A stretch of 64,000 nucleotides of DNA from positions 1-64,000 of the forward strand of contig JANQQT010000047.1 of the NCBI GenBank assembly GCA_028284925.1, given 5' to 3'. Both the position numbers and the translations under genes were made by a program. This stretch comes from Phycisphaeraceae bacterium. Lineage in GTDB: Bacteria; Planctomycetota; Phycisphaerae; Phycisphaerales; Zrk34. Each line of letters starts with the position of its first letter. Position 1 is the stretch's first letter. Positions 1 through 64,000 of the stretch are shown piece by piece. The notes below the pieces were generated by a model. That model searched no databases. It was not told the DNA's origin and was given only the letters and a program-made list of their open reading frames with translations.

Positions 1-294
1 ATTGCGAAGGCTCCGACCTCGACTTGAACCTGCTCCTCAGCCGAAGACACTCAGCAACCAGGAGACCCCCGAAAAAAGGTCTCACGACAGAACGCATACG
101 GCACCAACGGCATGGGCTCTGTTTACAATTTCGATAGTCGGTTGTAAACGACATGAACTTAAAGGAATGCCCCGGAAAATCTATGGTTATAACACTAAAT
201 GGTACTTTCACCTAAGCTTACGGACAGGTGAGATCTTCCAAACAGGAAATAACGTGTCTCAAGAAAAGTGAAACCTATAAAGCGTCAAAGGCAC
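1..294. other. Leader region without a supported gene
   Basis: Frame 1 reads eight codons and then TGA at 25-27, so the first bases may be the tail of a gene that began outside the window. A possible stem GAGACC/GGTCTC lies at 62-83 but has no U-tract after it. An open frame spans 2-271, but it has no recognisable family, starts at a TTG at the window edge and looks like chance. I see no RNA gene here. Confidence 0.4.
121..149. repeat. Inverted repeat, 8-bp arms with 13-nt spacer
   Basis: GTTTACAA at 121-128 is matched by TTGTAAAC at 142-149. The arm length and spacing equal those of the inverted repeat at 310-338, although the sequences differ. It could be a protein-binding site or a transcript hairpin. 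No function can be assigned from the sequence. Confidence 0.45.
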
Positions 295-323
295 GTAACA
301 ACGACAAAGAAGTCCAATATAAT
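295..323 (+). promoter_or_regulatory. Candidate sigma70-type promoter of the first giant exoprotein gene
   Basis: A perfect TATAAT at 318-323 is preceded, after 17 nt, by GTAACA at 295-300, which matches the -35 consensus at four of six bases. Transcription would begin near 330, giving a leader of about 140 nt before the preferred start codon at 474. The -10 element sits inside the spacer of an inverted repeat (310-338). Confidence 0.4.
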
Positions 324-338
324 GACGGATTTGGACTT
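310..338. promoter_or_regulatory. Candidate operator: inverted repeat straddling the -10 box
   Basis: AAGTCCAA at 310-317 and TTGGACTT at 331-338 form a perfect 8-bp inverted repeat with a 13-nt spacer. The spacer holds the TATAAT of the candidate promoter, so a dimeric regulator bound here would cover the -10 region and start site. This reading is inferred from position only. Confidence 0.35.
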
Positions 339-371
339 GTGCAGAGAGATGCCAGCGTTTAGTATATAGCA

Positions 372-388
372 ACCGTTTTGAAAACGGT
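372..388 (+). repeat. Perfect 17-nt palindrome in the leader
   Basis: ACCGTTTT-G-AAAACGGT is a perfect inverted repeat with a single central base. It lies 85 nt before the preferred ATG of the giant gene. The one-base spacer suits a DNA operator better than an RNA hairpin. It overlaps a TTG that could be read as an upstream start codon, which argues against that start. Confidence 0.45.
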
Positions 389-473
389 AGAGATGAATGA
401 GAGTTCGCTGCAATGGGAGAAACCGAATCAGTACCGAAAATTCAATTCCTTTGATACGGATGAGGAGTGTTTG

Positions 474-3400
474 ATGTTGTCAAGCAGACTAGAGCACATA
501 CGCGGGTGTCTGGTGGAAGATGTGCGTGACGGCCGAGTTCGGCGAGCGCGTCGGCGCACGATGGGGACGAGACCAATCGAGGCGAACCGGATGGAGACGT
601 TGGAGCAACGTTTGTTACTTGCATCCGACCCAATTGGTTACTGGTCGTTTGATAACGCGACGAACGTCGGCGAGGATTCGGGGCCCAACGGAAGTAATCT
701 GTTTTCAGTTGGCGGCGCAACGCATACGGCGGATGGGAAGTCCGGCGGCGGGTTGTCATTGGATGGGATTAATGATTATCTGGTGGGGTTGCCATCTCAG
801 CTACCGACGGGCGATTCGCCCTACACGATTTCGTCGTGGTTAAAAGCGGATGCGACCGGTGCGCGGGGTATTGTGGGCTGGGGAAGCTACGGACAGAGTC
901 GGCGGGTGAATGCGCTGCGACTATTTAATGACAACGGATTTCGACACTACTGGTGGGGGGCGGACCTGGATGCGAGTGATGGGCAAGTGGCGGGCAAGGG
1001 TGTGAATCTGGATGAGGGAGCGTGGCATCACATTGTTGCGCGCTATGACGGGGTTGATCGAGAGTTATGGCTCAACGGTGAGTTGCTGGTCAGCGATATA
1101 CCCGGGGCGAACAACTCGACAGCTGCGAATTTCAGGATTGGCTCAACCAATAACGGAGAGTATTTCGACGGGACGCTTGATGACGTTGCAATCTGGGATG
1201 TGGCGTTGGAAGACAGCGAGGTTATGGCGCTAGCAAACGGAACATCGCCATTGCAGCTTGACGGGTCGGGATTACTTGCGCACTGGTTGGCAGATGACCT
1301 GGATGCCTCGCTTGATACAGACGATCCAGTAGTGAGCTGGGTGGATTCGATTGGCGGGGTTGCTGCAAATGCTTCGTTTGGATCACCCATTTTCGAGGAA
1401 GGCGCGATCAATTCCCATGCCGTGGTGAGGTTTGATCCCGGTGATGGGGCGGACCAGTTGTTGGTGGATGCGGTGGAAAGTCCGCTTTCAGGTATTGAGG
1501 ATTTCACGGTAGCGGTCGTTTTCCGCGCCCCGGTGGCGGGTGTGGGAGGGGAATTCCAATGGACGGAAAATAGTGGGATTGTTGACGCATCCTCGGATTT
1601 GGCAGGGACGGATTTCGGGCTAGGGATAAACTCTGGTGGTCAGGTTGGGGCAGGATTAGGCAACCCTGATTTCACCGCATATTCGGATGGTGGGCAAGAT
1701 GACGGGTTTGCACATGTGGCGATTCTTTCTCGCTCAGGGGGAGAGACCCGGTTGTACGTAGATGGAGGTGATGGGTTTATAGGTGTGGGTGGTACGAGTG
1801 CATTGCTGACAACGGATTTGACTTTTGGCTCGCTGGCATCATCGACGAATTTCTTTTCGGGTGATATTGCCGAAATTCAGGTCTACGGGTCTGCATTTGA
1901 TACGGATGAGGCGTTTGCGCTGGCGAGTGAACTGGGGAATGCTTACGAGATTGCGATCGAAAGCCCGACGGTGGAGAGCGGCGCTGAATTGGTTGCACAG
2001 TTTGTGGCAGACGATATGCCCGGAGGAACCGTTGGTACGTGGACGAGTCGGATTGGGGGAGCGACGGCGACAGTTCTGGAATCCGACCCGACAACGGTGC
2101 AAGGTGTGTTAAATGGTCATTCGGTGGTGAGATTTGACGGGAATGATGCGTTGGGTATCGCTGCGGCGGAGAATCCATTTGCAGGCGCGAGGGATTTCTC
2201 TCTGGTGACGATATTTCAGACAGATACTGCGGGAGAGGCAGGGGCAAATTGGTTTGAGAATTCAGGATTGGTGGATATGAATCTGCCGGGCGATGCGGCG
2301 GATTGGGGATTGGCGATCGACGACCAGGGATTCCTGGTGGCGGGAATGGGAAGTCCGGTATCCGGGAACATTGGCGTTTCGACGACATCGGGTCAGGATG
2401 ACGGCCGCTTGCATGTGGCTGTGTTTACGCGTGCGGCGGGAACGATCACCTTATATGTGGATGGAGTCAATGAGGGGAGTTCGAGTCTGGGTGACGTTCT
2501 GGATCGTGAAACGGGAGATGTGGCGATTGGTCGAATTTTGTCAGGCGGAGGGTTCTTTACGGGTGATATCGCGGAGGTCCGGTTTTATGACAATGATTTG
2601 ACGGGTGATGAGGTTGCGACGCTATCAGAGGAATTGCAGTCAAATTATGCTGCGACGAGCTTGAATTACATTGACCAGGTGCTGGATGACAATCCGGATA
2701 CCTATTTGCGATTGGGTGAAGGATCAAACGGTGTTCCGGCAGTGGATGAGGCGGGAGGCGATAATAACGGGGTTTATAACGGATCGCCGGTGGTTGGAGT
2801 TGAAGGAGCGATTGGGACGGATACGGATACCGCGGTGCGATTCGACGGTGTGAATGATCATGTGGTGATTGACAACACGACGGGGTTAGATTTTACGATT
2901 GAGTTCTGGATGAAGTCTTCCGCACCGACGCCCTTTGGGGCACAGGCGTATCAGGGGAACGGATTGGCGTGGTCGGATGTGGGGGGCGGAGCCAATGACT
3001 TTGTGATTGCAGCAATGAACAATCGGGTGACCTTTTTTGAGGGTGGGACGGTCAACTCGACCGTGCATGGATTGAGTACGGTGAACAACGGGGAATGGCA
3101 TCACGTTGTAGCGACGCGTAAAGCGGGGGAACTGAGACGTTTGTATGTGGATGGTGTGGAAGAGCGAACGGGCGCGGCCGGGACGGGACTCCTCAATGCC
3201 AATCCAAACATTGTGATTGGAGCCAACACACTGGATGGACGTTTTTTTGACGGCGAGATCGACGAGTTTGCTTTGTATAACCGGGTATTGACGCCTGCAG
3301 AGGTATTAGCGCACTACGAGGCGGGTATTGCCGAAGGTCTGGCGCCGACGGCAATTCCAGATCAGTACAATGCGACGGAGGAAACTTTATTGACGGTGGG

Positions 3401-6400
3401 TGTGGAAGAGGGTGTACTAGAAAATGACACGTCCAATGAAGGATTGCCTTTGACGGCTGTGTTGTTGAATGATGTTGATCACGGAACGCTGAACCTGTCT
3501 CCGGACGGGTCGTTCACCTATTTGCCTGATCCGAACTTCGCGGGCGTGGATTCATTTACCTATAAGGCTCAGGATGCACAGGATTCGGTGACGACACTTG
3601 TGACGATTACGGTGGCGAATACGTTTGATCCGGCGACGGCTGTACCGGATGCGTACCTGGTGGCGCGTGATGAGACTTTGGCGGTGAGCGCTGGCGCGGG
3701 AGTGTTGGAAAATGATACGAATCCGGACAACGCCGCCGTGTTTAACGCTGTGTTGGGTGATGACGTAGATCACGGAACGTTAAATCTAGCGGCGGACGGG
3801 TCATTTGATTATGAGCCCAACGGAGGGTTTTCGGGCACGGACACATTTACATACACGATCTTTGACGGGACGCAGAATTCGAATGAGGTGACGGTGACGA
3901 TTACGGTTGATCCTCGACCGGAGGCAAGTGATGACTTGAGTTACGTGATGAATGAGGACGACACGCTGAATGTGTCAGCAGGAAGTGGGGTGCTGAATAA
4001 TGATGTGGACGACGATTCGCTGACGGCGATATTGGTGAATGATGTTTCAAGCGGAATGTTAACATTGAACGGCGATGGATCGTTCAGTTATGAACCGAAT
4101 GAAGATTTTTCAGGGACGGATGAGTTTACGTATTTCGCGACGGATGGAGAATTGGATTCATCGCCCGCGACGGTTCGGATTACGGTGAATGCGGTGAACG
4201 ATCCGCCGATTGGTGTAACTGACCAGTATTTCGCGTTTGAGGATCAAAATCTGAATGTTTCGGTGGGGCAAGGCTTGTTGGCGAATGACATTGATGTGGA
4301 TAATTCGTCATTGACGGTGGAGTTGTTGTCGCAGCCGGCGGTAGGAACGGGGACGGTGAGTATGAACGATGACGGATCGTTTACCTATTCGCCTCCGGCC
4401 GGGTTTGTGGGGTCCACATCCTTTGAATACCGGGTGTTTGACGGATTGGCACATTCGGACACGACGGCGGTATCGGTGGTGGTGAATTCGCGTGATGCGC
4501 AGGTGGTGATCAATGAGATCAATTATGATCCACCCGACAATACTGTTCCGGCCGAGTTTGTAGAGCTTTACAATGCGGGCCAGACGCCGGTGGATCTGTC
4601 GGGGTGGTTCTTCTCATCGGGGATTGAACTGACGATTCCGAATGGGACGGTGATGGCGCCAGATAGTTATCTGCTTGTTGCGGCGGACCCGGCGACCATT
4701 CAGAGTGTTTACGGGAAGAGTGCGATTGGGCCGTGGGTAGGAAAACTGTCGAATGACGGAGATCATTTGATCCTGCGCAATGCGGTGGGTGATAAGGTAG
4801 ATGAAGTGGATTATGGCGTGGGTTATCCGTGGCCGATTGGTCCGGCGGGTGACGGCGGATCTATGGAGTTGATTCATCCATCGCTTGACAATGATCTGGG
4901 TGGTAGTTGGCGTGTGTCGACGACATCTTCCACGTTGCCCCAGCAACCGGTGACTTTGCTTGGGGCGGCGGATACGGGTTGGAGTGTGCGAAAGGGTACG
5001 AATGTTCTCGGCGAACCGTCGAATCCGGTTGATGCCTGGCGACAACCAGAATTTGTTGAAGATGGGACGTGGATCCAAAACAGGCAGACGCCAGTTGGGT
5101 ATGGGGATAATGATGATAATTACCTTCTGGACGATATGCAGGGGAATTACTCGACGGTGTATCTGCGTAATACGTTTGATATAGGTCCGGAAGTTCCGGA
5201 GTTGATCCGATTGCGCGTATATGTAGATGACGGAGCAATCATTTATATCAACGGAGCGGAGATTGATCGCTTTAACATGGATGGTGCGGACAAAGCATTT
5301 AACTCGTTTACGGGTCAGAACGCAGTGGGTAATGCGAGCTGGGTTGATGTGACTTATATCAATCCGGAACAGTTCTTTACACCGGGTATCAATACGATCG
5401 CGATTCATTCGATCAATGCGACATTGGGTTCGAGTGATTTGTCAATCGATATAGAGGTTGTGATTCCAGGGGCTAGTGACGCGTTGGCGGAGCCTTCGCC
5501 GGGTGAGAAGAATTCAGCGTTTGCGACAAACACAGCGCCTCAGACGCGTCAGGTAAAGCATGGGCCGAATGAGCCGGTTGCGGGCGAAGATGTGGTATTG
5601 ACAATTAAGGCGACAGATCCGGATGGTGTAGCGTCGGTGAATCTGGAATATCAGGTGGTATTGCCGGGTTCTTATATTCCCGCGTTTATTCCCGTGCCTA
5701 TCAATACGTTGATTTCGAATGCGAGTACGCCGACAACGCCTAATCCGGCGTATTTTGACCCTGCAAACTGGACAACGGTTGTGATGGTCGATGATGGAAC
5801 GGGGGCGGATGAAGTGGCGGGAGATAACATTTACACTGCGGTCATACCGGGGCAGATTAATCGTTCGCTGGTGCGGTATCGAATGACGGTGGAGGATACG
5901 CTGGGCGAATCGGTGACTGTTCCTTATGCGGATGATCCGTCACTCAACTTTGCGTATTTTGTTTACGACGGTGTGCCAGATTATCAGGGGATTTCATCGG
6001 AGATTCTGGAGAGTCTCCCGGTGTATCAGTTCCTGACGCGTGCGGAGGATATGAGTACGGTATTGGCTTACAGTTCTACGGAGATTCCACAAGGTACACA
6101 GGCGAGATTTGCGTATAACTGGCCGGGAACGATGGTTTATGACGGGGAGGTATACGACAATATCAAGTATCGGTTGCGCGGGGCGAATGGTCGGTATCAT
6201 CTGGACGGTAAGCGGTCGATGCGATTCCGATTCAATAAGGGAAGCTATTTCCAGGCCCATGACAACGATGGAAATAAATTGCCGGAGAAATTCCGAACGT
6301 TGACGACGGGCAAGGGGTTTGACAATCGGGGGACATTGACGTGGGGGTTGAACGAAGCAGTTTCGATGCACCTGTTTAATGAGATCGGTGTGCCGGGTTC

Positions 6401-9400
6401 AGAGACGTATTGGTTCCATTTCCGCGTGATTGATGGCGTGGATGAGGCGCCGAATCAATGGAATGGTGATTTCTGGGGAACCAACTTTGTGTTGGAGACT
6501 TACGATGTACGCTTCCTGGAATCGCATGATCTGGAGAAGGGAAACCTTTATAAGCTCATTAACCAAACGACAAACTGGGAGCAGCAACAGCGTTACCAGG
6601 CTCCCAATGCAGTTACAGACGGGTCCGACCATAACAACATCGAGAATAACCTTGACGGCTTTGATACGGCGGCTCATATCGATGCGCACGTGAATCTGGA
6701 GAAATGGAATCTGTTCCATGCGTTGGCGGAGGCGATACGCCATTACGATTTCTGGCCCAGCGCCAATAAGAATATGGTTTACTACTTTGAGCCTGACTAT
6801 TTGCCGGAGAATAGCAATCGCGGGAAGTTGTGGATCTTGCCGTGGGATACGGATGCGAGCTGGGGACCGACTTGGAATAGCGGTCACGATGTGGTTTATA
6901 ACGCTTTGTTCCCGGCGGGAGGCGGTGGAAGCGATAGTGGATCAACGCCAGAGTTGTGGCCAGCGTACTTTAATACGGTACGTGAGTTGCGGGACCTGCT
7001 GTGGCAGCCGGATCAGATTGAACCTTTGATTGATGAGTTTGCGGATGTGATACGCGACTTTATTCCGGCGGACGAGATGCGCTGGAAGGGCGCACCGTTT
7101 AATTCGGGGAGTTACAACGGATTGGGAGGCGCCGGCTCGATTTCGTTTGACAATCTGGTTCAGGATATGAAGAACTTCGCGTTTTCAGGTGGGAGCTGGC
7201 CCGGTGGCGGCGTAGGGGCGGGCGGCCGGGCCGCCCATCTTGATGTGTTGCAGGGGTCTAATGGTGAAGGAGGTCAGATACCCAATACGCCAACCTTGAG
7301 TTATGTAGGGGATGTGAATTTCCCAACGAATGGACTGCGCCTTAGATCAAGCAGCTTCAGTGATCCACAGGGAAGCGGGACGTTTGGGGCGGTGGAATTC
7401 AGAGTGGCGGAAGTAACGGATTCTAATGCACCGAATTTTGATCCCGAAGCGAAGTTCCTGCTGGAGTGGAACGCGGATTGGGAGAGCGGGGAGTTAATGA
7501 CGTGGGATTTCAATGACGCGATCGATATTCCGGCAAGTGCGATCAAGGTAGGGAGTTCGTATCGAGCGAGGGTGCGTGTGATGGATAACTCGGGACGGTG
7601 GAGCCACTGGTCGGATGCGGTTTCGTTTATTGCGACTCAGCCGAATAATGTCGATGCGTTGCTGGACGATCTGCGAATCACTGAAATTCATTACAACCCT
7701 GCGGATGCGCCGGTCAACCAAGGATTCTCAAATTCTGACTTTGAGTTTATTGAGTTGAGGAATACGGGCATTTCGACGCTTGATTTGACGGATGTCTTAA
7801 TTTCGGGCGGCATTGAGTTTGACTTTACGGGATCGGATGTGACGACGCTAGATGCCGGTGAGTTTGTTGTGGTGGTGGGGGATGCGGCTGCATTTGACCT
7901 TCGTTATGAGACGGCAGGAATCAACGTGGCCGGTGTGTTTGGTAGTTCGCTATCGAATGGCGGAGAGGATATTACGTTATCGTTTGGGGCGGATACGATC
8001 ATTCAGCAGTTTGATTATGATGATGACGGCGATTGGCCGGAGAGAGCTGATGGATCGGGTTTCTCGCTTGAGATCAAAGATACAAGCCTTGACTATAGCG
8101 ACGGTGATTCGTGGCGGTCGAGTCGGGAGTATCACGGGACGCCCGGGTTTATTGGGAGCGGACCGATTGACTCAATTGTTATTAATGAGGTATTGACCCA
8201 TACGGACCTTCCTCTGACTGATTCGATTGAGTTGTTTAACCCGACGGGGTTGCCGATCGATTTATCGGGATGGGTGCTGTCGGATTCAGATGAGGAATAT
8301 GAGAAGTTTGAATTTCCTGATGGGTTTGTGATACCAGCAGGTGGATACGCTGTGCTGACGGAAGCGGACTTCAATTCGGGAGGAAGCCTGATTGATTTTG
8401 CGCTTTCGAGTGCGAAGGGTGATGAAGTCTGGCTCATGGAACGCGATGGTAGTGGGGTGATTACAAATTATGTCGATCATGTGAGATTTGGAGGCGCCTT
8501 GAACGGCGAATCGTTTGGTCGTTGGCCAAATGGAATCGGCGATTTGTATCCGATGGTTTCCCGGACGTTTGGCGGTGTCAATTCAGGGCCGCGCGTTGGG
8601 CCATTGATCATCAGCGAAGTGCATTTCCATCCGGCGACGCCGACAGCAGGTGAATTGGCTGCGCTGCCTGGTGTAACGGCGGAAGATTTTGAGTTTATTG
8701 AAATTGCGAATCCGACGGGAGCAGCGGTTGATCTGGAGAACTGGCGTGTCAGGGGTGGAATTGATTTTGATTTTGCGGCGGGAACGGTGATTGAGCCGAA
8801 CGGCGTGTTGGTTTTGGTGGATTTTGATCCGACTGATGTGGCGAATAATACGCTACTTGGGTTGTTCAGATCACGGTATGAAATCGACGGATCGGTCGAA
8901 TTGGTTGGCGGATTCTCGGGTAAATTGGATAACGAAGGTGAATCTGTGAGGCTGGAGCGACCGGATTCACCACCTGCGGATGATCCTGATTTTATTCCGC
9001 ATGTGTTGGAGGACGCGTTCAGGTATAACCAGGTTGCACCTTGGCCGACGAATAATTCAGGAACGGGTAACTCATTGCAGCGGAAAGCAGTGACAAGCTG
9101 GGGGAATGATCCTGCAAGCTGGAGTGGCTTGGCGGCCACACCGGGTTCGGTGGATTTCGGTGTGACGCCAAATGTGGATGTTCATCTTGTGCCGCGAATT
9201 CTGGGGTCCGGGGTGTCGTTAAGTGGAAGTCTGCCGGTATCGGATAACGACCCGGTGACGGGTGGCGGTGGAACGCCGTTTTATCAAAGGGAGGGGAATA
9301 TGTTCATGGTGGAGGTTTGGGTGAAGTCCGATCAGCTGGCGAGTCCGGGGAGTGTCGTTGAAACGGGCTCGATTACGCTTACGTTTGACAGCGCATTCGC

Positions 9401-10007
9401 GGAGTATCTGGCCGTGGATCACGGGGATGTGTTTAACGAGGTTGGAACGACATTTGAGACCTTTACATCTGCAGGCTCGAGTAGTACGTTGGCATTTGGC
9501 GGCAGCACGAACCTGACGGGGGTTGGTGATGATGAATTTGCGTTGCTGGGCCGCGTGATGTTTAAGGCTAACGCACCGATTGATGCAGCAGGTAGTGTTT
9601 TTGGACCATTTGATACGGGGATAAACGCCATTGCAGGACCAAGCAGTTTTGAGTTGGGCGGTGGATTGGGGGCCGCGACCGCGGATGTTCAGTCGGCTCC
9701 GGTGGTCGAAACGCGAGCCGTGATTTATGACTTCGACAACAACGGGATCGTGAACTTCGCTGATTTGGGACTTTTCCTACCAGCGATGGGCCTGGTATCG
9801 GGAGGAAGTCAGCCGCCTTATACCAATTGGGGGGATTTTGATAATGACGGTCAGGTAGATGAGGATGATTTGGACCTGCTTCTGGGTGCATTTGCCAAGC
9901 CGTTTGATGGTCCGCTGGACATACCTACGAGTGCGAAGTCTGAGAGTGGCGGCGGAGGTGGAGGTGATAGTGAGGTTGACTTGCTGGAAGAGGCAGGCGC
10001 CATCTGA
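474..10007 (+). CDS. Giant LEPR-XLL exoprotein with LamG, cadherin-like, lamin-tail, CotH-kinase, cohesin-like and dockerin-like domains
   Basis: This is a secreted or surface multidomain protein of about 3,177 residues. After a basic N-terminus comes a LEPR-XLL tag (METLEQRLLLAS). In order follow four concanavalin/LamG-like domains (about nt 630-3330), four cadherin-like/VCBS repeats with the DGSFxYxP and FTY pattern (3345-4490), a lamin-tail domain (from VVINEINYDP, 4500-4900), a galactose-binding-like segment (5030-5460), a CotH-kinase-like domain (about 6000-7100, with KRSMRFRF and LWILPWDTD), a fibronectin-like segment, three more lamin-tail domains (7670-9150), a cohesin-like domain (9170-9690) and a dockerin-like pair of calcium loops (DFDNNGIVNFADLG; 9724-9890). 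ATG 474 is chosen because GAGGAG lies 6 nt upstream. ATG 393 and TTG 378 are in-frame alternatives. A role in adhesion or cell-surface matrix is inferred, not shown. Confidence 0.9.
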   Translation: MLSSRLEHIRGCLVEDVRDGRVRRARRRTMGTRPIEANRMETLEQRLLLASDPIGYWSFDNATNVGEDSGPNGSNLFSVGGATHTADGKSGGGLSLDGINDYLVGLPSQLPTGDSPYTISSWLKADATGARGIVGWGSYGQSRRVNALRLFNDNGFRHYWWGADLDASDGQVAGKGVNLDEGAWHHIVARYDGVDRELWLNGELLVSDIPGANNSTAANFRIGSTNNGEYFDGTLDDVAIWDVALEDSEVMALANGTSPLQLDGSGLLAHWLADDLDASLDTDDPVVSWVDSIGGVAANASFGSPIFEEGAINSHAVVRFDPGDGADQLLVDAVESPLSGIEDFTVAVVFRAPVAGVGGEFQWTENSGIVDASSDLAGTDFGLGINSGGQVGAGLGNPDFTAYSDGGQDDGFAHVAILSRSGGETRLYVDGGDGFIGVGGTSALLTTDLTFGSLASSTNFFSGDIAEIQVYGSAFDTDEAFALASELGNAYEIAIESPTVESGAELVAQFVADDMPGGTVGTWTSRIGGATATVLESDPTTVQGVLNGHSVVRFDGNDALGIAAAENPFAGARDFSLVTIFQTDTAGEAGANWFENSGLVDMNLPGDAADWGLAIDDQGFLVAGMGSPVSGNIGVSTTSGQDDGRLHVAVFTRAAGTITLYVDGVNEGSSSLGDVLDRETGDVAIGRILSGGGFFTGDIAEVRFYDNDLTGDEVATLSEELQSNYAATSLNYIDQVLDDNPDTYLRLGEGSNGVPAVDEAGGDNNGVYNGSPVVGVEGAIGTDTDTAVRFDGVNDHVVIDNTTGLDFTIEFWMKSSAPTPFGAQAYQGNGLAWSDVGGGANDFVIAAMNNRVTFFEGGTVNSTVHGLSTVNNGEWHHVVATRKAGELRRLYVDGVEERTGAAGTGLLNANPNIVIGANTLDGRFFDGEIDEFALYNRVLTPAEVLAHYEAGIAEGLAPTAIPDQYNATEETLLTVGVEEGVLENDTSNEGLPLTAVLLNDVDHGTLNLSPDGSFTYLPDPNFAGVDSFTYKAQDAQDSVTTLVTITVANTFDPATAVPDAYLVARDETLAVSAGAGVLENDTNPDNAAVFNAVLGDDVDHGTLNLAADGSFDYEPNGGFSGTDTFTYTIFDGTQNSNEVTVTITVDPRPEASDDLSYVMNEDDTLNVSAGSGVLNNDVDDDSLTAILVNDVSSGMLTLNGDGSFSYEPNEDFSGTDEFTYFATDGELDSSPATVRITVNAVNDPPIGVTDQYFAFEDQNLNVSVGQGLLANDIDVDNSSLTVELLSQPAVGTGTVSMNDDGSFTYSPPAGFVGSTSFEYRVFDGLAHSDTTAVSVVVNSRDAQVVINEINYDPPDNTVPAEFVELYNAGQTPVDLSGWFFSSGIELTIPNGTVMAPDSYLLVAADPATIQSVYGKSAIGPWVGKLSNDGDHLILRNAVGDKVDEVDYGVGYPWPIGPAGDGGSMELIHPSLDNDLGGSWRVSTTSSTLPQQPVTLLGAADTGWSVRKGTNVLGEPSNPVDAWRQPEFVEDGTWIQNRQTPVGYGDNDDNYLLDDMQGNYSTVYLRNTFDIGPEVPELIRLRVYVDDGAIIYINGAEIDRFNMDGADKAFNSFTGQNAVGNASWVDVTYINPEQFFTPGINTIAIHSINATLGSSDLSIDIEVVIPGASDALAEPSPGEKNSAFATNTAPQTRQVKHGPNEPVAGEDVVLTIKATDPDGVASVNLEYQVVLPGSYIPAFIPVPINTLISNASTPTTPNPAYFDPANWTTVVMVDDGTGADEVAGDNIYTAVIPGQINRSLVRYRMTVEDTLGESVTVPYADDPSLNFAYFVYDGVPDYQGISSEILESLPVYQFLTRAEDMSTVLAYSSTEIPQGTQARFAYNWPGTMVYDGEVYDNIKYRLRGANGRYHLDGKRSMRFRFNKGSYFQAHDNDGNKLPEKFRTLTTGKGFDNRGTLTWGLNEAVSMHLFNEIGVPGSETYWFHFRVIDGVDEAPNQWNGDFWGTNFVLETYDVRFLESHDLEKGNLYKLINQTTNWEQQQRYQAPNAVTDGSDHNNIENNLDGFDTAAHIDAHVNLEKWNLFHALAEAIRHYDFWPSANKNMVYYFEPDYLPENSNRGKLWILPWDTDASWGPTWNSGHDVVYNALFPAGGGGSDSGSTPELWPAYFNTVRELRDLLWQPDQIEPLIDEFADVIRDFIPADEMRWKGAPFNSGSYNGLGGAGSISFDNLVQDMKNFAFSGGSWPGGGVGAGGRAAHLDVLQGSNGEGGQIPNTPTLSYVGDVNFPTNGLRLRSSSFSDPQGSGTFGAVEFRVAEVTDSNAPNFDPEAKFLLEWNADWESGELMTWDFNDAIDIPASAIKVGSSYRARVRVMDNSGRWSHWSDAVSFIATQPNNVDALLDDLRITEIHYNPADAPVNQGFSNSDFEFIELRNTGISTLDLTDVLISGGIEFDFTGSDVTTLDAGEFVVVVGDAAAFDLRYETAGINVAGVFGSSLSNGGEDITLSFGADTIIQQFDYDDDGDWPERADGSGFSLEIKDTSLDYSDGDSWRSSREYHGTPGFIGSGPIDSIVINEVLTHTDLPLTDSIELFNPTGLPIDLSGWVLSDSDEEYEKFEFPDGFVIPAGGYAVLTEADFNSGGSLIDFALSSAKGDEVWLMERDGSGVITNYVDHVRFGGALNGESFGRWPNGIGDLYPMVSRTFGGVNSGPRVGPLIISEVHFHPATPTAGELAALPGVTAEDFEFIEIANPTGAAVDLENWRVRGGIDFDFAAGTVIEPNGVLVLVDFDPTDVANNTLLGLFRSRYEIDGSVELVGGFSGKLDNEGESVRLERPDSPPADDPDFIPHVLEDAFRYNQVAPWPTNNSGTGNSLQRKAVTSWGNDPASWSGLAATPGSVDFGVTPNVDVHLVPRILGSGVSLSGSLPVSDNDPVTGGGGTPFYQREGNMFMVEVWVKSDQLASPGSVVETGSITLTFDSAFAEYLAVDHGDVFNEVGTTFETFTSAGSSSTLAFGGSTNLTGVGDDEFALLGRVMFKANAPIDAAGSVFGPFDTGINAIAGPSSFELGGGLGAATADVQSAPVVETRAVIYDFDNNGIVNFADLGLFLPAMGLVSGGSQPPYTNWGDFDNDGQVDEDDLDLLLGAFAKPFDGPLDIPTSAKSESGGGGGGDSEVDLLEEAGAI

Positions 10008-10041
10008 TCGCTGGGCGGAAAAATAAAACGTCGTTTGCTAT

Positions 10042-10069
10042 TTGAAACAGTTGCAATGCGTACTATAAT
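10042..10069 (+). promoter_or_regulatory. Candidate sigma70-type promoter of the PSD1/DUF1501 pair
   Basis: TTGAAA at 10042-10047 and a perfect TATAAT at 10064-10069 are separated by 16 nt. They lie in the 210-nt gap after the giant gene and ahead of the cytochrome/PSD1 gene. No strong terminator was seen between the giant gene and this promoter. Confidence 0.45.
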
Positions 10070-10260
10070 AGATCGCGCGAGGTTGGGGTACATAATGAGA
10101 GAGACGATTGGCGCGAACTCCAAGCTCGCTGCAAGACAATAACATGACTATTGGCGGGCGCTGGATTGGATGATACCCCCTACACGGCGGTAATGGAAAC
10201 GATAGAATTAGATAGAACATGGACGCGTTGAACAACCTTCAACACGGAGGATGGATTATC

Positions 10261-13200
10261 GTGAGATTTCCGCAAGTCTTGGTTGGATTCCTGGTCACAG
10301 GGTTGCTTATCGGGGTATGGGCATGGCCCGGTTCCGAGGGATTGGGAGCATCGCAACGAGGCGAGGATTTGATCAAGGCCAAGCCAACGCATGACCAATT
10401 GGTGTTTTTCGAAACAAAGGTCTTGCCGATTCTGCAAAAGAGTTGTTTTAAGTGTCATGGTGGAGAAAAGAAAGTTAAGGGGAGACTGAGACTCACATCC
10501 AAGGAAGGGATCATCAAGGGTGGAGAGAAGGCAAGCGCCCTATACGCGAATAATCTCGCGAAATCGAACCTTCTGGAGATGATGACCTGGAAGGATGAAG
10601 ACCATGAGATGCCGCCGAAGAAGAAGTTGTCGCAGGACAAGATTGACGTCATTACCAAGTGGGTAAAGATGGGGGCGCCGTTTCCGCCCGGCAAGGATTA
10701 TGGTGTTGAGCCGGCGAAGGACGCCCATGCTCCTGTGATTGACGCTGAGTCGAAGAATTGGTGGGTCTACAAGAAGATCGAATCTCCCCGACTGCCAGCG
10801 GTGAAGAATAGGGCGTGGGTCAAGAATGCAATTGATGCGTTTGTACTGGCGAAGTTGGAGGCGGAGGGCCTGACACCCAATGAGAGAGCTGGGAAAATCG
10901 CGTTGATTCGTCGGGCTTATTTCAATGTGACGGGGTTGCCGCCTACGCCGAAAGATGTGGACGCGTTTGTGGCAGACCAATCGCCGAATGCGTGGGAGAA
11001 GTTGGTCGATAAGTTGCTGGCGTCGCCGCAGTATGGTGAGCGTTGGGCACGGCATTGGCTCGATCTTGTGCGTTACGCAGAGACAAATGGATATGAGCGG
11101 GACTCGAAGAAACCTTATGCGTGGCGATACCGCGATTATGTGATTGACGCGTTTAATTCGGACCTGCCTTATGACCAGTTTGTGACGGAACAACTGGCGG
11201 GCGACGAGATTGATGAGCCTACGACTCAATCCTACATCGCTACAGGGTATTACCGACTGGGGATCTGGAACGATGAACCCGCCGACCGCTTGCTACATAA
11301 ATACGATGTTTTGGACGGCGTGGTTTCCACGACAGGTAACGCTTTCATGGGGATGAGTGTGGGCTGTGCACGATGCCATTCACATAAGAAGGACCCGATT
11401 CCACATGAGGATTACTATCGGATGCTTGCATTTTTCCGAAACATTTCGGATATGAGCAAGAATCCGACGCGAAAAGTGATAGACACAGGTCAACGCAAGG
11501 CCCTTGCCAAGCTAGACAAGAAGCAGAAGCAAGAGGCGGCGCAGCTTTACTCGAAGATATTTGGACTGGAACAGGAGTTCAAACTGGCGGCCAAGACAAA
11601 ATTGTGGGGCGTGAAGATCGATACGCGTCGAGCCAGTGATCTGGTGGAATTGAAATATAAATTCTATCGGGATACGTGGGAGAAGTTGCCTGATTTTGAC
11701 GGAATTAAGCATGAGACGGAGGGTCGGTTGGCGGATAATTACCTGTCCCTTGAACCGGCGTCGCGTAAACATGCGATCGGCTTGGTTTACGAGGGGCAGT
11801 TGCGTGTGCCTGCGAACGGTCGATATGCGTTTCATGTGACGTCGATGAATGGTTCGCGGATATTGATTGACAAGAAGGTATTGGCGGAGCGGGATGGCAA
11901 GGGTAAGAAGAGTTACAGCAAACTTGTGACGCTGACGAAGGGGTTGCATGATTTTCGTGTTGAGTATTTCAACGCTTACGATGAGCCAAATCTGGAAGTA
12001 TCCTGGTCAGGACCTGGTTTCAAGAAACGGCTGTTGTCGGATGCATCCGGCGCAAGTTTGACAAAACAGGCGGGCTCAACGATCTTCGTGGACGCTCGAA
12101 AGGGTATGGAAACGTGGGCATACACAACTGCCAAACCTGCGGGTGGCTGGACAGTTGTTGGGTTTGATGACAAAAAGTGGAAGCGTGGCGCGGGCGGTTT
12201 TGGTCGGACGGGAACGCCGAACGCACATGTAAAGACACCCTGGCATACGAAGGAGATTTTTCTTCGCAAGGCATTTCACTTGAAAGGCGTTCCGAGTCAG
12301 GTGGATATGACCTTTCACCATGATGAGGATATGACGGTCTATATCAACGGGAAACAAGTTCATCGTGCGACCGGATTCAGAACCAATTACAGCAAGGTGC
12401 GTTTATCGGCGAAGCATTTCAAGACAGGACTGAATGTCATCGCGATTCATTGCAAGCAAACGAGTGGTGGACAGTATGTTGACGTGGGATTAAGGGCAGT
12501 GGGAGGACATACGGATCTACCGACGCTGGTCGAGCGGCATGGAAACAAAGTAATTGGCGCCCGTAAGACTCAAGAGTATCTGAAACTTCGAGCTCAACTG
12601 ATTGCGCTGCGAAAACCTGCCAAACCTAAGACGGGAGGCGGCTTGACAGTGATGTCGGTTTCGGAAAGAGGAAATGCAGCAACGCACGTACTTCGTCGAG
12701 GTAATCCGCATCTTCAGGGGAAAGCCGTTCAGCCGGGCTTTCCGGCAGTGTTGGGATTTGCGGACCCGAAGATTGAGAAGACGAAGCACGGGACATTGGG
12801 AAGAAGGCTTGCATTTGCCAAATGGCTGACCGATAAGGGGAACCCTCTCACGGCGCGTGTCATGGTCAATCGGGTTTGGCAGCATCAGTTTGGTCGTGGC
12901 ATTGTCACCTCTTCGAGTGAGTTTGGGAGATTGGGACAATTACCGACGCATCCGAAGTTGTTGGACTGGCTTGCGGCTGACTTTCGTGATAACGGATGGA
13001 AGATCAAGCGTTTGCAGAAGATGATCATGATGTCGAACACGTATCAGATGTCATCCAAAGATAATACAACGGCGTTGGCGAAGGATCCTGCGAATAGGTT
13101 TTTCTGGCGGTTTGATATGCGGCGAATGACTGCGGAGGAAATTCGCGATGCTATCCTGGCGGTGAACGGGACTTTGAATCTGAAGATGGCGGGTCCGAGT

Positions 13201-13677
13201 ATTTATACCAAGGTTCCGAAGGAAATACTGGCTTCGGCTTCGCGACCAAACTCGGCTTGGGGTAGAAGTTCGGTGGAAGATCAACGTCGGCGAAGTGTGT
13301 ATATCTTTATCAAGAGGTCATTGGTTGAGCCGCTGTTGGGATCGTTCGACTTGGCGGACACGGACAATTCGTGTGCCGTTCGATTTGCGACGACCGTTCC
13401 GACACAATCATTAACTTCCTTAAACAGCGAGTTTTTTCAGGAGCAGGCTGGTTTATTTGCAAAACGGTTGAGGACGGAGCATCCGGGTGATTTGAAAGCC
13501 CAGATATCACATGCATTGAGATTGGTTTATTCGCGAAAGCCCAAAGCGCGTGAAATTGAGCGCGGGCAGAAATTGATTTCGTCTCTCATGAAAGAGGATA
13601 GTGTAAGCAAGGAAAACGCGTTGAAGTATTTCTGTCTAGTCTGCTTGAATTTGAATGAATTTTTCTATCTGGACTAA
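10261..13677 (+). CDS. PSCyt1/DUF1549/DUF1553 (PSD1) planctomycete cytochrome-type protein with PA14 domain
   Basis: This exported protein of about 1,140 residues belongs to a family that is abundant in Planctomycetota and poorly characterised. A hydrophobic signal segment (FPQVLVGFLVTGLLIG) is followed by a planctomycete cytochrome C motif CFKCH. Next come DUF1549 with ASPQYGERWARHWLD, a second haem-type motif CARCH, a PA14-like domain near nt 11690-12010, a galactose-binding-like segment (12080-12510) and a C-terminal DUF1553 (PSD1) from about 12780. GTG 10261 is preferred because GGAGG lies 10 nt upstream and the signal peptide then begins at once. ATG 10219 is an in-frame alternative. The DUF1501 gene begins 38 nt downstream, the usual partner arrangement. 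A role in polysaccharide or sulfated-polymer use is often proposed but cannot be shown here. Confidence 0.9.
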   Translation: MRFPQVLVGFLVTGLLIGVWAWPGSEGLGASQRGEDLIKAKPTHDQLVFFETKVLPILQKSCFKCHGGEKKVKGRLRLTSKEGIIKGGEKASALYANNLAKSNLLEMMTWKDEDHEMPPKKKLSQDKIDVITKWVKMGAPFPPGKDYGVEPAKDAHAPVIDAESKNWWVYKKIESPRLPAVKNRAWVKNAIDAFVLAKLEAEGLTPNERAGKIALIRRAYFNVTGLPPTPKDVDAFVADQSPNAWEKLVDKLLASPQYGERWARHWLDLVRYAETNGYERDSKKPYAWRYRDYVIDAFNSDLPYDQFVTEQLAGDEIDEPTTQSYIATGYYRLGIWNDEPADRLLHKYDVLDGVVSTTGNAFMGMSVGCARCHSHKKDPIPHEDYYRMLAFFRNISDMSKNPTRKVIDTGQRKALAKLDKKQKQEAAQLYSKIFGLEQEFKLAAKTKLWGVKIDTRRASDLVELKYKFYRDTWEKLPDFDGIKHETEGRLADNYLSLEPASRKHAIGLVYEGQLRVPANGRYAFHVTSMNGSRILIDKKVLAERDGKGKKSYSKLVTLTKGLHDFRVEYFNAYDEPNLEVSWSGPGFKKRLLSDASGASLTKQAGSTIFVDARKGMETWAYTTAKPAGGWTVVGFDDKKWKRGAGGFGRTGTPNAHVKTPWHTKEIFLRKAFHLKGVPSQVDMTFHHDEDMTVYINGKQVHRATGFRTNYSKVRLSAKHFKTGLNVIAIHCKQTSGGQYVDVGLRAVGGHTDLPTLVERHGNKVIGARKTQEYLKLRAQLIALRKPAKPKTGGGLTVMSVSERGNAATHVLRRGNPHLQGKAVQPGFPAVLGFADPKIEKTKHGTLGRRLAFAKWLTDKGNPLTARVMVNRVWQHQFGRGIVTSSSEFGRLGQLPTHPKLLDWLAADFRDNGWKIKRLQKMIMMSNTYQMSSKDNTTALAKDPANRFFWRFDMRRMTAEEIRDAILAVNGTLNLKMAGPSIYTKVPKEILASASRPNSAWGRSSVEDQRRRSVYIFIKRSLVEPLLGSFDLADTDNSCAVRFATTVPTQSLTSLNSEFFQEQAGLFAKRLRTEHPGDLKAQISHALRLVYSRKPKAREIERGQKLISSLMKEDSVSKENALKYFCLVCLNLNEFFYLD

Positions 13678-13715
13678 TAGGGATCGCTGAGGCGAGGCAT
13701 TAACGGAGTTTTGAC

Positions 13716-15191
13716 ATGAACTGGTCGAATGACATGAATGTACCGAAGGGACAATTTTGCGGTCGAACACGCCGTGAGTTTTTGTGGCAGTCGGGTGGAG
13801 GTTTTATGGGGACGGCCCTTGCGGGAATGCTGGGTAACGGATTTTTCACGAGCCAGACGCATGCGGCTGACGGCACGAAGTTGACGAATCCGCTTGCACC
13901 GAAAGCTCCTCACTTCAAGGCCAAAGCCAAGTCCGTGATCTTCCTGTTTATGTATGGCGGCCCTTCGCAGGTCGATACATTTGATTATAAACCTGACTTG
14001 TATCCACTCGATGGAAAGACGATCAAAGTCAAGACATTCGGGCGCGGGGGGCGCAAAAACCAGGGACGCGTGGTCGGACCAAAGTGGAAATTCAAGCGGT
14101 ACGGCAAGTGCGGCAAGATGGTATCTGACTTGTTCCCGCATCTTGCCCAGCGTGTGGACGATATCGCGTTTATTCACTCGATGTACGCAGATTCGCCGCT
14201 ACACGGTTCTGCGATGTTGATGATGAATTCAGGTCGAGTGTTATCGGGAAATCCTTGTATGGGATCATGGGTCAATTATGGTTTGGGAAGTGTGAATCAG
14301 AATCTGCCCGGGTTTGTGGTTATGTTGGATCCCACGGGCGGACCTATCTCGGGAGCGAAGAACTGGACCTCCGGCTATATGCCTGCTTCTTATCAAGGTG
14401 TGCAGTTGCGATCAAAGGGTTCGCCGATTCTGGATTTGAAGAATCCCAAAGGTGTGACTCGAAAGATGCAGCGAAAGATCATTGACCATTTGAATGCGTA
14501 TAACGTGGAACATGCGGCAACGCGTAAGAGTAATACGAACCTTGATGCACGCATTTCGAGCTTTGAGCTTGCGTTCAACATGCAGAAGCACGCGCCGGAA
14601 GCAGTGGACGTTTCATCCGAGCCTGAGAAGATTAAGGAGATGTATGGGCTGAATGAGAAACGGACGAATGACTTTGGGACGAAGTGTTTGCTGGCACGTC
14701 GTCTGGTGGAACGCGGCGTGCGTTTTATACAGTTGTACTCAGGCGGAAATCACAATGACAATAACTGGGATGCCCACACGGATATGGTGAAGAACCACAC
14801 TTATCATGCGGGCAATACAGACAAACCCATCGCTGCATTGCTTAAGGATTTGAAAGAGCGGGGGATGTTGGACGAGACGCTGGTTGTTTGGGGCGGTGAG
14901 TTTGGTCGGCAGCCGACCGCAGAGTATGCGAGAGGCACAGGGCGCGACCATAACTCGTACGGATTTACGATGTGGATGGCAGGCGGCGGGATCAAGGGCG
15001 GTGAGAGTGTAGGCACGACGGATGAGTTGGGCGCCTCAGCGGTCGAGCATCCATTCCATGTGAAGAATCTTCATGCAACGATTTTGACGCAGATGGGATT
15101 GGATCCGAATAGGTTGTCATTCTTTTACAATGGCCTGGATCAGAAGCTGGTTGGTGTCGAAGGGGCCGAACCGATCAAGCAGATTATCTGA
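13716..15191 (+). CDS. DUF1501 family protein with Tat signal
   Basis: This 491-residue exported protein is of the DUF1501 family, distantly related to alkaline phosphatases and sulfatases. A twin-arginine signal is visible (RTRREFLWQSGGG, then a hydrophobic stretch). FLFMYGGPSQVDTFDYKP and VVWGGEFGRQPT are family-typical conserved blocks. It follows the PSD1 gene by 38 nt and is followed by a terminator, so the two probably form one transcript. ATG 13734 is a second possible start, giving a shorter n-region. The enzymatic activity of DUF1501 proteins is not established. Confidence 0.92.
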   Translation: MNWSNDMNVPKGQFCGRTRREFLWQSGGGFMGTALAGMLGNGFFTSQTHAADGTKLTNPLAPKAPHFKAKAKSVIFLFMYGGPSQVDTFDYKPDLYPLDGKTIKVKTFGRGGRKNQGRVVGPKWKFKRYGKCGKMVSDLFPHLAQRVDDIAFIHSMYADSPLHGSAMLMMNSGRVLSGNPCMGSWVNYGLGSVNQNLPGFVVMLDPTGGPISGAKNWTSGYMPASYQGVQLRSKGSPILDLKNPKGVTRKMQRKIIDHLNAYNVEHAATRKSNTNLDARISSFELAFNMQKHAPEAVDVSSEPEKIKEMYGLNEKRTNDFGTKCLLARRLVERGVRFIQLYSGGNHNDNNWDAHTDMVKNHTYHAGNTDKPIAALLKDLKERGMLDETLVVWGGEFGRQPTAEYARGTGRDHNSYGFTMWMAGGGIKGGESVGTTDELGASAVEHPFHVKNLHATILTQMGLDPNRLSFFYNGLDQKLVGVEGAEPIKQII

Positions 15192-15216
15192 TGAAGTGAT
15201 TGTTCATAATGGGGGT

Positions 15217-15258
15217 ACAACCACCTTGTACGCATTGCGTGCGAGGTGGTTGTTTTTT
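15217..15258 (+). terminator. Intrinsic terminator after the DUF1501 gene
   Basis: ACAACCACCT at 15217-15226 pairs perfectly with AGGTGGTTGT at 15244-15253, and a run of T follows to 15258. It sits 26 nt after the DUF1501 stop codon and before the convergent symporter gene. Confidence 0.85.
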
Positions 15259-15294
15259 GGGAGGACTTGATCGGCGGATTTGCATTACGTTGCT

Positions 15295-17529
15295 TTATGA
15301 TGAGCCGATTGAAGCGAGGAGGATTGTCAGGTATATGACGCCGAAGCAGAGGGCGAGGGTTACGAAAAAGCCGATGACATCTGAGGGGCGGGGTTTGACG
15401 AATTCCCAGTCCGAGTTTTTGAAGATTTTGAGGTGGTCGAAACGTCGTGGGTTGTCGTAGCTTTTTTGAACTTCGGCGGCATCTGTTTGTGGATCAGGGT
15501 CTACGGGGGTGTTCATTTTGGCGAAGTATCGATCGAGAGATTCGGTGGAATTTCGCCTGGTCAGTAGGCTTACGAGAAAGACAATCAGGAACGGGGTGAC
15601 GACTTTGGGGAGTATGGCCATAGCTTCGAGCATGGGTTTCTCGACGCTTTGGAGGTCAACACCGACGAGGTCGTAGAGGAGGTAATCGGGTTGAAAGTAA
15701 CCCGTAGCTTCAAGTTTGGTATCGGGTTTGTAGCGTTTGGTAACCGTAGTAATTTTCGTTCCGGATTCCTCATCGGTTTTCACTTCCGTGTTGCGTACGT
15801 CGAATCTTGGCTTTGATTCGAGCTTGAGTGATCCTTTCCAGAAGATCGGGAGGCCGCCAGATTTGGTTGTTTCGGTGAAGGTTTGGCCGAGCGTAAGGGG
15901 GTTTGGTTTTCGCCCAAGTCGTTTGGCGGGATTCTTCTCGCCTTTTTTCTTTGCTTCCGCGAGATTCTGTTCCCACAGGGCAATTCCCGCCTTCCTGCGC
16001 GCGACATCGCTTGGGGCGGCTATTCGCGTGGTGGTTTTCTCAACGAAGTCGGTTGTCTGGGTAAACATCTGGCTGGTGCGTAGGGCAGGAAAAAGGGCCG
16101 GAGCCACAACTGGGGTAATGAAAAATACGAATGTGCAGAAAACAACGCTGGTCCAAGCGGCAGTACGCGTGGCGCGTCGCCAGAAGATTCCCATCCAGAA
16201 CGGGGCGGCGAAGATAACGGGGACGTACCAGGTAAGTTTGAATAGACCGAGTGTAGATTCGGCTTGGATCGCAACCCACATGGCAGCGAAGATGATGATA
16301 CCACCCGTGATGCGGGCAAGATTGACACAGGTTTTTTCCGAAGCGTTGGGGTCAATGTATGCAGCGTAAACGTTGCGCACGACAAGGCCTGAGGAGACCA
16401 GCATGTAAGCGTCAGCCGAAGACATAAGGGCGGCAAGGAGGCAGGCAAGCATGAGGCCCAAAAAACCAGCACCCAGAAGTTCACGGGAGGCAACTCCCCA
16501 AACCTTCTCCGAGTTTCCAACGACTTCCGCATTATCAGCAAAAAGTGTGAGAGCAATGAGGGCGGTAAGCGCCCAACCGACCGTACAAAATCGCTTCAGG
16601 AGGTTACCGGTGACGAGGCCTATGCGGGCGTTGTTTTCAGATTTGGCAGAACCGCCACCTGTGACTATGAAGTGTGGCTGAACGACAACGCCAACCATAT
16701 TGAGAATAACGATAGCAATGATGTTATAGAGTGGAAAATCACTGGCGGCTTCGGAGCCGATGACTTCAAAGAAACTGGCGGGTAGCTCGCGGTGGATTAT
16801 CTGAAAGGCATTGAGATCGGGGTAGATTTCTCCAAACTTAGCAGCAACGGCTTCCAGACCAAGAGGGATGAGCATAACGGATAGAGCAATGATGCACAAT
16901 CCTTGAATGAGGTCGGTCCAGAAAGCGGCGGTAATTCCACCAAGTGCGCCGTAAAGAACGACCATGAAGGCGACAACAACAATGTAAATGTCGTCGATTT
17001 CGAAAACGGAATCGAAAATGATGACGGATTGGATACCGGTGAGCGGACTGGCAAAGACGCTGATGGCTTTGAAAAGCATTGCCGTGTAAAGAATGTAAAA
17101 GAAGATGGCGAAGAGGGTATAGCCAGCACCGAGTCCCTTGGATTCGTAACGTTCGGTAAACCAATCGCCGAGTGTGATGTGGCGCATACGACGGTACCAG
17201 ACGGCTGTGATCCAGTAAATCGGTGTGACGAACAGCCAGTACATGACCGTCCACATGCCGGCGAGGCCGTTGGAAAATGTTCCCTTCGCAGTGTTGATGG
17301 GGTCAGCGGAGCCTGTACCAGCGCCGAAGGCGGCGAAGGTTTGGAGGATTTTGCCGAAGGATCGCCCCCCCATGAAATAATCTTCCTGTTTTTTGGTTCG
17401 TTTCATGGCCCAAATACCAATGGCAGCCATGGCGACGAAGTAGCCGATGAGGACGATGTAGTCAGCAGTGGCCATTCCTGAGGCTGATTCTGTTGCGTCG
17501 GCGAGAAAAGTCTGGGTGTGGGGGAGCAT
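15295..17529 (-). CDS. Sodium:solute symporter (SSS) family transporter
   Basis: This 744-residue polytopic inner-membrane protein has the SSS fold: repeated hydrophobic helices, an early YIVLIGYFVAMAAIGIWAMK helix and the nearby YFMGGRSFG block typical of the family. It probably couples sodium entry to uptake of a small organic solute, but the substrate cannot be read from the sequence. It is longer than the usual 500-600 residues. About 170 mostly polar residues lie between the helix ending near VAPALFP and the later VVTPFLIVFLVSLL helix, and a further polar stretch lies before the last helix. It faces the DUF1501 gene tail to tail and is divergent from the PQQ-propeller gene. Confidence 0.9.
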   Translation of the reverse strand: MLPHTQTFLADATESASGMATADYIVLIGYFVAMAAIGIWAMKRTKKQEDYFMGGRSFGKILQTFAAFGAGTGSADPINTAKGTFSNGLAGMWTVMYWLFVTPIYWITAVWYRRMRHITLGDWFTERYESKGLGAGYTLFAIFFYILYTAMLFKAISVFASPLTGIQSVIIFDSVFEIDDIYIVVVAFMVVLYGALGGITAAFWTDLIQGLCIIALSVMLIPLGLEAVAAKFGEIYPDLNAFQIIHRELPASFFEVIGSEAASDFPLYNIIAIVILNMVGVVVQPHFIVTGGGSAKSENNARIGLVTGNLLKRFCTVGWALTALIALTLFADNAEVVGNSEKVWGVASRELLGAGFLGLMLACLLAALMSSADAYMLVSSGLVVRNVYAAYIDPNASEKTCVNLARITGGIIIFAAMWVAIQAESTLGLFKLTWYVPVIFAAPFWMGIFWRRATRTAAWTSVVFCTFVFFITPVVAPALFPALRTSQMFTQTTDFVEKTTTRIAAPSDVARRKAGIALWEQNLAEAKKKGEKNPAKRLGRKPNPLTLGQTFTETTKSGGLPIFWKGSLKLESKPRFDVRNTEVKTDEESGTKITTVTKRYKPDTKLEATGYFQPDYLLYDLVGVDLQSVEKPMLEAMAILPKVVTPFLIVFLVSLLTRRNSTESLDRYFAKMNTPVDPDPQTDAAEVQKSYDNPRRFDHLKIFKNSDWEFVKPRPSDVIGFFVTLALCFGVIYLTILLASIGSS

Positions 17530-17703
17530 TCAGTGAACCTTTCAGGTGGTATTCGTGTCGTACGACAGATTTTGAGAATGGTGTAGATTAAGGAATTGCG
17601 TGAGAGGTGCAAGGGAGAAGGCGGTGAATTTTGGGGCGCGAGGTGGATGAAATTGTGTAAAATGGGCGACCGGTTACTGGTATCTCAAAAAGGAATGAAC
17701 AAG

Positions 17704-19038
17704 ATGAAGACGGCTTGTGTTTATGGTTTGGCGGTGGGTTTGATGATAAGCATTGGATTGGCGGTGGAAGGAGCGGTGGGCCTGGAACGGTTTGGACAAT
17801 GGCGTGGTGAGGGTGGACAGGGACATTCGACGGCGAAGAACCTGCCAGCGAAGTTCTCGGAAACGGAAGGCGTGACCTGGAAAAGAACAATTCCGGGAAA
17901 GGGATGGTCGTCGCCCGTGGTTGAAGGAAACGAAATCTGGATGACAACGGCGTTTGATGTGCCAGCGAAGGCGGGCGACAAGAAGGAACGACTGAAGGAA
18001 AATACAGGTTCCCAACCACTGGTGGTCTCTGAAAAAGTGATATTTCATGCAGTGTGTGTGGATCGGCGGAGCGGAAAGTTATTGCACAATGTGAAGCTAT
18101 TCGAAAAGAAAAGTCCGCAGTGGGTGCATGAGTTGAATTCTTACGCCTCGCCATCGCCAGTCTTGAGAAATGGGAAGCTCTACTGTCACTTCGGATCGTA
18201 CGGGACGGCGTGCCTGGATACGAAGACACGGAAAGTAATGTGGGTGAATCAGGAAATTCGTGTGATGCACGAGAACGGACCCGGTTCGACGCCTGTACTG
18301 GTGGATGGAAGGTTGATTTTTCACTGTGATGGTTCGGACAAGCAGTTTGTGGCGGCGTTGGATGCGAAAACCGGAAAACGGTTATGGAAAACAAAGCGTT
18401 CGGGAAAGATGAATGCCAATCCGCAATTGAAGAAGGCGTATGGGACGCCGATCGTATTAGAGGTAGACGGCAAGAAGCAGATTATTTCTACAGGAGCGAA
18501 TTGGTTGTATTCGTACGATGCGAAGACAGGAGAGGAGTTATGGAAAGTTGAGTACGGAGGATTGGGTTTTTCGAATGTTCCACGACCCGTGGCGGGACAT
18601 GAGATGATTTATATCTCCACCAGTTTCATGCGGGCACAGATGCTGGCGGTTAAATACAAAGGGCTGAATGGAAAAAAGCCGCACATTGTGTGGCGTTATA
18701 AGAAGCAGGTACCGAGAATGTCTTCTCCACTTCTGGTGGGTGACGAGTTGTATTTTGTGGCGGATAGTGGTGGGCGGGTGACTTGCCTGGATGCACATAC
18801 AGGTAAAGTTCATTATGTGGAGCGGATTGGTGGTAATTTTTCATCGTCGCCGATGTATGCGGATGGGAAGATTTTCTTCAGTTCGAGAGAGGGTGTGGTG
18901 ACGGTGTTGAAGCCCGGCAAGAAATTTAAGGTTATTGCAAAGAATGAACTAGACGGCAGTTTGATGGCATCGCCGGCTGCGTTGGGGGATGCGCTTTTTT
19001 TGAGAACGGATAAGGCGTTGTATCGAATTGAGAAGTGA
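17704..19038 (+). CDS. PQQ-like beta-propeller repeat protein, exported
   Basis: This protein of about 444 residues has a signal peptide (MKTACVYGLAVGLMISIGLA) and then repeated propeller blades with the PQQ-like pattern, such as LDAKTGKRLWK, YDAKTGEELWKVEYG and LDAHTGKVHYV. The fold resembles BamB, but planctomycete versions are usually stand-alone secreted proteins and the ligand is unknown. ATG 17704 is chosen because AAGGA lies 9 nt upstream and the signal peptide begins immediately. An upstream in-frame extension to 17596 reads as a poor protein. The 174-nt gap to the divergent symporter must hold both promoters. A terminator follows. Confidence 0.88.
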   Translation: MKTACVYGLAVGLMISIGLAVEGAVGLERFGQWRGEGGQGHSTAKNLPAKFSETEGVTWKRTIPGKGWSSPVVEGNEIWMTTAFDVPAKAGDKKERLKENTGSQPLVVSEKVIFHAVCVDRRSGKLLHNVKLFEKKSPQWVHELNSYASPSPVLRNGKLYCHFGSYGTACLDTKTRKVMWVNQEIRVMHENGPGSTPVLVDGRLIFHCDGSDKQFVAALDAKTGKRLWKTKRSGKMNANPQLKKAYGTPIVLEVDGKKQIISTGANWLYSYDAKTGEELWKVEYGGLGFSNVPRPVAGHEMIYISTSFMRAQMLAVKYKGLNGKKPHIVWRYKKQVPRMSSPLLVGDELYFVADSGGRVTCLDAHTGKVHYVERIGGNFSSSPMYADGKIFFSSREGVVTVLKPGKKFKVIAKNELDGSLMASPAALGDALFLRTDKALYRIEK

Positions 19039-19062
19039 GAGATCAAAGATATCTGAACGATG

Positions 19063-19095
19063 AAAGCCCTTGTACTAAGATGCAGGGGCTTTTTC
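19063..19095 (+). terminator. Intrinsic terminator after the PQQ-propeller gene
   Basis: AAAGCCC at 19063-19069 pairs with GGGCTTT at 19086-19092 and the hairpin runs into further T residues. It lies 25 nt beyond the stop codon. Confidence 0.75.
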
Positions 19096-19245
19096 TTGCG
19101 CCAGAATAATATGGGTTACTTCCGTGGAGGAGGAGACAAGAGTCCGTTGGAGTGTCAAAGGAAAAGATGATGTGAAATGAGGGGTGTAGAATTCCAACTG
19201 TTGTTGCTGCCACATGCCGAGGCAGTGAAATGAAAGGCAGGTGAT

Positions 19246-19785
19246 ATGATGTTCGGATGGACCGTGGATGATGAGATTGAGTTGCGTCTGTACACAATGG
19301 CAGACGTACAGGAGCTATACCGGCTGACAAATGCCAATCGACAACATTTACGGCAATGGCTGCCGTGGGTGGACGACGTAGAGAGTGAGAACAATACGGT
19401 AGATTTTGTGAAACGCTCGAGGAATCAGTTTGCGGAGGAACGCGGGTTCCAGCTCGGAATTTGGTGTCGCGGAGAATTGGCGGGGACTATCGGATTACAT
19501 GATGTGAATCGGCATCATCGACAAACGAGCTTGGGGTATTGGTTGGGGGCGGAGTATCAGGGAATGGGGATCATGACGCGCGCGTGCCAAGCGGTGGTGG
19601 ACTATGTGGTTGACGAATTGGGTATGCATCGTGTGGAAATACGGTGCGCGGTTGAAAACAAGAAGAGTCGGGCCATCCCGGAACGGCTGGGGTTCAGGCA
19701 GGAGGGGGTATTGGAGGATGCGGAGTGGCTTTATGATCGATTCGTAAGCCTGGTGGTGTATGGGAAGATTGGCGTATTGTGCTGA
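19246..19785 (+). CDS. GNAT family N-acetyltransferase, RimL/RimJ-like
   Basis: This 179-residue cytoplasmic acetyltransferase resembles the RimJ/RimL branch that acetylates protein N-termini or small amines from acetyl-CoA. Visible family blocks are ELRLYTMADVQELYRLTN at the start, LGYWLGAEYQGMGIMTRA (acetyl-CoA-binding Q/R-x-x-G-x-G/A type loop) and NKKSRAIPERLGFRQEG near the end. Two ATGs are adjacent at 19246 and 19249. It is a single gene that faces the second giant exoprotein gene tail to tail, 27 nt away. The substrate is unknown. Confidence 0.9.
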   Translation: MMFGWTVDDEIELRLYTMADVQELYRLTNANRQHLRQWLPWVDDVESENNTVDFVKRSRNQFAEERGFQLGIWCRGELAGTIGLHDVNRHHRQTSLGYWLGAEYQGMGIMTRACQAVVDYVVDELGMHRVEIRCAVENKKSRAIPERLGFRQEGVLEDAEWLYDRFVSLVVYGKIGVLC

Positions 19786-19812
19786 CTTGAATTTAGATAT
19801 CAACAAAGCCAT

Positions 19813-22800
19813 TCAGACGGGCGTGTCGGGATTTGACTCTGTACGGGAATTGGGGTGAACTGCAATCTCTGCGAGTGCTTTTCCAAATGCGGCCATGATG
19901 AGTTTGAAGTCGATTTGACCAACGTTGTCATCGCCATCGAAGTCAGCCCAGGTGGCATATGGCGGGTCGCCAGACTGATCGACGGGCACGCCCATTGCGG
20001 GAAGGAAGAAGCCTAGATCGGCAAAGTTAACAACGCCATTATTGTCAAAATCATAGGGTATAGCACGAATAGAAACATCGGGGACGGGTTGAATGTCAGT
20101 AACTACAAGACGGGGTACAGTAAGTTGGAACGGAACGGTATCCGGAAGAAGCTTAAGCGAGGGATCGAATGGTCCGAACAAGGGTTTGCCCGGATCGATG
20201 TCTGCATAGGTGTCAAAGAGAAGCCTTGCGAGGAGGATGTACTCATCATCTCCGAGGCCAGGACCATCGGTTGCGCCGCCGAAGCGGATTTGGCTGGCGG
20301 AGGTCAGTTCGCTGTAGGTTGAGCTTGAAGCATCGAAGAACTTGCCATGTTCAATGGCTACGAAAGGAGTGACGTTGGGATCGAACGTCAATGCAACACC
20401 ACCAGAACGGATAGCAGCGTTTTCCGGAACGTCTTCCGCTCTGGTCCAAACTTCAAGAAACAGATCGGAACCTTCGCGTCTGAAGAAGGGGTCTAGATCG
20501 GAAGTCGGAAGGGATCGCGAAGCATGAATTTCTCGATTGGTTGTGTAGGGGATGAGAAAAACCTCAACCCTAGGATCAAGAACAGGATTAACGGTAAATG
20601 ACATCTGTGCAGGCTCGGACGATCCGCTTGCAGAATCGGTCACGCGGAAGCGGAAGGCATCGGAAACGGAAGGGCCGCCATCGTGGACATATTGGACGAA
20701 GCCGACATCGATGTGTGCCTGGGTGAAGAATCCAGAGGGTCTTCCGCGAACCAGAATTTGACCGTTGGATGGTGGGAGGGTGACTTCATATTTCAACTGG
20801 TTGGAATCGTGTTCGATGTCGGTGGTGAGAAGATCGCGATTGGTGATGATGTAGGATTCACCCTGATCGAGGGTTGGGCTTGCAATTACCTTGATGGTGG
20901 GATTGGTGTTGCGGATGGTTAGGGAGGTCATATCGGTACTTGTCTGGCCGCTTGTGTCCGTTATGCGCAGGGTAATCGTGTTGGTGGGGAAGGACTGGCC
21001 TAAGTTTGCAATATTGAGATTAAGACCCTTGAGCGTCGCCCAGAAGATCGTGGGTTTGGGCCCGGTTGCATCGTCAAAATCCCCATCGTTGTCGAGATCC
21101 CACTCGTAGGAGACGATGGAATCGCCGAGGAATTCATCAGGATCGAAGGAGTCTGAAGCGTTCAGAGTAACGTTCTGTCCCCCGACGATGGTGTAAGGTC
21201 CACCCGCATTGGCATCGGGCGGCTGGTATTGATAATTGCCGAAGTCATAATCCGTGGCGGTTTCACCTGACAACACCTGGGCAAAGTGGACATCTTTTTC
21301 GTTGACGGTAATCGTGTCGTACCATGCATCGCCTCCAAATGCCCGGAAGCCGATACCGCCGGCAGATACATTGTTGTCATTGGCTGTAATGGAATTGATC
21401 AAAGTCGTTCCATCAGAATCGAAGACGGAGGCTGTGATCTGGCCGTCAAGACCCCAATCAATATTCAGAAGATACCAGCGGTCATGGGCAAAAGATTGTT
21501 CAGAAACGGCAAGCGTCTGGATCTGACTGGAGAGCGTGGAGAGATTGGGGTGCCGCATCAGGATCAGATCGCTGGTGTTTTTGGCGAGGACTACCGAGTA
21601 GGCATCGGTGGGTGTGACACCGAAAAAGAAATGTGCACGCCCTGGAACGGCGGCAAATTGCATGTTGATCCAGACAGTAATTCTGTCGCCTGGTTTTGTA
21701 TTGACAGAAGAGTCCGTTCGGTATGCAACGGCTTCGGCACCCGGAGCATCTGCATCAATTAGGCCAAAAGATCCATCGTGTGCAGCAGTAGGATCGACGG
21801 AAATAGCTGTTTGCCCGGCGACCGATTCAATGTAGTTGGAGACGTCATTGTCTTCGAAACTCTCGATGATGCCAAGGGGAGCGGTTTGTAACCAACCCGG
21901 CTGTTGGATTTCGCGGACGTGGGAAATCCCTGCAGGAAGAGAATCAAATCGGTATGAGCCATCTTCCCTGGTTATGGCAATTGGTTCGTTGCCATAAACA
22001 AGATTATCGAGCGAGCCGACGCTGGTCGTAACGCCAGACGCAATGATATATTTGATGTCGGTCCGATGGCGATTAATGGTCATCGACTCCCACTCGCCAT
22101 TTCGGAGTAGACTTGTTCTGGCTTGAGCGACGAGTTGGTCGTTTGCGGCGTAAGCAGAAATGATACCCGTTGCGATTGTGGATTGGCTGATGAAGTCGAC
22201 GGATACGGAAGAGACGGGAGAATCGAAATCAGCTCTGAACTGCGTGTCGTTAGCGGACCATCGCGTAAGGTTGTCAAAACCAAAGACACGATTGCCTGTC
22301 GAGGCATCCGAAGAAACGATGGATTGGACGGGATAGGTTTCCGATGGACCGACCGCGGCAAGGCTGACGCCTTCGATGTCATCCGGTTCATAATCATCCG
22401 GCTCGACGAACCCGTGAAGGTCGAGCATGGCATTTTGGTTTTGGTCGAGATAGATGGTCCAACCGGATAATGATGGTTCGCCGGGATCACGTGAGCCATT
22501 CGCATTTTGGTCGTGGTATTTGGTTCCGGTAAGGACACCGGTTCTGCTGTTGCCAAAATTTCGATCGGTGGCAATGGGTTGTTCGAGATTGAGGCGAACG
22601 GTGTGAGAGCCGCCAACGGGGGCTTGCTGTGCCCAACCGTTCTGTAGAACTTCACGAATTTCGTAAATTCGGTCAATGGGAAGGTTGTCGAACAGGTAAT
22701 CGCCTGAAGCATCCGTACGTATTGACGGTTCGGATTTGCCGTATGTCAGGTTGTCCAGTTTGCCCGCCTGATTGCCGATGCCGAATGCGTGGATGTAGGC

Positions 22801-25800
22801 AATGGCAGGCTCTCCGACATCCACGATCATGGTTTCAGATTGACCGTTGCCGAGATCCTGCGTGAAGTACTGACCGATGAGCCTGTCACTAGCGTCGTAT
22901 GCATTGAGTTGGCCAAAATCGGAATCGTCATCTGATATGAAGTCGATGGTGACCTGAGAGACGTGTTGCGCAAAATCCACACGCAAAATTCTTCTATCTT
23001 CAAACCAAATATTTCCGCGGTTATTGGCCAAAAGGTTGGAACCGGTGGAGGCATCAGAATCTGCTTCAGATGTGACGAAGTTGTTTATACCGAGATCGGA
23101 ACCAATGGCGGAAAGGGAAAGCCCTGATTGTCTGATGACCGAACCGGATGTAAAGTCATCTGGTTCAAGAGACAACGGCGTATTATCGAACTGACGATTA
23201 CTGTTTTCATCGATGTAAATGGTCCAATCGCCAAGGCCAGGTTCCGTAGGCTCCTTAATGCCATTTCCATTGATATCATGGAATTTATGACCTCGAATTT
23301 CCCCGAGACGGGTGTTGTGAAAGTCAAGATTGAAATGCTGCTGTTGTGGAAAAACCTCGATTGGGTACGCGGGGCCGCGTAGGTCGAGATTCATTTGGCC
23401 CTTGGATGGGGGATCCAGCCAGATCCAATCAGAAGCGGTATTCGTGTCTGTTGCGCCACGTCGCTGAATCGAACCAGAGCCGTTGTTCGGCACAGAGGCG
23501 CCGGTCCATTGACTATCTATGCCGACGTTGATGAAGGGGTCAGGGTGAATCACCCAGAATTCGATTTCTGAATCAAGCCACCCCCATCCGACATAGTCGA
23601 CGACAGCGCCGTGATTATCGATAATGGCGGCCCAACCGTTCCGGCCGTTGTTCCAGAGGAGGTTGTCACCCCAATACTGTTCATTTGGATTATCTGTTCG
23701 GTAAGCGACTTGGCCGCTGCGCATCCTATCCGGAAGGAGCCATGTATTCGGATTGTGTACGTTCTGGTTCGCATAGCTATCGCTGACAATGACCTGCCAA
23801 CCGGTTGTGTCCATATCGTGAGGGGCGAGGTTTTGGATCTCGATGTAGTCACGGGAACCAAGACCGACCTCGGTGATCACAAGGGAGGGAGCATCATCCA
23901 CGTTCTGTGGGAAGGACTGAGTCCAGCCGTCCGGAATTATCTCGGCGAGGGAATAAACACCAGGTAATACATTGGTGAATTCGTAATTTCCATCCAAGTC
24001 GGTTAGGGTAGACTGTTCGCCTTCGTCGAGTCGACCGTTGTGGTTGGCATCGAGGTAAATGGTAGCATTCGGTAGCGAGATGTCAGAGGGATCCTGAACT
24101 CCGTCTCCGTCCAAATCGTTAAATTTCGTTCCAGTGATTCGTGTGGTTGTGGGGATTCGGTTGCCGAAGTCCAGGCCGGACTTGATATTTCCCGGACCGA
24201 GTATCTCCGTGCGGTATTGGCCCGGTTTGGGGTCACCACTGGGGTTTTGGATACGTAAGTTGTCCACGAGAAGCGCAGATTCCTGCGCCGTCGTGTCCTC
24301 ATCGACGATACCAATCTTTAGAAGAAATGTCCCGCCAAAATTAAGTGTGACGGATTCAGTGTTCCAACCGGTTTCCTCGTTATAGACCGTTGCGGATGAG
24401 GCAAAAATATCATTGGTATCAGCAACAACGGCTGGAGGACCACCCAGACCGATAAAGCTGACGATCCAGAATGCAAAGTCATTGTTAGCGCTGGGTGTGG
24501 AGGCATTGGTGAGGAAGTTCCAGTCGAAGGAGACCTGTGCGCCAGCTTCCGCCGTGATCGTTCGGAGTAGCATTGAACCTTCGCGAGCATTTCCAGAGGG
24601 CGTGCCATCCAGCGCGCCATTGCTGAATGATCCGAACGTCTCTAATTTGGATTGGTCGACCGCCCCGAGGCCGGTAGTCAGGCGAGCCATGAAACGACCT
24701 TCGGTGGGATTGACACCAAAGGGCGAACGTTCGAGTTTGACATCGCCGATAGAAGACCAATCGCGAAGTGTACCCGCTTCAAAGGCGTAATTGGAGGCGG
24801 GTAATGTTTGGATCCATCCAGATTGTTGAACTTCGGCGACGAAATAAGTACCGGAATCCAGTCCCGTAAACTCGTAGTCACCATTCGAATCGGTGAGCGT
24901 CGAAACTTCATTTGAATCGAGTTGATCGTTCTGATTCTGATCGAGATACACGACCCAATCACCAAGACCTGGTTCACCGGTATCCTGAATACCGTCTCCG
25001 TCCAGATCGTTAAACTTGGTTCCTCTGATGGTTCCGTTGGGAACGGGAGGTGAATCAAAGTTGACGGCGAAGTTATATCCACCAGAGGTTGCGTTGTTAC
25101 GGGCGCCGATTCTGAAGAAATAGGTTTGGCCTGAGGGAACAGAGGAAAAATCGAAGGATTCCGTGCCGCCGGTCTGATTGTCATCGACGCGTTCGATGAT
25201 GTTACCCGTATCGTCGTAAATAGTAAGGACAGTGTCCATAAAGTTACTGGGCGTAACGCGCACCCAACCGTCTCCAGTGAATGTTCCACTGGGCGTTGTT
25301 ACGCGATAGTAATCGGCGTCGCCAATATTGATCTGTCCGGTGGAGCTGGTATCGCCAAAGAGATTTGGCGTAAGCGTGTGAATGGCTGGGACCGGCCCAT
25401 CGAGTGTGACCGTGTAATTGATGGGCTGGGTGTGGTCCCCCATATTGAGGATTTCAATTTGGTAAGACTTACCCGCATTGAAAACTTCGGAGTGGGTTTG
25501 CGTGCTTGAGCCGTCGGCGTAGGCAAAATGTTCGTGATCGCCAAAGAAGTTGTCCCAAATGGAGAGGATCTGGGTCGTTCCATAGGAGATATTGTTGTAT
25601 CGGACCCGAAAATCTCCCGGTTCACCGGGGATCACTAGCGCGGCGCGCGCGACATCGGACCTGGGCCTTTGAATTGAAAGTGTTTGAAAAGATCCCCAAG
25701 GGATGTCCTCCGAGGTTTTACTTTGGAGAACGTTGTCATTCTCGTCCAATAGAAAGAGAGTAGCCTTAGCTATTGAGGTCGTGCCGCCTGCATGAAGATC

Positions 25801-28233
25801 CACCGATACGGAAGAGACACTCCCATCGAAAAACAGGTTTAAATTGTCACCACCGGTCCAGTTGACGGAGGTTGTACCCCATCCTATCGACGCGATCGTA
25901 CCTGCAAGACGACTGGCAACATCAACAGTATTTCCAGCCTGGATCCTGACACCGGACAACACATTGGTGAGTACTTGGCCGGGGGTAAAGTCGGCGGCAT
26001 CCAGATTTGGAGACTCAGAAGTTACGTCGATATCGATATTGGCAGTGGAGTGAGGAATGAACGACAAGACATCGATATCAGAGCCATTGCTCAAGGCCAG
26101 TGTTTGGGACGCGGAACCGAACGGCCCGAACTCGATAGTGGTCTCCGGACTATGGGGGCCGGCCTGATGAAGCGCTGGTCCCAGAGCGTTGACCTGACCA
26201 TATCCCCAACGAAAGTCCCAACCCGATCCCGCGGTAGGACCGGTGGTGAAATCACGAAGGAGGTTTCGCATTTCAATGTAGTTGAGGGAATCAGGGCCGC
26301 CAGCCTGATCAAGAAGAAGGCCTGCAACAGCGGCGACATTGGGCGCGGCGGCGCTGGTACCAAAGAAGTTGGGAAAGCCGGTATTATCAAAGTCGCTTGT
26401 AGAACCGAAGAAGGAAGTATCGGCACCATCGAAACCCACAAAGTCAGGTTTTTGTCTGGTTATGGGGTTGTCTAGTTCGTTACCTGAATCGGAAAATTGA
26501 AGAACGACGGGGCCATAACTGGAAAAAGGCTCGAGTGTATTGGGTGAGTCATATCTAGAGGCGCCAATGGTGAACGATCGATGGGCGGAATGGTTACCAG
26601 AGATTGAAGGTTCGTTTTCGGTGTAGCCATCTTCAAAGGTCACAGTGCCCTCAGTTGGACGAACAATGAGGTATAAGTCGAGGCCGTCTGCTGAGGTGAA
26701 CAGGGTTTCTCTGAATTGCATGCCGAATCGTTCAGTCGATTCGGAATCGTTGGTGAACGTCATCAAATCGACGGAGGCAATAGCAATATTGGGAATGTTG
26801 CTGTCTGCAACGATATTGAAAGAACTGTCGGTGATCTCGATATCGAGATCGGTGAGAACGCCGGTCGGGGTATGTGGCTGGCTCCAGTGGAGGGCAACGG
26901 TCATTCTGGCGCCGGGTGACATGGTGAAAGTCAATCTCTCATCGTTGGGTGCGAAATTGTGGAGACCATCGTCATCGGGATCGGACCATGGTTCGTTATA
27001 GCCACCCGGATGGGCATTTCCGGCAGAGCCAAAGTGAAGGACACCGTGGTCGAGATAGGCGTCATCGATAGCCTGAGAGATAACGCCATCCTGAAAGACC
27101 GGTTCGGTGTAATGGGAGATGTCATCGACAATAATATCGGCACCGCTATCGGCGAGTTCTTCGATACCGCCGGCCATGAGGAAGGGAAGTGTTGAACCGG
27201 TATGGAAAAGGAAGTCAAAACCGGGCCCAATGTCATACATAAGCTCGGCCATCCCGCGGCCTTCGTCCGTAGTGGAGCCGGTCAGGAAATCATCTAGAAT
27301 CTCAATTCGGGACCAGCTCGGGAGATCACCGGAATCAATGGAGTCCTGGACGCCACCATCGCGACGGTTGATGGAATCGGAGATGATGCCGACGTCAATG
27401 CCACTTCCATCAAGTCCGGGGAACAGGCGTTTGACCTGATCGGAAAAGGTGGAAAACTCAGCCTGGTTGGTCGCGGCCCCTTGCGCTTCGGCATAGGGAA
27501 ACGGAGCGGCCGAAACCGAACGAACAAATGGAAGCTCTGCAATCTCGTCAATGAGATTCAGATCAAGCCAGGCGGAGATCACTTCGTAACCGTATTTGGA
27601 GTAAGTGTGGAATACATCAACGCCAAGATCACGAAGCGGTTGGGCGGCGGTCGCAGCGTGGTCGACATGAATCATCACGGCAGGTTTCTGGCCGTGTGTA
27701 AGATAAGTGTCCGTAAACTTTGTGCCATGGATGCGCTGGTTCTCGATCTCGATATTGCCATCGCGTCTTAGACGACTATGGAGTCGAAGTAGAGCACTAT
27801 CAACACGATCGTAGTTCTTGAGACTGTCGTGATGAATCGTATTCGCGAGATAGAGCAGGTCCGAATCGAACTGCTGACGTTGACCACTCTGAATTATGTC
27901 GATGTATTGGGTGTTGGTCTTGTTCGAGTAATCGGCAAAGAGTTGATTGAACCTGTCCACACCATCTACTGAGCCCGCACCACCTGATTGCGTGAGGGGC
28001 GAACCATCTTCGTCAAAAACGATATCTGAGGAAGAGAGAACGAATTCGGACAACGCGGAAAGAAGGATTCTGGATTCGAGAGGTTGAACGCCGTACTCAT
28101 GAGACTCGATGGCATGGCGGACATTTCTTGAGGAAGAACTGACGCGATGCCGACCACGAACGCCAAGCTCCTTCTTGGCATACGAGGGCACCTCTTGGAC
28201 ACAAAGCGTGTCCAAGCACGCATCAGTTGACAT
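19813..28233 (-). CDS. Giant LEPR-XLL sedolisin-like protease with SdrD-B, lamin-tail, PKD, cohesin-like and dockerin-like domains
   Basis: This exoprotein has 2,806 residues. The LEPR-XLL tag (VQPLESRILLSA) is near residue 55. The protease domain spans about 265-660, with AELMYD (E330, D334, the sedolisin E-x3-D pattern), IIVDD (D370/D371) and GTSAAAP (S627). A pre-peptidase C-terminal-like domain is followed by four SdrD-B-like domains, beginning near residues 1063, 1363, 1641 and 1900 with the [KY]F[NH]D.[DN]G.G pattern. These carry inserted domains, including a lamin-tail domain. Then come a PKD domain (about 2348), a CSPG/cadherin-like repeat, a cohesin-like domain (about 2553) and a dockerin-like pair (DFDNNGVVNFADLG, about 2725). 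The tail matches that of the giant protein at 474-10007. It is probably secreted. Substrate and processing are unknown. Confidence 0.9.
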   Translation of the reverse strand: MSTDACLDTLCVQEVPSYAKKELGVRGRHRVSSSSRNVRHAIESHEYGVQPLESRILLSALSEFVLSSSDIVFDEDGSPLTQSGGAGSVDGVDRFNQLFADYSNKTNTQYIDIIQSGQRQQFDSDLLYLANTIHHDSLKNYDRVDSALLRLHSRLRRDGNIEIENQRIHGTKFTDTYLTHGQKPAVMIHVDHAATAAQPLRDLGVDVFHTYSKYGYEVISAWLDLNLIDEIAELPFVRSVSAAPFPYAEAQGAATNQAEFSTFSDQVKRLFPGLDGSGIDVGIISDSINRRDGGVQDSIDSGDLPSWSRIEILDDFLTGSTTDEGRGMAELMYDIGPGFDFLFHTGSTLPFLMAGGIEELADSGADIIVDDISHYTEPVFQDGVISQAIDDAYLDHGVLHFGSAGNAHPGGYNEPWSDPDDDGLHNFAPNDERLTFTMSPGARMTVALHWSQPHTPTGVLTDLDIEITDSSFNIVADSNIPNIAIASVDLMTFTNDSESTERFGMQFRETLFTSADGLDLYLIVRPTEGTVTFEDGYTENEPSISGNHSAHRSFTIGASRYDSPNTLEPFSSYGPVVLQFSDSGNELDNPITRQKPDFVGFDGADTSFFGSTSDFDNTGFPNFFGTSAAAPNVAAVAGLLLDQAGGPDSLNYIEMRNLLRDFTTGPTAGSGWDFRWGYGQVNALGPALHQAGPHSPETTIEFGPFGSASQTLALSNGSDIDVLSFIPHSTANIDIDVTSESPNLDAADFTPGQVLTNVLSGVRIQAGNTVDVASRLAGTIASIGWGTTSVNWTGGDNLNLFFDGSVSSVSVDLHAGGTTSIAKATLFLLDENDNVLQSKTSEDIPWGSFQTLSIQRPRSDVARAALVIPGEPGDFRVRYNNISYGTTQILSIWDNFFGDHEHFAYADGSSTQTHSEVFNAGKSYQIEILNMGDHTQPINYTVTLDGPVPAIHTLTPNLFGDTSSTGQINIGDADYYRVTTPSGTFTGDGWVRVTPSNFMDTVLTIYDDTGNIIERVDDNQTGGTESFDFSSVPSGQTYFFRIGARNNATSGGYNFAVNFDSPPVPNGTIRGTKFNDLDGDGIQDTGEPGLGDWVVYLDQNQNDQLDSNEVSTLTDSNGDYEFTGLDSGTYFVAEVQQSGWIQTLPASNYAFEAGTLRDWSSIGDVKLERSPFGVNPTEGRFMARLTTGLGAVDQSKLETFGSFSNGALDGTPSGNAREGSMLLRTITAEAGAQVSFDWNFLTNASTPSANNDFAFWIVSFIGLGGPPAVVADTNDIFASSATVYNEETGWNTESVTLNFGGTFLLKIGIVDEDTTAQESALLVDNLRIQNPSGDPKPGQYRTEILGPGNIKSGLDFGNRIPTTTRITGTKFNDLDGDGVQDPSDISLPNATIYLDANHNGRLDEGEQSTLTDLDGNYEFTNVLPGVYSLAEIIPDGWTQSFPQNVDDAPSLVITEVGLGSRDYIEIQNLAPHDMDTTGWQVIVSDSYANQNVHNPNTWLLPDRMRSGQVAYRTDNPNEQYWGDNLLWNNGRNGWAAIIDNHGAVVDYVGWGWLDSEIEFWVIHPDPFINVGIDSQWTGASVPNNGSGSIQRRGATDTNTASDWIWLDPPSKGQMNLDLRGPAYPIEVFPQQQHFNLDFHNTRLGEIRGHKFHDINGNGIKEPTEPGLGDWTIYIDENSNRQFDNTPLSLEPDDFTSGSVIRQSGLSLSAIGSDLGINNFVTSEADSDASTGSNLLANNRGNIWFEDRRILRVDFAQHVSQVTIDFISDDDSDFGQLNAYDASDRLIGQYFTQDLGNGQSETMIVDVGEPAIAYIHAFGIGNQAGKLDNLTYGKSEPSIRTDASGDYLFDNLPIDRIYEIREVLQNGWAQQAPVGGSHTVRLNLEQPIATDRNFGNSRTGVLTGTKYHDQNANGSRDPGEPSLSGWTIYLDQNQNAMLDLHGFVEPDDYEPDDIEGVSLAAVGPSETYPVQSIVSSDASTGNRVFGFDNLTRWSANDTQFRADFDSPVSSVSVDFISQSTIATGIISAYAANDQLVAQARTSLLRNGEWESMTINRHRTDIKYIIASGVTTSVGSLDNLVYGNEPIAITREDGSYRFDSLPAGISHVREIQQPGWLQTAPLGIIESFEDNDVSNYIESVAGQTAISVDPTAAHDGSFGLIDADAPGAEAVAYRTDSSVNTKPGDRITVWINMQFAAVPGRAHFFFGVTPTDAYSVVLAKNTSDLILMRHPNLSTLSSQIQTLAVSEQSFAHDRWYLLNIDWGLDGQITASVFDSDGTTLINSITANDNNVSAGGIGFRAFGGDAWYDTITVNEKDVHFAQVLSGETATDYDFGNYQYQPPDANAGGPYTIVGGQNVTLNASDSFDPDEFLGDSIVSYEWDLDNDGDFDDATGPKPTIFWATLKGLNLNIANLGQSFPTNTITLRITDTSGQTSTDMTSLTIRNTNPTIKVIASPTLDQGESYIITNRDLLTTDIEHDSNQLKYEVTLPPSNGQILVRGRPSGFFTQAHIDVGFVQYVHDGGPSVSDAFRFRVTDSASGSSEPAQMSFTVNPVLDPRVEVFLIPYTTNREIHASRSLPTSDLDPFFRREGSDLFLEVWTRAEDVPENAAIRSGGVALTFDPNVTPFVAIEHGKFFDASSSTYSELTSASQIRFGGATDGPGLGDDEYILLARLLFDTYADIDPGKPLFGPFDPSLKLLPDTVPFQLTVPRLVVTDIQPVPDVSIRAIPYDFDNNGVVNFADLGFFLPAMGVPVDQSGDPPYATWADFDGDDNVGQIDFKLIMAAFGKALAEIAVHPNSRTESNPDTPV

Positions 28234-28376
28234 GATTAATCCCCATACACAGGCAGCAGTATAGTCTATTTTACCTTAATGCCCCACGGAGTTTCAAGGC
28301 AAACATAGATGATGCGCCGCCTTGAAGTTAGAAATAAGCTAGAAAAGCGTGAAATCCCGTTAAGGCCATATCCGGC

Positions 28377-29744
28377 CTACTTTTCGCCTGTTCCTCCCTG
28401 CCATTTATTGGTTTGGAACGGAGAAGCGGGGAGACCGCCAGAATTGACAAGATTTGGGTTAGCAGTCTTGTGCCATCCAAAGCGGACATGCCTGGGCGAC
28501 TTTACGGAATCGGCGTGGACGAGAATCGTATGACCATCAATGACAGCCGTGCCGGGTACAAATTTGCCATCCGCGCCAGCAATTTTGAATTCGGTTAGGG
28601 ACTTTCCATCGCGGGATTTGAGACCTTTGGCAGTATGGGCAAAGAAAAGTCGAACTTTCGAGCCTTCCTTCTTCATGGATATGTAAAGCGGCCCTGAATA
28701 TACAATACCTTTTTTACCATAGGTTTTCGTAAGCGCCCAGCGGGCCAAACGGTTGGCGACGTCGAGTTTGTTTCGGGGATGAATGTCACGAATGTTATCG
28801 ACTAGGTCGGTGGTGACGGCCATGCCTGTGTGCGGGATCTTCAATGTCTTGACCTGTGCTTCCCAGAGAGCGGGAAGCTGGCCGGCTTCGTATCGACCTG
28901 ACCAGGGAGCAATCTGGACGAAGAAAAAAGGGAGGTTTTCATTGCTGAATGCTTTTCGCCAGCCGTTGATGAGTAACTTTTTCTTGTCGTAATATTTAAG
29001 GCCATTCTTGTGCAGGACGTTTGTTTCACCCTGATACCAAATGGCGCCTTTCACCGAGAAACTGGTTAACGGCGCGATCATGCCGTTGTACATACCCCCG
29101 GATTTGTTCTTGCCCTGCGAAATCCAGGGTTCAATGGGTGAACCTCCCCAAGAGCTGTTGATAAGGCCCACAGGTACGTTAAGGTTTTTATGTAATTCTC
29201 GACCGAAGTAGTAAAGAACCGCTGAAAATGTAGGGATGTTCTGAGGCGTACATACTTTCCAATGGGCATTGACATCAGAAGCAGGTGTTTTCTTCTGCAC
29301 TTTGGGGACATGAAAGAGCCGAATTTGCGGGTAGTTCGCGGCAGCAATTGCTTGTTGGGCACCATGTGTGGAGCGAAGGTGCCATTCCATGTTAGATTGG
29401 CCTGACCCGATCCACACATCGCCGATTAGAATGTTGGTCAATGTGATCTCGTTCTTGCCTTTGATAACGATGGAACGAGGTTTGGCATCTGCTTTCTGAG
29501 GCGGAAATTTGACGCGCCATTTGCCTTTTGCATTGGTCACCACAGAGGCGACGCGGTCTTTCATGGTAACCGTAACGCGTTCACCAGCGTCAGCCGAACC
29601 CCATAAGATCAAAGGCGTCTCTCGCTGCATGACCATGTGACTGGCAACAATGTTGGGAAGTTTGACATCAGCAAGGGCGCGCTGAGAGACAAAAGAAGCC
29701 GTGATGATGATCGCAAGAATTAGACCGATTAACGAAGATTTCAT
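28377..29744 (-). CDS. Sialate O-acetylesterase (SASA family), exported
   Basis: This 455-residue esterase removes O-acetyl groups from sialic acids or other sugars. A signal peptide (MKSSLIGLILAIIITAS) precedes a beta-rich domain (VMQRETPLILWGSADAGE) and an SGNH-type catalytic domain with the serine in GSGQSNMEW and a DIHP block that would supply Asp and His. ATG 29744 is chosen because AAGGA lies 5 nt upstream; the frame continues six codons further up. No sialic-acid catabolic gene is adjacent, so it probably acts on environmental or surface glycans. Confidence 0.9.
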   Translation of the reverse strand: MKSSLIGLILAIIITASFVSQRALADVKLPNIVASHMVMQRETPLILWGSADAGERVTVTMKDRVASVVTNAKGKWRVKFPPQKADAKPRSIVIKGKNEITLTNILIGDVWIGSGQSNMEWHLRSTHGAQQAIAAANYPQIRLFHVPKVQKKTPASDVNAHWKVCTPQNIPTFSAVLYYFGRELHKNLNVPVGLINSSWGGSPIEPWISQGKNKSGGMYNGMIAPLTSFSVKGAIWYQGETNVLHKNGLKYYDKKKLLINGWRKAFSNENLPFFFVQIAPWSGRYEAGQLPALWEAQVKTLKIPHTGMAVTTDLVDNIRDIHPRNKLDVANRLARWALTKTYGKKGIVYSGPLYISMKKEGSKVRLFFAHTAKGLKSRDGKSLTEFKIAGADGKFVPGTAVIDGHTILVHADSVKSPRHVRFGWHKTANPNLVNSGGLPASPFQTNKWQGGTGEK

Positions 29745-29981
29745 GATGATCCTTCCTGACAAAATACGGAAGCTGGAATGTCGGTGTGTTCATTGGGGAT
29801 AGCATGCAAAGACATACCGCTTTCTTGTGAAAATCCGATTGTACCAAATTTGCATACGCCGCGACGGTCAACGATCGATGCCTGCGCTGAAGGCGGGATC
29901 TGTGGATATACGGTATGATGAGAACATTGCATTCAGGAAAAGTAGAACCGTAAATTCGGATAGTAAAAGCTGAGGTACACT

Positions 29982-31589
29982 ATGAATGATCAAGAGAAAT
30001 TTGGGTTTGATTTCGAATTAGGGAAGGCAGTAGCAGGTGATGCGGTTAGACGTGAAGAAATACCCATGATGATCCTGTTGATGGGGGATTTCTCTGGACG
30101 AGCGAACCGGGGGATTTGTGAGGTGGGGAATACACTGGCGGAGCAGCGTGCCGTTTACATTGACGTCGATAATTTTGAAGAAGTGATGGGAAGAATGAGA
30201 CCAACGATCGATGTGCAGGTGACGGAAGATAAGAGTGAAGGAATGCGACTAGCTTTTGAAGAGATGGAGGATTTTGACCCGGATACGCTCTACCGCAAAT
30301 TAGATATTTTTGCAAGGTTGCGTGAGCAACGAAAGCGACTAAAGGATGCTTCGACATTCGCGGAAGCCGCCGCGGAAATGCGGGAATGGGCGTCCATGAG
30401 CGAGGAAACATTTGGCGTAAAAGAAGCGACACAAACAATGAAACAAGTCGAACCAACGAGAAAAGTCGATAAGGACGAAGACGAGGAAGAGAATGTATTT
30501 CAACGTTTGTTGGGGCAATCGGCGGGCGGCAGCATAGATACAACGAAAACGGGAAACACGGGCCACGCTCAAACACCAAAAGGTTCGATCGACATTAATC
30601 GACTGATTAAACAGATCGTGGGTGAGCACTTCGTACCGGCGCCGGATCCACAGATGGATCAGTATGTTTCTGCGGTGGATAATGCAATTGCGGATCAAAT
30701 GCGACGGATTCTGCGTGATGAGAGCTTCTCTGAATTGGAAGCGACATGGCGGAGCGTGTGGAATGTGGTTACGAATGTGGAAACAGATGAATCGCTCAAG
30801 GTCTTTCTTCTCGATATATCAAAGGAAGAATTGCTTGCCAACGTGGGTGAGGCGTTGGATGACTTAACCAGAGCCGGTATTTTTCGATTGCTGGTTGGGC
30901 AAACAGTCAATGTGCCTGGAGCTGATCAATGGTCCGTATTCGCAGGTAATTATATGTTTGGCCCGGATGCAACGGATGTAGCGCTACTCGCATCGCTCGG
31001 AATGATGGCAGCGGCAGCTGGCGCGTGTTTTATTGCGGATGGTAGCCCTGCATTTGCGGGATTGGAATCATTTGCGGACTCAGGTGATTCGACGCTTTGG
31101 CCGGGCCTGAGTGGTGAAGCGAACGAACGCTGGATGTCACTGAGAGAAAGTGCTGTGGCCAAGTACATCGGGTTGATTGGACCGCGTGTGATGATGAGAT
31201 TGCCGTATTCTCCTGAGACCGACGAGGTAGACGCGTTCGAATTTCGCGAGCTTGCCTCCGAGGTCGGGCACGAGGGTTATGTGTGGGGATCGGCGGCGTT
31301 TGGCTTGGTAAGGCTTTTGGCGAAAGGGTTTATGACAAAAGGTTGGAAAATGCGCCCGGGCGATGAGCCAATGCTGGACGGGCTGCCCGCACATATCATC
31401 ACCGAAGAAAACGAACAGACAATGTATCCGCCAACGGAGGTGTATCTCACGGATCGATCAGCCGAGGCGCTGTCGAAAGCGGGAATATCACCCTTGATGA
31501 GTTATATGGATAGACCGGCGGCAAGGTTGACACGGTATCATTCTATAGCCAACCCCGACGTTGCGCTCAGCGGACCTTGGGGAAACTAA
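29982..31589 (+). CDS. Fused type VI secretion contractile sheath protein (TssB-TssC fusion)
   Basis: This 535-residue protein joins the two subunits of the T6SS sheath. Residues about 25-150 match TssB/VipA: MMILLMGDFSGR, then VDNFEEVMGRMRP and the EMEDFDPDTLYRKL block. A polar linker (about 150-205) follows. Residues about 205-530 match TssC/VipB: LEATWRSVWNVV, VFLLDISKEEL, LRESAVAKYIGLIGPRVMMR, GYVWGSAAFGL and the late PPTEVYLTDRSAEALS block. In standard systems these are two proteins that interlock to build the contractile tube. GAGGT lies 5-6 nt before the ATG. No baseplate, tube (Hcp), spike or ClpV gene is in the window. The gene ends 8 nt from the convergent sigma-partner gene. Confidence 0.85.
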   Translation: MNDQEKFGFDFELGKAVAGDAVRREEIPMMILLMGDFSGRANRGICEVGNTLAEQRAVYIDVDNFEEVMGRMRPTIDVQVTEDKSEGMRLAFEEMEDFDPDTLYRKLDIFARLREQRKRLKDASTFAEAAAEMREWASMSEETFGVKEATQTMKQVEPTRKVDKDEDEEENVFQRLLGQSAGGSIDTTKTGNTGHAQTPKGSIDINRLIKQIVGEHFVPAPDPQMDQYVSAVDNAIADQMRRILRDESFSELEATWRSVWNVVTNVETDESLKVFLLDISKEELLANVGEALDDLTRAGIFRLLVGQTVNVPGADQWSVFAGNYMFGPDATDVALLASLGMMAAAAGACFIADGSPAFAGLESFADSGDSTLWPGLSGEANERWMSLRESAVAKYIGLIGPRVMMRLPYSPETDEVDAFEFRELASEVGHEGYVWGSAAFGLVRLLAKGFMTKGWKMRPGDEPMLDGLPAHIITEENEQTMYPPTEVYLTDRSAEALSKAGISPLMSYMDRPAARLTRYHSIANPDVALSGPWGN

Positions 31590-31597
31590 AGTTGGAG

Positions 31598-33760
31598 TTA
31601 CTTTGATTTTTCCTTCGAAAGTAGCGACCGGATCTCATTGACAAGACTCAATAGCTTGAGTTTTCTTGGCGTAGATGGTTTGTCATAAACGTAGAACCCT
31701 GTTGGTGCATTATTCTCGAAGTTAATCGTGTTTAGAAGATGAATCACAGGATCAAGATCAGCGGGCAAAGGCTTGTCTGATTTCAGAACGTGACCGATAG
31801 ATGCGGCAGCGACTGCGAGGCGAGTAGCGGTTGAGGTAGATTGAACTGGTTGAGCATCATGATGAATATGATGCGCTAATGCCCCTGATTGATCTGAGTG
31901 GTAAGAAGTTCGAACGGACAACCACGCTGTCGCATGGTTAGACAATCCCGACCGCTTATTTCCACCATGATTTGCATTTCCCTTAATACCATTGTTATTC
32001 GAAACCTTACCGTACGCGACGGCATCCGAATTCGTGGGAATAACCTCGTATAATAGTGTGACTGTGTCGAGCGAGTGACTAATTAAGGCACTCTCCGGAA
32101 TCGCGGCCAGCTTTCTTCGAAATTCTTCGATGTTTGGGTGTCGCTCGAATCCAATGACCCGATAAGACTTCACAAACCTGGGGTTTATTTTTACGAAAAT
32201 GGACAGTTTTTGAATGGGCTGAGCAAGGTGATTATCACTGAGCGTAATACGAACAAGTCGATTGGTGGGCGACCAGGGTGAAAGTAACATTTCCGAATCG
32301 ACTCGAATGGGAGAACTGGACTCGGCTTGCGAAACGCGCGGCAAATTCACTGCATTGATCAGTGAAACAACATCAATTTGGTTTGGGTGAGGCTTCCGGC
32401 CTCGCCTGATCAACGAGGTAATCAATTCAAGATTGCCCGTGGGCACAATAAGAAGCGGTATATGACTTGAATTCTTACCAATCTTCTGAAACGGACTGAG
32501 TGGCCTTATCCCCTTGAAAGTGATCTGTTGTGGAACATTAATACTTTCGACTCTGGAGTCTGCCTTCCCGCTATCTGGACGGCGTAGGGTCTTTGCGTCC
32601 TCTATCGATTGACTGGCTGAAGTGCCGCCCTTTTTTTTCCCTTCGTGATGCCCTCGACGCACAGGTTGATTTGAACGAGAGCGGAATGCACCCTTGTCAG
32701 GATCCGACTTTGCAGGGGTTGCGCGCCGTTTCTCCGGAACCGGCTTCTTAACCCCTTGCTTTCCGATATTGTGTTGGAGCTCGGTTCCTTTTTTATCTGA
32801 AGAGTGGTCTTTTGCCAGATGATTCATTTGACTTGGCTTCGACTCACTCTTACGAAGAAGATGCGCGAATGAAGCAAGGGTTCGAACCGCCGGCTGAGAT
32901 CGCCGAAGCTGGTTTGAAGACTCATTTCCCTTTGAACCGGCAGTTTTCAGTGACTTAGCCGAGAGAGGACTTGGTGATGGGGATGTGGCAACAGAAGAAG
33001 GTTCGGGCTTACCGGGCAATGCTTTTGTGAGATCTCGTTTCTTGGCTTGTGCCTGAGGCTTTTTGTCCTGTTGATCACGCACCAAATGTTTCTTGGGCGA
33101 AAGAGGATCGGCCTTGGGATCTGGTAATTTTCCGCCTGCGGCTTTTCGCATGGCAGAACCCGCAGCCCTCTTGACAAAATTCGCTCTCGCCGATTCAGAC
33201 TTCTTATCTAATTTCGTAGACGCCGACTTAGCATCAGTTGACCGTTTTAGCTCCTTTCGTAATCCTGCATGGTTATCGTCCCGACTCCGGGATTGGGCCT
33301 GGAGATCATCCATATCGACCTCATCTTCATCGGATTCCGTATTTCTGAGAGGCGAAGGAGGCTTATGTTCGGGGTCTCCAAATTCATGTGTGGCAACGGT
33401 ACGGGAGTTTCCGGAATCAGACTCATGGCCGATGAAGAGAAACAGACTGACGCCGAGTGCGATTGCAGCGGCGGTAGCAAGAGGGAGAAAAGACGCTATT
33501 TGCCAGCCATCATGCACCGGCGCATATCGATCATCAATACGAGCATAGATTTCGTCGCGTTGGTCCGCAGACAGAGATGGACCTTGTTCCTCTTGAAGCT
33601 GTTTGGATAGATCGCCGGCCAATGACTGAATAAGTTCAACTTGTTTTCTAGCATCTTCGTTGGAGGCAATCATGTCCTCAACTTCGTCGCGATGCTCCTG
33701 ATCTATTTCGCCAAGTGCAAAGTCGGTCAGTTTTTGATCTTCTTTAGGATCGTAGGGCAT
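31598..33760 (-). CDS. Membrane protein with anti-sigma-like N-terminus and YfbK-like flanks lacking the VWA core
   Basis: This 720-residue single-pass protein lies directly downstream of an ECF sigma gene (16 nt). Residues 1-80 are acidic and cytoplasmic, with an anti-sigma-like start (LTDFALGEIDQEHRDEVE). A helix at about 87-110 crosses the membrane. A long basic, Ser/Lys/Pro-rich linker runs to about residue 410. Residues about 415-510 resemble the region that precedes the VWA domain in YfbK-type proteins (SLIRRGRKPHPNQIDVVSLIN, shortened here to its conserved part, and SPWSPTNRLVRITL). Residues about 515-580 resemble the region after it (INPRFVKSYRVIGFERH, TVTLLYEVIP). Only about a dozen residues separate them, so the metal-binding VWA fold is missing. 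It probably controls the sigma factor; this rests on position and the N-terminus only. Confidence 0.7.
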   Translation of the reverse strand: MPYDPKEDQKLTDFALGEIDQEHRDEVEDMIASNEDARKQVELIQSLAGDLSKQLQEEQGPSLSADQRDEIYARIDDRYAPVHDGWQIASFLPLATAAAIALGVSLFLFIGHESDSGNSRTVATHEFGDPEHKPPSPLRNTESDEDEVDMDDLQAQSRSRDDNHAGLRKELKRSTDAKSASTKLDKKSESARANFVKRAAGSAMRKAAGGKLPDPKADPLSPKKHLVRDQQDKKPQAQAKKRDLTKALPGKPEPSSVATSPSPSPLSAKSLKTAGSKGNESSNQLRRSQPAVRTLASFAHLLRKSESKPSQMNHLAKDHSSDKKGTELQHNIGKQGVKKPVPEKRRATPAKSDPDKGAFRSRSNQPVRRGHHEGKKKGGTSASQSIEDAKTLRRPDSGKADSRVESINVPQQITFKGIRPLSPFQKIGKNSSHIPLLIVPTGNLELITSLIRRGRKPHPNQIDVVSLINAVNLPRVSQAESSSPIRVDSEMLLSPWSPTNRLVRITLSDNHLAQPIQKLSIFVKINPRFVKSYRVIGFERHPNIEEFRRKLAAIPESALISHSLDTVTLLYEVIPTNSDAVAYGKVSNNNGIKGNANHGGNKRSGLSNHATAWLSVRTSYHSDQSGALAHHIHHDAQPVQSTSTATRLAVAAASIGHVLKSDKPLPADLDPVIHLLNTINFENNAPTGFYVYDKPSTPRKLKLLSLVNEIRSLLSKEKSK

Positions 33761-33776
33761 GGTCTATGCAGCCTCT

Positions 33777-34304
33777 TCATGTTCTTGTCGCGGAGACAGG
33801 ATCTGTTACAAGTTTCTTTCTGAGAGATTTAAGCGCGGCATGAATGAGAAAGCCGACGTTGGATACGCTTTGGTCAGTGATCTTGCTAATCTGACGATAC
33901 GAGAGTCCCTGTTGGAATTTGAGTCGGATAACTTCCTGCTGCTTGGGAGGCAGTGTGTCGATGGCGTCAATCGCACGGGTTTGGGATTCATTGTTTTCAA
34001 TGAGGTCATGGGGTTGATCCTCGGTGCTCTGATCATTGGCAAGTGTGACGTCGCTAAGCTGTGTCATGCGCTTTTCCTTGCGAAGCACATCGAGGGCGCG
34101 ATTTCGACACACAGTGTATAGCCATTCGACAAGGTGACCCTGAATGTCTTCCTTGTTCTGATTGCAGAGTTTAAGGAAGGTATCCTGAACGATGTCGGCG
34201 GCCCGCTGTGGATCCCGTATAAAGCGCGCGGCATATTGCATCAGGCGGCGCTCATGACGCTCCACCGCTTCACGGATCCACTGACCTCCGTGTTCATCGG
34301 TCAC
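33777..34304 (-). CDS. ECF-type RNA polymerase sigma factor
   Basis: This 175-residue sigma-70 family factor has region 2 (QYAARFIRDPQRAADIVQDTFLKL) and region 4 (LPPKQQEVIRLKFQQGLSY followed by RQISKITDQSVSNVGFLIHAALKSLRKKL), with no region 1 or 3. It starts with GTG, and GGAG lies 9 nt upstream. A strong hairpin in the leader ends 2-3 nt before that ribosome-binding site. The next gene, 16 nt downstream, encodes its likely membrane-bound partner. The stimulus and regulon cannot be told from the window. Confidence 0.92.
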   Translation of the reverse strand: MTDEHGGQWIREAVERHERRLMQYAARFIRDPQRAADIVQDTFLKLCNQNKEDIQGHLVEWLYTVCRNRALDVLRKEKRMTQLSDVTLANDQSTEDQPHDLIENNESQTRAIDAIDTLPPKQQEVIRLKFQQGLSYRQISKITDQSVSNVGFLIHAALKSLRKKLVTDPVSATRT

Positions 34305-34319
34305 TTAACTACACTCCGA

Positions 34320-34349
34320 GGGCGGTCCGAGCAGTTGGCTTGGCCGCCC
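34320..34349 (-). promoter_or_regulatory. Leader hairpin abutting the sigma-factor ribosome-binding site
   Basis: On the coding (minus) strand GGGCGG pairs with CCGCCC, and inside it CCAAGC pairs with GCTCGG (one G-U), with one bulged base and a five-base loop. This makes a stem of about 12 bp. The hairpin ends 15 nt before the GTG start and two or three bases before GGAG. There is no U-tract, so it is not a terminator. It could tune translation or mRNA stability. Confidence 0.5.
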
Positions 34350-34862
34350 ATATATATCAACGATTCAACCATGTTTTTCTTAGAGTCCAACAGCAAAATA
34401 ATGTTCAATCAATCTTTGAGTGATTGTAGGAGATTGCGTGAAATAACCCAACATGCATACGGTTTCCGTTGCGACACGCGCAGCCATAACCCCTTTATTT
34501 ACAGTGATTTAAATCAAAGCCAAGGCGCGTTGAATTATCACTAACCTCATACTCTATCAGAATGCAAGACCCGTATTGAGGTGTATGAAGTATCTATCGG
34601 GAGGCCCGATGCGACAGAATAACCATAGGATCGGGTTGAGACGCCTATAATAACCTGGTAGGCAGACATGGCCAATCGGAGATTATGAGATTAAATGGTT
34701 AGAATCACCCGAAAGCGTTAATTCACAAGAGGAATGGAACGATGATATAAGTGGAGTGAGAAGGATGTCAGCGGGAAATCCCGAAGCGTAATTGTTGCAA
34801 TTCGGGAGTGAAAGATGGATTAATTTCCCTCGGCTGTGAGATGCTAGACGGAGTATCAGTCG
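34350..34862. other. 513-nt gene-poor intergenic region
   Basis: This gap separates the divergent sigma-factor and YkgJ-type genes and must hold both promoters. TATAAT at 34646-34651 is the best -10 match on the plus strand, but no good -35 stands at the right distance. No RNA gene or repeat was recognised. An open frame crossing 34134-34544 on the plus strand is mostly the reverse of the sigma gene and is not credible. Confidence 0.5.
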
Positions 34863-35345
34863 ATGGTGGAAGATGATCTATCTGCACAGCACGGAGAATG
34901 TTCTGCGCCCGAAGAACGACCAGTGGGAGACGCGCGAATGTGCGAAGATTGCAACGTATGCTGCACGATGATGTACGTGCGTCCGCTTGACAAGGCGGCA
35001 GGCACTCGATGCGAGCATCAGACTTCAGAGGGATGTGGCATTTATGCGACACGCCCGAACGTATGTCGTGAATGGTACTGCATGTGGGTTCGTGATCGTC
35101 TGGGCGTCCTGAGAGATGAACATCGCCCTGACAAATTGGGGGTATTCTTCAGCGTTACAACGATCGATGAAAAAACCCAGGCTCAGCAAATTAACGCTCA
35201 TGAAGTCTATCCAGGCGCTTCAAATAAAGCCGAGCCGAAAAGAATCATTGACTACTTTCGGCAGTTCGTCCCAGTAAAAGTGATCGGCGCACGAAACAAC
35301 GGATTTATCGCGCTTACGGCAAGTGCTGCGGCGCAAGTAGCGTAA
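34863..35345 (+). CDS. YkgJ-type cysteine-cluster protein
   Basis: This 160-residue protein has the cysteine pattern of the YkgJ family: CEDCNVCC near residue 22, then CEHQ, GCGIYATRP, VCREWYC. The family is thought to bind zinc or an iron-sulfur cluster, and its biochemical role is not established. GGAG lies about 8 nt before ATG 34863. It stands alone, facing phoU, with a bidirectional hairpin between them. Confidence 0.82.
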   Translation: MVEDDLSAQHGECSAPEERPVGDARMCEDCNVCCTMMYVRPLDKAAGTRCEHQTSEGCGIYATRPNVCREWYCMWVRDRLGVLRDEHRPDKLGVFFSVTTIDEKTQAQQINAHEVYPGASNKAEPKRIIDYFRQFVPVKVIGARNNGFIALTASAAAQVA

Positions 35346-35386
35346 ATCGTCATACTAACCGAATAAATCGCAATAAAGTTACATTA

Positions 35387-35417
35387 AGAAAGCCCTCACA
35401 TCCAGTGAGAGCTTTCT
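35387..35417. terminator. Bidirectional hairpin between the YkgJ-type gene and phoU
   Basis: AGAAAGC at 35387-35393 pairs with GCTTTCT at 35411-35417, and TCAC/GTGA extends the stem inside with one small internal mismatch. The stem is flanked by T-rich sequence on both strands. It stands between two convergent genes and would serve both, including as the end of the pst operon. Confidence 0.7.
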
Positions 35418-35519
35418 CTACACAAATTCGCGGGGCATGTACGAAAAAAGACCTGTGCATCGGGGTCGGGGTCACATAGGCGCGACCCATCGAGTATGTG
35501 CCTCCGCACCTAGCGTTGC

Positions 35520-36221
35520 TTATGCTTCATTGGATAATGCAGCGGTCTCGCCTTGATCGTGCATATGGCGAATATCCTGTCCGCTCACCATGTAAACAAC
35601 TTCATTACAGATGTTGCATGCCTGATCGGCAATCTTTTCGAGTGAACTGGCAATCAAAATTTGGCCCAGGATACTGGAAATGTCGCCGGATTCTGCTAAA
35701 GCGGCCCTCACCACACGTTCACTTAACAGTTCGGTGACAACCTGATCCTTAAGTGAATCAACCAAGTCATCCCGCGTCTTGGTAGCATCAGCCATGTCTG
35801 CGTCACTTCGGCGAAGAGCCTTGAGTGAGTCATCGACCATGTCGATCACCAACTCGGCCATCTGTTTGATTTTCGGCAATGAGATAATTTCCGTTTTTTC
35901 ACCGACCATCTTCAAGTCGTCACAAAGATTGACCGCTTGGTCGCCAATTCGTTCGAGAGCGGTATTGACATGTGAAATCGTTAACAAATAACGAAGAGAC
36001 GAAGCGACAGGTGTATAGACAGTAAGCAGCCTAACAATATCATGGTCAACGTCCAACTGAAGCTGATCCAATTGATCCTCTTCTGTATTCACGGTATCGA
36101 TGACAGAAAGATCCTGAGAGACAACCGCGCCGACAGCTTGTTTTACCATGGATTCGGCAAGATCTCCCATCTGATTAATCTGGTCGCGAATGTGATCGAT
36201 TTCCTGTTCAAATTTTTTCAT
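35520..36221 (-). CDS. phoU: Phosphate signalling/transport regulator PhoU
   Basis: This 233-residue cytoplasmic protein consists of two PhoU three-helix repeats, with acidic metal-binding motifs (EEDQLDQLQLD in the first half, VDMVDDSLKALRRSD in the second). PhoU links the Pst transporter to the PhoR/PhoB-type sensor and restrains phosphate uptake. It is the last gene of the pst operon, 12 nt after the distal pstB. No phoR or phoB gene is in the window. Confidence 0.95.
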   Translation of the reverse strand: MKKFEQEIDHIRDQINQMGDLAESMVKQAVGAVVSQDLSVIDTVNTEEDQLDQLQLDVDHDIVRLLTVYTPVASSLRYLLTISHVNTALERIGDQAVNLCDDLKMVGEKTEIISLPKIKQMAELVIDMVDDSLKALRRSDADMADATKTRDDLVDSLKDQVVTELLSERVVRAALAESGDISSILGQILIASSLEKIADQACNICNEVVYMVSGQDIRHMHDQGETAALSNEA

Positions 36222-36233
36222 GATGAATCGTCC

Positions 36234-37073
36234 TTATCCATACCGACCCTGAATGTACATTTCGGTCTTTTCTTCCTTGGGTTTGAAGAAAAGTTCTTCC
36301 GTTGGCGAATGTTCGATGATCTTTCCCAACAGCATGAAGATACATTCATCACTCGCTCGACGCGCCTGTGCCATATTATGCGTGACAATAAGGATGGTAT
36401 ATCTTTCGCGAAGAGATGCAATCATTTCCTCAACACGTTCAATTCCTTCGGCATCCAGAGCGGAACAAGGCTCATCCATGAGAATGACGCGCGGCTTAAG
36501 CGGAAGAAGACGCGCAATGCACAACTTCTGCTGCTGTTCAAGAGAAAGCGTTGTCGCCTTTTTCTTAAGTTTATCCTTGACTGCATCCCAAAGGGCGACC
36601 TGACGTAGCGCCGATTCAACAAGCTCATCCCGCTGCGATTTAGAAAGCTGGTCTCGACGCGTGTGAACACGAACTCCAAAAAGAACGTTGTCATATATGG
36701 CAATCGGCATGGGATTGGGGCGTTGAAACACCATACCTACTGATTTTCGCAGCTCACTTAGCGAGACATCATCATCGTAGATGTTCTTATCGAGGATTCT
36801 GATTTCACCGGTAGTGGTCACATTGCCATAACGTTCGTTAATACGATTGAAGCAGCGAAGAAGAGTGGTCTTTCCACATCCGCTGGGCCCAATGAGGGAA
36901 GTAATGATGCCAGGCTTGATGTTGACAGTGACATCCTGCAGTGCTTGGAAGTCACCATACCAAAGATTGAGGTCCTTGGTTTGGATGCTGAGTGTCTGGT
37001 TCGCACTTTCAGGAACCGGGACACTGACAGGTGTCTGGAGAGACGAACTTGATGAAGGTGATACCGTAGCCAT
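36234..37073 (-). CDS. pstB: Phosphate ABC transporter ATPase with degenerate signature motif
   Basis: This 279-residue ATPase energises phosphate uptake through PstC/PstA. Walker A (GPSGCGKT, 62-69), Q-loop Gln117, Walker B (ILMDEP, D200/E201) and H-loop His232 are intact. The ABC signature, normally LSGGQ, is LSLEQ at 176-180. The signature completes the ATP site of the partner subunit, so a homodimer would have two defective sites. The start overlaps the stop of the upstream pstB by one base (TAATG), which suggests coupled translation. About 25 residues rich in Ser/Pro/Val precede the ATPase fold. Confidence 0.93.
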   Translation of the reverse strand: MATVSPSSSSSLQTPVSVPVPESANQTLSIQTKDLNLWYGDFQALQDVTVNIKPGIITSLIGPSGCGKTTLLRCFNRINERYGNVTTTGEIRILDKNIYDDDVSLSELRKSVGMVFQRPNPMPIAIYDNVLFGVRVHTRRDQLSKSQRDELVESALRQVALWDAVKDKLKKKATTLSLEQQQKLCIARLLPLKPRVILMDEPCSALDAEGIERVEEMIASLRERYTILIVTHNMAQARRASDECIFMLLGKIIEHSPTEELFFKPKEEKTEMYIQGRYG

Positions 37074-37825
37074 TATCCGAATCCTCCTGTGACATAGTCG
37101 TAGGTGATCTGGTGTTCCGGTTCAGAGAATATCTTTTCCGTTGATCCATATTCTACGAGGTCGCCGGCATTGAAAAATGCCGTCTGACCGGCGATACGCT
37201 GGGCCTGTTGAAGCAGGTTGGTAACGAGAATAATGGTCATCTCGTTCTTGAGTTCGGTGAGGACGTCTTCAATTTTCATCGTGGTAACGGGGTCGATGGC
37301 GATTGAGAATTCATCGAGGCAAAGGATTTCCGGTTGAAGGGACAAAGCCCGCGCGAGAGTAAGTCGTTGCTGCTGTCCGCCAGACAGCTTCGTGCCTAGT
37401 GAGTTGAGTCGATCCTTAACCTCGTCCCATAGCATCGCCTGTTTGAGGCACTTCTCAACGAGAGCGTCGAGTTCTACCTTGTCATACATGCCTCCACGCT
37501 TGGGCGCATAGGCGACATTTTCGTAGATGGTCATCGGTAATCCGACGGGAAGAGGAAACACCATACCGACGCGACGCCGAAGACCATAGACGTTCTTGAT
37601 ATCCCTGACATCTTCGCCTGCCACTCGGACCACACCGTTTACCTTTCCCGACTCGGTAAACTCGATTGTTCGGTTGATACATTTGAGTAGGGTAGTCTTG
37701 CCGGAGTTTGCAGGCCCGACGATTCCGAAGATCTGCTTCTCCGGAATCTCCATATTGATATCCCTCAGGGCCGATTGGCCTGCATAGGACACGTTCAGAT
37801 TTTCAAATTTGATATGTGCATTCAT
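37073..37825 (-). CDS. pstB: Second phosphate ABC transporter ATPase, lacking Q-loop and H-loop residues
   Basis: This 250-residue PstB-type ATPase precedes the other pstB in the operon. Walker A (GPANSGKT, 37-44), signature (LSGGQ, 147-151) and Walker B (LCLDEF, D171/E172) are present. The Q-loop position reads MVFPLP (Pro91 for Gln) and the switch position reads VTNLL (Asn203 for His). These losses are complementary to those of its neighbour. The start is ATG 37825, 19 nt after the pstA stop; a longer frame runs back inside pstA and is not credible. Confidence 0.92.
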   Translation of the reverse strand: MNAHIKFENLNVSYAGQSALRDINMEIPEKQIFGIVGPANSGKTTLLKCINRTIEFTESGKVNGVVRVAGEDVRDIKNVYGLRRRVGMVFPLPVGLPMTIYENVAYAPKRGGMYDKVELDALVEKCLKQAMLWDEVKDRLNSLGTKLSGGQQQRLTLARALSLQPEILCLDEFSIAIDPVTTMKIEDVLTELKNEMTIILVTNLLQQAQRIAGQTAFFNAGDLVEYGSTEKIFSEPEHQITYDYVTGGFG

Positions 37826-37844
37826 GACTTCAATCTCAGCTTGC

Positions 37845-39125
37845 TTACCACTTCTTGCGTGAACGAAGGTAAAGACGGAAGAGGACGGAGATACTATTGA
37901 CGACGAGTACAAGGGCAATGAGTACGACGGCCGTACCGTAGAGAATGGAGTCCGGCACACCCTTGACGTTTGATGCGAGCTTGAAAAGGTGGTTGGAGAG
38001 AGCCATAAACGAATCGTTCAGGCCGAATGCAGTAAGTTTGTCACTCCAGTCATCTGAAACGATGACATAGTACGTCACACCCGTGAATAGGATCGGCGCG
38101 GTCTCGCCTGCGGCACGAGCAACCTGAAGGATGACGCCGGTGAGGATACCGGCAATCGAGTTTGGCAGAACGATCGTACGAATCGTCTGCCAACGGGTCG
38201 CACCAAGATTCCAACATGCTTCGCGGAAGGCCATAGGAACAGCTGCCAGAGCTTCTTTGGTGGAAGTAATAATCACAGGCAGCGTCATCACGGCAATAGT
38301 GCAGGATGCTGCCAATAGCGACACGCCCATCTTCATGAAAAGGACGAAAGCGCCCACGCCAAACAAACCGTGAACGATACTGGGTACACCGGCAAGGTTA
38401 ATCACGGCAAGGTTAATTACTCGCGTGAACCAATTGTCGCCCGCATATTCGTTGAGATATACACCCGCAAGAATACCGATCGGAGCAGCGATTGCGAGTG
38501 AAATAAGGACCAACATAAACGTCCCAAGCAGCGGTGTCCAAATTCCTCCCGCAGTCATGCCGTCCTTGGGATTCGTAAGCAGAAAGTCGAGGTTGAGCGA
38601 TGGCGCGGCCTTGTATACGAGGTATCCCAAGATAGCAAAGATGGGAACTACCAATGACCACGCCATAATTCCAAAAGAAACACGTGCAATCAGTTCACGT
38701 CCCGACCGAAGTGATTCTTGGTCGGTGGAAGTGAAAACCTCACGCATGGTTACACGGATTTTTTGACCTGGTTTCAGATCCAGCCGCCCTTGATCCGTCT
38801 GATCCTTAAGATGTTTGAAACCAGTGACCAGATCGGCCCAAGGGGCAAGCTCCGTACCCTGACCGTCTACACCACCAGCTTTGGTATCCACGTAAAACCG
38901 ATGTTTCGCTTTTTTCGGAGGCTTAGTCTGCACCCCCGGTGATGCAATGCAAACAAGTTCAATCTTTCTTCCAGTATTGCCATCATTAAGTTCTACCAGT
39001 TTCTCAGGCAATTTCTCAAAAGCTTCAGAAAGGCTGGTGTAAGGCTGATCGGCCGAACCGGAACTGCTGCCGGAACATCCCGGGGAAATGTAATACTCGA
39101 GGCTGTCTGAATGAATCTCACTCAT
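37845..39125 (-). CDS. pstA: Phosphate ABC transporter permease PstA with ~140-residue N-terminal extension
   Basis: The C-terminal ~285 residues are a standard PstA: six membrane helices, with the EAA-type loop around FREACWNLGATRWQTIRTIVLP that docks the ATPase. The first ~140 residues are soluble and unusual. They contain two similar motifs, YYISPGCSGSSSGSADQPY near residue 11 and YVDTKAGGVDGQGTELAPW near residue 78. Both resemble the N-terminal cap of secreted parallel beta-helix proteins (pattern YV..G.D...GT...P). The start overlaps pstC by 8 nt and GGGGAAGA lies just upstream, so the extension is really translated. Its role is unknown. Confidence 0.93.
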   Translation of the reverse strand: MSEIHSDSLEYYISPGCSGSSSGSADQPYTSLSEAFEKLPEKLVELNDGNTGRKIELVCIASPGVQTKPPKKAKHRFYVDTKAGGVDGQGTELAPWADLVTGFKHLKDQTDQGRLDLKPGQKIRVTMREVFTSTDQESLRSGRELIARVSFGIMAWSLVVPIFAILGYLVYKAAPSLNLDFLLTNPKDGMTAGGIWTPLLGTFMLVLISLAIAAPIGILAGVYLNEYAGDNWFTRVINLAVINLAGVPSIVHGLFGVGAFVLFMKMGVSLLAASCTIAVMTLPVIITSTKEALAAVPMAFREACWNLGATRWQTIRTIVLPNSIAGILTGVILQVARAAGETAPILFTGVTYYVIVSDDWSDKLTAFGLNDSFMALSNHLFKLASNVKGVPDSILYGTAVVLIALVLVVNSISVLFRLYLRSRKKW

Positions 39126-40062
39126 TGGTCTTCCCCTTAATCCCCTTCACGACAATGTCGGCAGTGAGGTTAACTATAAAGGTGATGACAAATAGGACGA
39201 TACCAATGAGGAACAGCACGCGGTAATGCGTTCCGCCCTGGAATACTTCACCCAGTTCCGCTGCAATAGTCGCAGTAAGGGTTTGAACAGGATCAAATAT
39301 GCTACCAGGCGTCATAGGTTTATGCCCCGTGGCCATAAGGACGGCCATGGTTTCGCCGATTGCGCGACCCACGCCGAGAAGGACGGCCGCGAGAAGCCCG
39401 CTCTTGGCAGCAGGGAAAAGCACTTTGGCAACAACTTCCCACCTGCTGGCACCAAGTGCGATGGCGGCTTCCCGATAGGAATCAGGCACGGCACGCAAGG
39501 CATCCTCGCCTACCGAGACAATAATGGGGATACTCATCAGCGCGAGGATAATACCGCCGTTGAGAATATTGACACCGTCGGATGTACCCAGTTGAGTCTT
39601 GATGATTGGGGCCAGCACAGCCATTCCGATGAAACCCCAAACCACTGAGGGAATGGCAGCAAGCAACTCAATGATAATCTTTAACGATTCCTTGACTTTG
39701 GGAGAAGCAAATTCTGAAACATAAACGGCAGCACCCAGCCCAAGTGGCACGGCAATTAGCATGGCCAACGCGGTGACCGAGAGCGTACCCGCCAAGAGAG
39801 CAAATATTCCAAATTGCTCCTTCACCTCAGAGGTGGGTCGCCATTGATCGCTTGTGAAGAATTCGCCCAGATCAAGATCGTTAAGAACAGGTAACGCTTC
39901 TTTGAATACGAAAAAGAAAATGGCGAGAACGAACAGGATCGCACTCCATCCACACAGACGAATCATTGTCTGTACGAAGGGCTCCGACTTGTCCAGTAGC
40001 ATCGGAACCACCGGCTTACGCCTCCGGGGATCCGGAGCTGGTTGTGTAGGTGCTTGACTCAT
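39118..40062 (-). CDS. pstC: Phosphate ABC transporter permease PstC
   Basis: This permease of about 314 residues, with six membrane helices, pairs with PstA. The coupling loop is visible as YREAAIALGASRWEVVAKVLFP and family blocks include AAIPSVVWGFIG and RAIGETMAVLMATG. ATG 40062 (MSQAPTQPAPD) is preferred, preceded by AGAAGAG; a frame of ten further codons upstream is less likely. It is separated from pstS by 120 nt that hold a strong hairpin. Confidence 0.94.
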   Translation of the reverse strand: MSQAPTQPAPDPRRRKPVVPMLLDKSEPFVQTMIRLCGWSAILFVLAIFFFVFKEALPVLNDLDLGEFFTSDQWRPTSEVKEQFGIFALLAGTLSVTALAMLIAVPLGLGAAVYVSEFASPKVKESLKIIIELLAAIPSVVWGFIGMAVLAPIIKTQLGTSDGVNILNGGIILALMSIPIIVSVGEDALRAVPDSYREAAIALGASRWEVVAKVLFPAAKSGLLAAVLLGVGRAIGETMAVLMATGHKPMTPGSIFDPVQTLTATIAAELGEVFQGGTHYRVLFLIGIVLFVITFIVNLTADIVVKGIKGKTNE

Positions 40063-40116
40063 AAGACATCTCTTCTGCGAACGATTTTCCAAATCGCCAG
40101 CTGAGTCCTTTCATAA

Positions 40117-40140
40117 CGCCGACCCCATTTGGGGTCGGCG
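40117..40140 (-). promoter_or_regulatory. Strong hairpin between pstS and pstC
   Basis: CGCCGACCCC and GGGGTCGGCG form a perfect 10-bp stem around a four-base loop, in the gap between pstS and the rest of the operon. No U-tract follows on the minus strand. It more likely protects the 3' end of a processed pstS message, or partly attenuates readthrough, than fully terminates. That would let the binding protein be made in excess of the permease. Confidence 0.6.
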
Positions 40141-40182
40141 ACAAAGGTCATTTGTTATCGGCATCGAACTGTAATATGTGGA

Positions 40183-41061
40183 TTACGACGGCTTTTTATC
40201 ACTGCCGATTCTGACATAACCCATTTCCTTAACAATCTTCTGCCCACCAGAAGACTTCACCCAGTCGAGAAAAGCTTTGGAAGCGCCCACCGGTTCACCG
40301 ATAGTGTAGATTCGGAGAGGGCGCGAGACGGGGTATGATTTGTCCTGCGCAGTCTTTTCACTAGGTTCCACCGCGGGTGAATCAGCGGTTTTCTTGACCT
40401 TGAGCCACTTTACTCCGTCAGTCTTGTAACCCATGCCGCTGTAACCTAATGCAGAAATGTCGGTTTCGATAGCTTCCACGATTTCCTTGGACCCACTGGC
40501 AGACTTGGCATCAAGCGTAAATTCACCGTTCTTACCAAGGACGGTCTTTTGGAAATAGGCATAAGTACCTGAACTGTTCTGGCGATTCCAGAGACTGATC
40601 TCATCCGGCTTGACCGTCACGCCCAGTTGAGACCACTTGGTAATTGTGCGATCCTTACCGTAGATACCCTTGAGCTGGTCGATCGAAATCTCATTCAGAG
40701 GATTATCCTTATGAACGTAGATGGCAAGCGCATCCAAGGCAACGACGTGAGGCATTGCATCTTTACCAAACTTCTTCTTGATAGCTTCCGCTTCTTTGGG
40801 TTTGACGGCCCGGCTGGCGGTCGCCATTTTCACCGTGCCGTTCATCATGCCTTTGATACCGACGCCTGAGCCACCGCCACCGACTTCAAATGCAACATCC
40901 TTATGCTCAGCTCCATACACTTCGACCCACTTCTGAGCCAAATTGACGAGCGTATCCGAACCCTTAATCGAAACCTTCTCTTTCTTCTCGCCGCAACCGA
41001 TAAGCCCAAGGCTTACCACCATCAAAGCAACGATTCCAACAATTTTTTTCAAGTTTGGCAT
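40183..41061 (-). CDS. pstS: Phosphate-binding protein PstS
   Basis: This 292-residue substrate-binding protein begins with a lipoprotein signal (VVSLGLIGCG, lipid-anchored Cys about residue 23). Phosphate-contacting motifs of the family are visible: KGSDTLVNLAQKW, GGGSGVGIKGMMNG, WNRQNSSGTYAYFQ and SALGYSGMGY. It captures phosphate outside the inner membrane and delivers it to PstC/PstA. It is first in the operon, and GAGAGG lies upstream of the ATG. Confidence 0.95.
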   Translation of the reverse strand: MPNLKKIVGIVALMVVSLGLIGCGEKKEKVSIKGSDTLVNLAQKWVEVYGAEHKDVAFEVGGGGSGVGIKGMMNGTVKMATASRAVKPKEAEAIKKKFGKDAMPHVVALDALAIYVHKDNPLNEISIDQLKGIYGKDRTITKWSQLGVTVKPDEISLWNRQNSSGTYAYFQKTVLGKNGEFTLDAKSASGSKEIVEAIETDISALGYSGMGYKTDGVKWLKVKKTADSPAVEPSEKTAQDKSYPVSRPLRIYTIGEPVGASKAFLDWVKSSGGQKIVKEMGYVRIGSDKKPS

Positions 41062-41165
41062 TCCTTGTACCTCTCTTCACATGTTTTCAATTTGCAAGCA
41101 ATGGTTGAGCATTCTGTTAACAGAACCAGATTATGGTTAGAAGAATTACCAAATCGTCAGAGATA

Positions 41166-41182
41166 AGTTAAAAAAATGTTAA
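41166..41182 (-). promoter_or_regulatory. Candidate Pho box upstream of pstS
   Basis: On the minus strand TTAACA and TTAACT stand in direct repeat, five bases apart (11-bp period), about 105 nt before pstS. This resembles the TTAACA-type direct repeats bound by PhoP/PhoB family regulators. The region is AT-rich, so a chance match is possible. Confidence 0.4.
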
Positions 41183-41308
41183 ATGTGTGGCTTTCGTAAG
41201 AGTATGATTAGGTATTGGTTGGGGTTCAAATGTTTGATTTTGACCAATAATCAATGATTATGGTCCGGTAACGATCAACTAATACTCAGCTCAAACTATC
41301 GCGCAGCA

Positions 41309-41340
41309 CTGACGCCTTTGTCAAAAATCAATGGCGTCAG
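41309..41340 (-). terminator. Possible hairpin terminator after the NagB-like gene
   Basis: CTGACGCC and GGCGTCAG form a perfect 8-bp inverted repeat with a 16-nt spacer, 26 nt beyond the stop of the NagB-like gene. No T-run follows on the minus strand, so it may not terminate on its own. It is the only structure between this gene and the pst promoter. Confidence 0.4.
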
Positions 41341-41365
41341 CAGAACCAGTAACTGAAAAAGATGC

Positions 41366-42331
41366 CTAGTGGGCGTCAGGCAGGAGAGGCCCGGCCAGCT
41401 GTCTCATGAAGAAGAGCTTGCCGGGAAGAGTGGGCATGTAGGACGAAGGAATCCAGGGAGATGGACCATATTGAAGCGTGACACAGAGACTCATGCCCTG
41501 CCACATCGCACCGCGATCCGGATACGCGCCGTCCGCTCCGCCAATGGCAAAATCGCTTCGAAGAAATAGACCGGGCCCGATGGTATTCGCCCAACAAGGG
41601 ATAAGAGTAAAGCGGCTGGAGAAGGAATGAAACGCATTCTGCTCGATCGTCAGAGGGTGTAATGCCTGGCCGATGCGGTGTGTCTGAGATACCCACTTCT
41701 TTTCGGATCGGTATTCAGCGGCGATCTGCGGTTCCCAGAATGCGATATGACATGCGCGGCCAATGCCATAGACGGTAACCAAGCGCCCGCCCGATTCTTT
41801 AATGGATGCGATCTTGTCCGCGTAAGTAGGCAGATTTGCTTTAGTAGCAAAATTCCGCTGGTTCTTCGGAATCGTAAACTTACCAAGTGGATCAAAAAAA
41901 GCCTGCTTCATAGCGTGTTCAAATCCACCGGGCTGGTTGCCTGGAAATGTGTTTCCAACCTTGTCAGACCACTCGTCCATGTTAAAGGTCGTGACGTGGT
42001 CGCAAGTTACTCGCACTGCCTTAATACGCTTTATTACCTGCCTGTACATCCCCATCGGGCCAACTGGAAGAATGAGAGCGAGCGATATGTCCCGCCTGAA
42101 GGCCTGAATAATCTGATCCGCGATAGCATTGCCCATGCGAGTGTTCATATCGTCCACCGAGCGAACGGAGGTTGGCTTAAACGCATCATTCCAGTGCTTG
42201 GCGGGAGTAGTGAGTTTCCTGAGGCCCAAAGAGCAACACCGATCGATCCGGGCTAAGTCCCACCCGCGAGGATAAAACTTCTCAATAAGCGAGCCTTTGA
42301 TGGTCGTCATCATGTTGAGTGTCTTGGGCAT
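41366..42331 (-). CDS. Glucosamine-6-phosphate deaminase (NagB)-like protein
   Basis: This 321-residue protein is of the NagB/6-phosphogluconolactonase fold. NagB converts glucosamine 6-phosphate to fructose 6-phosphate and ammonia. LILPVGPMGMYRQ and the FNMDEW block (117-121, catalytic Asp of NagB) are present. The second signature, usually GxGxDGHIAFNEP, reads GIGRACHIAFWEP (189-201): the catalytic Asp is Ala193 and Asn is Trp199, while His195 and Glu200 remain. GGAGA lies 7 nt before the ATG. It follows a PIG-L deacetylase gene by 46 nt and is longer than NagB (about 260-270). The activity may differ from NagB. Confidence 0.8.
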   Translation of the reverse strand: MPKTLNMMTTIKGSLIEKFYPRGWDLARIDRCCSLGLRKLTTPAKHWNDAFKPTSVRSVDDMNTRMGNAIADQIIQAFRRDISLALILPVGPMGMYRQVIKRIKAVRVTCDHVTTFNMDEWSDKVGNTFPGNQPGGFEHAMKQAFFDPLGKFTIPKNQRNFATKANLPTYADKIASIKESGGRLVTVYGIGRACHIAFWEPQIAAEYRSEKKWVSQTHRIGQALHPLTIEQNAFHSFSSRFTLIPCWANTIGPGLFLRSDFAIGGADGAYPDRGAMWQGMSLCVTLQYGPSPWIPSSYMPTLPGKLFFMRQLAGPLLPDAH

Positions 42332-42377
42332 TGAAGAATCTCCATTCTAAACCAGCATGAGTGATGGACCATCCAAT

Positions 42378-43151
42378 TCATGAGAGCAAACTCGAAAGCA
42401 CGTCATCTGCAGGATAGGAATGCCCTCGATGCTGCACAAAGGCTTCCGCCGCCGACTTGTCGACAAGCTTGCCACGATTCTCAGCTGCATGTCGCACTGC
42501 ATCCAGATATTCATCCATACCGTGGTGCTCACGAAGCCAATTACGCTGTGATTCATGGCACGCAAGCATCTCTAATTTGGTCTCGAGCTGCTGAGTGATG
42601 TCGATGATTGTGGTTGGCTGTACATCAACACCATAAATATCCATAGCATCAGGCGGATCACAATAGTACAAATACGGAACCGTTGATTGGTCAAGACGCG
42701 GAAGAATTGATGCGTTTGGAGCGCCATACCCAAAGGATGCGGCACGCGCGAGTTGAGAAACCACTTCGTGATCCATCATGTAATCAATACGAGGATGGGT
42801 AATCACAATACCGGGCGCGATCTTCCGCATAAGGTCGATCGACTTCTGAATCGTGGGCTTGTCGAATACTACCCTGAGATCTCGCTCATCCAGACAATGG
42901 TAATGAGCCTTAATGATGGCCGCAGCTCGCATGGCTTCTGCCGTACGAATAGCGGAAATTTCCTGAGTCGTCTGAGTCATCGTTCCACAATCGCCTGCTG
43001 AAACAGTGGCGATATGGATATGGAAACCGAGTTGATGCAGACGCACCAGCGTACCACCGGCGAATATCTCCGCATCATCAGGATGGGCCATAAATGCAAG
43101 AACAGTCTTATTTTCACTGATGTGATTCATGCGGGATGAACTCGATTGCAT
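42378..43151 (-). CDS. PIG-L family deacetylase
   Basis: This 257-residue zinc-dependent LmbE/PIG-L type N-deacetylase acts on N-acetylglucosamine-linked or similar substrates. The metal and catalytic motif AHPDDAEIFAGGT is near the N-terminus and a second metal His lies in IDYMMDHEVV. The gene begins 12 nt after the Gfo/Idh oxidoreductase and is followed by the NagB-like gene. This points to sequential deacetylation and further breakdown of an amino sugar. ATG 43130 is a possible alternative start. Confidence 0.9.
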   Translation of the reverse strand: MQSSSSRMNHISENKTVLAFMAHPDDAEIFAGGTLVRLHQLGFHIHIATVSAGDCGTMTQTTQEISAIRTAEAMRAAAIIKAHYHCLDERDLRVVFDKPTIQKSIDLMRKIAPGIVITHPRIDYMMDHEVVSQLARAASFGYGAPNASILPRLDQSTVPYLYYCDPPDAMDIYGVDVQPTTIIDITQQLETKLEMLACHESQRNWLREHHGMDEYLDAVRHAAENRGKLVDKSAAEAFVQHRGHSYPADDVLSSLLS

Positions 43152-43163
43152 TAAGCGGGATCT

Positions 43164-44207
43164 CTAAGTGCCCGGCGTCTTCTTTACACGAACCGTCTTT
43201 TTGGACTTAATGGCACTGTCGATAGCAAATATAACTTCGTGGGTGTGGGCCGCATTATTCAGGTTGTTCTTCGGCCGCTTGTTACTGCGGATACAGTCGA
43301 CGAAATGCTCAAGTTGCCCATGATAGGGATGATCCGCAACATCACCCGAGTCAGGCATATCCGCGGGAAGCGTGGCCCAATCCTTAAGGGCAGGCCATTT
43401 AGTCGTCGAGAGCTTATCGTTCCAAACTGTTCCATGTTCACCCTGAATGAGAACCGGAAACAGGTAGGGCTGACGACACTCGATACTTGTGGCCACCTTA
43501 CCGATAGCACCATTTTCAAATTTGAGGATCGCGACGGAATTTGGAGCGTACTCGTATTGAAGCGGATTGTTTTTGGATGTGGAAGACATAGCCGAAACTT
43601 CTACAACACGCGAATCCAGCAGATGAATCAGTGCGTCGAGGGCGTGGCAACCTGCAGTTAGTAGTGCGTCACCGCCAATACGTTTCTTGATGTTCCACGA
43701 CCACTGGCCGTACCAGGGACCAATCCCGTGGTAATAACTGGCTTCAGCGTAAAAAATAGGACCAATCAATCCCTGCTCGATTACCGACTTGATATTCTTG
43801 AAAAGCCCAACCCAGCGAAGCTCGAAACAAACCGACGTTTTTACACCTGCCTTATTAACCGCGGCAACCATTCGCTTGAGATCCGCCGGATTCAACGCAA
43901 CCGGTTTCTCAATGACAATGTGTTTGCCCGCATTGGCGGCAGAAATGGTCTGCGCCGCGTGCAAAGGGTGAGGTGTACAGATAACAACAACGTCCAGACC
44001 GGGATGGGAAAGGAACTTATCGATATTTGAATACGCGTGTGCGCCGGAGAGACCTGCCTCTCTGATCTTCGCCTCGGCACGAGCCTTTTTTCTGGAACAG
44101 ACGGCAGTGATTTCACAATTGGGCAACTGCTTGAAGTTGTCGATGTGAGCATCCGCAACCCATCCCGTACCAATGAAGCCAATGTGAAGTGGTTTGGTAT
44201 CCGTCAT
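43164..44207 (-). CDS. Gfo/Idh/MocA family oxidoreductase
   Basis: This NAD(P)-dependent sugar-type oxidoreductase has about 347 residues. The Rossmann motif is GFIGTGWVADAHI at the start, then the EKPVALNPADLKRM block and the catalytic-region GGDALLTAGCHALDALIHLL. ATG 44207 (MTDTKPLHIGF) is chosen, since the longer frame adds a hydrophobic N-terminus that would displace the cofactor fold. It is first of three closely spaced genes with PIG-L and the NagB-like gene, and divergent from the glycosyltransferase. The sugar substrate is unknown. Confidence 0.9.
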   Translation of the reverse strand: MTDTKPLHIGFIGTGWVADAHIDNFKQLPNCEITAVCSRKKARAEAKIREAGLSGAHAYSNIDKFLSHPGLDVVVICTPHPLHAAQTISAANAGKHIVIEKPVALNPADLKRMVAAVNKAGVKTSVCFELRWVGLFKNIKSVIEQGLIGPIFYAEASYYHGIGPWYGQWSWNIKKRIGGDALLTAGCHALDALIHLLDSRVVEVSAMSSTSKNNPLQYEYAPNSVAILKFENGAIGKVATSIECRQPYLFPVLIQGEHGTVWNDKLSTTKWPALKDWATLPADMPDSGDVADHPYHGQLEHFVDCIRSNKRPKNNLNNAAHTHEVIFAIDSAIKSKKTVRVKKTPGT

Positions 44208-44332
44208 GAGCCAATCCTTGAATGCTTGAGAATGGAATAGTTTACGAAAGATCAGGAGCAACACAAGCCAAACACCAATATGGAAGAACATGGCAACTGG
44301 GGACAACGGCCCATGAATGGTATGATGGCGTC

Positions 44333-45457
44333 ATGCGAGTTGCGATAGTACATGAATGGTTGACGCGAATCGCCGGGTCAGAAAGGGTTGTTGAAGCCAT
44401 CATGGCGATTTGGCCTGATGCGCCTGTCTTTACCTTGGTATGCGATCGAAAAGAAGTCAAAGGTAGCACATTCGAAAATAAAGACATCACAACATCATTC
44501 ATTCAACGCCTGCCTGGCGCCAGAAGAAAGTTCAGACGATACCTGTCGCTGATGCCTTTGGCCGTAGAACAATTCGATCTGCGAGAATTTGACGTAATCA
44601 TTTCATCCAGTCACGCTGTAGCCAAAGGGGTGTTAACACGCGCCGATCAACTCCATATTTCATACACGCACACGCCTATGCGGTATGCATGGGATATGTA
44701 CCAACCCTACCTGGAAACGCACGGCTTGAAACATGGAGTGCGTGGGATGCTGGCAAAATACATTTTACACCGAATCAGAAAGTGGGATGTACTGGCGGCC
44801 AATCGGGTCGACAAGTTCGTCGCAAATAGCACATACATCGCCAGGCGAATTCAAAAGACGTACCGACGGGATGCAACGGTGATTCATCCACCAGTCGATG
44901 TGAATCGATTTGAAAGTGGGAAAAATAGAGACAGTTTTTACCTCGCAGTTGGTCGTATGGTTCCTTATAAGAAATTCGGACTTGTCGCGGAAGCTTTGAA
45001 ACGAATGGAACGCGAGTTAATTGTCATTGGGGAAGGAAAGGAGTATACAAAGCTGAATCGTCAGTATGGTGAATCGATTCAATTTCTGGGGCGTTGCACG
45101 GATGAAGTGGTGGCCGATCACATGGAACGGTGTCGTGCATTCGTGTACGCTGGGGAGGAGGATTTCGGAATCACGCTGGTTGAGGCACAGGCAGCCGGAG
45201 CACCGATTATTGCCTTTGGGAAAGGCGGCGCGGCGGAAATCGTCAAGGATGGCCTAACTGGTATCCTGTTCAACGATCAATCTGTGGAAGGATGCATGGA
45301 GGGCATTCGACGATTCGAAAGTTCGGAAAGTGAATTTAACTCGGAAGACATCGGAAAAAGTGCCAAAAAATTCGGGACAGATGAATTCTCAAGTCGATTT
45401 AAGTCATGGGTGGAGAAGGAATGGAAACAATTCCAGGGCAAATCAATCATTTCGTAA
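44333..45457 (+). CDS. Group 1 (GT4-type) glycosyltransferase
   Basis: This glycosyltransferase of about 374 residues, of GT-B fold, begins MRVAIVHEWLTRIAGSE and carries the nucleotide-sugar site E-x7-E as EEDFGITLVEAQ. YTHTPMRYAWD and the VAVGRMVPYKK-like segment LAVGRMVPYKKF are typical of mannosyl/rhamnosyl transferases in O-antigen and exopolysaccharide clusters (WbaZ type). ATG 44333 is chosen because the 37 codons upstream read as a poor protein. The WbaP-type initiating enzyme begins 100 nt downstream, so both probably serve the same polymer. Confidence 0.9.
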   Translation: MRVAIVHEWLTRIAGSERVVEAIMAIWPDAPVFTLVCDRKEVKGSTFENKDITTSFIQRLPGARRKFRRYLSLMPLAVEQFDLREFDVIISSSHAVAKGVLTRADQLHISYTHTPMRYAWDMYQPYLETHGLKHGVRGMLAKYILHRIRKWDVLAANRVDKFVANSTYIARRIQKTYRRDATVIHPPVDVNRFESGKNRDSFYLAVGRMVPYKKFGLVAEALKRMERELIVIGEGKEYTKLNRQYGESIQFLGRCTDEVVADHMERCRAFVYAGEEDFGITLVEAQAAGAPIIAFGKGGAAEIVKDGLTGILFNDQSVEGCMEGIRRFESSESEFNSEDIGKSAKKFGTDEFSSRFKSWVEKEWKQFQGKSIIS

Positions 45458-45557
45458 CCGATAGGTTGTCCCCAGAAACGCACAAGGATTGTTTCCGAGA
45501 GTTAATAGGTTATTCTTGGGATGTTTAAAGCCTGAAACTTCAAGGATGTAGCAAGGT

Positions 45558-47039
45558 TTGACGCGACTAGCCGAACAACAGCCAAACTTGGACAGGTCAA
45601 TCGAGACGTCCGTAGATCTAAGTGGCGTATCTTGTAAGACCAGGCCTGCGCAGACCGTATTGACACTCATAGCCAGCGATCTGATCGCGTTGAGTTTAGC
45701 TGGAGTTGGGGCATTCGCAATACGCTACCTAAGTGGCTTGATGTTTATGGAGAGACTACAGGAACCGTGGAAATACTGGGAACTTTGGCCGTTATTGGGT
45801 CTGTTTATCCCGGTGTATCTTCTTTCCCGGTTGTACCCCGGAATCATGGCACACCCGGGTATGGGGACGGCTGAGGAACTTCGTCGAACGTCCATGGCAA
45901 CATTGGTAGGCTTCAGCGTCCTAGGCGCATCCACATTCGTATTTCGTGGCGCCGAGGGATATTCGCGAGCCATATTCCTGACGGCATGGGCTCTGACTTT
46001 CTTTACTGTTCCCGTCTGTCGGGCGATTACACGATCCGTATTCGCACATCGCCCGTGGTGGGGTTACTCAGTAGTTGTATTGGGGTGCGAAAGAAATACC
46101 GAGGCCGTAATCAAATCCCTGCAGATTGAACCCCAACTTGGTATGAAGCCCGTCGCAATACTACACGATTCGGCAGAAGGCGAGATCCTCCCTGCATCCA
46201 TTCAAGACGTTCCGATTGTCGGCGATTTGGAACTGACGCCGGTGTTAAGTCGCGCAGCAGGACTGAAGTACGCCGTCGTCGCGCTACCACGAAGCCTGCA
46301 TGCCCGGCTATTTGAAATGAATCAGCCTCAGGGTCACGGATTTCCCCAATTGTTGTTTGTGCCTCGTTTGTTGGGTGAGGGATTGGGTGTCGAGGATATG
46401 GAAATTCGAGAGCGATTGCTCTTATCTGGCCCACGCTTCACAAAACGAACGATGGATCTAATACTCACTATCCTGTTTGGCCTGATCCTGGCGCCGTTTC
46501 TTGCATTAGTCGCAATTGCAATCAAGCTCGACTCAAAGGGAGGTGTGTTTTATGCACAGACGCGAGTTGGGCGCAACGGTCGATACTTCAAAGCATGGAA
46601 GTTCCGATCGATGGTCAATGACGCTGACGACGTACTCAAATCTTACCTTACCGCACATCCCGAATTACAGGAAGAGTGGGACGCCACACACAAATTAAAG
46701 GACGATCCGCGTGTAACGCATGTCGGACGACTCTTACGAAAAACAAGCCTCGACGAGTTGCCGCAGCTTTGGAACGTCTTAAAAGGAGAAATGAGTCTGA
46801 TTGGACCGCGAGCAATCGTGCACGATGAAATCAAACGATATGGTACGACCTTTTCTCTTTATCTGAAAACACGACCGGGCATGACAGGGCTCTGGCAGGT
46901 TTCCGGACGCAGTGATCGGACCTACCGGGAACGCGTGACACTGGACGCCTACTACGTTCGTAATTGGACGGTTTGGTTGGATCTCTACATTTTGGCACGC
47001 ACAATCAAGGTGGTATTGTTCGGCAAAGGCGCGTATTGA
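45558..47039 (+). CDS. Undecaprenyl-phosphate sugar phosphotransferase, WbaP-type
   Basis: This 493-residue membrane enzyme starts polymer synthesis by moving a sugar 1-phosphate (often galactose or glucose) from UDP-sugar to undecaprenyl phosphate. The N-terminal half has about four or five helices and a CoA-binding-like soluble domain ([13 protein letters not shown]). The C-terminal bacterial sugar transferase domain shows [54 protein letters not shown] and [11 protein letters not shown]. The start is TTG 45558 with AAGGA 10 nt upstream; no ATG lies before the first helix. The rest of a flippase/polymerase set is not in the window. Confidence 0.92.
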
Positions 47040-47081
47040 GCATCATCAAACAGAGCATGAATTGGAACTTCGCCCTCTTAC

Positions 47082-48089
47082 TCACGCAATAATACCATTA
47101 ACAACGTTTCGCAATCTCTGGCCCGTTAGTGCGCGGTAGCAGGCCGAAGACGCCTTGTTGCGAATTTCTGCAAGTCCCTGTTCCGTATAGAACGCGGCAT
47201 GAGGATTGATAATGAGTCGATCATGCGCGGGATGATTGGGGTCTTTCCATGCAAGTATTAGGGAATCGTTATACTCAGGCGGCTCGTTCACCAGAACATC
47301 AAGCCCAACTCCGGCAAGATGACCGGATGCCAGAGCTTCAGGAATAGCGCAAGTGTCAACGATATCCCCACGCGCCGTATTGATTAGGATGGAACCCGGC
47401 TGAATCCTTCCAATCGTATGTGTATTCAAGAGTCCCCGCGTCTCCTCGGTAAGTGGGCAATGAAGGGACAAGACATAGGCTTGTGACAAAAGTTCATCCA
47501 GTGACTCCACGCGACGAATACCAAGTGCCTTGTCATACCCATCGTTGATATAAGGATCGTAGAAAGCGACATCCATCCCAATCGCCTTCGCCCTGATCGC
47601 AGCCGCCGACCCGATGCGACCAAGCCCCACAATCCCAAAAGTTCTTCCGCGCAATCTTTGAAGTGGCACTGCCTGAGTATACATCCATGGCCCACTATCA
47701 CATTGAAGCCGTGAATTATACAAGTGTATCCCGCGCGCAAGCGTCAACATCATTCCGATTGCCGTGTCAGCGACTTCCTCCGAACCATAATCCGGCACAT
47801 TGGCTACCGGGATATTGCATGAAGCAGCAAATTCATAATCCACATTATCAATCCCCACACCACATCGAACAATCAGCTTGCAATTCACAAGACACTTAAT
47901 GGTGCTTTGGGTAATCGAAAGATTATGGTAAAGCATGACCGCATCGGCATCATCGATCCGTCCTATGAGCTGCGACTCATCCGTAGCGTCAAACGCCACG
48001 ACTTCAGCCAATTCACCGAGGATCTTAATCTCAGGCGCCAGTTCGTCCGCGATGAAGTCTGCAATAACAACCTTGTATCTCTCGCTCAT
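47082..48089 (-). CDS. D-isomer specific 2-hydroxyacid dehydrogenase (C-terminal binding protein type)
   Basis: This NAD-dependent dehydrogenase of about 335 residues has the cofactor motif GIVGLGRIG, catalytic Arg in NTARGDIVD, Glu in VLVNEPPE and His in INPHAAFYTE. The C-terminal HPAHDRLIINPHAAF pattern is that of the CtBP/SerA-like branch. The substrate is a 2-hydroxyacid that cannot be defined here. ATG 48089 (MSERYKVVIADF) is preferred over the longer hydrophobic frame upstream. It faces the wbaP-type gene tail to tail, 42 nt apart. Confidence 0.9.
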   Translation of the reverse strand: MSERYKVVIADFIADELAPEIKILGELAEVVAFDATDESQLIGRIDDADAVMLYHNLSITQSTIKCLVNCKLIVRCGVGIDNVDYEFAASCNIPVANVPDYGSEEVADTAIGMMLTLARGIHLYNSRLQCDSGPWMYTQAVPLQRLRGRTFGIVGLGRIGSAAAIRAKAIGMDVAFYDPYINDGYDKALGIRRVESLDELLSQAYVLSLHCPLTEETRGLLNTHTIGRIQPGSILINTARGDIVDTCAIPEALASGHLAGVGLDVLVNEPPEYNDSLILAWKDPNHPAHDRLIINPHAAFYTEQGLAEIRNKASSACYRALTGQRLRNVVNGIIA

Positions 48090-48190
48090 ACTTGCCCTGC
48101 CCATACAAAAAATGAAAACCGAAAGAAGCCTACACCACGCCCACACACTCCACAAATCAGCCTAACCGGTAATCAAAGTACAAATAACAG

Positions 48191-49264
48191 TTACTTGCCA
48201 TCGTCAGAATTTCGAATCTGCTTTATCATCTGCTCGATGATCCATCGAATGTGAAAAACACTGGAGTAATGATCACCTGTAACCCAGTGGTGATGACTCT
48301 TCGGAATGGCCATCGCCGTAGCAAGCGCTTTCGCATTGGCGGTAGGAACAACCTGATCCGCCATCGCAGAAAATAACCAGGTACGTTTCGGATTCAGACG
48401 ATGAGCAAGGCGCGTCGGCTCAATTCGAAAACACAATTCTTTGAGTCGGTCACCTTTGAAGCCCGCCCGTTCAAGCGATTGGCGAATCCATTTCGCTTCG
48501 CGCTGCCCCGTCTGAAACATGTTAAACAAATTCCCGCCAGCCAGAACAATGAACGTATTGGCAAATGCGTTGTCCAGCGAGGCTACTGGCGTGGCGATAA
48601 AACCGCCGAGGCTCGTACCTTGAATAGATATACGCTTGGGATCAACGCCCGGAAGCGCCGCGATGGCATCGCGGGCTCTTCTCGCATCGGCAACCGCCTG
48701 AGTTGCGCGGGCAAAAAAACTCGCTCCATCAAAAAACGCCCCAGGTACTCTCCGACGACCATAACCCGGCATGTGAATTACAAAGACGTGTATCCCTCGT
48801 AAGTGAATTCCGCGGGCAAGCCCCCTGGCAATGATGAGTCGGGGATCAAGTGAGTGAAGCAAGAGTACGGCCGGACGACGTAAATCCAACTTCTGACCCT
48901 TTTGTGGCGATGCCCTATACCACTCCAGGTAAACAGCATCCGGCTTGGGTTGCTTGGGGTTATTCTTATTCTTAATCGCCAAATCGGGACGGGGCGAGGG
49001 ATAGGAAACAATTGATTGACCCGTTCTTCTTCCGTCGCGGTTTGGTGTTACGGTGATGCTGAACTCACCAGTTTTGTAATTGAATTCATTTAGTGCTTTC
49101 CGAACATCGGGAGATTGATCTTTCGTTGCCTTAACACTAAACGTATCCATGGCCTTGTAGACCTTAGCCGAAACATCTTCCTCTTCCGCATACGTAAGAC
49201 ACGAATCGATCCCCCAAAACCAGGCAATGCAAAATACCGAAACGATGCCAATTTGCCGAATCAT
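48191..49264 (-). CDS. Exported alpha/beta hydrolase
   Basis: This 357-residue alpha/beta hydrolase has a signal peptide (IGIVSVFCIAWFWGIDSCLTY). The nucleophile is in GTSLGGF, a likely Asp in SAMADQVVP and a His near VTGDHYSS. A LLLHSLDPR-type oxyanion region and the HVFVIHMPGYGRR strand complete the fold. It may cleave an ester in the periplasm, but the substrate is unknown. It is a single gene; the next upstream gene ends 117 nt before it. Confidence 0.82.
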   Translation of the reverse strand: MIRQIGIVSVFCIAWFWGIDSCLTYAEEEDVSAKVYKAMDTFSVKATKDQSPDVRKALNEFNYKTGEFSITVTPNRDGRRTGQSIVSYPSPRPDLAIKNKNNPKQPKPDAVYLEWYRASPQKGQKLDLRRPAVLLLHSLDPRLIIARGLARGIHLRGIHVFVIHMPGYGRRRVPGAFFDGASFFARATQAVADARRARDAIAALPGVDPKRISIQGTSLGGFIATPVASLDNAFANTFIVLAGGNLFNMFQTGQREAKWIRQSLERAGFKGDRLKELCFRIEPTRLAHRLNPKRTWLFSAMADQVVPTANAKALATAMAIPKSHHHWVTGDHYSSVFHIRWIIEQMIKQIRNSDDGK

Positions 49265-49380
49265 GAAAACCGCTCCGATCTATTTGCCACAATGCCTGAC
49301 GCATACAAGCGAAGTTTCAATTCTATTCGCCAACCCTATCAATGCCTGCAAACCACGATAATCACCACCGCACATGACGC

Positions 49381-49998
49381 TTATTTCGCAGTGGTTTTTA
49401 CCTGCCCTTCTCGCGTGGGCGGAGTACAACGCTTAAGTTTCCTCCTTGAGCAATTCGGAAATTCGTCAACCAGAGCATCCTTTCTATTCCGAATCTTCTC
49501 CTTCCCTTGATCACTTCTTCTGTGATACCAGGCGTCTTCACCAGGTAACTGAAACATGATCGGCGGGGTGATGACGTTCTCCACCTCGTTGCGAATCCGT
49601 TCCGCATCTTCATCTGTAGCGGCGTCCTGCTGTAGCAGGGTAATGTATTCTTCAATTTCACCCTGGCTGGCGAAACGTTCAATCCACCCCAACTTGCGAT
49701 TACCCTCAGAACAATCGCTACACGAATACATCACCGCACGGTAGAGTGTCTTGCCATCCTTTTCGATAGGCAGCTCCTTCAATGCAACATCTGCTATCGA
49801 AATCACCTCCGTATCCGGATCGTAATAGTAATCCTGAGCAAACTGTACCGTCGCCGTTTTGATATCTGGACCACCAGGGAAAAACAGCATTACAAGGCGA
49901 CCGAACGCAAGCAAGACGACCAGCCCAATAATACCGAAAAAGATACCCGGCTTATCTTCCTTAAATGAAACTATCTTCTCACGAATGTTGTCCAGCAT
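49381..49998 (-). CDS. Hypothetical single-pass membrane protein
   Basis: This 205-residue protein has no family I recognise. A short basic N-terminus is followed by one membrane helix (GIFFGIIGLVVLLAFGRLVM). A mainly acidic outer domain contains a CSDC pair after YRAVMYS, and a strongly basic tail (RRKLKRC) ends the protein. The CxxC pair could bind metal or be redox-active. It lies in line between sppA and the hydrolase gene, with the same orientation. Confidence 0.7.
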   Translation of the reverse strand: MLDNIREKIVSFKEDKPGIFFGIIGLVVLLAFGRLVMLFFPGGPDIKTATVQFAQDYYYDPDTEVISIADVALKELPIEKDGKTLYRAVMYSCSDCSEGNRKLGWIERFASQGEIEEYITLLQQDAATDEDAERIRNEVENVITPPIMFQLPGEDAWYHRRSDQGKEKIRNRKDALVDEFPNCSRRKLKRCTPPTREGQVKTTAK

Positions 49999-50098
49999 AT
50001 TTTCTTTCCAAGGATTACTTGTAATCGGATAGTCTTAAACCAATCCGTGTGGTCCATACTTCTGACAGAATAAACTCCCGCCAATTCATTACTCCATA

Positions 50099-51328
50099 TC
50101 AATAAGGCATGAGGAGCATCATTCTTGGGGCGCCCAGTTCATGTGCCCAGGCTCGAACTTTTTCTGGATTGACTTCAAGCGAGCGATCCAACTCAATGCG
50201 CAAATCCGTCGCGCTGGAACCAACAGATTGAGTCGACGACCTCGCCATGAGGGACGATAGCAATCCCGTTCGCGCGACATACGTCACGATCTGGGGCCTC
50301 TTAACCGTAAACAAGCCTTCTTTCTTAACCAAATGTTCTATTGCATCGTCAAGATAGCCAATATCATCCACCAATCCGTTTTCTTTGGCGGTCTCGTTAA
50401 CATATATGTCACCCTTCGCCACCTCCATAACGCCTTCTCGGTCCAGATCCTTCCGCCCGTCATCCACGATGGATACAAAGCGTTCCTGAATGTAATCAAG
50501 CTGAATCCGAAACTTATCTTCCGCCTTTTTCCCTTCCCAGGGCAAAAATGGCGACCCCGTAGTCTTGTGGTCCTTAGCCGCGGTGGAGGTAATGAAATGC
50601 GGCTCAATACCATTGTTGGTAATCAGCTTGTTGATGTTATAAGCCATCGCCACAACACCAATTGAGCCGGTCTGGCCCGTCGGCTCGGCATATATATGGT
50701 CGGCGAAACACGAAACGTAATATCCACCGCTCGCCGCAAGATATCCGTAACTGGCAACAACCGGCACTTCCTTCACCTTCTTTAACTTCAACAACTCCTT
50801 ACGAATTAAATCGGACGCGTTAACTCCCCCACCGGGACTCTCCACTCTGAGTATGACAGCCTTGATCGTGTCATCAGTCAGAACTTCACGAACGGCAAGC
50901 CGCACATAACCGGCCGTATCACTTGTAATTATCCCCCGAATCGGAATAATTGCGACACGTTCGCTCGCTTCACCGCTCTGATACACGGATTCAGATAAGA
51001 CGGAGTTTTGAGACAAGATCGAAAAAATCGCGACATAAAAGCCAAGAACAAAAATGCCCAGAGCTCCAAAAATAAGCGTGAGAACTTTTCGCAAGCCCCC
51101 ACGCGGTGGTGGCTGCATCATGGGATACGGCATGGGCACATTCGGAGGAGGAGGCGGTGGCGGTGTGGCCGAAGCCACGGGATCAACAGGCGTTCGAGGC
51201 GAAGGCTCAGGTTCAGAAACCGAGTCCAGCAAGACATCATCACCAACCTTGGGAGGTACGTCTTCAGATTTTTGAGGGCCAGATGGTGTAGGGGGTATAG
51301 ATGGTTCGGGGGGCGTGTCGGTCATCAC
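50099..51328 (-). CDS. sppA: Signal peptide peptidase SppA (S49 family)
   Basis: This 409-residue membrane-anchored serine protease degrades leftover signal peptides and membrane fragments. A proline-rich cytoplasmic N-terminus (about 75 residues) precedes one helix (VLTLIFGALGIFVLGFYVAIF). The ESPGGGVNASD block, catalytic serine in AASGGYYVS and catalytic lysine in TAAKDHKTTGSPF are as in the short (36-kDa type) SppA that works as an oligomer. Two adjacent ATGs begin the frame. Confidence 0.92.
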   Translation of the reverse strand: MMTDTPPEPSIPPTPSGPQKSEDVPPKVGDDVLLDSVSEPEPSPRTPVDPVASATPPPPPPPNVPMPYPMMQPPPRGGLRKVLTLIFGALGIFVLGFYVAIFSILSQNSVLSESVYQSGEASERVAIIPIRGIITSDTAGYVRLAVREVLTDDTIKAVILRVESPGGGVNASDLIRKELLKLKKVKEVPVVASYGYLAASGGYYVSCFADHIYAEPTGQTGSIGVVAMAYNINKLITNNGIEPHFITSTAAKDHKTTGSPFLPWEGKKAEDKFRIQLDYIQERFVSIVDDGRKDLDREGVMEVAKGDIYVNETAKENGLVDDIGYLDDAIEHLVKKEGLFTVKRPQIVTYVARTGLLSSLMARSSTQSVGSSATDLRIELDRSLEVNPEKVRAWAHELGAPRMMLLMPY

Positions 51329-51542
51329 ATGCCTCTCTTAACATTGCGGTTTGAAGCGGATTTCGGCGGCCTTCCATGGCTTCCGCCAATCCGCGATCTG
51401 AATAGGAGTAGTATAGAAGGATAATACAGCCCGGACTTTTTTGCCAAGACCAATCGTTAGGATGCGAATTCAAGAACGTCCGACCGATCTGAAACGCTCC
51501 ACCGCTTGGCATATACGTCGGTAATCTGTACGATAGCACATC

Positions 51543-52412
51543 ATGGGAAAACATTTACATATCGATGCATTCGCTGGGATTGCGGGCGACATGTTTCTGG
51601 GGGCGTGTGTCGACTTGGGGGCTTCGTTGGAAGAAATTGACGCCGCCCTAAAACCGCTGCCCGTCAAATTGCCCTATAGAATCACCGTGATGCAAACACA
51701 CCGTCACGCCATAGGCGCCACCGATTTAAAGGTGATCGTTGGAAATGAGAAGGAAGATGCGACAATCGACAATGACGATCATTCGCACGACCATAACCAT
51801 TCACACGATCACTCACATGGTCATGACCATACACACAGCCATTCGCACAATCAGGCCGGAATAGGCCATGCGCATCATCACAAGCATCACACCGGGTACC
51901 GCCAGATCATGGATATGATTGATCAGTTGGATACAACGGATCGGGCGAAAGACCGGGCGCGAGCAATCGTAACACACATCGGAAAAGCCGAAGCACATGT
52001 TCATCGCGTGTCCCTGGAAACAGTTCATTTCCATGAGGTCGGCGCAGTTGACAGTATTGTCGATATGCTGGGATCAGCGATAGCTCTGGAACTCCTGGAA
52101 GTCGACACGGCCACCTCTTCCGCGCTGCCAATCGGTTTCGGATTCGTACAATGTGACCATGGACGAATGCCTTTGCCCGCCCCGGCGACCGCCGAAATAC
52201 TCAAATCCGTGCCGCATTATGGTGTAGATCGAGAAGGTGAAACCGTCACTCCCACAGGCGCCGCCATTGTCGCCGCCATCGCCAATAAATTCGGAAGAAT
52301 GCCCGCCATGTGCGTAGACAACGTCGGATACGGTGCGGGAGACCGCGATACTGCCGACGTCCCGAACTTATTGCGGCTTCACTTAGGCAATAGAATTAGT
52401 GGTGCGGTGTGA
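51543..52412 (+). CDS. larC: LarC-type nickel-pincer cofactor protein, N-terminal part only
   Basis: LarC inserts nickel into the pincer cofactor of lactate racemase-type enzymes. This 289-residue protein has the N-terminal LarC domain: HIDAFAGIAGDMFLGACVDLG, a histidine-rich loop (about residues 80-118, many HSHDH units), ETVHFHEVGAVDSIVDMLG and PTGAAIVAAIA. It ends at the point (NLLRLHLGN) where full LarC, about 400 residues, continues into the C-terminal domain. Only 27 nt separate the stop from the next gene, so no second half follows in any frame. No larB, larE or larA is in the window. Confidence 0.85.
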   Translation: MGKHLHIDAFAGIAGDMFLGACVDLGASLEEIDAALKPLPVKLPYRITVMQTHRHAIGATDLKVIVGNEKEDATIDNDDHSHDHNHSHDHSHGHDHTHSHSHNQAGIGHAHHHKHHTGYRQIMDMIDQLDTTDRAKDRARAIVTHIGKAEAHVHRVSLETVHFHEVGAVDSIVDMLGSAIALELLEVDTATSSALPIGFGFVQCDHGRMPLPAPATAEILKSVPHYGVDREGETVTPTGAAIVAAIANKFGRMPAMCVDNVGYGAGDRDTADVPNLLRLHLGNRISGAV

Positions 52413-52439
52413 GCATGGTTTCGGGTTTGAAGAATTCTC

Positions 52440-53396
52440 ATGAGTCAGTACGCTGCAACCATTGAAGACATTCGGGATGCCGCAAACCGAATAAGAGGCG
52501 TCGCACACCGAACACCGGTGATGACTAACAAAGCACTGGATACCGCTTCAGGAAAATCACTTTTCCTAAAATGTGAAAACCTCCAGAAAGTCGGTGCATT
52601 CAAATTTCGCGGGGCTCTAAACGCGGTGTCGCGTCTGACGGACGAGCATGCAGATCGCGGCGTGGTCACGCATAGCTCTGGCAATCACGCGCAGGCACTG
52701 GCATTGGCGGCGCGTTCGCGAGGAATTCCTGCTTACATCGTCATGCCCATCAGTGCCCCAGAAATAAAACGCCGTGCGGTGGAGGGATATGGCGGAAAGA
52801 TTTTTGAATGCGAAGCGAATCTCCACGCGCGTGAAGAGACGGCGAAACGTGTCGTCAAAGAGACCGGAGGAACATTCATCCATCCTTATGACCATCCCGA
52901 CATCATCGCAGGACAGGGAACTACTGCCTTGGAGCTTATGGAACAGACGCCCGATCTGGATGCGATCATTGCACCAATCGGCGGTGGAGGCCTGGTCTCC
53001 GGCATAAGTATCGCTCTGGCGGCCCTGCAACCTAAAACACGCATGTTCGCGGCGGAACCGGCGGGAGCGGACGACGCAGCCCGGTCACTTGCATCAGGTC
53101 ATCTGACAAAACAAAATAGCCCCGACACCATCGCGGACGGTTTGCTGACCAGCCTGGGCGATTTAACGTGGCCCATCGTTCGCGACCATGTCGAGCACAT
53201 CATCACGGTAAGTGAGAAGCAAATCACCGAAGCCATGCGCCTGGTGTGGGAACGAACAAAACTCATCATTGAACCCAGCTCCGCAGTCGCCGTAGCTGCC
53301 ACCTTGGATGACACTTTCAAGGCTCTAAAAAATATCAAGCGTGTGGGAGTCATCATTTCCGGAGGCAACGTCAATCTTGATCAATTGCCCTGGTGA
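52440..53396 (+). CDS. PLP-dependent threonine/serine dehydratase family enzyme
   Basis: This 318-residue fold-type II PLP enzyme resembles catabolic threonine ammonia-lyase and serine racemase. The PLP lysine is Lys55 in GAFKFRGA, the substrate loop is SSGNHAQALA, and the phosphate cup is GGGGLVSG. It has no C-terminal ACT regulatory domain, so it is not the biosynthetic IlvA type. It follows the larC-type gene by 27 nt and may be co-transcribed. Lyase and racemase activities cannot be told apart by sequence here. Confidence 0.9.
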   Translation: MSQYAATIEDIRDAANRIRGVAHRTPVMTNKALDTASGKSLFLKCENLQKVGAFKFRGALNAVSRLTDEHADRGVVTHSSGNHAQALALAARSRGIPAYIVMPISAPEIKRRAVEGYGGKIFECEANLHAREETAKRVVKETGGTFIHPYDHPDIIAGQGTTALELMEQTPDLDAIIAPIGGGGLVSGISIALAALQPKTRMFAAEPAGADDAARSLASGHLTKQNSPDTIADGLLTSLGDLTWPIVRDHVEHIITVSEKQITEAMRLVWERTKLIIEPSSAVAVAATLDDTFKALKNIKRVGVIISGGNVNLDQLPW

Positions 53397-53508
53397 AATC
53401 AGGCCTTTGAAGCTTAAGGGAGCTAGAGTTATCGGAGCTTTTATCTCCCATTGAGTTCTGGTATACTCGTTTTCTCAATAGAGCGGAGACAATCTGGAGT
53501 GACGCAGC

Positions 53509-54093
53509 ATGTGGCGAAAAGTAGCATGGATATTTGTGTGGACGACACTGGCTTTCTGGTATGGCTGTTCCGCTACGCCCAATCAACCCTACGCGGTTCA
53601 TCCTGATGCGAACGAACTGTTTCCCGTAACGCCAACAACGAGCGAGCCTTTAGATAATAAAGCCGCGAAACCGTCAATCGCTGGCTTGGAACGCGACAAC
53701 TGGCGTCCGGTAACCGTTGATGTCTACAGCGGAGCCGTAGCGCATCACCCAGTCTATTTCACGGATAAGTACGCATTTGGCACCCACTGGCGTGTCACAC
53801 AAGATCGCCAGGTCGCGCTTACACTACAGGGCGATATCGATAACGAGGCCGCTGCAGTAACGGCCGGCGCATACGACGACGATTCCGGCGGATTCGGCGA
53901 CGGGTTCTGGGGAACAATGAAATTTGCCCTCGACACCGCGGCTCTCCCGTATCGGTTTATCAAGGATCCCGGAGGCCGATTGCATTACACGGAAGGATTG
54001 GAAAAAGCTCCGCCAGCAAAGAAATCAGCCCATCGACAGACCAATAACTCCCATAACGAGAAAAAGAACGCCGAACCAGAAGAAAAGAAGTAA
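53509..54093 (+). CDS. Hypothetical exported protein, probable lipoprotein
   Basis: This 194-residue protein has a short signal segment (VAWIFVWTTLAFWYGC) that ends in a Cys with an imperfect lipobox. The mature part begins with a disordered Pro/Thr-rich stretch and contains ERDNWRPVTVDVYSGAVAHHP and a later GGFGDGFWGTMKFALDTA block. The C-terminus is Lys/Glu/Asn-rich and probably disordered. I do not recognise the family. A terminator lies 90 nt downstream. Confidence 0.72.
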   Translation: MWRKVAWIFVWTTLAFWYGCSATPNQPYAVHPDANELFPVTPTTSEPLDNKAAKPSIAGLERDNWRPVTVDVYSGAVAHHPVYFTDKYAFGTHWRVTQDRQVALTLQGDIDNEAAAVTAGAYDDDSGGFGDGFWGTMKFALDTAALPYRFIKDPGGRLHYTEGLEKAPPAKKSAHRQTNNSHNEKKNAEPEEKK

Positions 54094-54182
54094 GCAGATT
54101 TCCACATGACTTAGTAGAACAAGCAGGTAACCTGCCTTAGTAGTATCCAAAATCCTACCGAAAATTGAATTGTTCCGTCGAT

Positions 54183-54207
54183 AAACCACGTGTAAGCGTG
54201 GTTTTTT
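54183..54207 (+). terminator. Intrinsic terminator before the DUF547 gene
   Basis: AAACCACG at 54183-54190 pairs perfectly with CGTGGTTT at 54197-54204 and T residues continue to 54207. It ends the lipoprotein transcript. It also lies inside the upstream extension of the next reading frame, which supports the later start at 54225. Confidence 0.8.
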
Positions 54208-54224
54208 GCTATGGAGAGGTCAAA

Positions 54225-55151
54225 GTGATACGAATCCCTCAACTCCAGATTAAATGGAAACACTTGGGCCAAGCTACAATCGTCATTCCCCTATTTTTCA
54301 TAACAATGTCCGGATGTGGCTCATCCGTAACCGTCGAAGAAGATACCAATAACTCGAAAGACGGCAAGGCAACCACCAAACAGACGCCCGTCGTAAATGC
54401 TGACGGAAAATCCAGTGGGGCGCATTCCAATGCAAACAACGCCGCCAACAGTACGAACAAGCCAAAACTCGTCCCAATTCAGGAGATCAATCGCCAATGG
54501 GCAAATGTTCTCTCGGCTTGCGTGTCACCACAAGACGGGGCCATTCGACTCAAGAACTTGTCGTCTCAAACCTCAAACCTGAACGCGATTCTGAAAGCCG
54601 TTGCAGCCAAACGAACTTTCGACAATGACAAGCAGCATCTGGCATTCCTGATCAACAGCTACAACATATTCGTCATTTCCCAACTGGCAGAATACCCATT
54701 CGCACGCAATGTCCGACAAATCGAAGGCTTTTACAATCGCCGGACATTCAAACTCTTGGGTGAGAAGCGTACGCTCAATGTGATACGCGATGGACTGGTT
54801 CGCAATAGCGGTGACCCGCGCGGACTAATTGCGCTATTCAGCGGATCGATCGGATCGCCACCAATTAGCATCCGCCCCTATGACGGCAAAAGCCTCGACA
54901 ATCAACTCGACGCGCAATGTACGCGTTTCGTCAATAGCGCTATCCATAACACCGCGCTATCCGGAACCCTGCTTCTCTCGAAATTACTTAAATGGTTTGA
55001 AAAGGATTTTGACGGCCTGCCATTCAACGGCATCGTCGGATTTCTGAAACACTATGCCAAGAGCGGATCGCGACTTGAATCCTACTTAAAAGATGAAGGA
55101 CGGCCTAACGTGACATTCATCGAATTCAACTGGAGCGTCAACACCCGATAG
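54225..55151 (+). CDS. DUF547 domain protein, probable lipoprotein
   Basis: This protein has about 308 residues. A signal segment (QATIVIPLFFITMSGCGSS) ends in a probable lipid-anchored Cys, and a disordered Asn/Ser/Lys-rich linker follows. The DUF547 domain shows the core HLAFLINSYNIFVISQL (family pattern AFWINxYNxLxI), then YNRRTFKLLG and a C-terminal SGSRLESYL block. The function of DUF547 is not established. GTG 54225 is chosen because GGAGAGG lies 5 nt upstream and a terminator occupies the longer frame. It faces asnB tail to tail, 49 nt away. Confidence 0.82.
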   Translation: MIRIPQLQIKWKHLGQATIVIPLFFITMSGCGSSVTVEEDTNNSKDGKATTKQTPVVNADGKSSGAHSNANNAANSTNKPKLVPIQEINRQWANVLSACVSPQDGAIRLKNLSSQTSNLNAILKAVAAKRTFDNDKQHLAFLINSYNIFVISQLAEYPFARNVRQIEGFYNRRTFKLLGEKRTLNVIRDGLVRNSGDPRGLIALFSGSIGSPPISIRPYDGKSLDNQLDAQCTRFVNSAIHNTALSGTLLLSKLLKWFEKDFDGLPFNGIVGFLKHYAKSGSRLESYLKDEGRPNVTFIEFNWSVNTR

Positions 55152-55200
55152 CCCGCAAACAACACATCACATTCCCCCATACCGTCCCACCATCTACCTT

Positions 55201-57096
55201 CTACGCAGCATCCATAAACTGCCCGTGCCAAATCTCGATACAAAGTGCCCCCCACAACGCTCGATTGAACGGTTGAGAAGACGAAATCGCAGCATCCAGC
55301 ACATCCCGGTCAAAAATCCCCCTTTCACGACACGCCTGAGAACCAAGCATATCCGCTACGAAATCACTCAGATCGGTCTTCAACCAGTGATTCAACGGCA
55401 CGGGGAAACCCATCTTGTCCGTCCGGTTCATGATCTTCGCGGGAACAATGTTCTTGATCGCGTGGCGAAACAGATACTTTAACTGACCATTCTTGAATTT
55501 GATGGCCGGTGGAACAGAAGCAACCAACTCCAACAAACGATGATCCAGAAGCGGCACACGTGATTCAAGCGACCAAGCCATTGACGTCCTGTCTTCTACA
55601 TGCAACAGCGACTGCAAATGCGTCTTCACATCAAAACACAAAATTCGATTGATCTTCGCCGCAGCCCCAGGACTCTTAAAGATCGATTCAAATTCTGCAA
55701 ACGTCTTTTCAGAGTCGATCGTCGCGGCAAAATCATCGGCAAGCAGTCTCTTTGCGCCCGCAAATCGATTCATCAACGCGAAATAACGCCTCGCCGGATC
55801 GTCAAACAATCCATCCGACCAAAAGGATCTCAACATCGGAGTATAATTTTCCAACGTCGGTAGAGACGGGACAATGGTTTCCAATGTCGCTACATAGTTT
55901 GCTCGGTGGGCAGTGTTCTCAATCGCTCCTTTGAGGCACTCTTCCAGATAGGCTACCAGGTATCGCGCATACCCAATAAAAATCTCATCGCCCCCCTGCC
56001 CACCCAGGACCACCTTCACATTCTCTGAAGCCAATTTAGAAACCCAATACTGTGGAAAAACGCCAGGCCCGGCAGCCGGTTCGTCCATGTGATAAATAAT
56101 CTTCTCGATCGAATCGGCAAAATCCCCACTCGTCAGATAGGTCTCCAAATACTCAGTATTCGCCTCTTGAGAAACCATCTTGGCATACTGTGTTTCGTCA
56201 TAGGCATTCCCCTCGCGAAAGGCGCCTGTAAAAGTCTTAATCGGAGCCTCGCCGAGTAACATGCGCGCCAACCCAACAACCGCCGATGAATCCAGGCCGC
56301 CGGAAAGGTGCGCCCCCAAAGGCACATCCGCCCGCAATCGAAGACGTACCGCGTCCTCAAACAGCCAAATCACCTTGTCAACAAACCAATCTGCATCATG
56401 CTCTTCGTCGATATCAAATTCGATATCCCAATACTTACTGATAACCGGCTTCCCGCCCCCCTTTATTAACAGCGTGTGACCGGGAGAAAGTTTCTTAACG
56501 TCCTTGAACATCGTCATATCATGAAGGCAAAACTGAAACGTCAGATACTGGCGCAAACCATCATCACTTGGCTGTCGACCCGCATGTCCGCCCGCCAACA
56601 ATGCCTTGATCTCCGAAGCAAACGCAAATCCACCATCTTTCAATGTGTAATAAAACGGCTTAATACCGACGCGATCTCGCGCACAAAACAATACATCACG
56701 GTTTGTATCACAAACCGCAAACGCAAACATGCCGTTAAACCGCTTCACGCATTCAACACCCCACTGCTCATAAGCATGAACGATGACCTCGGTATCCGAA
56801 TGCGTCCTAAATACATGCCCACACGCGCGCAACTCACGCGCCAAATCCTGATAGTTATAGATACAGCCGTTAAACGTCACATAGATAGACTGATCTTCGT
56901 TTGACATAGGCTGCTGACCCGATTCAGGATCAATGATCGCCAGCCGTTTGTGAGCCAATCCACAACGCCGACTCGAATCGACATAAATCCCCTCTCCGTC
57001 AGGCCCACGGTGGGCCATCGTATCCAGCATCTGTTGCAGGTTTCGTTCAAAGGATTCCTCAGGCTCGCGCCCGTAAATTCCGGCAATTCCACACAT
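55201..57096 (-). CDS. asnB: Asparagine synthase (glutamine-hydrolysing), surface-glycan type
   Basis: This 631-residue amidotransferase has an N-terminal Ntn glutaminase domain starting MCGIAGIYG, with Cys2 as nucleophile once Met is removed, and HRGPDGEGI. The C-terminal synthetase domain has the PP-loop LSGGLDSSAVVG. The start is fixed by Cys2; 20 further in-frame codons upstream would bury it. It overlaps the upstream glycosyltransferase by one base (TGATG). Homologues in such clusters often amidate sugar carboxylates in O-antigen or capsule, so that role is as likely as asparagine synthesis. Confidence 0.93.
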   Translation of the reverse strand: MCGIAGIYGREPEESFERNLQQMLDTMAHRGPDGEGIYVDSSRRCGLAHKRLAIIDPESGQQPMSNEDQSIYVTFNGCIYNYQDLARELRACGHVFRTHSDTEVIVHAYEQWGVECVKRFNGMFAFAVCDTNRDVLFCARDRVGIKPFYYTLKDGGFAFASEIKALLAGGHAGRQPSDDGLRQYLTFQFCLHDMTMFKDVKKLSPGHTLLIKGGGKPVISKYWDIEFDIDEEHDADWFVDKVIWLFEDAVRLRLRADVPLGAHLSGGLDSSAVVGLARMLLGEAPIKTFTGAFREGNAYDETQYAKMVSQEANTEYLETYLTSGDFADSIEKIIYHMDEPAAGPGVFPQYWVSKLASENVKVVLGGQGGDEIFIGYARYLVAYLEECLKGAIENTAHRANYVATLETIVPSLPTLENYTPMLRSFWSDGLFDDPARRYFALMNRFAGAKRLLADDFAATIDSEKTFAEFESIFKSPGAAAKINRILCFDVKTHLQSLLHVEDRTSMAWSLESRVPLLDHRLLELVASVPPAIKFKNGQLKYLFRHAIKNIVPAKIMNRTDKMGFPVPLNHWLKTDLSDFVADMLGSQACRERGIFDRDVLDAAISSSQPFNRALWGALCIEIWHGQFMDAA

Positions 57097-58337
57097 CAGA
57101 AATGATCTCTCAACTCGCCATACAGCTCTATCAATCGACTCGCCTGACCTCCCCAACCATATTGATCACGAGCGGACTCCAGGTTCTCCGAAGAAAACGC
57201 ACCTTCCTCGATGCCATACAAACAATGGCGGACTCCAGCAGCAATCTCATGCGCGGAATTCATCGAATACACACGGCCGATTCCACTTCCGACGATCACC
57301 TTGCGAAGCTCAGGCAAATCATTTGCACAAATTGGCACACCAGCCTCTATAAACTCGAACAGCTTGTTAGGCGTGCAAAACTTGTTGTTTAGTATCGTAT
57401 CACCCTGATACGGAATGACACCTAAATCCGAGTGTCGAACATAACCCAACAATTGCTCCTGCGAAACGGGAGACCCGAAATACACGTTTCGAATACCCCT
57501 CAAGCGACACGTCTCCCTGAAACCCTCATTCAATACACCGTCACCCAGGAAAAGCAACGACGCCACACCATCAAGCAACTCGAACGCATCGACAAGCATC
57601 TCCAACCCACGATTCGGCCCTTGATTACCCTGAAAAATAACATAAGGGCCTTCCCCAACGATATCGAAATGCTCACGAAAGGCACGACGAGAAATGGAAT
57701 CCACTCCCTCTCCATCAACCCCATAACTATTATAAATCACAGCAGGCTTTGTAATCCCATAGTCCTCAGCCATGTGCGTTGCAATCGATTCATTGACCGT
57801 AATAATCAGATCCGCGTGCCCAATATGTTGTTGCTCCAGGCGTCGCCAGTACTTCTCCATGGACAAATCGGTGAACTGATATGGAAACAATTCGTGACAG
57901 TCGTAGACGAGCTTCGCTCCCGACCATCGCTTTTTCAACTCCACAGCCGATGGTAGTACGTCCAGATCATGACAGTGAATGAAATCAAACGGACCAGATG
58001 GCGCAACGGTTGTAAAAAACCTGCGATGCTCACCCGCCGGGCCTCCTCCAAACCGATACCACGCCGCCTTCGCTAAAGAGAACAACGGCCCGGGAAGTCT
58101 CTTCACAATCCGCTTCGTCCGAACCTTAACCGATACATCATCGCCGCTACTCCCAAACCCACGCCCGTCATCCGGCATGGTCACACGCACCCGATCATCA
58201 AGACATGCCTCCGCATACTCCGCAGGAACAGAAACCAAGTCCACCTCATACCCCGCAGCCGCCAGCGCATTGGCCTCGGCGAGAATGCGCCGATCCACCT
58301 GAACCGAATGCGCTGACAACATTAATATATTCTGCAA
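57096..58337 (-). CDS. Glycosyltransferase family 4 protein
   Basis: This 413-residue GT-B enzyme begins with MQNILMLSAHSVQVDRRIL and has a central IHCHDLDVLPSAVELKKRW, with YDCHELFP and VIYNSYGVDG. The donor-site region CTPNKLFEFIEAGVPICAND is typical of GT4. It is paralogous to the enzyme at 60901-62235: both have a DRRI start, the same CTPNKLFE block and NDLPELR/NDLPELN. It is translationally coupled to asnB. Confidence 0.9.
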   Translation of the reverse strand: MQNILMLSAHSVQVDRRILAEANALAAAGYEVDLVSVPAEYAEACLDDRVRVTMPDDGRGFGSSGDDVSVKVRTKRIVKRLPGPLFSLAKAAWYRFGGGPAGEHRRFFTTVAPSGPFDFIHCHDLDVLPSAVELKKRWSGAKLVYDCHELFPYQFTDLSMEKYWRRLEQQHIGHADLIITVNESIATHMAEDYGITKPAVIYNSYGVDGEGVDSISRRAFREHFDIVGEGPYVIFQGNQGPNRGLEMLVDAFELLDGVASLLFLGDGVLNEGFRETCRLRGIRNVYFGSPVSQEQLLGYVRHSDLGVIPYQGDTILNNKFCTPNKLFEFIEAGVPICANDLPELRKVIVGSGIGRVYSMNSAHEIAAGVRHCLYGIEEGAFSSENLESARDQYGWGGQASRLIELYGELRDHF

Positions 58338-58377
58338 GAAAAACTCCTCGAAGATCCATGCCTAGCCCTAGCCTACA

Positions 58378-60807
58378 TCATTTGCGTTGCAAAATCATCT
58401 TGGCCATCACAAATTCCATGAGATAAATACGCTTCGTCTTGACGATTGACTCCATATACGCTTTCGCCGCCGCGACAAGCTTGGCATCCGTTGCCGATGG
58501 ATCAATACATACACCAAACAGCTTCTTACCTTCCTCCGATCGACCAGATTCACGTATACGCCCCTGAAACTCCTTTAAAGACAATTTGTGTTGCAACGCT
58601 CGTCTAATCAGCTCCATGAGCGGCGCCTCTGATCCTACATCACGCTTGAATGCATTGATCCGTTCGACACCTACATGCAGCAAACTATCCATAGGCAAAT
58701 GAAAGCCGTCACCGACAATCGACTCACCAACCAACCAGCAGCTATGTTCAATTCTCACACGAGCTGCCAGGCCCTCGCAAACAACAATTGCAACACTACA
58801 CTGAGGACTACCCAAAATCGTGTACCGTTTACCATCAATGACCTTTGACCCGCCCCATACGAAATAAAAATAAGACCTGGTCAATAATGATTCAGCACCA
58901 TTGAGCATTAAAGAAAACCCCTCCTTCCCCACAAGATAATTGTAAGCTGGCTGGTAAGTGCTGGGCAGCTCCCGGCCCTCCATAGGCAACTCAATAATCA
59001 CCTCATCCTTCTTATCCGCATTGAGATAATTCTGTACATACCCTATTCCCAATGGCTCACCAGTTGAAACAGAAAATACCCCGCTGAATTTCCGAGGAAT
59101 GAGTTTCACCATCGCACGTCCCTCCGGCCCGTTGCGAATCAGAGCTGCCTCAATAACATCGCTCCCCTCCATTCGACCCAGTCGATACACCGTAATGATC
59201 TCTTGCGTCCGAGGATCAATCCGTACAATACGATGCCGAAATGAATCCGCTACCAAAATGGTTCCACTTCGCTCCCACTCCACAGAATAGGGCATGTTAA
59301 ACAAGGTCAGACCGGGCCCGTTCCCCGCAAGCGCCGCAAATTCCGTCAGGCCTTCATTGTGCAAACTGATCTGCCCCGTATGCGCATCCGCAACCGTCAC
59401 CACCCCTTTGTCACTCACACAGACATCCGTCGGCCACAAAAACCGCTCTCGCCCCCACCCATGACTTCCAGCCTTACCAACCAAATCACCCTTCAAATTA
59501 AACTTCTGAATTTGCGCACTGCCCAGTGCCGTCGCATATACAAAATTGTCAGACGAACCAAACGAAACGCCATGCGCCTGCTTGACCACTTTCCGCCACC
59601 GCAAATTTCCCTCATCCGTGAACATCGACACCGCGTGACCATCATAATCCGCCACCGCGATATAACGACCATCACGACTCACGGATACATTCTCCGGGCT
59701 TTTAAACTTTTCATGCGCAATCTGCCTTCTATAACGAATAGTCCGATCCGCAAGCACATCAAAAACCAGAACATTATGACCGTTGTAATTCGCCACATAC
59801 AATCTTCTGAACATCGAATTGTAATGCACGCCTGTCGGATTCCACACCTTCACGTCCGACGGCTTCTTAAGTTCCTGTGACACACCCTTCTTGAGATTTA
59901 ACAACAGCAACTTTCCATAATTTGCAAGAATAACATGCTCGTCGCTAATAATTGCGATGCTCACCGGCATCTTAAACTCGCTCGATATCCCGGTCTTTGA
60001 ATCGACAACGTCCATCACACTTTTGTCGTGAAAACTACTCGATACCCGCAACCGCTTGGGCATGAACTTCATCCTACCGGCCGACGCCATCACACGCTGC
60101 TCAAGAGGCAGGGCTTCAATCGCATCAAACAAATCCCCGGACAGCAGGCTGGAAAGTATCGGACCGTCGGCGTGATACGTCTTGACAATCTTCACACCGT
60201 CATAAAAACTCTTCCCTGCATAACCAAACTGATCCGACTCGGAAAATCCCACGCGATCGTAGCGTTCTGCCTGTTGAGGATCCTTCAGTATTTCTTTCAT
60301 CCCCACTCGATAGCACACTCCTACCGTCGGATCGAACAAATAGACCTTGCCATTGATTTCAACATCCACCGCGCTGTGAATCAAGCCGCTTTTTTCATTC
60401 TTTAAATCATAAATCGTGAATTTCCGAAAACCGCTATGCCTCAACTCCCGGCAAAACATGTAGGCAAATGTACCACAATGCCCCGACCCGACATCCGACA
60501 ATTCATTGTACTTACTAATCTTGGGAAATGGCGCACCATAGCGGATCGACTGATGTACGCGACGACATAATTCATATGCCTTGCGATACCCCAACGTCTG
60601 GACAAACTGTTCAGACGCCGCATTCACAGGCACGTTCACCGGAACTTCCTTCTCGACAACCTTAACCTTTGGCGGCTCCACCGCACCACCAGAAACAGTC
60701 GCAATCACCGCCCACACAAAACACACGACCGCAACGCCTACAATAATGAACTGCCCAATCGCTGCGCCCTGACCGACGGATTCACCTTGCGATTGTTTAC
60801 TTTCCAT
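58378..60807 (-). CDS. Membrane-anchored transglutaminase-like protein with NHL beta-propeller
   Basis: This 809-residue protein has one N-terminal membrane helix (FIIVGVAVVCFVWAVIAT). Residues about 75-200 form a transglutaminase-like papain fold, with Cys in GSGHCGTFAYM, His in GLIHSAVDVEING and Asp in YLFDPTVGVCY. An NHL-type beta-propeller follows (about 280-560; for example SRDGRYIAVADYDGHAVSMF and WPTDVCVSDKGVVTVADAHTG). The last ~200 residues are unassigned. It sits between the two glycosyltransferases (40 and 93 nt gaps). It may process or crosslink a protein or glycan at the cell surface, which is an inference from fold and context. Confidence 0.78.
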   Translation of the reverse strand: MESKQSQGESVGQGAAIGQFIIVGVAVVCFVWAVIATVSGGAVEPPKVKVVEKEVPVNVPVNAASEQFVQTLGYRKAYELCRRVHQSIRYGAPFPKISKYNELSDVGSGHCGTFAYMFCRELRHSGFRKFTIYDLKNEKSGLIHSAVDVEINGKVYLFDPTVGVCYRVGMKEILKDPQQAERYDRVGFSESDQFGYAGKSFYDGVKIVKTYHADGPILSSLLSGDLFDAIEALPLEQRVMASAGRMKFMPKRLRVSSSFHDKSVMDVVDSKTGISSEFKMPVSIAIISDEHVILANYGKLLLLNLKKGVSQELKKPSDVKVWNPTGVHYNSMFRRLYVANYNGHNVLVFDVLADRTIRYRRQIAHEKFKSPENVSVSRDGRYIAVADYDGHAVSMFTDEGNLRWRKVVKQAHGVSFGSSDNFVYATALGSAQIQKFNLKGDLVGKAGSHGWGRERFLWPTDVCVSDKGVVTVADAHTGQISLHNEGLTEFAALAGNGPGLTLFNMPYSVEWERSGTILVADSFRHRIVRIDPRTQEIITVYRLGRMEGSDVIEAALIRNGPEGRAMVKLIPRKFSGVFSVSTGEPLGIGYVQNYLNADKKDEVIIELPMEGRELPSTYQPAYNYLVGKEGFSLMLNGAESLLTRSYFYFVWGGSKVIDGKRYTILGSPQCSVAIVVCEGLAARVRIEHSCWLVGESIVGDGFHLPMDSLLHVGVERINAFKRDVGSEAPLMELIRRALQHKLSLKEFQGRIRESGRSEEGKKLFGVCIDPSATDAKLVAAAKAYMESIVKTKRIYLMEFVMAKMILQRK

Positions 60808-60900
60808 AGGACTGGCCTTCCATTCTTCTAGTCAACTCTGACGACAATGTGCCGGAACAAGATCGCTCTCCTCAGACCGTGTGATACTCGATATAATTAG

Positions 60901-62235
60901 TCAGACTTTCTCTAATAATCCCTGCACGACCTCAATGTATGCAGATTTACTCGCCTGCCAACTAAACTCCGCCTGACGATCCATGACCGTCCGCCTGGCT
61001 CGATCCACAAAATCCGGATCATTCAGTATTTGGTCAATCGCGCTCGCAATCGCACGAGGACTACTCATATCCACGTTTCGCCCAAACCCCGTCTCACCCA
61101 CGTACCGGTTCAATTCAGGTAAATCATTCGCGAGCATCGGCAATCCCGACTGTATGTACTCAAATAGTTTGTTGGGCGTGCAATAGTAAGTGTTCAGGTC
61201 CACAGCCGGATATGGAATCAACCCCAGATCAGCCGATGACGTCCATGCCAGTAACTGGGATTGAGGAACTGCCTGTTTGAACAAGACTCGATCGGTGACA
61301 CCATACCGCATTGCCATCGACATCAGCCTGCGTTTAACCGGTCCATTCCCCATAAATACCAGCACAGCATTATCACGCTGCACATGGCACATCGCACGTC
61401 CCAGATTCATTAAATTTCGATTTTCCAGCAACCCACCCTGGAACAAAAGAACCAGTGTATCTTCGGACAATCCAAAATGCTCACGCAATAAATCGTAACG
61501 CTTCGATGGATCGTAACCCTCGGGAGGATCAATCACATTCAACAAAACACGAGGCTTGTCGATCCCATAACGCTCAGCCATCTTCCCGGCAATTGAATCA
61601 TTCACGGTAAAACTGAGTGCGCAACGCGGCATTAACTCTGACTCCACCCGCCGCATGATCTTTTTCTGCTTACCGCTGAATGCCTTTTGCTCGTAATAAA
61701 GCTCATGTGAATCGTAAACAAGCGGAATACCGCGTTCTTCAGCCAATCTCGACGCAGCCGGCAACGCCGGTAAATCGTGAGCCCAGATCGCATCCGCCTC
61801 ATATTCCTTCGCTGCCTCGTAAAAACAATTGTCAAATGGCAATGGACAGGCAAGATTTCTGTTCCGGTAATACATCAATAACCCGGCACGATATAAGCGC
61901 CAGTTGAGTTTCGTAACCAATCCGTAACTGGCATTAGTTAACTTGGTCAATCCATGCCCCCCCGAAGGAAACCGCTGGTTCGGCTTCGTATACATCCAAT
62001 TCAGGATGCGTCCTTGTCTCTTGTTATACCGTTTGAACACAGGACACGGCGGCACAACCAGATTCAATCCTATTCGATGAAGAGATATTCCGCTGTCCTC
62101 ATCCATACTGGATTCGCCGGAATAGGAAAGACAAACCACAATACCTTCCCAGCCATCTTCAACCAACGCCTTCGCCTGTTGAATGATTCGGCGATCAATC
62201 TCTTGGTCGTGCGTGATCATTAGATATCGCTTCAC
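60901..62235 (-). CDS. Glycosyltransferase family 4 protein, paralogue of the one at 57096
   Basis: This 444-residue GT-B enzyme begins MKRYLMITHDQEIDRRII and has AIWAHDLPALPAASRLAEE, YDSHELYYEQ and VLLNVIDPPEGYD. The donor-site region CTPNKLFEYIQSGLPMLAND follows. The start is GTG 62235, which overlaps the stop of the upstream coiled-coil gene by four bases (GTGA) and implies translational coupling. Sugar donor and acceptor are unknown. Confidence 0.9.
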   Translation of the reverse strand: MKRYLMITHDQEIDRRIIQQAKALVEDGWEGIVVCLSYSGESSMDEDSGISLHRIGLNLVVPPCPVFKRYNKRQGRILNWMYTKPNQRFPSGGHGLTKLTNASYGLVTKLNWRLYRAGLLMYYRNRNLACPLPFDNCFYEAAKEYEADAIWAHDLPALPAASRLAEERGIPLVYDSHELYYEQKAFSGKQKKIMRRVESELMPRCALSFTVNDSIAGKMAERYGIDKPRVLLNVIDPPEGYDPSKRYDLLREHFGLSEDTLVLLFQGGLLENRNLMNLGRAMCHVQRDNAVLVFMGNGPVKRRLMSMAMRYGVTDRVLFKQAVPQSQLLAWTSSADLGLIPYPAVDLNTYYCTPNKLFEYIQSGLPMLANDLPELNRYVGETGFGRNVDMSSPRAIASAIDQILNDPDFVDRARRTVMDRQAEFSWQASKSAYIEVVQGLLEKV

Positions 62236-63998
62236 TCGTTTACCCCCTTCTTTCGATCACGCAGACACTGTATCGCACCTCGCCACCCCCGCCTCATGGC
62301 AATCATCTCACGCGCATCGGCCAGACGCTCCTCAAAGGACGCTACCTGCCGACTGACACGTTGTCTGACATCCTCCAATTCGTCAATCTTCGACTGAAGC
62401 TGCTTTTTCAACTCCTTAGCCTCATTCGCAATCTCAGCCTGTTCCGCCAACTCGGAATTCCGTTCTTCAAGGACACACTTCGTCTCATGCAATTCGACGG
62501 CCAGCCGTTCCGATCTCAAAGCCTGATTCTCCCGCTCTTCAAGCTGCCCTTCCAATCGTATGACCCGGCCACTTAACTGACTCACCTGCTCGGCACGCCC
62601 TTCCAACTCTTCAATCTGTTCCCGCGCGATAGACAGCGAGGATTCCAGATTGGCGATCGTCGTATCGGCATTCGTCAGCCGATCTTCTCTTTCTGACAAT
62701 TGCGATTGATAGCCTTGGAGCTCAGCCTCAGCGTTCCGTAAATTCACAGCTGCCTTCTCGCCCCCTTCCACACGATGCCTAAGAATCTCTAACTCCGCCA
62801 ATGCATTCTGCAAATCAACTTGTGCCTTGGCGCCCTCCTCCGCACGCTCTCTCAACTGCTCAATTTCAGCTTGAGCATTTTGGAGTTCGACCAACGCCAG
62901 CTCTCCCTTCTCCGCCTGCTCCCGCAAAGCCTTGATTTCCTCTTCGGCGTTCTGCAAACACACCTGAGCTGAGTCTCCTTCTTCGACCCGCTCCCTCAAG
63001 TCTTCCAACTCCGCACGCAAATTCTGCAATTCAACTGCGGCTTTCTCTCCCTCCTCAACACTCACACGCAACTGAACCAACTCCTCCTCGACATTTTGTA
63101 ATTCCACTGCCAATCGCTCAGCTCTATCTGCCCGCTCTCGTATTACCCCCATCTCCTCCTTAAGATTCTGCAACGATACCTCAACCAACTCACCATTTCG
63201 AACCCGTTCCCTTAGCGCCTCGACTTCAGCGAGAGCATTCTGCAAATCCACCGCCGATCGCTCCCCCTCCGCCAACCTTTCGCGTGCCGATTCCAACTCT
63301 GCCTTCGCGTTCTGCAGATCCACCTCTAAGGCATTCGCTTTCTCCGCAAGCGTATTTTCACGATCAAGTGCCTGATCCAGCAACGAACTCTTTTCCACAA
63401 CACGCGCCTGCATCCCAATCAATGCTCTCTCAGCTTCACTCTTTCTATGTTCCGCCACTTCCAGACGTCGTAACAAATCTGCAACAACACCTTTACCCAA
63501 TACCCCCTCACCAGTGCCACCCAGCACGTCACGCCCCACCCCAGTCAATGTCTTGACACCGTCCACATTAAACCAACTCGGTGCCAGATACTGCCCCACA
63601 CCCAATGCCTCCGGATTCGAGTAAAAATAAGCACTTCCACCTACCTGCCACCGCAACCAGACTCTCCTGTCTCCAATCAAACTAGGCTTAACCGCACGGA
63701 CGATCAGTTGCCCGTCATCCGTTTCCAGCTCGGACGCAACCTTACGCTGCCCCGCCGCCGTCATACTCACAAGGTTCAAGACAGCTTTGCCGCAACCTAT
63801 CCCACCAATCGCGCGCGCAGCCTCCTCGACAGCCTTCCGCTTGTATACCACCAGACATTCCGATCGATTTACACCGTCCCACCCTTCAACCAACGAAGCC
63901 GCAAAACCCTCCACCGCTTCCGCCGTATCATCATTCACCCCTCGCACCGAAGCCTTCGCCCCGCACGCCGGACACATCGCCTGGTCCCACCGCGTCAT
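62232..63998 (-). CDS. Coiled-coil protein with nine 24-residue repeats
   Basis: At least 588 residues; the ATG at 63998 is two bases from the window edge, so the true start may lie outside. A CPACG pair near residue 9 suggests a zinc ribbon, or the second half of one. Residues about 20-200 form an unassigned globular domain (SAYFYSNPEALGVGQYLAP). Residues about 190-560 are predicted coiled coil, with nine tandem repeats of 24 residues beginning L[QR]N (about 227-442). The C-terminus is basic. No membrane segment or signal is visible. Its position as first gene in view of the glycan cluster suggests a scaffold for the glycosyltransferases. Confidence 0.75.
   Translation of the reverse strand: MTRWDQAMCPACGAKASVRGVNDDTAEAVEGFAASLVEGWDGVNRSECLVVYKRKAVEEAARAIGGIGCGKAVLNLVSMTAAGQRKVASELETDDGQLIVRAVKPSLIGDRRVWLRWQVGGSAYFYSNPEALGVGQYLAPSWFNVDGVKTLTGVGRDVLGGTGEGVLGKGVVADLLRRLEVAEHRKSEAERALIGMQARVVEKSSLLDQALDRENTLAEKANALEVDLQNAKAELESARERLAEGERSAVDLQNALAEVEALRERVRNGELVEVSLQNLKEEMGVIRERADRAERLAVELQNVEEELVQLRVSVEEGEKAAVELQNLRAELEDLRERVEEGDSAQVCLQNAEEEIKALREQAEKGELALVELQNAQAEIEQLRERAEEGAKAQVDLQNALAELEILRHRVEGGEKAAVNLRNAEAELQGYQSQLSEREDRLTNADTTIANLESSLSIAREQIEELEGRAEQVSQLSGRVIRLEGQLEERENQALRSERLAVELHETKCVLEERNSELAEQAEIANEAKELKKQLQSKIDELEDVRQRVSRQVASFEERLADAREMIAMRRGWRGAIQCLRDRKKGVNE
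62671..63318 (-). repeat. Nine tandem 72-bp coding repeats
   Basis: Each 72-bp unit encodes 24 residues with consensus LQNAxAELExLRERxEEGExAxV(D/E). The LQN start (LRN in the last copy), the RER-type core and a Gly near position 18 are the best conserved. The units have diverged in DNA sequence, so this is an old protein repeat and not a fresh duplication. Confidence 0.85.
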
Positions 63999-64000
63999 GA

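Follow-up and report, generated by a model that had tools for sequence, protein, structure and literature searches.

We identified a protein that joins TssB to the N-terminal domain of TssC, the T6SS sheath proteins, in a single chain that stops where the gp25-like C-terminal domain of TssC would start. It is encoded at positions 29982-31589 (+) of the window, the 64,000-nucleotide stretch of a Phycisphaeraceae genome contig analyzed here (GCA_028284925.1, JANQQT010000047.1). Related fusions make up a family that accompanies ordinary T6SSs in many phyla and is apparently undescribed; in open-licence papers we found no description of a TssB-TssC fusion or of a truncated sheath paralog. The family itself is well supported, and we infer its exact role. 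We propose, with a probability of roughly 0.45, that the fusion is a non-polymerizing, 'one-handed' sheath paralog that docks on an acceptor, serves as a cap, gate or adaptor at one sheath end, and is removed or recycled by ClpV. How the growth of the T6SS sheath ends or is gated is understood only in part, and which proteins make up the distal sheath end was unclear from the V. cholerae reconstruction (PMC5813253). As a conserved sheath paralog from which just one of the interlocking parts is missing, and which occurs in many environmental T6SSs, the fusion offers a ready test case.

The gene is a single open frame of 535 aa, free of internal stops in the window sequence, and all of its parts lie on the + strand. 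An earlier sequence-only reading had described a one-frame TssB-TssC fusion with a polar linker and a good ribosome-binding site, and the observation is confirmed. A GAGG, the probable ribosome-binding site, is read directly from the sequence at 29972-29975, 6 nt upstream of the ATG. Close to the N-terminus, the alternating-hydrophobic segment KFGFDFEL (29997-30020) is, from its pattern, a candidate TssB-type donor strand. The TssB/VipA domain (residues 18-135, 30033-30386; Pfam, AlphaFold model) follows and contains an amphipathic helix, residues 108-121, the counterpart of the helix by which TssB binds TssC (PMC3840085). The acidic/polar linker (residues 153-204, 30438-30593) is largely predicted to be disordered in the AlphaFold model and carries VFQRLLGQ (residues 172-179, 30495-30518), of the 'FxxLL' class by the definition of PMC4239648, at the site of the N-terminal ClpV-recognition helix of TssC. 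Next comes the TssC/VipB N-terminal domain (residues 226-518, 30657-31535; Pfam, PDB, Foldseek), with no gp25-like C-terminal domain after it. The chain ends in a family-specific C-terminus (...SI...LSGPWGN, 31536-31586), in which W533 is nearly invariant in the family alignments. The GC content of the gene, 50.8%, equals that of the window, and we rejected a foreign composition.

The sequence-only reading had proposed profile searches with the VipA and VipB families, and both gave matches above the Pfam cut-offs: T6SS_VipA (TssB, PF05591) at residues 18-135, with 68 bits against a cut-off of 24 (E 9e-19), and VipB (TssC N-terminal, PF05943) at residues 226-518, with 203 bits against 27 (E 9e-60). 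The TssB part, which that reading took to be short, spans positions 17-135 of the 155-position model; the missing part is the C-terminal domain of TssC. PF18945, which represents this gp25-like domain, was not found in the window protein by the Pfam scan. The NCBIfam equivalogs scored below their cut-offs, TIGR03355 (TssC) at 194 bits against 271.5, with the match stopping at position 353 of 473, and TIGR03358 (TssB) at 62 bits against 97.25. Sequence matches in the PDB were nearly all to TssC and TssB chains, and the alignments stop near residue 350 in chains of 461-494 residues. AlphaFold, given a 62-row family alignment, produced a confident model (pLDDT 86.6, pTM 0.83), in which the N-terminus and linker residues 153-202 account for most of the low-confidence part; this model, TIGR03355 and the PDB alignments place the end of the protein at the point where the gp25-like domain would start. 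A Foldseek search of the PDB gave nine significant matches, every one a T6SS TssC chain (best 5n8n_B, 5e-24). We rejected a viral origin, since a scan of viral contigs with the window protein gave no relative and the significant Foldseek matches were all T6SS sheath chains.

The truncation is shared across the family. Both VipA and VipB were found in 62 of 62 sampled relatives and PF18945 in 0 of 62 (Pfam scan). Canonical TssC proteins from the same loci extend 121-131 aa past the shared domain, whereas most fusions stop 0-11 aa past it, the exceptions being members with acidic tails. TssC consists of an N-domain that is sufficient for TssB binding and a separate C-domain (PMC3840085). With the C-domain and its strand missing, the fusion thus retains the heterodimer without the acceptor and without one of the two donor strands. 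Of 66 fusions, 48 show the alternating-hydrophobic pattern at the N-terminus, whereas shuffled sequences would give 12, and the position of this segment resembles that of the canonical TssB N-terminal strand; by pattern and position, it may be the counterpart of the VipA donor strand. On the earlier question of whether the handshake strands are kept, the gp25-like domain and the C-terminal strand are absent, and a candidate N-terminal strand is probably kept.

A single scan of genome contigs, with a 4-row alignment as the query, returned 149 fusion loci. The best 80 of the 149 fall in Pseudomonadota (alpha, beta and gamma), Thermodesulfobacteriota, Myxococcota, Nitrospirota, Acidobacteriota, Gemmatimonadota, Verrucomicrobiota, Chloroflexota and Planctomycetota, although several of these carriers are MAGs whose phylum labels may be imprecise. 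Carriers include Candidatus Brocadia pituitae, Massilia, Motiliproteus, Panacagrimonas, Desulfosarcina and Pseudovibrio, and the fusion is also found on Rhodobacterales plasmids. The association with T6SS is one of co-occurrence and, in some relatives, of location inside T6SS clusters. TssF was found in 47 of 50 carrier genomes and the canonical TssC C-domain in 45 of 50. Among 18 planctomycete test genomes, TssK and TssF were present in all 15 fusion carriers and absent from the three non-carriers. Core T6SS genes lie nearby, within the sequence stretch covered, in 40 of the 73 loci with a recognized fusion, and none lies nearby in the other 33. Across these scored loci, ClpV is at most four genes upstream of the fusion in 15 and VgrG at most three genes downstream in 17. 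Gene order varies between lineages. In Desulfobacterota and Nitrospirota it is typically tssB tssC hcp tssE tssF tssG clpV, then small genes, the fusion and vgrG, with Brocadia lacking the vgrG; in Acidobacteria the fusion comes before tssB tssC hcp; and in Pseudovibrio the order is clpV, an ion transporter, fusion, vgrG. DUF4123 or PAAR genes come after the fusion-vgrG pair in several cases, and tssA lies beside the fusion in several systems. No conserved operon partner of the unlinked copies emerged, the upstream genes in four genomes (G516, G525, G743, G707) being mutually dissimilar. Unlinked fusions of Pyrinomonadaceae/Blastocatellia (L088, L090, L105, L106, L108, L130) occupy one conserved site, just ahead of a gidA-like gene, with parA and parB beyond it where the stretch is long enough.

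In an unrooted TssC-core tree, from which L099 with its fusion broken in frame was excluded, a branch with an SH-aLRT of 100 splits canonical TssC, tandem second copies included, from all fusions. A first tree that included L099, placed inside the fusions, gave the TssC clade the same support (SH-aLRT 100), with two fusions adjoining this clade on a weak branch. The separate fusion branch is consistent with one origin of the fusion. The window protein belongs to a clade (support 98-99) of gamma- and betaproteobacterial members with one planctomycete, and this mixture suggests horizontal spread of the fusion.

The linker motif connects the fusion to a class of ClpV. The N-terminal motif of TssC comes in two classes, LLDEII and EFASLL, which are found with different types of ClpV (PMC4239648). 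The motif in the fusion linker occupies the same place. In each of the 47 pairs compared, the fusion and the canonical TssC fell in the same class, 30 pairs in one class and 17 in the other, a few borderline rows having been assigned by eye. Massilia and Pseudovibrio hold both classes, and there the fusion agrees with the cluster on its own contig. About three class switches are all that the fusion tree shows, so the 47 agreements represent few independent events and the Fisher value of 4e-13 is too strong. The FxxLL form of the window protein also occurs in the canonical TssC of two genomes of the same order, G384 and G368.

We propose that the fusion acts as a T6SS accessory protein, a pre-fused TssB/TssC heterodimer that retains the middle and outer layers of the sheath protomer and, probably, the N-terminal donor strand of TssB. 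The inner gp25-like domain, which is the acceptor for the next ring, and the C-terminal donor strand of TssC have been lost, so the fusion would not be an ordinary repeating sheath subunit. On the favored reading it would dock 'one-handed', via the N-terminal strand and the outer surfaces, on the last sheath ring or on the gp25-like baseplate protein TssE. Once docked, it would give the following ring no acceptor and could cap, gate or adapt one end of the sheath-tube, and the ClpV that recycles the sheath may also remove or recycle the fusion. Within this role, we infer the donor-strand docking, the end that is involved and the removal by ClpV. A role as a cap would be partly redundant, since proteins of the TssA/TagA type take part in assembling the sheath, in some cases at its distal end (PMC5813253, PMC6745524), and tssA neighbors the fusion in the systems mentioned above. 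These proteins resemble the fusion in its proposed role but belong to an unrelated family with a conserved TssA-type N-terminal domain (PMC6745524).

More tentatively, the family may be an unrecognized, widespread T6SS component, in which a protomer without the handshake acceptor serves as a chain terminator or gate, or as one part of a split protomer with TssE, and is stripped by ClpV. TssE, a gp25-like baseplate wedge protein and sheath initiator, is a partial sheath protomer as is the fusion; it resembles the inner domain alone, whereas the fusion has only the other layers and is its complement (relation from PMC4632598, PMC5813253). As a split protomer, the fusion and TssE together would form a ring between the baseplate and the sheath. 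In Rhodobacterales, the fusion would have been elaborated into a TssB-acidic repeat-TssB-TssC scaffold.

Gene order appears compatible with a role at the sheath end, on the baseplate side or in spike loading alike, and the placement next to vgrG would suit a spike-side role equally well. As an adaptor on that side, the fusion would be part of a VgrG/PAAR/effector-loading module and contribute to the assembly of one specific VgrG baseplate, and the TssE ring could stay masked by the fusion up to the time of spike loading. VgrG often follows the fusion directly at the 17 loci where it is within three genes downstream, with DUF4123 or PAAR next in several. There is also a precedent in TvpC of Serratia, a VgrG-like accessory protein that forms a pre-complex (PMC13373197). 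Like the fusion, TvpC is a structural paralog of a core T6SS component and has no polymerization domain; TvpC derives from VgrG, while the fusion derives from the sheath. However, the Acidobacteria fusion directly precedes tssB-tssC-hcp instead, 33 of the 73 loci have no core T6SS gene nearby, and the matching of the ClpV class points toward the sheath. We consider a spike-side adaptor rather unlikely.

The tails of some members bear on a further alternative. Several fusions have C-terminal acidic tails with the motif MDPEL(A/E)ALL (L037 9425-11377, L042 9530-11500, L123 7827-9812), and the four copies in G291 (L042) resemble a multivalent short binding motif. Two Rhodobacterales plasmids, L134 (12656-17728) and L135 (13979-17644), have open frames of 1690 and 1221 aa that encode TssB, a long acidic repetitive linker, a second TssB, TssC(N) and an acidic tail; the deposited annotation of both genes begins inside the frame, past the first TssB. 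The 1690-aa chain is from Leisingera. Such tails, together with the matched ClpV-recognition class and the free relocation of the gene, would suit a soluble regulator that, acting as a decoy or chaperone, binds TssB, TssC or ClpV in free form and tunes the sheath pool and its recycling, with the LDDLL-type acidic tails as multivalent docking sites. Yet the tail is absent from most members, and a decoy would not require a complete, highly conserved heterodimer, which makes a regulator of this kind improbable.

The host of the window protein is a planctomycete MAG of 4.9 Mb in 311 contigs, 91.7% complete. The window holds planctomycete-type PSCyt1, PSD1/DUF1553 and DUF1501 genes, glycosyltransferases, and pst/phoU-like genes recognized by sequence. 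As the sequence-only reading had noted, the fusion has no T6SS neighbors here: none of the scanned window proteins was recognized as a further T6SS component. The term 'orphan' fits the position of the gene but not the genome, which carries an otherwise ordinary T6SS on other contigs. There, tssK lies with tssL and tssM on C141, while C111 holds tssF, truncated at the start of the contig, together with tssG, clpV, vgrG and a DUF4123 gene. The genome-wide search which that reading had proposed thus recovered tssF, tssG, tssK, clpV and vgrG but neither hcp nor tssE. Canonical tssB and tssC were likewise not found in the assembled genome, where the fusion is the sole TssB and TssC recovered. On C111, vgrG directly follows clpV, and the slot that the fusion occupies in other phyla is empty. 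Host TssF, TssG, ClpV, TssK, TssL and TssM are nearest to those of the G384 and G368 systems. The cluster of G525, of the same order, reads tssA tssB tssC hcp tagJ tssE tssF tssG clpV vgrG. Since the tssB-tssC-hcp-tssE block precedes tssF in relatives and C111 starts inside tssF, the case that an assembly gap accounts for the absent canonical sheath genes is strong but not proven.

No close ortholog of the fusion was found in nine genomes of the family, among which the host is the only carrier, and the best relative of the window protein in the order is that of G707 (44%). G707 is a single 3.9-Mb contig with the fusion, in which BLAST found no TssC, and no relative of tssA/B/C/E/F/G, hcp, clpV or vgrG was found in about 160 kb around the fusion. 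The lone fusions of the host assembly and of G707 could be read as the sheath of a reduced contractile system that substitutes for separate tssB and tssC. The fusion has no interlocking domain, however, and in the host hcp and tssE are missing along with the sheath genes, at a contig end. Canonical TssC is nearly always present in fusion-carrying relatives, and we reject this substitution as very improbable. The sequence-only reading had offered two explanations. The first, a divergent contractile system whose genes are dispersed, is unsupported, since the fusion occurs alongside intact canonical systems in which tssB and tssC are separate; the second, a sheath protein recruited for another role, comes close to the evidence. 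A T6SS elsewhere combined with loss of core sheath strands, which that reading took as signs of a decayed copy, is nearly what we found, and the position is unlinked, but a decayed or accidentally fused copy without function has a negligible probability given the intact frames, host-like GC, single clade, and conserved residues and architecture in dozens of genomes from many phyla; the identical truncated architecture in 62 of 62 sampled relatives rules out decay for the family.

The closest known system is the TssB/TssC sheath protomer (VipA/VipB; PF05591, PF05943, PF18945). With it, the fusion shares the TssB fold, the TssC N-terminal fold, the TssC-binding TssB helix, the N-terminal strand pattern and the TssC-type ClpV-recognition motif. 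It differs in being one chain rather than two, in lacking the gp25-like C-terminal domain and the C-terminal linker strand, and in forming a separate clade whose members occur together with ordinary TssB and TssC. Tandem second TssC copies (for example in G307 and G072) are likewise second TssC-type paralogs in a genome but, unlike the fusion, keep the C-terminal region of about 121 aa, have no TssB part and lie inside the canonical TssC clade. In some planctomycete clusters such a copy, with its C-terminal region kept, directly follows the ordinary one (L053:10873-12483, L043:2903-4522).

In two Rhodobacterales plasmid records the fusion is annotated simply as 'contractile sheath large subunit' and accompanies a complete T6SS that has its own separate tssB and tssC. 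The fusion can mislead counts of tssC and tssC-based T6SS typing.

Two further observations concern neighboring genes. In the T6SS cluster of the host itself, vgrG and the DUF4123 adaptor are followed by two large genes (1003 and 370 aa; L049 9332-13508) that have no Pfam match and possibly encode an effector and its partner. In the window, the stretch 31598-34304 (-) holds a gene like an ECF-type sigma factor and then one for a protein of 720 aa whose C-terminal domain is of the YfbK type, the latter gene ending, on the opposite strand, 9 nt from the fusion gene.

Follow-up and report, generated by a model that had tools for sequence, protein, structure and literature searches.

A YfbK-type scaffold without its VWA domain in a putative membrane anti-sigma factor encoded behind an ECF sigma gene in Planctomycetota

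Directly behind an ECF sigma factor gene of Phycisphaeraceae bacterium (Planctomycetota; assembly GCA_028284925.1), we found an open reading frame in which both flanks of the YfbK-type proteins are kept, and the VWA domain that separates them in relatives, together with its DxSxS MIDAS motif, is missing. That such a VWA-less, YfbK-flanked frame stands behind an ECF sigma gene is confirmed to be more than chance. The derivation of this short form by VWA loss is a well supported inference, and the same loss happened several times beside one sigma family. In proteins of this kind the VWA is usually regarded as the working part, and its repeated removal beside a single sigma family, with the scaffold kept, amounts to a natural deletion series. 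Below, the window means the whole stretch of DNA that was analysed (64,000 nucleotides, positions 1 to 64,000 of contig JANQQT010000047.1).

The gene pair and its anti-sigma-like portion

The pair and the segments of the window protein are as follows.

33777-34304 (-): ECF sigma factor, 175 aa, GTG start, recognised by profile matches
31598-33760 (-): VWA-less anti-sigma protein, 720 aa, open throughout with no internal stop
33503-33760 (-): acidic anti-sigma-like N-terminal domain, residues 1-86 (NF052375; alignment with relatives beside orthologous sigma factors)
33425-33499 (-): single membrane helix, about residues 88-112 (hydropathy)
32516-33424 (-): long, mostly basic low-complexity linker, residues 113-415 (charge counts)
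32249-32425 (-): N-side flank, PF12450-like, residues 446-504 (Pfam under cut-off; hhalign)
32207-32239 (-): 11-residue junction, residues 508-518, at the VWA site of relatives (comparison with intact relatives)
31769-32203 (-): C-side flank, PF12034 (YfbK_C), residues 520-664 (Pfam above cut-off)
32066-32098 (-): residues 555-565, PESALISHSLD, where intact relatives carry the motif DAGEIGAGH, lost here (alignment)
31604-31831 (-): predicted helices that follow the beta-sandwich at the C-terminus, residues 644-719 (AlphaFold2 model)

The two genes are separated by 16 nt, from the end of the sigma gene to the start of the anti-sigma gene, and this pairing is retained in relatives. The sigma factor matches Sigma70_r2 (E 1.2e-13) and Sigma70_r4_2 (E 8.9e-13) in Pfam, and the sigma70-ECF model TIGR02937 in NCBIfam above its cut-off (E 6.5e-28).

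The initial annotation, made from the letters alone, had described an acidic anti-sigma-like N-terminus, one membrane helix and a long basic linker, and the acidity, the helix and the linker were borne out. Residues 1-86 have a net charge of -14, and the NCBIfam anti-sigma model NF052375 aligns with residues 11-113 at E 1.7e-6, but with 28 bits against a cut-off of 100. The sole hydrophobic stretch of the protein reaches its hydropathy maximum (2.28) at residues 92-110. Within the linker, residues 161-415 hold 57 K/R versus 26 D/E (net +31), and residues 113-160 have a net charge of -8. The protein contains no cysteine and is without the Hx3Cx2C zinc motif. In six partners of this sigma family scanned with NCBIfam, no model matched above its cut-off, which reveals an annotation gap, and the matches to anti-sigma models in the scanned partners all fell under cut-off.

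Two other genes of the window are worth recording. Convergent with the anti-sigma gene, a 535-aa protein (29982-31589, +) unites VipA-like and VipB-like type VI secretion sheath subunits in one chain, and a 3209-aa protein (378-10007, +) combines four matches each to Laminin_G_3, Big_9 and LTD with a CotH kinase domain.

Two flanks around an 11-residue junction

The YfbK-like segments that had been proposed on both sides of the missing domain were recovered with profile methods. On the N side, PF12450 matches residues 446-504 under the Pfam cut-off (16.3 bits, E 0.0095), and hhalign of the window segment alone against 35 intact relatives aligned this flank over 75 columns, up to LVRITLSDNHL, at E 8.1e-7. 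On the C side, residues 520-664 are recognised by PF12034 (E 6.6e-10; 39.9 bits, cut-off 25), versus 183-262 bits in the VWA-bearing proteins scanned beside this sigma family. LVRITL ends at residue 507 and LSIFVKINP starts at 519, leaving 11 residues where about a dozen had been estimated at first; in the intact partners of the census described below, about 171-194 residues lie between the flank matches, with a PF00092 VWA domain there in the relatives scanned. Translation of the 64-kb window in all six frames contained no VWA-like stretch at E<=0.01, in a search that detected the domain in 4/4 control loci with intact proteins. The base composition is coding-like in each segment of the 720-codon frame.

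Relatives and recurrence of the short form

The whole window protein was matched in 10 of 61 genomes of its family and order, its own genome included. Of ten proteins from this and neighbouring searches scanned with Pfam, eight show PF12450, VWA and PF12034 in this order; the other two are the separate anti-sigma frame of a split pair (L058) and a protein with an F5/8C domain. The latter (L061:6465-7502, -; genome G006, of the window's family) is a sigma partner in which this galactose-binding domain takes the place of the YfbK module. Among nine genomes of the family, the closest orthologous sigma factor (52% identity) is found in G002, whose partner has an intact VWA. As the relatives beside the same sigma factor, G002 included, usually have an intact VWA, the short form is best read as derived by loss.

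A pattern-based search for related loci with the window protein returned 21 pattern matches, none of which was confirmed. When residues 405-720 were compared with 397 genomes of the class, 30 genomes matched, and in two of them (G289 and G259) the matches run ungapped across both flanks. In each of the two the orthologous sigma gene lies immediately upstream, and Pfam detects no VWA. Further short forms were found in G242, in G162 of the window's own order, and in G822 of another class, the last when 392 genomes of the phylum were searched, of which 200 had a match. A sigma factor adjoins each of these five short forms. In G333, a congener of G242, the frame is cut at a contig end, and no VWA end is visible in the few residues upstream. 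With the window included, contiguous short forms represent 6 of 88 distinct C-flank frames, from loci that are an uneven sample.

A census by sigma factor was obtained by scanning GTDB contigs with 16 aligned sigma factor sequences and keeping the best 80 of at least 363 relatives, whatever their VWA state. Among these best 80, 49 partners have a VWA (three are cut by a contig end; L200 ends early inside its VWA), 12 have flanks without VWA (including L222, with a long insert unmatched by any VWA model), 13 have no flank at E<=0.001 and six are cut and undecided. Excluding L222 and counting three weak-flank partners (L235, L264 and L272, with matches of 12-14 bits), 14 of the best 80 of at least 363 are VWA-less with flanks, or 11 of 80 without those three. 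L264 and L272, together with L267, align with alignment A1 at hhalign E 7.1e-10, and L235 was counted because of its weak match and because it falls within alignment A6 and the clade. Eleven of the 14 belong to one Verrucomicrobiota clade, two to Opitutaceae (L231, L271) and one to Candidatus Anammoxibacter (L258). The Verrucomicrobiota clade is wholly VWA-less (support 98/90); its proteins align with 35 intact ones over 254 columns (E 7.5e-27), with both flanks aligned and the VWA as a single large gap, and with four Planctomycetota short forms, the window first, at E 2.4e-23.

Together, the six short forms from genome searches (window included) and the 14 from the census give 20 fully read VWA-less proteins, in which Pfam VWA is found in 0/20, PF12450 in 17/20 and PF12034 in 14/20 (E<=0.1). 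The initial annotation had regarded an intact VWA in close relatives at the same locus as the mark of a recent deletion; such a relative was found in G002, but the short form recurs in 20 proteins and a clade of 11 is wholly VWA-less, so that stable short-form families do exist. A literature search for VWA-less YfbK-type anti-sigma factors found no paper, the latest ECF re-classification lying outside its reach.

Other partners of this sigma family vary in their make-up. In both Opitutaceae loci, another frame, located upstream of the VWA-less pair, encodes flanks with an intact VWA (L231:408-3203, L271:838-5397). In two Hydrogenedentota loci, the partner ends in DUF4349 (L257:6001-7398, L276:5022-6263), and a 1393-aa partner in Pirellulaceae has VIT and DUF2135 (L251:6093-10271). 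The partners in L241, L275 and L277 have no recognised domain, and those of the clade formed by L241, L247, L248, L253 and L266 are about 185-188 aa long, have an N-terminus of anti-sigma-like type and lack the flanks. Such variety agrees with a module that can be exchanged or cut down next to a constant anti-sigma part.

Number and direction of the losses

The sigma tree (107 rows, 178 columns, many forks open) includes 78 rows with a VWA state and 29 without. On this tree the VWA state changes nine times, with at least five changes forced by starred branches and a bootstrap range of 8-9, and the count was still nine with 89 labelled rows. Two well supported neighbour pairs have opposite VWA states (L102/L107 and L134/L137). 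A single origin of all 20 short forms was rejected (p-AU 4e-10). A single clade of the five short forms that belong to the class of the window was marginal (p-AU 0.067), and a clade of the window with L193, from the same order, was not rejected (p 0.418), the position of the window's branch being open; therefore, its loss cannot be called independent of that of L193. The tree is unrooted and its changes give no direction. Loss as the direction is indicated by L231, in which a remnant of the VWA end (GGGTLVTIAK) is kept, and by the split flanks, which only make sense around an insert.

The C-side flank offers a further lead. DAG[ED]xG is present in 55/58 intact rows versus 1/20 VWA-less rows, the exception being L231, where the loss is apparently recent. 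The two intact rows of 58 without a DxSxS MIDAS (L243 and L274) are both among the three that lack the motif. This distribution suggests that the motif may serve the VWA, as a lead only: among independent pairs, 2-4 of the five starred ones agree and none opposes (p 0.125-0.5, not significant). In L243, L274 and L222, all Verrucomicrobiota, the flanks enclose a VWA-sized or longer insert without DxSxS, and these proteins are possible intermediates; Pfam found no VWA in L222 or L274.

Selection on the short form

The close pair L250/L254 of the Verrucomicrobiota clade (94% identical short forms) is under purifying selection. Its dN/dS is 0.15 over the whole protein and 0.21 for the flank region, where 25 synonymous and 17 non-synonymous differences were counted; for the sigma factors of the pair it is 0.04. 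These values speak for constraint within the clade and not within the lineage of the window; in three further pairs the divergence was too great for dS. A bare scaffold that has been kept in one lineage after repeated loss is probably still useful.

Predicted structure

AlphaFold2 predicted residues 405-720 (50 sequences) as seven long strands followed by three helices, with a mean pLDDT of 77.3 and a pTM of 0.79; most of the core exceeds pLDDT 80 and the strand order is kept. In the model of the intact partner L233 (35 sequences, pLDDT 88.7, pTM 0.88), the elements follow one another in the same order, and the VWA is inserted behind the second strand of the sandwich. With Foldseek, the short-form model had no PDB match at E<=0.001, the best rows being adaptin ear domains (E 0.023). 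In VIA-align, whose lists do not exclude a family by its absence, the short form retrieved ArnB (8s05_B) first, over 158 residues with an rmsd of 4.0 and a Z of 8.1 that is borderline by the tool's own note, and the next match had Z 5.3. The intact model matched ITIH1 6fpy (Z 23.3, rmsd 5.6, 316 residues), 4fx5 (Z 22.4, rmsd 5.9, 339 residues) and ArnB 8s05_B (Z 21.5, rmsd 6.8, 326 residues).

According to the accessible parts of the ArnAB papers, ArnB has a beta-sandwich split by the vWA and then a helical domain, with E. coli YfbK as a predicted member (PMC12852372, PMC6509490). The short form is predicted to be a Sec23/ArnB/YfbK-like beta-sandwich with helices from which the VWA has been removed. 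The initial annotation had proposed a scaffold that lost metal-dependent ligand binding and kept its beta domain, possibly as a new sensor type. This proposal is supported in part: the homologous flanks, the predicted single beta-sandwich with helices and the missing MIDAS uphold its first half, and an extracytoplasmic sensing role is possible.

How the emptied scaffold may work

We favour with fair confidence the reading that the window protein is a membrane anti-sigma factor in which a bare beta-sandwich and helical module has replaced a MIDAS-dependent input. The VWA would have been excised just where it is naturally inserted, after which the beta-sandwich closed. The N-terminal domain may bind the sigma factor and tether it at the membrane, and the linker would place the scaffold beyond the membrane; the protein may be an extracytoplasmic sensor. 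The bare module past the linker could then be the input surface, responding to a partner or ligand without the MIDAS metal, and a conformational change or proteolysis might release the sigma factor. Such a scaffold can indeed be a docking surface, since the zinc finger of ArnA docks on ArnB at the beta-sandwich and the C-terminal domain, as stated in the accessible part of that report (PMC12852372). The divergence of the window protein (39.9 bits), the negative Foldseek search, the borderline Z of 8.1, the anti-sigma matches under cut-off and the non-significant association of motif loss with VWA loss in independent pairs all speak against the bare-scaffold reading.

Alternatively, the VWA deletion may have broken the sensor in the window's lineage, leaving a drifting gene and a sigma factor that is merely held or unregulated. 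The strong divergence of the window's flanks and the lost C-flank motif point that way, as does a reduction series running from the inserts without MIDAS (L243, L274) and the unrecognised insert of L222 to the anti-sigma-only partners of about 185-188 aa. Nevertheless, 720 open codons with coding-like composition in each segment, a model that keeps its strand order and has most of its core above pLDDT 80, and the persistence of the 11-member VWA-less clade, with purifying selection in one close pair, make such decay unlikely. Still less probable is a split system, in which another protein would supply the VWA in trans by docking on the emptied beta-sandwich. A further YfbK-like protein, whose VWA is intact, is indeed encoded elsewhere in the window genome (L060), and the L231 and L271 loci have their VWA-bearing frame upstream; however, no VWA was detected in 18 of the 20 sources of a VWA-less protein, the 64-kb window among them, other VWA proteins have flanks of their own, and the C-flank motif of intact proteins is missing in 19/20 short forms. 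An assembly or gene-model artefact is hardly credible even in a draft genome of 311 contigs, given the single open frame, the absence of a VWA in any frame nearby and the short forms of other genomes.

If the emptied scaffold is the input domain of the window protein, the wider pattern might represent a class of MIDAS-independent ECF anti-sigma sensors, in which a YfbK/Sec23-type scaffold would have become the input domain repeatedly, in some lines via a VWA without its metal site; we see the case for such a class as evenly balanced. The series from intact proteins through VWA domains without MIDAS and scaffold-only proteins to the anti-sigma part alone makes the role of the VWA in ECF signalling, and sensing by the scaffold alone, addressable.

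Comparison with known systems

The window protein shares both flanks, in the same order and with profile homology, with the YfbK-type VWA proteins (PF12450-VWA-PF12034). Unlike them, it is devoid of the VWA, the MIDAS and the DAGEIGAGH motif, and its scaffold sits behind an anti-sigma-like N-terminus. The VWA-bearing partners of Planctomycetota, Verrucomicrobiota and others (e.g., L059 and L233) stand beside an orthologous sigma factor and have the same N-terminal domain, helix, linker and flanks, but they keep a VWA of about 185 residues that the window protein does not have.

The predicted beta-sandwich and helices may also resemble ArnB and vWA2 of Sulfolobus and the Sec23/Sec24 core (PDB 8s05, 5a8j). 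In contrast to the window protein, these keep the inserted vWA, whose MIDAS is intact in both ArnB and vWA2, and they are without an anti-sigma part as far as the accessible parts of the papers describe them (PMC12852372, PMC6509490).

Finally, class I anti-sigma factors of the RskA, RseA and RsiW type have, as in the window, a small N-terminal domain, one membrane helix and a gene behind that of an ECF sigma factor, and the accessible part of one report describes RskA and RseA as lacking the Hx3Cx2C zinc motif (PMC7406223), like the window protein. Nevertheless, the latter differs from these factors in its matches to anti-sigma models, which are under cut-off, and in the 300-residue linker and YfbK scaffold that it carries behind the helix.
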